From Deltaproteobacteria bacterium (GTDB lineage Bacteria > Desulfobacterota > BSN033 > UBA1163): a stretch of 14,636 nucleotides of DNA. The translations under genes and the position numbers were made by a program. Positions 1 through 14,636 of this stretch are shown here, in pieces. The stretch's first letter is position 1; the number at the start of each line of letters is the position of its first letter. The stretch is taken from contig VGSD01000014.1 in the NCBI GenBank assembly GCA_016875155.1, positions 1-14,636 of the forward strand, read 5' to 3'. The notes below the pieces were generated by a model. The model was not told the DNA's origin, did no database searches, and worked only from the letters and a program-made list of their open reading frames with translations.

Positions 1-52
1 CAAATATCAAATGTTTTAAATAATAAAGTTTAGGACATTTGAATTTTGAAAA

Positions 53-93
53 TTCGGATTTGTTTCGGATTTCGATATTCGGATTTCGGATTT
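53..93. repeat. TTCGGATTT short tandem/interspersed repeat upstream of waaA
   Basis: The 9-mer TTCGGATTT occurs four times, at 53-61, 64-72, 78-86 and 85-93, directly in front of waaA. The inverse motif (CCGAAATCCGAAAT) reappears just before lpxK at 1430-1443. No convincing promoter or Shine-Dalgarno sequence is visible in the first 103 bases, so the transcript probably starts upstream of the window. The stretch looks like a low-complexity intergenic repeat family rather than a regulatory site. Confidence 0.6.
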
Positions 94-103
94 ATGAACT
101 TAA

Positions 104-1381
104 ATGATCCCCTTCCTCTACAATATCGTGCTGACCATTTTTTTAATTTTTCACATCCCCTACCTTCTTCTTCAAACCCTCTTCAGGAAACAACCCAAAA
201 AACTGATGAAGGAGCGGCTGGGAAGTCTACCGGATCTCTCTCCAAAAAACCCGATCTGGGTCCACGCCGCTTCCGTTGGCGAGGTCCTCTGCTCCATCCC
301 TCTTCTGAAGAGGATCAAAAAGGAAATTCCTGACTGCGAGGTCGTTCTGACCACCATGACCTCAACGGGCAACGAGACAGCAAGGAAGCTCATCCCCGAA
401 GCCAACTGGATCCTCTTTTTCCCGATTGACCACCCCCTGATCATCCGGAGGGCCATTCGAAACATCCGCCCCCGACTCCTCCTCATTGCAGAGACCGAAC
501 TCTGGCCCAACCTCCTCCGTTTCTGTGGTAGAAAAAAAATCCCTGTTGTCCTTTTCAACGGCAGGATTTCCGAAAAGTCATTCCGGGGATACCTTTTCTT
601 AAAATCTTTCTTCAAAAGATGTTTGAACAACATCTCCTTCTTTCTGATGCAGACAGAAGAGGACCGGAACCGAATCCTCGAGATCGGTGCTCCACAGGAC
701 AGGGCAGAGGTCACGGGCAATATAAAATTTGACCAGTTTTTTCCATCTATTGATTTAAAGGCAACAGTTGAACTGTCCGTTTCCCTTGGCCTTCATGGAA
801 AAGAACCCATCCTCATCGCAGGCTCAACCCATCAGGGAGAGGAAGAGATTTTTATTCAACTCTTTAAAAACTTGAGGACGACTCATCCTCATCTCGTCCT
901 TATCCTGGCTCCCCGTCATCTCGATCGCCTCGAGGAGGTGGAGAAGATCTTAAGAAGCGAGGGCCTTTCATGGAGGAGAAGGTCTTCCCTCCCAATTCAA
1001 GGCCGCGATGAAACCTTCGGTGTGATCCTCCTCGATACCATGGGCGAGCTGATGAAGATTTATAGCCTTGGGACAATCGTCTTCATCGGCGGAAGTCTTA
1101 TCTCCATCGGTGGCCACAATCCCCTGGAGCCCCTCTTTTATAAAAAATGTGTCCTCTTCGGGCCTTATATGTTTAACTTCCTCGAGATCTCCCGTCATCT
1201 GTTGATAGAAGGAGGAGCTGTTCTGGTGAATGACAGAGAGGCGCTCTCTTCAAAAATTGATCAACTCCTCAAGGATGAGAGGGCGCGCAATGAAATCGGA
1301 GAAAATGGGTATCGATTTATCCAAAAGCATCGGGGAGCCACCGAACGGATCTTCAAAAAGATTCGACCGTTTCTGACCTGA
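104..1381 (+). CDS. waaA: 3-deoxy-D-manno-octulosonic acid (Kdo) transferase WaaA/KdtA
   Basis: This 425-residue protein is a full-length GT30-family Kdo transferase, which moves Kdo from CMP-Kdo onto the lipid A precursor at the cytoplasmic face of the inner membrane. An N-terminal hydrophobic helix (about residues 3-25) is the usual membrane anchor. Residues 52-60 (WVHAASVGE) carry the conserved catalytic Glu (E60). The C-terminal Rossmann half has the GGS...GGHNPLEP motif at about residues 330-345, typical of the CMP-Kdo binding region. The start at 104 gives the normal N-terminus, though no clear Shine-Dalgarno sequence precedes it. lpxK follows about 66 bases downstream on the same strand, so the two lipid A steps are probably co-transcribed. 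Whether it adds one, two or more Kdo residues cannot be read from the sequence. Confidence 0.95.
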   Translation: MIPFLYNIVLTIFLIFHIPYLLLQTLFRKQPKKLMKERLGSLPDLSPKNPIWVHAASVGEVLCSIPLLKRIKKEIPDCEVVLTTMTSTGNETARKLIPEANWILFFPIDHPLIIRRAIRNIRPRLLLIAETELWPNLLRFCGRKKIPVVLFNGRISEKSFRGYLFLKSFFKRCLNNISFFLMQTEEDRNRILEIGAPQDRAEVTGNIKFDQFFPSIDLKATVELSVSLGLHGKEPILIAGSTHQGEEEIFIQLFKNLRTTHPHLVLILAPRHLDRLEEVEKILRSEGLSWRRRSSLPIQGRDETFGVILLDTMGELMKIYSLGTIVFIGGSLISIGGHNPLEPLFYKKCVLFGPYMFNFLEISRHLLIEGGAVLVNDREALSSKIDQLLKDERARNEIGENGYRFIQKHRGATERIFKKIRPFLT

Positions 1382-1392
1382 TTGTTGAAAGC

Positions 1393-1446
1393 AGAATGCG
1401 ACTTTGGAATTAGTTCCGAATTCCGCATTCCGAAATCCGAAATTAA
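1393..1446. repeat. AT-rich TCCGAA-type intergenic repeat between waaA and lpxK
   Basis: The gap between the waaA stop and the lpxK ATG is almost wholly made of GAATTCCG / ATTCCGAAATCCGAAAT units, the reverse complement of the TTCGGATTT motif seen before waaA. This argues that the in-frame TTG at 1382 is not the lpxK start, since it would translate the repeat. Confidence 0.55.
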
Positions 1447-1447
1447 G

Positions 1448-2527
1448 ATGACTTGTCGCCTCGATCAAATTCTTTATAAGAAAGAAAAGTCATTGGGAGA
1501 AAGGATCCTCCTCTCCCCTCTCCTTCTGGCCTCCTGGCCCTATGCATGGGCGGTCCGGGTAAGAGCATCGCTTTACTCCTCGGGTCTGCTCAAGACCAAA
1601 CAACTTCCCTGGCCTGTCATCAGCGTCGGAAATATCACTGTGGGAGGAACCGGAAAGACCCCTCTAGTCATGTCTCTATCAAGGGGACTAATGGAGAAAG
1701 GCATTCCAACAGCCATCCTGAGCAGGGGCTATCGGGGGAAGAAAGGCTCGGGCCCGCTCGTATCTGACGGCCAGAAGATTCTTCTCTCTCCGGAAGAAGC
1801 AGGTGATGAACCCTTCTTCATGGCACAGTCACTCAGCGGCATCCCGATCCTCATTGGAAAGGATCGTTTTAAAAATGGGCAGGTGGCCCTTAGACAATTC
1901 CAGGTCCGTGGATTCCTGCTCGACGATGGTTTCCAACATCTCCCTCTTTACCGGGATCTGAATATTGTCCTCATTGATTCAGACATCGGTTTCGGTGATG
2001 GCCATCTCCTACCAAGGGGTATCCTGAGGGAACCTCTCTCCCATATTAAGAGAGCAGATGTCTTTCTTCTGACCAAGGCAGAAGACCTGGGAGGCTGCCA
2101 ATCTCTGGAATCAACGCTTCGTGAAATTCATCCTTCCTCATTGATATTTCACAGTCATTATGAACCTACCGGACTGATCCACCCTGACGGTAAATTTGAA
2201 CCGTCACATCTTCTTAAAAAAAAGAGAGTTCTTGCCCTTTCTGGAATCGCAAACCCGACTTACTTCCATTCTCTCTTGAGAAAATGTGAGATGGAGGTGG
2301 TCGGGGAGATGGCCTTCCCGGATCATCACCTCTACACTGTTCAGGATTTGATTTCCATTAAAGAAAAAGTTACAGAGGTGAATTCGGTCGTGACAACAGA
2401 GAAAGATATGGTAAAATTAAGTAGATTATCTCTTGATCCTCTTCCCCTCCTGGCCCTCCGAATCGAAATGAAGATTCAGGAGGAAGAAGCATTTTACAAG
2501 AGGGTCATGGATGTTTTTAAATTGTGA
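1448..2527 (+). CDS. lpxK: Tetraacyldisaccharide 4'-kinase LpxK
   Basis: This 359-residue protein is the kinase that phosphorylates the 4' position of the lipid A disaccharide, the step before Kdo transfer. The Walker A-like P-loop is at residues 61-71 (GNITVGGTGKT, K70). It is followed by the LpxK-specific SRGYRG (92-97), the DDGFQH block (159-164) that includes the catalytic Asp, and HLLPRG...REP (about 187-196). The N-terminal 20-45 region is hydrophobic, as expected for membrane association. I chose ATG 1448 because the family starts near this point. The reading frame is open upstream to a TTG at 1382, but that stretch is an intergenic repeat. The ribosome binding site is weak. It lies directly behind waaA in the same pathway. 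Confidence 0.94.
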   Translation: MTCRLDQILYKKEKSLGERILLSPLLLASWPYAWAVRVRASLYSSGLLKTKQLPWPVISVGNITVGGTGKTPLVMSLSRGLMEKGIPTAILSRGYRGKKGSGPLVSDGQKILLSPEEAGDEPFFMAQSLSGIPILIGKDRFKNGQVALRQFQVRGFLLDDGFQHLPLYRDLNIVLIDSDIGFGDGHLLPRGILREPLSHIKRADVFLLTKAEDLGGCQSLESTLREIHPSSLIFHSHYEPTGLIHPDGKFEPSHLLKKKRVLALSGIANPTYFHSLLRKCEMEVVGEMAFPDHHLYTVQDLISIKEKVTEVNSVVTTEKDMVKLSRLSLDPLPLLALRIEMKIQEEEAFYKRVMDVFKL

Positions 2528-2553
2528 GTTATGAATTATGAGTTATGAGTTTT
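2526..2553. repeat. 7-bp imperfect tandem repeat (GAGTTAT) x4
   Basis: Four consecutive 7-mers (GAGTTAT, GAATTAT, GAGTTAT, GAGTTTT) begin inside the lpxK stop codon region and extend into the gap. This is a simple tandem repeat with no visible coding or regulatory role. Confidence 0.6.
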
Positions 2554-2600
2554 AAGCTAACGCCCTATGGCGGGGGCACCCGAGAGCCATAAAAATCCGG

Positions 2601-2650
2601 TAACCCCCCTCTATTCCCCCCTTAGTCTAAGGGGGGATGAAGGGGGGTTA
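2601..2650. repeat. C6/G6 hairpin repeat between lpxK and leuA
   Basis: A 50-bp inverted repeat runs from TAACCCCCCT to AGGGGGGTTA. It has two 10-bp matched blocks per arm (TAACCCCCCT and CCCCCCTTAG, each with its complement), a 5/4 internal mismatch and almost no loop. It could act as a transcription barrier between the lipid A genes and the leucine genes. No T-tract follows on the plus strand, so I regard it as a dispersed palindromic repeat rather than a canonical terminator. Confidence 0.7.
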
Positions 2651-2717
2651 AAGATTTTGTTTTCTAATAGTTCATCGTCTATTGTCTATTGTTTATCTTC
2701 AAAGGAGATTTTTAAAA

Positions 2718-4244
2718 ATGGCTGAATGGATCAAGATCTTTGATACGACCCTTCGCGACGGGGAACAATCCCCGGGCGCTACGATGAATGTCGCTGAAAA
2801 GGTGAGGATTGCTGAACAACTTGAAAAACTCAATGTGGATATCATCGAAGCCGGTTTCCCTATCTCTTCAGAGGGAGACTTTGGAGCGGTCAAAGAGATT
2901 GCCAAGAAGATAAAACGTTCTCAGGTGGCTGCCTTGGCACGAACGGGTCTAAAGGATATCAAGAGAGCCTGGGAGGCAATTAGATTTGCCAAATCCCCAA
3001 GAATTCATACCTTCATTGCTACCTCTGATATCCACCTCGCCTATAAACTGCGCATGACCCGTGAGCAGGTATTGAAAGAGGCAGTCCGGGCTGTCCGTTA
3101 TGCAAAAAGCCTATGCAAGGATGTGGAATTCTCCGCTGAGGATGCAACCCGGAGCGATATCGATTTTCTATGTCAGATCTTCTCGGCAGTGATTTCAGCA
3201 GGTGCCACCACCATCAATATCCCTGATACGGTAGGCTATGCTGCCCCAACAGAATTTGGGGAATTCATCCGAACGATTAGGCAGAAGGTCAAGGGATTTG
3301 AAAAGGTGACTTTAAGCGTTCATTGCCATAACGATCTCGGCCTCGGTGTAGCCAATTCTATCGCGGCCATTCAGAATGGAGCAAGGCAGGTTGAATGTAC
3401 GATTAATGGAATCGGGGAACGGGCAGGCAATGCCTCTCTCGAAGAGATTGTTATGGCTCTACGAACACGAAAAGACCTTTTCCAGTTTCAGACCCGCATC
3501 CTTCCAAAACATATCTTCACTACGAGTCGGCTCGTCTCCAAAATCACCGGAATGGTCATCCAACCTAATAAAGCGATTGTGGGTGCCAATGCCTTTGCTC
3601 ACCAGTCTGGGATCCACCAAGATGGGGTACTGAAAGAGAAATTAACCTATGAGATCATGACGCCTGAGTCGGTGGGGATTCCGAAAAGTTCAATCGTCCT
3701 GGGAAAACTTTCAGGAAGACATGCTTTCAGGGAAAGGTTAAGAGACCTTGGATATCGTCTCTCCGAACAAGATCTAGAGAGGGCGTTCAGTCGGTTTAAA
3801 CAATTGGCCGATAAGAAACGCGAGATTTTTGATGAGGATATTGAATCGATTGTTGTGGAGGAAATTCTCCGGATGCCTCACCGTTTCAAACTGATTTACA
3901 TCAATGTGGTTGCAGGAAATGTCACCGTACCCACAGCCACCGTCCAGATGGAAGTGGATGGGAGACTGATGCAGGAAGCAGGTTTTGGGGACGGACCAGT
4001 GGATGCTACTTTTAAGACGATCACGAAGATCACCCGAACCAAGGCGAAACTCCTGCAATTTGCGATTAATGCCATCACCAGCGGTACCGAGGCTCAGGGT
4101 GAGGTGACCGTCAGGTTGGAAGAGAAGGGACAGACCGTCATCGGCCAGGGTGCAGACACCGATGTGATCGTGGCTAGCGCCAAAGCCTACATCAACGCCC
4201 TCAACAAGATCGAATTCAAAAAGCAGAAACTAGTGGGAATGTAG
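2718..4244 (+). CDS. leuA: 2-isopropylmalate synthase LeuA
   Basis: This 508-residue protein condenses acetyl-CoA with 2-oxoisovalerate, the committed step of leucine synthesis. The HMGL-like TIM barrel begins with the signature DTTLRDGEQ (residues 9-17, D14 a metal ligand). It carries the second signature and metal-binding HCH (202-204) within [11 protein letters not shown], and [11 protein letters not shown] at about 233-243. The C-terminal LeuA dimer/allosteric domain (about 385-508) is present, so feedback inhibition by leucine is expected from family knowledge. The start at 2718 is set by AAAGGAG at 2701-2707; an upstream in-frame TTG at 2682 would add 12 unlikely residues. LeuA-like citramalate or homocitrate synthases are possible in this superfamily, but the neighbouring leuC and leuD and the roughly 510-residue length favour LeuA. 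Confidence 0.93.
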
Positions 4245-4254
4245 AAGTCAAGAA

Positions 4255-4326
4255 AAGGTTTAGGTTAAGGTTTAGGTTGAGGGTAAACACTTAATTTTTC
4301 TCAACCTTAACCTCAGCCTCAACCTT
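4255..4326. repeat. 27-bp imperfect inverted repeat between leuA and leuC
   Basis: Arm 4255-4281 (AAGGTTTAGG... to GGTTGAG) pairs with 4300-4326 (CTCAACC... to AACCTT) at 23 of 27 positions by hand count, around an 18-base AT-rich loop. It is built from GGTTTAGGTTAAGG-like units, so it may be both a tandem and an inverted repeat. The hairpin sits inside the leu operon and could attenuate or stabilise the transcript. Confidence 0.65.
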
Positions 4327-4353
4327 CTTTCTTTTTTCAAAAATAGGTGGGAT

Positions 4354-5640
4354 ATGAGAAAGAATGCTCCCATGACCATCACTGAAAAGATCCTCTCTGC
4401 TCACTCCGAAAAGAAGAGTGTTTCTGCTGGCGAGTTAATCGATGTGCGAATTGACCTTGCCCTCGGTAACGACATCACAGCCCCTCTTGCCATTCAGGCT
4501 TTTAGGGAGATCGGTGTAAAAAAAGTCTTTAACCGGAATCGGGTTGTCCTTGTCCCAGATCACTTCACGCCTGCCAAAGACATTCCATCTGCTGAACAAT
4601 GCAAAATTCTCAGGGAGTTTGCCAAAGCTCAGCATCTCGCCAATTATTTCGAAGTTGGTCAGTGCGGGATTGAGCATGTCCTTCTTCCGGAGAAGGGCTT
4701 GGTCCTTCCAGGAGAGGTCGTGGTCGGCGCAGACAGTCATACCTGCACCTATGGAGGTATGGGCGCCTTTTCAACCGGTGTGGGAAGCACAGACCTCGGA
4801 GCTGCCATGGCCACAGGAAGGCTTTGGCTCAAGATTCCGGAGAGTATCAAGTTCATCTATCGCGGGAAATTAAATCCCTGGGTTTCGGGAAAAGACCTCA
4901 TTCTCCACACCATTGGCGATATTGGCGTGGATGGTGCCCGATACCAGGCTATGGAGTTCTGTGGAGAGGCGATACAAAAGCTTCCTATGTCAGGCCGTTT
5001 TACCATGGCCAACATGGCGATTGAGGCAGGCGGAAAGAATGGGATCATCGAACCGGACGAGATCACCCTTAAATTCATCAAATCCAGAACAAAACGGCCT
5101 TACAAGATCTATCGTTCTGATCCAAACGCACACTATGTGGATGTGAGAGAATACGATGTTTCAACGCTTCATCCGCAGGTCGCCCTTCCCCACATCCCTT
5201 CTAATGTGAAGGACGTGAGAGAGGTCGGAAAGATCGAGATCGATCAGGTGGTGATTGGTTCCTGCACCAATGGCCATCTCGATGACTTAAGGGTTGCAGG
5301 AAAAATTCTCAAGGGGAAAAAGATCGCTTCCTCCTTAAGGCTCATCATCATTCCGGCAACTCAACAGATCTATCGACAGGCTCTGAAAGAAGGCCTTTTT
5401 GAAATATTCCTTTCAGCCGGTGCAGTGATCAGCCCTCCCACCTGTGGCCCCTGTCTGGGTGGCCATATGGGCGTGCTCGCCGAAGGGGAAAAAGCATTGG
5501 CCACCACGAATCGCAACTTCCGTGGAAGGATGGGCCATGCCGGAAGCGAAGTCTATCTCAGCGGCCCTGCGGTGGCTGCTGCCAGCGCTGTAAGGGGATG
5601 GATCTGTCATCCGGAAGAAGTAATGAGGAAAGGAGCCTAG
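4354..5640 (+). CDS. leuC: 3-isopropylmalate dehydratase large subunit LeuC
   Basis: This 428-residue aconitase-superfamily subunit isomerises 2- to 3-isopropylmalate together with LeuD. The three [4Fe-4S] ligands are visible: C304 in IGSCTNG, and C364 and C367 in PPTCGPCLGG. Other family landmarks are DHFTPAKD (about 69-76), GADSHTCTYGG (about 125-135) and GRMGHAGSEVYLSGP (about 391-405). Its roughly 420-residue length matches the shorter, archaeal/deltaproteobacterial type of LeuC rather than the 460-470-residue E. coli type. ATG 4354 follows AGGTGG (4345-4350) very closely; ATG 4372, giving the usual MTITEKIL N-terminus, is an equally possible start. It lies between leuA and leuD, with hairpin repeats on both sides. 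Confidence 0.93.
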   Translation: MRKNAPMTITEKILSAHSEKKSVSAGELIDVRIDLALGNDITAPLAIQAFREIGVKKVFNRNRVVLVPDHFTPAKDIPSAEQCKILREFAKAQHLANYFEVGQCGIEHVLLPEKGLVLPGEVVVGADSHTCTYGGMGAFSTGVGSTDLGAAMATGRLWLKIPESIKFIYRGKLNPWVSGKDLILHTIGDIGVDGARYQAMEFCGEAIQKLPMSGRFTMANMAIEAGGKNGIIEPDEITLKFIKSRTKRPYKIYRSDPNAHYVDVREYDVSTLHPQVALPHIPSNVKDVREVGKIEIDQVVIGSCTNGHLDDLRVAGKILKGKKIASSLRLIIIPATQQIYRQALKEGLFEIFLSAGAVISPPTCGPCLGGHMGVLAEGEKALATTNRNFRGRMGHAGSEVYLSGPAVAAASAVRGWICHPEEVMRKGA

Positions 5641-5647
5641 GGGGCAA

Positions 5648-5669
5648 GCCTGCCTGCCGGTAGGCAGGG
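5648..5669. repeat. GC-rich palindrome CCTGCCT-N6-AGGCAGG, copy 1 (leuC-leuD gap)
   Basis: The palindrome has 7-bp perfect arms CCTGCCT and AGGCAGG around GCCGGT. An identical 22-bp stretch occurs at 13499-13520. This copy lies 8 bases past the leuC stop codon. Confidence 0.8.
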
Positions 5670-5703
5670 TGCCTAGGGTTCTAGTGAGATCTCAACAATT
5701 AAC

Positions 5704-5727
5704 TTGAACCCTTGAATCCTTGAACCC
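5704..5727. repeat. 8-bp tandem repeat (TTGAACCC) x3
   Basis: Three consecutive units, TTGAACCC, TTGAATCC and TTGAACCC, sit between the GC palindrome and the leuD start. No role is visible. Confidence 0.6.
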
Positions 5728-5741
5728 TTATTTTAGAAACC

Positions 5742-6284
5742 ATGAAGATTGAAGGAAGAATCTGGAAATTCGGAGCGGATGTTGATACCGATGCCATCAT
5801 CTCTGCACGTTACCTCAACCAGTCCGACCCAAAGGAACTGGCAAAACATGCAATGGAGGATGAGCGACCGGAGTTTATAAAAGAAGTGAGAGAGGGAGAT
5901 ATCCTGTTGGCGGATAAAAACTTCGGTTGTGGCTCCTCCCGTGAGCATGCGCCCATTGCCCTGAAGGCTGCTGGCATCTCCTGTATTATCGCCAAAAGTT
6001 TTGCTCGAATCTTTTTTCGAAATAGCTTCAACCTGGGTCTTCCTCTTCTCGAATCTCAAGAAGCCTCTGATTCGATTGGGGATGGAGACCGAGTTCAAGT
6101 CGACCTCTCCACGGGTGAGATCTTCGACCTCACCCAGAATAAAAAATTTTCTGCCACTCCTATCCCGCCCTTCATGCAGAAACTCCTCCAAGACGGCGGC
6201 CTGATCCCCCACCTTCAAAAAAAGAGGAAAAGAAACATCAGCAAGGGTTCACGCCAAAAAGCCGATGTATCCGCCCGTCAATAG
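5742..6284 (+). CDS. leuD: 3-isopropylmalate dehydratase small subunit LeuD
   Basis: This 180-residue swivelling-domain subunit completes the LeuC active site. It starts with the usual GRIWKFGADVDTDAI (residues 5-19) and has the substrate-recognition and loop motif GCGSSREHAP at 62-71, followed by AKSFARIFFRNSFNLGLP (84-101). The family core normally ends near residue 160-165; here a basic tail of about 18 residues (KKRKRNISKGSRQK...) extends it. It may be a read-out into non-coding sequence after loss of an earlier stop. The ribosome binding site is weak. It is the last leu gene before the orientation changes; no leuB follows. Confidence 0.92.
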   Translation: MKIEGRIWKFGADVDTDAIISARYLNQSDPKELAKHAMEDERPEFIKEVREGDILLADKNFGCGSSREHAPIALKAAGISCIIAKSFARIFFRNSFNLGLPLLESQEASDSIGDGDRVQVDLSTGEIFDLTQNKKFSATPIPPFMQKLLQDGGLIPHLQKKRKRNISKGSRQKADVSARQ

Positions 6285-6318
6285 ACTACCCGCGCAGCCA
6301 TAGAGAAGTTTTTCAGAG

Positions 6319-6413
6319 TGACAACTTTTATTAAGCGACAAGAATGTTATGCCGAATCCTACCGATGGCGGGATATCTTGTGAGATCCTGGAGCGAGTTC
6401 AGGATGACAACTT
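6319..6413. repeat. Degenerate palindromic intergenic repeat after leuD
   Basis: The block begins and ends with TGACAACTT (6319-6327 and 6405-6413). It contains the hairpin ATCCTG (6385-6390) / CAGGAT (6400-6405) with a 9-base loop, and a weaker hairpin around 6355-6375. From general knowledge, the wording (GAGATCCTG...GTTCAGGATGACA) resembles a dispersed intergenic repeat common in environmental Gram-negative genomes. It abuts a gene fragment that begins at 6416. Confidence 0.6.
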
Positions 6414-6415
6414 GG

Positions 6416-6463
6416 TCTTTTCTCTACCAAGATGCGGAAGGTTTCGTCAGGGGAATTGGAACT
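6416..6463 (-). pseudogene. Gene fragment encoding an ETFRIL motif
   Basis: On the minus strand a 16-codon segment reads SSNSPDETFRILVEKR. It matches the segment SDLSGETFRVLKEKK encoded at 7661-7527 at 9 of 15 residues, and shares DNA at 17 of 20 bases (6431-6450 versus 7593-7612). The fragment stops 2 bases from a palindromic repeat, as if truncated there. I do not recognise the family. Confidence 0.3.
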
Positions 6464-6511
6464 TTATAATTTTATGGGTGTCCCTTTATCCATGCTGTCT
6501 CTGTAAACCTC

Positions 6512-6739
6512 TCATTGTAGTGGTTGTTTCGGTTCATAGGCGTCACAACAAAAATTGTCGGAATCCCCTTCCTGATCCATCCTGGTCAGGGTACACAGGA
6601 TATTCTCGGTCACTCCATGCTGGCGACAAATATTACAGTCAGGTGAATGATTAGGGTGTTCGTACTTCACATAAGTTGGACAGATGATTTGCCAGCCGAT
6701 CTTCTCACGGTCTCTTGATCTTCCTATTCTACTTTGCAT
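6512..6739 (-). CDS. Small cysteine-rich protein, unknown function
   Basis: This 75-residue ORF starts at ATG 6739 with a good Shine-Dalgarno sequence, CAGGAG (6752-6747 on the minus strand), 7 bases upstream. It holds six cysteines (C20, C35, C38, C49, C64, C65), with CNIC at 35-38 and histidines at 28, 31 and 41, so a zinc-binding or redox fold is possible. The N-terminus is basic; the C-terminus ends with NFCCDAYEP. It lies 44 bases downstream of hepT on the same strand and may share its transcript. I do not recognise the family. An overlapping plus-strand ORF at 6349-6654 has no comparable ribosome binding site. Confidence 0.5.
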   Translation of the reverse strand: MQSRIGRSRDREKIGWQIICPTYVKYEHPNHSPDCNICRQHGVTENILCTLTRMDQEGDSDNFCCDAYEPKQPLQ

Positions 6740-6783
6740 TTTCTATCTCCTGCCCCATGGCCACCAGGAAGGAATTACTATTT

Positions 6784-7128
6784 CTATTCCTCGATTTCCT
6801 TTAGCATCCGTTGAATAACTGGTTTTATTTCAGGCAGTCTTTGTTTGATAACTTCCCAAACGATCGAATAATCAATGCCAAAATAGAAATGGGCAATCTT
6901 ATCTCTCATTCCTGCCATGTCAGTCCAAGGCAATTCTTTATACCTCTGTCTAATCTGTTTGGGAATATTCTTGGCGGCTTCGCCGATTATCTCAAGCTTT
7001 CTTACCACCGCACTTTTCGTCTTATCATCTTCAATAAATTCCTTAAAGTTCATACTCCCAATGAATTCATCGATCTTTTCCATGCAGTCTAATATGTCTT
7101 TCACGAAAAGCTTATGATTTCGCTTCAT
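6784..7128 (-). CDS. hepT: HepT-like HEPN (DUF86) toxin
   Basis: This 114-residue all-alpha HEPN-domain protein carries the RNase signature R-x4-H-x-Y as R75, H80 and Y82 (RDKIAHFY). In characterised HepT/MntA pairs this protein is an RNase toxin, and the Tyr of the motif is AMPylated by the partner nucleotidyltransferase. The sequence PWTDMAGMRDKIAH is typical of the DUF86 family. ATG 7128 overlaps the mntA stop by ATGA, implying translational coupling, and AGGTGG (7141-7136) lies 7 bases upstream. The motif is intact, so the toxin is probably functional. The pair sits on the strand opposite the surrounding biosynthetic genes, consistent with later acquisition. Confidence 0.88.
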   Translation of the reverse strand: MKRNHKLFVKDILDCMEKIDEFIGSMNFKEFIEDDKTKSAVVRKLEIIGEAAKNIPKQIRQRYKELPWTDMAGMRDKIAHFYFGIDYSIVWEVIKQRLPEIKPVIQRMLKEIEE

Positions 7129-7418
7129 ATATAAACCACCTCGCCTAAAATTGTATTTTTTAATTCAGGTCGAATGGCTTTTTTACTTACGAGGTCAACC
7201 TTCTTCTTCAAAAGCCTTGAGAGATATCTTTCGAGATTGATGAATTTGAGCAGGTCTGGGACTTTCTCAAAGTCCACAAGGATGTCTATATCGCTTCGTT
7301 TCTTCTCCTCGCCTCGTACAATTGAGCCAAAAACCCCGATTTCTATAACCGAATACTTTTGATACAGATCTTCCTTATTAGCCTTTAATATTTCGTTGAT
7401 ACCTTTTAGAGAATTCAT
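7125..7418 (-). CDS. mntA: MntA-like minimal nucleotidyltransferase antitoxin
   Basis: This 97-residue protein of the MNT/DNA polymerase beta-like nucleotidyltransferase family shows GS-x10-DxD at G31-S32 and D43-I-D45. These are the catalytic metal-binding Asp residues. Members paired with HEPN toxins act as antitoxins, by AMPylation in the studied systems. The start is supported by AAAGGA (7431-7426) 7 bases upstream. It is the first gene of the pair; hepT overlaps its stop by 4 bases. An 18-bp near-palindrome at 7483-7500, about 65 bases upstream of the start, is a candidate operator. Confidence 0.88.
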   Translation of the reverse strand: MNSLKGINEILKANKEDLYQKYSVIEIGVFGSIVRGEEKKRSDIDILVDFEKVPDLLKFINLERYLSRLLKKKVDLVSKKAIRPELKNTILGEVVYI

Positions 7419-7482
7419 CTTCTAATCCTTTCCCTACCAAAAAGCAGGCTGCCCTTCCTCTCCCTTTTTAACTCATTTATGC

Positions 7483-7500
7483 TACGATTTTAAAGTCGTA
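7483..7500. promoter_or_regulatory. Candidate operator: 18-bp near-palindrome upstream of mntA
   Basis: TACGATTTTAAAGTCGTA pairs with itself at 8 of 9 positions (one T-G). It lies 65-82 bases upstream of the mntA start, where an autoregulatory site or promoter would be expected. No clear -10/-35 pair was identified, and the role is inferred from position only. Confidence 0.35.
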
Positions 7501-7526
7501 CACCATCATTTGGTTTCCAGTCTATC

Positions 7527-7661
7527 CTACACTTCCAAAACCAGGCGGCGGGTGCGGTATTCGCTGTATTGTTTTTCTTTCTTCTCTTTTAGGACGCGGA
7601 AGGTTTCGCCGGACAAGTCTGAGCCAATTTTTAATTGATCCTTGGTTAAGAATTTAACCAA
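7527..7661 (-). pseudogene. Short ORF or gene remnant with ETFRVL motif
   Basis: A 44-codon reading frame from TTG 7661 to TAG 7527 encodes KFLTKDQLKIGSDLSG and then ETFRVLKEKKEKQYSEY, ending RTRRLVLEV. The composition looks like real protein, but there is no ATG and no convincing ribosome binding site, and several stops occur just upstream in the same frame. It is probably the C-terminal remnant of a lost gene. A related fragment lies at 6416-6463. I do not recognise the family. Confidence 0.35.
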
Positions 7662-7733
7662 AACCCATGTTAATACCAAATCCTAACAAAGGTGTTATGT
7701 TTTTTGCGCTACCTACCTACAAAAATAAACATG

Positions 7734-7964
7734 TCAGGTGATGAAGAGTTCTGAGCCTGTGAAGAATTTACCAAATTTAGGATAAAAGTCAACTGGTTCG
7801 AATTGAGTGGAGATGATGATTATAAAAGGAAAATAGGTGGTTGTTCTTTTCTTCGTCTCTTTTAAAACGCTTTCGATATCTTCCCCATTCCCAACATCCA
7901 TGGAATCGGAGATTTCTGGACTTTCCAGAAAGACCTCTTGACAAAATCCTCTTCTTTCCTCTAT
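7734..7964 (-). pseudogene. Possible degraded reading frame of unknown family
   Basis: This minus-strand frame is open from after a TAA at 7967-7965 to TGA at 7736-7734. The only ATG (7901) gives 55 residues and has no ribosome binding site. The translation looks protein-like (for example MDVGNGEDIESVLKE, and FEPVDFYPKFGKFF near the end) but matches nothing I recognise. It is in the same frame as the remnant at 7527-7661, separated by four stops. It may be chance. Confidence 0.22.
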
Positions 7965-7973
7965 TTATAGTAT
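7938..7973 (+). promoter_or_regulatory. Weak candidate sigma-70 promoter
   Basis: A perfect -35 hexamer TTGACA (7938-7943) is followed by TATTTA (7962-7967, 18-bp spacer) and TATAGT (7966-7971, 22-bp spacer). Neither combination is ideal. It points toward the hairpin at 8002-8033 and toward asd. Confidence 0.3.
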
Positions 7974-8001
7974 TACGCCGATACAACGAGGTATCCAAAG
8001 G

Positions 8002-8033
8002 ACAGGGGTGTTCGACTGGACATCCCTGTTTTT
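8002..8033 (+). terminator. Intrinsic-terminator-like hairpin in the asd upstream region
   Basis: ACAGGGGTGT (8002-8011) and ACATCCCTGT (8020-8029) form a 10-bp stem with one G-T pair around the 8-base loop TCGACTGG, followed by a run of five T. It would stop plus-strand transcription about 225 bases before asd. Either it ends a short RNA from the candidate promoter at 7938, or it is an attenuator or the relic of a lost gene's terminator. Confidence 0.5.
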
Positions 8034-8109
8034 GTAACAGTCTTTCATGATTGGGTTGTCACTTCCCATTCCTACGGAAGAGGCTTAAAAAAAATACTCT
8101 ATAGGACTG

Positions 8110-8218
8110 GGTTAAGGTTACGAAGCCCGTTTCGTCATTCGGTTACGGTTACGTTTGAAAGAATTAAATACGAAAGACCTAGTCTTTTATAGACGATACG
8201 GGCATCGTTACCGTTGCC
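8110..8218 (-). mobile_element. MITE-like 109-bp repeat element, copy A (uninterrupted)
   Basis: Read on the minus strand, this matches element B (13409-13537) at about 84 of 109 positions by ungapped hand alignment, once a 20-bp insertion in B is removed. The ends are most conserved; the middle has drifted. The two termini are imperfect inverted repeats of about 27 bp (GGTTAAGGTTACGAAGCCCG at one end, CGGGCATCGTTACCG at the other), so the whole unit could fold as a long hairpin. There is no coding capacity. It lies just upstream of the asd ribosome binding site, so it would be in the asd leader. Confidence 0.72.
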
Positions 8219-8259
8219 ATTAGACGAAACCTTTGTTTTACGAGTCATCGGAGGTGCTT

Positions 8260-9282
8260 ATGAAAAAGGCAAAATACAATGTGGTGGTTGCAGGGGCAAC
8301 GGGTGCCGTAGGAAACGAGATGATCTCCATTCTCGAACAGAGAAATTTCCCGGTTGACCGGTTAAAACTTCTTGCCTCTACTCGGGGTGCAGGCACCAGA
8401 ATGGAGTTCAAGGGAAAGGAGTATACGGTTGAGGTGATGGATGAAAACTCCTTTGCCGGAATGGATATCGGACTCTTCTCTCCGGGGGGATCGGTCAGTC
8501 AGAAGTTTGCACCCATTGCAGGAAGGGCGGGCTGTGTGGTCATCGATAACACCAGCGCCTTCCGGATGGACCCCGAGGTTCCTTTAGTCGTTCCAGAGGT
8601 AAATGCCTATGCAGTCGCCGGCTACCCTAAGAAGAATATCATCGCCAATCCCAACTGTTCGACCATCCAGATGGTCGTGGCGTTGAAGCCTATCCATGAT
8701 GTGGCGCGGATCAAACGGGTCGTTGTCTCCACCTATCAGTCAGTCTCAGGCACTGGAAAGCGGGCGATTAAGGAACTGGAGAACCAGGTCCTTGCCATCT
8801 ACAACCAGCAAGAACTCAAACGGGAGGTCTATCCTCATCAGATTGCCTTCAACTGCCTTCCCCATATCGATGTCTTCCTCGAGAACGGGTACACCAAAGA
8901 AGAGATGAAAATGGTCAATGAGACGAAGAAGATCATGGAGGATGATTCGATTCGTGTCACTGCCACTACAGTGAGGGTTCCTGTTTTTTACAGTCATTCG
9001 GAATCGGTCAACATCGAAACCGAAAAGAAACTGACACCGGATCAGGTGAGAGAAATCCTTTCCAAAGCTCCAGGGGTCGTGGTTCTGGACAATCCCAAGA
9101 AGTCCGAATACCCCCTGGCCATCCACGCCGCAGGAAAGGACGAGACTTTTGTGGGGAGGATTCGTGAGGATGAGTCAATTCCTAATGGGATCAATATGTG
9201 GGTTGTTTCTGATAACATCCGAAAGGGCGCAGCCCTCAATGCCGTCCAGATCGCAGAAGTTCTGATCCAGAAGTATCTGTAA
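8260..9282 (+). CDS. asd: Aspartate-semialdehyde dehydrogenase
   Basis: This 340-residue enzyme reduces beta-aspartyl phosphate to aspartate semialdehyde with NADPH, feeding lysine/diaminopimelate, threonine and methionine synthesis. The N-terminal NADP-binding loop is GATGAVG (residues 12-18). The catalytic Cys is C133 in NPNCSTIQM, and the general-base His is H246 in RVPVFYSHSESV. The length and motifs fit the bacterial Gram-positive/deltaproteobacterial type. ATG 8260 is fixed by GGAGG at 8250-8254; an in-frame TTG at 8233 would add nine residues and is rejected. In related genomes asd often follows leuB; here it follows the toxin-antitoxin islet and a repeat element, so it probably has its own promoter. 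Confidence 0.95.
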   Translation: MKKAKYNVVVAGATGAVGNEMISILEQRNFPVDRLKLLASTRGAGTRMEFKGKEYTVEVMDENSFAGMDIGLFSPGGSVSQKFAPIAGRAGCVVIDNTSAFRMDPEVPLVVPEVNAYAVAGYPKKNIIANPNCSTIQMVVALKPIHDVARIKRVVVSTYQSVSGTGKRAIKELENQVLAIYNQQELKREVYPHQIAFNCLPHIDVFLENGYTKEEMKMVNETKKIMEDDSIRVTATTVRVPVFYSHSESVNIETEKKLTPDQVREILSKAPGVVVLDNPKKSEYPLAIHAAGKDETFVGRIREDESIPNGINMWVVSDNIRKGAALNAVQIAEVLIQKYL

Positions 9283-9298
9283 AGGCAAGAAACGTAAT

Positions 9299-9358
9299 GT
9301 AGCGTCGGCATTAATTGCTGACGCAAATTTAATCGCCCCCAGTAAATGGGGGCGCTAC
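9299..9358. repeat. Branched palindromic repeat between asd and livK
   Basis: Two adjacent hairpins, GCGTCGGC/GCTGACGC (9302-9324, 7 of 8 pairs) and GCCCCC/GGGGGC (9335-9353), are enclosed by GTAG (9299-9302) and CTAC (9355-9358). This gives a three-way-junction-like fold. No T-tract follows, so it reads as a repeat element; it may still impede read-through from asd into livK. Confidence 0.65.
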
Positions 9359-9376
9359 TACATAGGAGGATAAACA

Positions 9377-10558
9377 ATGAAAAAAATATTCTGGCTCATT
9401 TTGACGGCCTTTCTTTTCATCTCTTGGATCTCACTGGGCCATGCCGCCAAAACCCCTTACAAGATTGGGGTCAATCTTGAGCTGACCGGGCCGTGGGCAG
9501 AGGTTACCAAGACGTTGAAGAATGCCATGGTCCTGGAATCGGAGAGAATCAATAAAATGGGAGGAATCGACGGCCGTCCCCTTGAGTTGATCTTCGAGGA
9601 TAACGGCTTCGATGTGAGCAGAGCCGCCGCCAACATGACCAAATTTACAAAGGACAAGGACATCCTCCTGGTGGTCGGTCCTTTTGAGGATAATCTTCAA
9701 GCCACCACCCGTGCCATTGCCGAAAGGGAGAAGATCACCAATATCATCATCTGTCCCTCCAATCCCATGGTCCGGGACTTAAAGCAACAGTGGGCTTTCA
9801 ACATCGCCCAGAGCGATATCATCGTTTCTGAGAAACTGGTTGATCTTGCTCTGGCCAGAAAATATAAGAAGGTTCTTGTTTTTCATGGCGCCTGGCCTCT
9901 GGCTCAAAGTTTAGCCGAAAATTTTAGACGCTTCGGCGAAGCAAAGGGGATGAAGGTGATCATCTCTCCTGAAACTCATAAACCCATAGATATTGATATG
10001 ACCCCTCAACTGACCAAGATCAAACCCATCATTCAGAAAGAGAAAGTGGATGCCTTCTATGCATGCACCGGCGGCCCTCCGGGCCCCCTCATCACAAAGA
10101 ACTTAAGGGCCCTCGGAGTCAAGACGCCTGTCCTTGGAACCCATGCCTTTGGATTTGGCTTCATTATCGCCCTGGGTGGAGAGGCCATGGAGGGAGTGGA
10201 GTTCCCCTCAGCCAAACCCGTGGTCTTCGACCAGCTCGATGAAAACGATCCTGTTAAACCCGTAAATATTGACTTTGATAAACGCTGGACTCAGCGTTAT
10301 GGGACACCTTCCGACCAGATTGCTGGCTACGGCTATGACACCATCGGCCTAATCAGTGACGCCCTGAAACGTGTTAAGGAAAAGGTAACACGTTTCAGTC
10401 TGAGAGATGCCTTAGAAAATACCAACGAATTTAAAGGCACCCATGGAATTTATCAGTTCAGCCCCGCAGAGCATGATGGTTTGAAGAAAAAGGATCTCGT
10501 CTTTGTTCGGATCGAAGGAGGAAAATTCAAAAGGATTAAATTCCCCGGAATTGAATAA
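9377..10558 (+). CDS. livK: Branched-chain amino acid ABC transporter, periplasmic substrate-binding protein (LivK-like)
   Basis: This 393-residue protein is a type I periplasmic binding protein of the Peripla_BP_6 family. It begins with a signal peptide: KK, a hydrophobic core at about 5-20, and GHAA as the likely cleavage site at residues 21-24. There is no lipobox Cys, so it should be a soluble periplasmic protein. The mature start KIGVNLELTGPWAEVTK is typical of the family's first strand and ligand-binding loop. AGGAGG (9364-9369) gives a strong ribosome binding site. It heads a livKHMGF set and is followed by an intrinsic terminator, which fits high production of the binding protein. The ligand may be leucine, isoleucine or valine, but this family also binds amides, urea and aromatic acids. 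Confidence 0.9.
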   Translation: MKKIFWLILTAFLFISWISLGHAAKTPYKIGVNLELTGPWAEVTKTLKNAMVLESERINKMGGIDGRPLELIFEDNGFDVSRAAANMTKFTKDKDILLVVGPFEDNLQATTRAIAEREKITNIIICPSNPMVRDLKQQWAFNIAQSDIIVSEKLVDLALARKYKKVLVFHGAWPLAQSLAENFRRFGEAKGMKVIISPETHKPIDIDMTPQLTKIKPIIQKEKVDAFYACTGGPPGPLITKNLRALGVKTPVLGTHAFGFGFIIALGGEAMEGVEFPSAKPVVFDQLDENDPVKPVNIDFDKRWTQRYGTPSDQIAGYGYDTIGLISDALKRVKEKVTRFSLRDALENTNEFKGTHGIYQFSPAEHDGLKKKDLVFVRIEGGKFKRIKFPGIE

Positions 10559-10590
10559 AGGTTGAAGAAAGAAGACAATAAGGATAAATT

Positions 10591-10630
10591 AAAAGGGTGG
10601 ATGGCTTCATGGCTCCACCCTTTTTGTTTT
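10591..10630 (+). terminator. Intrinsic terminator after livK
   Basis: A perfect 11-bp stem, AAAAGGGTGGA (10591-10601) with TCCACCCTTTT (10614-10624), encloses a 12-base loop and runs into TTTTTGTTTT. It stands 33 bases past the livK stop and would let the binding protein be made in excess of the membrane and ATPase subunits by partial read-through. Confidence 0.85.
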
Positions 10631-10642
10631 GCCAGACGATCA

Positions 10643-10663
10643 GACGATAAGACAACTCGACTA
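10643..10663. repeat. GACGAT...CTCGACTA dispersed repeat, copy 1
   Basis: This 21-base segment matches 14365-14385 at 19 of 21 positions by hand. It lies between the livK terminator and livH; no function is apparent. Confidence 0.5.
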
Positions 10664-10674
10664 AAGACTAAATC

Positions 10675-11565
10675 ATGGACCTCTTAGCACCCCTTCCTCA
10701 ACTCCTTATTTCCGGAATCACCTTTGGAGCAATCTATGCCCTGGTTGGACTAGGGTTTGTTACGATTGCAAGGGCATCGCAGATCATCAACTTTGCCCAG
10801 GGTGAGTTTGTGATGTTGGGAGGAATGATGACCTTCTTCTTTCTTAGAGAAGTCCATCTTCCCTATTCTCTGGCCGCACTTTTCGCCATTCTGGTTGTCA
10901 TCCTCATCGGTTTTTTTCTCCACCTTCTCGTCATCTATCCTTTGCGAAAGGCTTCACTTCCGATCCTCCTCATGGCAACACTCGGTGCCTCTCTCTTTCT
11001 GAGCAGTACGAGCGCACTCCTCTTTGGCACACTTCCAAAGGCTCTGCCTCCCTTCGCAGGCAAGGACCTTTTGGAATTAGGGAAAGTCTCTGTCTCTTCC
11101 CAGAGCCTCTATGTCCTGGGAGCCACTTTTATGGTTCTTCTCTTCCTATATCTTCTTTCCTACCGCACCCTGCTGGGGAAAGCGATGGAGGCAAGTTCAA
11201 CCGATCCCCTTGGCGCTGATCTCTCAGGGATTTCGAAAAACCTGATGATCTTTCTTGCCTTTGGTGTGAGTGCGGGGATTGGTTCAATCGCAGGAATCTT
11301 CATCACACCCATCTTCTATGTGAGTTATCATTCGGGAACTCTGATCGGACTGAAGGGATTTATCGCTGCAGTCTTAGGCGGCTGGGGAAAACATAGCGGC
11401 GCCATCCTCGGAGGGCTTGTCCTCGGAGTGGTGGAGTCTTTGAGTATCGCTTTCATCCCCTCGGGTTATAAGGATGCAATCGCTTTTATCGTTCTCCTGC
11501 TCATTCTCTATTTTAGACCGAAAGGAATTTTGGGTTCACCCTTTATGGATAGCCGACGATGGTAG
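10675..11565 (+). CDS. livH: Branched-chain amino acid ABC transporter permease LivH
   Basis: This 296-residue polytopic inner-membrane protein with about eight hydrophobic segments belongs to the LivH half of the BPD_transp_2 family. Family features seen are the N-terminal GITFGAIYALVGLGFVTI (about 14-31) followed by INFAQGEFVMLGG (about 38-50), and a C-terminal GSIAGIF...GLKGFIAAVLGGWG block (about 203-240) that forms the coupling region. It ends with LYFRPKGILG, the usual terminus. No good Shine-Dalgarno sequence precedes ATG 10675. It overlaps livM by 7 bases, indicating translational coupling. Confidence 0.92.
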   Translation: MDLLAPLPQLLISGITFGAIYALVGLGFVTIARASQIINFAQGEFVMLGGMMTFFFLREVHLPYSLAALFAILVVILIGFFLHLLVIYPLRKASLPILLMATLGASLFLSSTSALLFGTLPKALPPFAGKDLLELGKVSVSSQSLYVLGATFMVLLFLYLLSYRTLLGKAMEASSTDPLGADLSGISKNLMIFLAFGVSAGIGSIAGIFITPIFYVSYHSGTLIGLKGFIAAVLGGWGKHSGAILGGLVLGVVESLSIAFIPSGYKDAIAFIVLLLILYFRPKGILGSPFMDSRRW

Positions 11566-12641
11566 AACAATTTCAAAAAGAGTTTAGAAAAAGGGACCTT
11601 TTTTACTCAATAGCCCTGTGGTTCCTCTCTCTGATTATTCCTGACCCACAGCTCCATTACAGGAAGGAATATGGCTTCAGGAAGAGGGATCTCTTCTACC
11701 TGATGACCATTCTATGGCTTCCTTTGATCTGGTCGGATCCCCATTTTCACCATCTCATGGTCCTGGCGGGAATTCATGGAATTCTAGCCCTGGGGCTAAC
11801 CCTCTTTCTTGGTTATGCCGGACAGATCTCACTCGGTCATGCTGCTTTCTTCGGAATTGGCTCCTATACCACAGCCATTCTCACCACCCGTTACGGCGTC
11901 CCTTCCTTCTTTGCCTTATGGGCATCGGCCTTAACCGCTTCCCTCGTTGCCTTTCTCATTGGAAGGCCCATCCTGAAATTGAAAGGATATTTCCTGGCTC
12001 TCGCCACGCTGGGATTTGGGGAAATCTTTCTCGTTATGGTGAGAGAGTCTTCAAGCCTTACCGGAGGTGTGATCGGAATCTTCGACATCCCTTTCTTCTC
12101 TTTTGCAGGATTTATCTTTGACACCTTTCTCAAGCAATATTACCTCATCTGGGGAGTCTTGGTGGGGTTGGTTCTCTTCTCTAAAAATCTGATCCGATCG
12201 AAAATGGGACGGGCTTTTTTGGCTGTGGCCTCAAGCGAGGATGGTGCATCCGCCGTTGGAATCGATGTGGCCCGGATCAAACTCGGGGTCTTTATCATTG
12301 GAGCGGCCTTTGCCGGATCGGCAGGAAGTCTCTTTGCTTCTGTGATGTCCACGGCCAATCCAGAGACTTTCAGCCTCAACCTCTCTGTCCTCATCGTCAT
12401 GATGGTCATTCTCGGAGGAATGGGAAACCTCTATGGCCCTATTGCAGGTGCTATCTTTCTCACCTTTCTGATCGATGGACTCAGCCGATATCAGGAGTAT
12501 AGCCTTCCCGTTTATGGGTTGATCCTGATCCTGCTACTCATTTTTTTCCCGGATGGGATCGGAACACGTCTGAGAGTCAGATTGATCTATCTGATCAGTT
12601 ACCTGGGTAGAAAGAGGCGAAGGGAAAAGGTGGAACTCTGA
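11559..12641 (+). CDS. livM: Branched-chain amino acid ABC transporter permease LivM, with duplicated N-terminus
   Basis: This 360-residue permease pairs with LivH. The core has the family motifs GILALGLTLFLGYAGQISLGHAAFFGIGSYTTAIL (about 73-107), and GGMGNLYGPIAGA and a final FFPDGI-G segment near the C-terminus. The first 70 residues are odd: FRKRDLFY plus a hydrophobic stretch and DPxxH occurs twice, at residues 9-34 and 40-65, a 31-residue tandem duplication. The second copy occupies the normal LivM N-terminal position. The start lies within the end of livH, and livG begins on the last base of the stop codon (TGATG), so livHMG is tightly coupled. The extra copy may add a membrane helix. 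Confidence 0.92.
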   Translation: MVEQFQKEFRKRDLFYSIALWFLSLIIPDPQLHYRKEYGFRKRDLFYLMTILWLPLIWSDPHFHHLMVLAGIHGILALGLTLFLGYAGQISLGHAAFFGIGSYTTAILTTRYGVPSFFALWASALTASLVAFLIGRPILKLKGYFLALATLGFGEIFLVMVRESSSLTGGVIGIFDIPFFSFAGFIFDTFLKQYYLIWGVLVGLVLFSKNLIRSKMGRAFLAVASSEDGASAVGIDVARIKLGVFIIGAAFAGSAGSLFASVMSTANPETFSLNLSVLIVMMVILGGMGNLYGPIAGAIFLTFLIDGLSRYQEYSLPVYGLILILLLIFFPDGIGTRLRVRLIYLISYLGRKRRREKVEL

Positions 12642-13396
12642 TGCTTCTCAGCGTGGAAGAGATTGTGAAGAATTATGATGGCGTTAGGGCATTGAACCGG
12701 ATCTCCCTCCAGGTTCGAAAGGGAACAGTGAAGGGACTGATGGGCCCCAATGGCGCGGGGAAGTCCACCCTCTTCCACCTCATCAGTGGAATGGAGAAGC
12801 CCGACTCCGGAAGAATCTGTTTTAAGGAGAAAGAGATTTCAGGACTGCCGACTCATGAGATCTCACAACGGGGTGTGGGAAGAACATTTCAGACGCTTCA
12901 GGTCTTCGGAAATATGACGGTCGTCGAAAATGTTCTGACTGGAATGCACATGAGAATAAAAGGAGGGCTTCTTTCCTCAGGCCTCTGGTTTCCTTGGATC
13001 AGAACAAGTGAAGAGGTGGCCATGAAAGAGGCTAAAGAGATCCTCGAACAACTCGGCCTCTTCGGACGGTGGAAATGGTTTGCTTCCCAGCTCTCCTATG
13101 GCGAACAGAAGCAGCTGGAGATCGCCCGCGCCCTTGCTGCAAAGCCAGACCTTCTCCTTCTCGATGAACCTGTAGCAGGTTTGACCTATCCCGAGGCAAA
13201 GCAACTGGCTGTAAACCTATCCCGTCTGAGAGAGACTGGTCTCACCCTCTTCCTGATTGAGCACCATATGGGAATGGTGATGGAGATTGCGGATGAAGTG
13301 GCTGTGCTCAATAACGGTGAACTTCTCGCTGAAGGACCACCGGATGTTGTGAAAAAAGACCCCGGAGTGATTGAAGCCTATATGCTTAAAAAGTAA
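12641..13396 (+). CDS. livG: Branched-chain amino acid ABC transporter ATP-binding protein LivG
   Basis: This 251-residue ABC ATPase energises the LivHM permease from the cytoplasmic side. Walker A is GPNGAGKST at 35-43, the signature is LSYGEQ at 151-156, Walker B is LLLLDEP at 171-177, and the switch His is H208 in LIEHHM. The LSYG form of the signature and the VAGLTYPE region after Walker B are LivG traits. AAGGTGG (12626-12632) precedes the ATG, which overlaps the livM stop by one base. All catalytic residues are intact. livF lies 160 bases downstream rather than adjacent, because a repeat element separates them. Confidence 0.94.
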   Translation: MLLSVEEIVKNYDGVRALNRISLQVRKGTVKGLMGPNGAGKSTLFHLISGMEKPDSGRICFKEKEISGLPTHEISQRGVGRTFQTLQVFGNMTVVENVLTGMHMRIKGGLLSSGLWFPWIRTSEEVAMKEAKEILEQLGLFGRWKWFASQLSYGEQKQLEIARALAAKPDLLLLDEPVAGLTYPEAKQLAVNLSRLRETGLTLFLIEHHMGMVMEIADEVAVLNNGELLAEGPPDVVKKDPGVIEAYMLKK

Positions 13397-13408
13397 GGAG
13401 CATTAAAA

Positions 13409-13537
13409 GGTTACGGTAAAGATGCCCGTATCGTTATTTAAAGGTTACGTTTATCGTTTGCTAATTCTTTTTACATAACCGTTACCGAATGACGAAACGC
13501 CTGCCTGCCGGTAGGCAGGGGCTTCGTAACCGTAACC
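13409..13537 (+). mobile_element. MITE-like repeat element, copy B (interrupted by a 20-bp palindrome)
   Basis: This copy starts with GGTTACGG (13409-13416) and ends with its exact complement CCGTAACC (13530-13537). The inverted similarity extends imperfectly to about 26 bp (GGTTACGGTAAAGATGCCCG against the complement of the other end). Without the 20-bp insertion it is 109 bp, the same as copy A. It occupies the livG-livF gap and has no coding capacity. Confidence 0.72.
13499..13520. repeat. GC-rich palindrome CCTGCCT-N6-AGGCAGG, copy 2, nested in element B
   Basis: It is identical over 22 bases to 5648-5669. It splits GAAACG from GGCTTCG within element B; in copy A those two parts are contiguous (GAAACGGGCTTCG on the minus strand), so the inserted unit is exactly 20 bp. 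Confidence 0.82.
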
Positions 13538-13556
13538 CAAATACTGATAAGGTCCC

Positions 13557-14261
13557 ATGCTTAAAATAAGAAAATTGACTGTCCATTATGGCCCCTTGCC
13601 TGCCCTCAAGGAGGTCTCTCTTGAAATCGGAAGAGGAGAGATTGTCTCCCTGATTGGTCCCAACAGAGCAGGAAAGACCACCTTGCTCCTCACCCTCTCC
13701 GGAATTCTTGAAACAACCGAGGGAAGAATCACCTTCGAAGAAGAGGATATCACCAATCTTAATCCCCATCAGATCGTATCAAAAGGCTTGATTCATATTC
13801 CCCAAGGCCGACATATCTTTCCTACCCTCTCTGTCCTCGATAATCTCTTATTAGGCGCCTATACAAAGAGAAAAGAAAAGGAAGGTGTGGAAGAAAGTCT
13901 CGAAGGAGTCTATAGCCTCTTTCCGAGATTGAGTGAGAGAAAGGATCAGAGAGCAGGGACACTGAGTGGTGGTGAACAACAGATGCTGGCCATTGGAAGG
14001 GCACTGATGGCAAGACCTAAATTATTGATGCTGGATGAACCTTCTCTGGGCCTTGCGCCCCAGTTCATCGAAGAGATCTTCGCCAACCTGAAAAAGATGA
14101 ACCAGAATGGCCTTACCCTCTTCATCGTCGAACAGGAAATTCCTCTTACACTTTCGATCTCCCATCGAGGCTATATCCTTCGAAATGGCCGCATCATCAG
14201 AGAAGGACCTGCTCCTGATCTCCTCGAAAGTCCGGAGATCAAGAACCTCATCAGCATTTAG
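13557..14261 (+). CDS. livF: Branched-chain amino acid ABC transporter ATP-binding protein LivF
   Basis: This 234-residue ABC ATPase is the partner of LivG in the heterodimeric motor of the importer. Walker A reads GPNRAGKTT at 34-42; the family norm is G-A/P-N-G-AGKTT, so R37 replaces a conserved Gly while the GxxxxGKT frame survives. The signature LSGGEQ (136-141), Walker B LLMLDEP (156-162) and VEQ at the switch position (Q193, usual in LivF) are intact. The Q-loop region HIPQGRHIFPTLSVLDNL (80-97) is typical. AAGG at 13549-13552 is a modest ribosome binding site. It is separated from livG by element B and is the last gene of the liv set. Confidence 0.93.
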   Translation: MLKIRKLTVHYGPLPALKEVSLEIGRGEIVSLIGPNRAGKTTLLLTLSGILETTEGRITFEEEDITNLNPHQIVSKGLIHIPQGRHIFPTLSVLDNLLLGAYTKRKEKEGVEESLEGVYSLFPRLSERKDQRAGTLSGGEQQMLAIGRALMARPKLLMLDEPSLGLAPQFIEEIFANLKKMNQNGLTLFIVEQEIPLTLSISHRGYILRNGRIIREGPAPDLLESPEIKNLISI

Positions 14262-14307
14262 TCTTTCGGAAAGCTACTATAGCAGGATAGAGCCCCAGAC
14301 TCATTAT

Positions 14308-14330
14308 CCCTCTCCCCTGGTGGGAGAGGG
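14308..14330. repeat. CCCTCTCCC hairpin repeat downstream of livF
   Basis: CCCTCTCCC (14308-14316) and GGGAGAGGG (14322-14330) form a perfect 9-bp stem with a 5-base loop CTGGT, followed by a G-rich tail with no T-run. It lies between the convergent livF and dehydrogenase genes and could act as a bidirectional block, but it looks like a common GC-rich dispersed repeat. Confidence 0.65.
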
Positions 14331-14364
14331 TAAGGGTGAGGGGGGAATGACGACAAGACTATAT

Positions 14365-14385
14365 GACGATACGACTACTCGACTA
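14365..14385. repeat. GACGAT...CTCGACTA dispersed repeat, copy 2
   Basis: This segment matches the one at 10643-10663 at 19 of 21 positions by hand count. It is in the convergent gap after livF. Confidence 0.5.
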
Positions 14386-14398
14386 CCAACCCTTTCAA

Positions 14399-14635
14399 TC
14401 AGGTCTTTTCCATCATGAAGTCATAAAAACCTTCATCATCCAGTCGTAACCGTTCTCCTAAAAGCTCTTCTACAAAAGGGCCCTTCGCATAGACTGGTTT
14501 CGGAGAGTCGGAGAGCACAGCCTCGAGGATGAGATCAGCAATCAATTCCGGTCCTGGGATCGAGACATTCGTGAACAACTTCCCCATACCTGCGCCATAC
14601 GTCTGATACACAGTCTTGTAATCAGGATCGGTTCT
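14399..14635 (-). CDS. Short-chain dehydrogenase/reductase family protein, C-terminal part (5' end outside window)
   Basis: The minus-strand frame is open from the window edge to TGA at 14401-14399, giving 78 residues of a C-terminus. The pattern VSIPGPELIADLILEAVLS followed by SPKPVYAKGP resembles the C-terminal substrate-binding end of classical SDR proteins, where SPGPEVVA...I..A....P is common. The catalytic Tyr-x3-Lys and cofactor loop would lie outside the window, so the assignment is tentative. The GTG at 14611 is not taken as the start because the frame continues upstream. It is convergent to livF. Confidence 0.55.
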   Translation of the reverse strand, partial: RTDPDYKTVYQTYGAGMGKLFTNVSIPGPELIADLILEAVLSDSPKPVYAKGPFVEELLGERLRLDDEGFYDFMMEKT

Positions 14636-14636
14636 C

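What the first reader, a model, noticed from the sequence alone, without database searches (positions are those of the whole stretch)
8110..13537. Two copies of a 109-bp MITE-like element, one empty and one carrying an exact 20-bp palindrome
Read in opposite orientations, 8110-8218 and 13409-13537 align without gaps over 109 positions (about 84 identities by hand) once 20 bases are removed from the second. Those 20 bases are a GC-rich palindrome placed precisely between GAAACG and GGCTTCG, which are contiguous in copy A. The termini are imperfect inverted repeats and conserved, while the centre has drifted, as expected of a structure-selected or transposase-recognised element. The palindrome appears able to move as its own unit into another repeat, with no visible target duplication.
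Basis: seen in the sequence. Interest (0 to 1): 0.72.

Follow-up and report, generated by a model that had tools for sequence, protein, structure and literature searches.

The report
Tiny palindrome that jumps into repeats
A 20-base DNA palindrome, copied exactly to many places in a group of uncultured bacteria, has inserted itself at one precise spot inside a larger repeated element, which suggests that very small hairpins can spread through genomes as their own mobile units by a mechanism still unknown.

Summary
In detail: 8110-8218 and 13409-13537, read in opposite orientations, match at 84 of 109 positions once 20 bases (13500-13519) are removed. The 20-mer ("P1") is a near-palindrome, not an exact one. 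Both parts are real repeat families. The larger element has dozens of copies in relatives and is about 200 bp long at copy A. P1 occurs 49 times exactly in one relative and in 14 of 17 genomes of its family. At the orthologous livG-livF element the arm holds P1 in the window and G002, a different 24-bp palindrome ("P2") in G001, and nothing in G007, G011 and G013. P1 sits in 27 context clusters, mostly in one orientation (G before and after), with no target duplication at the host arm. P2 has matching 4-bp flanks at 27 of 38 sites. So P1 most likely moves independently of its host element. The enzyme is unknown: none of 28 Y1/RAYT-type hits has these repeats nearby. Nearest known kinds: REPs and cyanobacterial small dispersed repeats. 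New variant of a known kind.

The parts
8110..8218 (+).
8043..8242 (+). Likely full extent of element copy A (200 bp), placed by comparison with the G007 locus that lacks it
8039..8042 (+). AGTC, left member of a 4-bp direct repeat flanking copy A (possible target duplication; one case only)
8243..8246 (+). AGTC, right member of the 4-bp direct repeat flanking copy A
13409..13537 (-). Copy B of the element, between livG and livF, left arm filled with P1
13500..13519 (+). P1 (CCTGCCTGCCGGTAGGCAGG) inserted between GAAACG and GGCTTCG in copy B
5649..5668 (+). Second exact P1 copy, outside the element, between leuC and leuD; within 2 edits no P1 occurs anywhere in loci L001 and L010, and in L002 only the livG-livF one

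Best explanation
The window holds two tiers of non-autonomous mobile repeats. The host tier is an intergenic, imperfectly palindromic, apparently non-coding element of about 200 bp, MITE-like. The guest tier is P1, a 20-bp hairpin-forming sequence that is copied in trans and inserted cleanly (at the host arm no target duplication, or at most 1 bp) and, in most contexts, in one orientation at a G^G step (often ACG^G), frequently inside other palindromic repeats. In copy B the guest sits in the left arm of the host. Shown: recurrence of P1 at the same nucleotide in many host copies and in other contexts, the orientation bias, absence of duplication at the host arm, orthologous empty and alternatively filled sites. 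Inferred: that these are separate insertions and that an enzyme acting in trans recognises the hairpin. The best fit to oriented, duplication-free insertion next to a short motif is a single-strand (Y1/HUH-type) transposase; I hold that step at about 0.35. The 24-bp palindrome P2, which fills the same arm in a relative, is mostly flanked by a 4-bp duplication and so probably uses a different, staggered-cut integration.
For: P1 counts: 49 exact in G001, 16 in G003, 1 in G002, reversed control 0; 14 of 17 genomes of the family. Orthologous livG-livF locus: P1 in the window and G002, P2 in G001, intact arm empty in G007, G011, G013, diverged arm without insert in G006, G008, G009. Of 63 element copies read, the left junction is empty in 46, P1 in 10, P1 with a nested insert in 3, unclassified in 4. 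Fill is scattered on the copy tree: 11 changes versus 11.9 for 200 label shuffles, minimum 7. 18 host-arm P1 sites have 11 distinct inner octamers and 11 distinct outer decamers next to the junction. 73 oriented sites in 27 flank clusters, one representative each: base before P1 is G in 20 of 27, base after is G in 21 of 27 and C in 1, so insertion is oriented. 41 of 47 exact P1 in 40 fetched G001 stretches lie outside mechanical ORFs of 100 aa or more, which cover 84% of those bases (2 of the 49 sites were not in these stretches). P2: matching flanks of 4 bp or more at 27 of 38 sites, the word differing with the site (CGGG, CAGG, CGAG, one CTTCG).
Against: No P1, P2, P3 or arm was found within about 1.5 kb (less where contigs end) of any of 28 Y1-transposase hits in G001-G003, unlike RAYT/REP pairs. 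P1 strand shows no clear link to GC skew (29 of 47, p=0.14) or gene direction (20 of 30, p=0.10), as a lagging-strand ssDNA mechanism might show. The G^G rule is not universal: 7 of 27 contexts lack the G before P1 and 6 lack the G after; in 8 viral contigs the base before is G in 8 but the base after is T in 7; in 8 exact sites of another phylum sample G precedes in 5 and follows in 6. The copy tree and the livF/livG tree are weakly resolved (3 of 56 and 2 of 10 inner branches starred). All 18 host-arm P1 sites have one orientation, so partial spread by recombination between host copies cannot be excluded. P1 was in the left arm in 13 copies and at the equivalent right-arm site in none of 63, which is not explained.
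Confidence: 0.78

Rival explanations
1. P1 entered one host copy once, and filled arms then spread by homologous recombination (gene conversion) among the many host copies.
For: All 18 host-arm P1 sites share one orientation and one position. Host arms are almost invariant, so recombination would be easy. P1 changes on the copy tree are about as many as for random labels, which fits frequent exchange as well as frequent insertion.
Against: P1 also sits in 26 other flank clusters, though two of these (L094, L174) are still inside host copies. In 18 host-arm sites the inner octamer starting 7 bases from the junction has 11 versions and the outer decamer starting 6 bases away has 11, so tracts would have to be very short. 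P2 occupies the same arm in G001.
Confidence: 0.2
2. P1 is not mobile but a useful hairpin (terminator, RNA stability or protein-binding site) kept or re-created by selection.
For: It is mostly intergenic (41 of 47) and very highly conserved in sequence.
Against: Precise presence or absence at the same nucleotide in otherwise matching orthologous and paralogous sites; nesting inside itself (L094); by eye no T-run follows it regularly (listing); the same asymmetric 20-mer recurs in 4 of 198 genomes of another phylum sample.
Confidence: 0.06
3. Hairpin-driven replication errors (template switching at stalled forks) copy the palindrome from one hairpin to another without any dedicated enzyme.
For: Targets are somewhat hairpin-prone: joined flanks have mean folding z -1.03 in 27 contexts versus -0.19 in 396 control positions, p=0.006. 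P1 nests in palindromes including itself. Little more than a G on each side is shared.
Against: The G^G orientation bias and the constant 20-bp ends over 27 contexts suggest recognition of ends and target. The hairpin bias is modest: z <= -1.5 in 7 of 27 contexts against 10.6% of controls.
Confidence: 0.18

Closest known systems
Small dispersed repeats (SDR) of filamentous cyanobacteria (Elhai et al. 2008, Genome Research; recalled, paper not held; the name SDR is cited in PMC3116915, passage seen)
   Same: As recalled: 20-odd-bp mobile repeats that insert precisely, without target duplication, also into other repeats; mechanism unknown.
   Different: Other phylum; G^G orientation bias; orthologous filled, empty and alternatively filled sites within one host element; a companion palindrome with a 4-bp duplication. 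Sequence relation to SDRs was not tested.
REP / REPIN repeats moved by RAYT transposases (PMC3116915, passages only; PMC3733652, abstract, passages and section 7)
   Same: 20-40 bp palindromes, many copies, intergenic. PMC3733652 section 7 reports some REP families inserted inside other palindromes.
   Different: No RAYT-type hit has them nearby (0 of 28); no unpaired GTAG tag (GTAG lies in the stem of P1); no close doublets of exact P1 in G001. Empty target palindromes are common here, whereas PMC3733652 did not find them in A. variabilis or H. neapolitanus (but hundreds in T. roseum).
ERIC / MITE-type imperfect palindromes (recalled for ERIC; MITEs reviewed in PMC10969869, search listing only)
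   Same: The host element: imperfect palindrome of 100-200 bp, multi-copy, apparently non-coding. Internal site-specific insertions are also known in ERIC (recalled).
   Different: No Rfam family reached its gathering score in the window; sequence was not compared with ERIC; termini and duplication only partly defined.
Rickettsia palindromic elements and CGTC-tagged REPs (PMC3733652, abstract and passages)
   Same: Palindromic units that insert into varied contexts and lack a known transposase.
   Different: No CGTC tag beside P1 (base -4 is A 8, T 8, C 8, G 3 of 27 contexts); P1 is much shorter than most RPEs (recalled).

Membership tests
MITE (host element) | Short, apparently non-coding, multi-copy | tested here: met
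   44, 7 and 65 matches (fragments and both arms included; 40 of 107, 9 of 9 and 40 of 58 candidates scored) in G001, G002, G003
MITE (host element) | Terminal inverted repeats | tested here: met
   Imperfect arms: 14 consensus pairs in 41 empty copies
MITE (host element) | Empty orthologous site showing mobility | tested here: met
   Upstream of asd, 15 of 17 genomes readable: a similar element only in G008 (L310); G007 gives a clean empty site; no match to A within up to 700 bp (179 to 437 bp in three) in the other 13
MITE (host element) | Fixed-length target duplication | tested here: inconclusive
   AGTC 4 bp at copy A; in 36 copies with tentatively placed ends, 6-bp matches in 4 (AGCAAT, AACAAT, AGGCAA, TACCTT), shorter or none in the rest
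MITE (host element) | Parent insertion sequence with the same ends | not tested
   No autonomous relative was searched for
GTAG-type REP / RAYT system (P1) | 20-40 bp palindrome in many intergenic copies | tested here: met
   49 exact in G001; 41 of 47 outside ORFs
GTAG-type REP / RAYT system (P1) | Unpaired GTAG tag at one end | tested here: not met
   GTAG is inside the stem; flanks of the 27 contexts show no GTAG consensus
GTAG-type REP / RAYT system (P1) | Copies beside a RAYT gene | tested here: not met
   0 of 28 Y1_Tnp hits in G001-G003, about 1.5 kb flanks
GTAG-type REP / RAYT system (P1) | Inverted doublets (REPINs) | tested here: not met
   Among the 49 exact P1 of G001, all listed, the nearest two start 1,130 bases apart; nested P1-in-P1 forms exist
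CGTC-type REP (P1) | CGTC tag at one end | tested here: not met
   Position -4 not conserved
Cyanobacterial SDR (P1) | About 20-27 bp, precise insertion without duplication, also into other repeats (definition recalled) | tested here: met
Cyanobacterial SDR (P1) | Sequence homology to SDR families | not tested
   SDR sequences were not at hand (paper not held)

The most novel reading that the evidence does not exclude
These genomes host a guild of hairpins of 20 to 44 bp that are themselves complete transposable units, among the smallest with defined ends. P1 inserts with a strong orientation bias at G^G without duplication and P2 inserts with a 4-bp duplication, both favouring other mobile palindromes as landing sites, so that insertions nest in insertions. 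Neither is moved by a RAYT-type neighbour. At least one works through an enzyme or process not yet described for such short DNA.
Probability: 0.3. Interest if true: 0.78.

Novelty: new variant of a known kind. Interest (0 to 1): 0.6.

Why it matters
How 20-bp palindromes spread through bacterial genomes is a long-open question for REPs, SDRs and Rickettsia palindromic elements. Here one junction in one host element is seen empty, filled with P1 and filled with P2 in related genomes, so ends, orientation and duplication can be read directly. It also gives defined substrates (host arm as target, P1 as donor) for a test of mobility. The contrast between P1 (no duplication at the host arm) and P2 (mostly a 4-bp duplication) suggests that more than one enzyme moves such minimal hairpins.

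Tried and rejected
RNA gene or riboswitch: no Rfam family reached its gathering score; three sub-threshold matches, taken as chance. RNA-level selection on the host arms: no compensatory change in 41 copies, so not supported, though nearly invariant arms are uninformative. RAYT partner: 28 Y1_Tnp hits in three genomes read with about 1.5 kb flanks where contigs allow, none with these repeats. Lagging-strand bias from GC skew and gene direction: not significant. I first took P3 (CCGCCCTCGGTCGGGACCGGGG) for a third independent palindrome. All 19 sites read (fetched loci only, up to 3 mismatches) have it inside P1 or a recognisable P1 variant, so it is better seen as the inner part of a 44-bp long form of P1. 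A first hairpin-target test (11 or more pairs across the junction in 41% of 54 sites against 16% of 1252 controls, p=0.005) did not control for base composition or paralogy; repeated per context with dinucleotide shuffles, the effect is modest. A claim that P1 is confined to one family was dropped: exact P1 is in 10 of 297 genomes sampled from the phylum, two of them outside the family, in 4 of 198 of another phylum sample, one of which (G310) was its chosen centre, and in 8 viral contigs. A claim that orientation is invariable was dropped on recheck. Literature: searches; no paper in that open-access library holds the P1 letters (five spellings; the one hit is to a 13-base piece in an unrelated paper).
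Full report
What was checked. The window carries lipid A, leucine-biosynthesis and branched-chain amino-acid transport genes (Pfam). Its closest records are metagenome-assembled: L001 (Thermodesulfobacteriota bacterium), L002 (uncultured bacterium) and L010 (Deltaproteobacteria bacterium). No whole genome is held for the window itself, so relatives were used. The 20-mer, which I call P1, has one G.T pair among ten and so is a near-palindrome. A second exact P1 lies at 5649-5668.

The host element. A search with copy A finds 44 matches in G001 (genome of L001), 7 in G002 (L002) and 65 in G003 (L010); these include fragments and both arms, and only 40 of 107 and 40 of 58 first-look candidates were scored in G001 and G003, so copy numbers are approximate. 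I read 63 copies from the window, L001 and fetched loci; matches under 60 bases, and copies whose central 50 bases repeated an earlier one, were dropped, among them the L001 copy at 189-285. At copy A the orthologous site in G007 is empty, which places the element at about 8043-8242, flanked by AGTC on both sides. Of 15 genomes with a matching asd gene, only G008 has a match to A upstream of it, sharing the right end; the rest have none within 700 bp or as far as the contig allowed. At other copies the flanking matches vary in length, so a fixed target duplication is not established. The arms pair into 14 consensus base pairs in 41 empty copies, with no compensatory change.

Filled and empty junctions among paralogs. 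Of the 63 copies, the left-arm junction GAAGCC|CGTTTCG is empty in 46, holds P1 in 10, holds P1 with a nested insert in 3, and was not classified in 4. The right arm is empty in 56, holds P2 in 6, and has P1 at another spot in 1. One of the 4 unclassified is the L001 copy whose left arm holds P2. On a tree of 59 copies built without the inserts, P1 presence needs 11 changes for 13 filled copies; shuffled labels need 11.9 on average, 7 at least (200 shuffles). The tree is weak (3 of 56 inner branches starred), so this shows scatter, not an exact number of events. Over all fetched loci, 18 host-arm P1 sites have 11 different inner octamers and 11 different outer decamers around the same junction.

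Filled and empty junctions among orthologs. The livG-livF spacer could be read in 14 of 17 family genomes plus the window. Copy B's orthologs have P1 in the window and G002 (a variant P1, element shortened), P2 in G001, no insert in a well-kept arm in G007, G011 and G013, and a diverged arm without insert in G006, G008 and G009. Six genomes (G003, G012, G014, G015, G016, G017) show no recognisable element in the spacer. On a livG+livF tree the P1 state needs 2 changes and the three states 3, counted on 8 rows (G006 was not yet recognised and was left out), with poor resolution (2 of 10 inner branches starred).

P1 elsewhere. Exact P1: 49 in G001, 16 in G003, 1 in G002, and present in 14 of 17 family genomes; the backwards-read control is 0 throughout. 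In 73 fetched sites whose orientation can be told (sites with symmetric centres dropped, up to 2 mismatches), 27 flank clusters were formed, one representative counted each. The base before P1 is G in 20 of 27, the one before that C in 15, then A in 15; the base after P1 is G in 21 of 27 and C in 1. If P1 entered in either orientation at random, the two flanks would be reverse complements of each other; they are not. Contexts include CTCTCCCC/GGGGAGAG hairpins, CCCCTCACC/GGTGAGGGG, AAATCCCCC-type repeats and P1 itself. A few sites have direct repeats beside P1 (for example L126, L175 and L185), which may be duplications or older tandem repeats; I could not tell. Joined flanks fold somewhat better than nearby control positions (mean z -1.03 against -0.19, p=0.006; z <= -1.5 in 7 of 27 contexts against 10.6% of 396 controls), so a hairpin preference is suggested, not proven. 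In 40 fetched G001 stretches, 41 of 47 exact P1 lie outside mechanical ORFs of 100 aa or more, which cover 84% of the bases; strand relative to GC skew (29 of 47, p=0.14) and to codirectional neighbours (20 of 30, p=0.10) is not significant.

Companion palindromes. P2 (CCCTGAACCTAGCATGGTACAGGG and variants) is in 11 of 17 family genomes at up to 2 mismatches. At 38 sites read, 27 have identical flanking words of 4 bp or more: mostly CGGG, then CAGG (6), CGAG (4) and one CTTCG. Of the other 11, seven differ by one base in the four and four differ more. The word follows the target (CGAG in arms that read CGAG, CGGG in arms that read CGGG), and empty arms hold a single CGGG, so I take this as a 4-bp target duplication. 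For CAGG the case is weaker, since P1, into which several of these went, itself contains CAGGCAGG. P3 is in 11 of 17 genomes, but in all 19 sites read it lies inside P1 or a P1 variant, giving a 44-bp long form, some of which carry a further P1 inside.

Range. Exact P1 is in 10 of 297 genomes drawn from the phylum, 8 of them in the family, in 4 of 198 genomes drawn from the phylum of G310, the genome of a Nitrospirae record and the chosen centre, in 0 of 5 other Deltaproteobacteria or Syntrophales genomes at up to 1 mismatch (G305-G309), and in 8 IMG/VR contigs. In the viral contigs the base before is G in 8 of 8 but the base after is T in 7; in 8 exact sites of the Nitrospirae sample G precedes in 5 and follows in 6, and two sit at the centre of CCCCGCCCCA/TGGGGCGGGG. 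Repeated exact copies in another phylum suggest horizontal spread; this was not followed further.

Mechanism. Shown: P1 is dispersed as a 20-bp unit with constant ends, separately from the host in most contexts, with an orientation bias and no duplication at the host arm. Inferred: an enzyme acting in trans. Insertion without duplication, in one orientation, beside a short motif is how IS200/IS605 single-strand transposases work (recalled), and Y1_Tnp genes are present (13, 5 and 10 hits in G001, G002, G003), but none of the 28 has P1, P2, P3 or host arms nearby and no significant strand bias was found. IS110-type recombinases also insert without duplication (recalled; not tested). P2's 4-bp duplication points to a staggered cut, so two routes are likely.

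Relation to known systems. REP/REPIN repeats share size and setting but are defined by a GTAG tag and a RAYT neighbour (PMC3116915 passages; PMC3733652 abstract, passages and section 7); both were tested and not met. Section 7 reports REPs inserted within palindromes in three bacteria, with empty targets not found in two of them, so palindromes as landing sites are not new, while orthologous empty and alternatively filled sites at one junction go further. Cyanobacterial SDRs (recalled) behave most alike; homology was not tested. I therefore rate this a new variant of a known kind, of real interest because the mechanism is an open question and the junction makes it testable.

Noticed in passing
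window 6784-7418 (-): HepT-like ribonuclease and MNT-type nucleotidyltransferase pair, a likely HEPN/MNT toxin-antitoxin module, between leuD and asd (Pfam).
   Followed up: no
window 2601-2650: TAACCCCCC...GGGGGGTTA hairpin; by eye it resembles the AAATCCCCC/TAAAGGGGGG repeat that hosts P1 in G001 and G003 loci (L118, L123, L130, L131, L196).
   Followed up: partly
window 48-90, 1415-1457, 4252-4331, 10634-10663, 14348-14385: Intergenic stretches built from drifting short words (TTCGGATTTCGG, GGTTTAGGTTAAGG, GACGATAAGACGACTCGACTA); similar spacers appear in some relatives' intergenic regions and may be decayed repeats.
   Followed up: no
L214 (G013), livG-livF spacer: The orthologous host element carries a further insert of roughly 220 bp bounded by inverted CCTAAATTGAGCGATT ends, possibly another MITE.
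   Followed up: no
host copies, left versus right arm: P1 was found at the ACG^GGC junction of the left arm in 13 of 63 copies but at the equivalent right-arm site in none, while P2 is in the right arm in 6; the rule behind this is unknown.
   Followed up: partly
L323, L325, L327-L332 (Nitrospirae sample) and L300-L307 (viral contigs): Exact P1 outside the family, preceded by G in 5 of 8 and 8 of 8 sites, hinting at horizontal spread of a 20-bp unit.
   Followed up: partly
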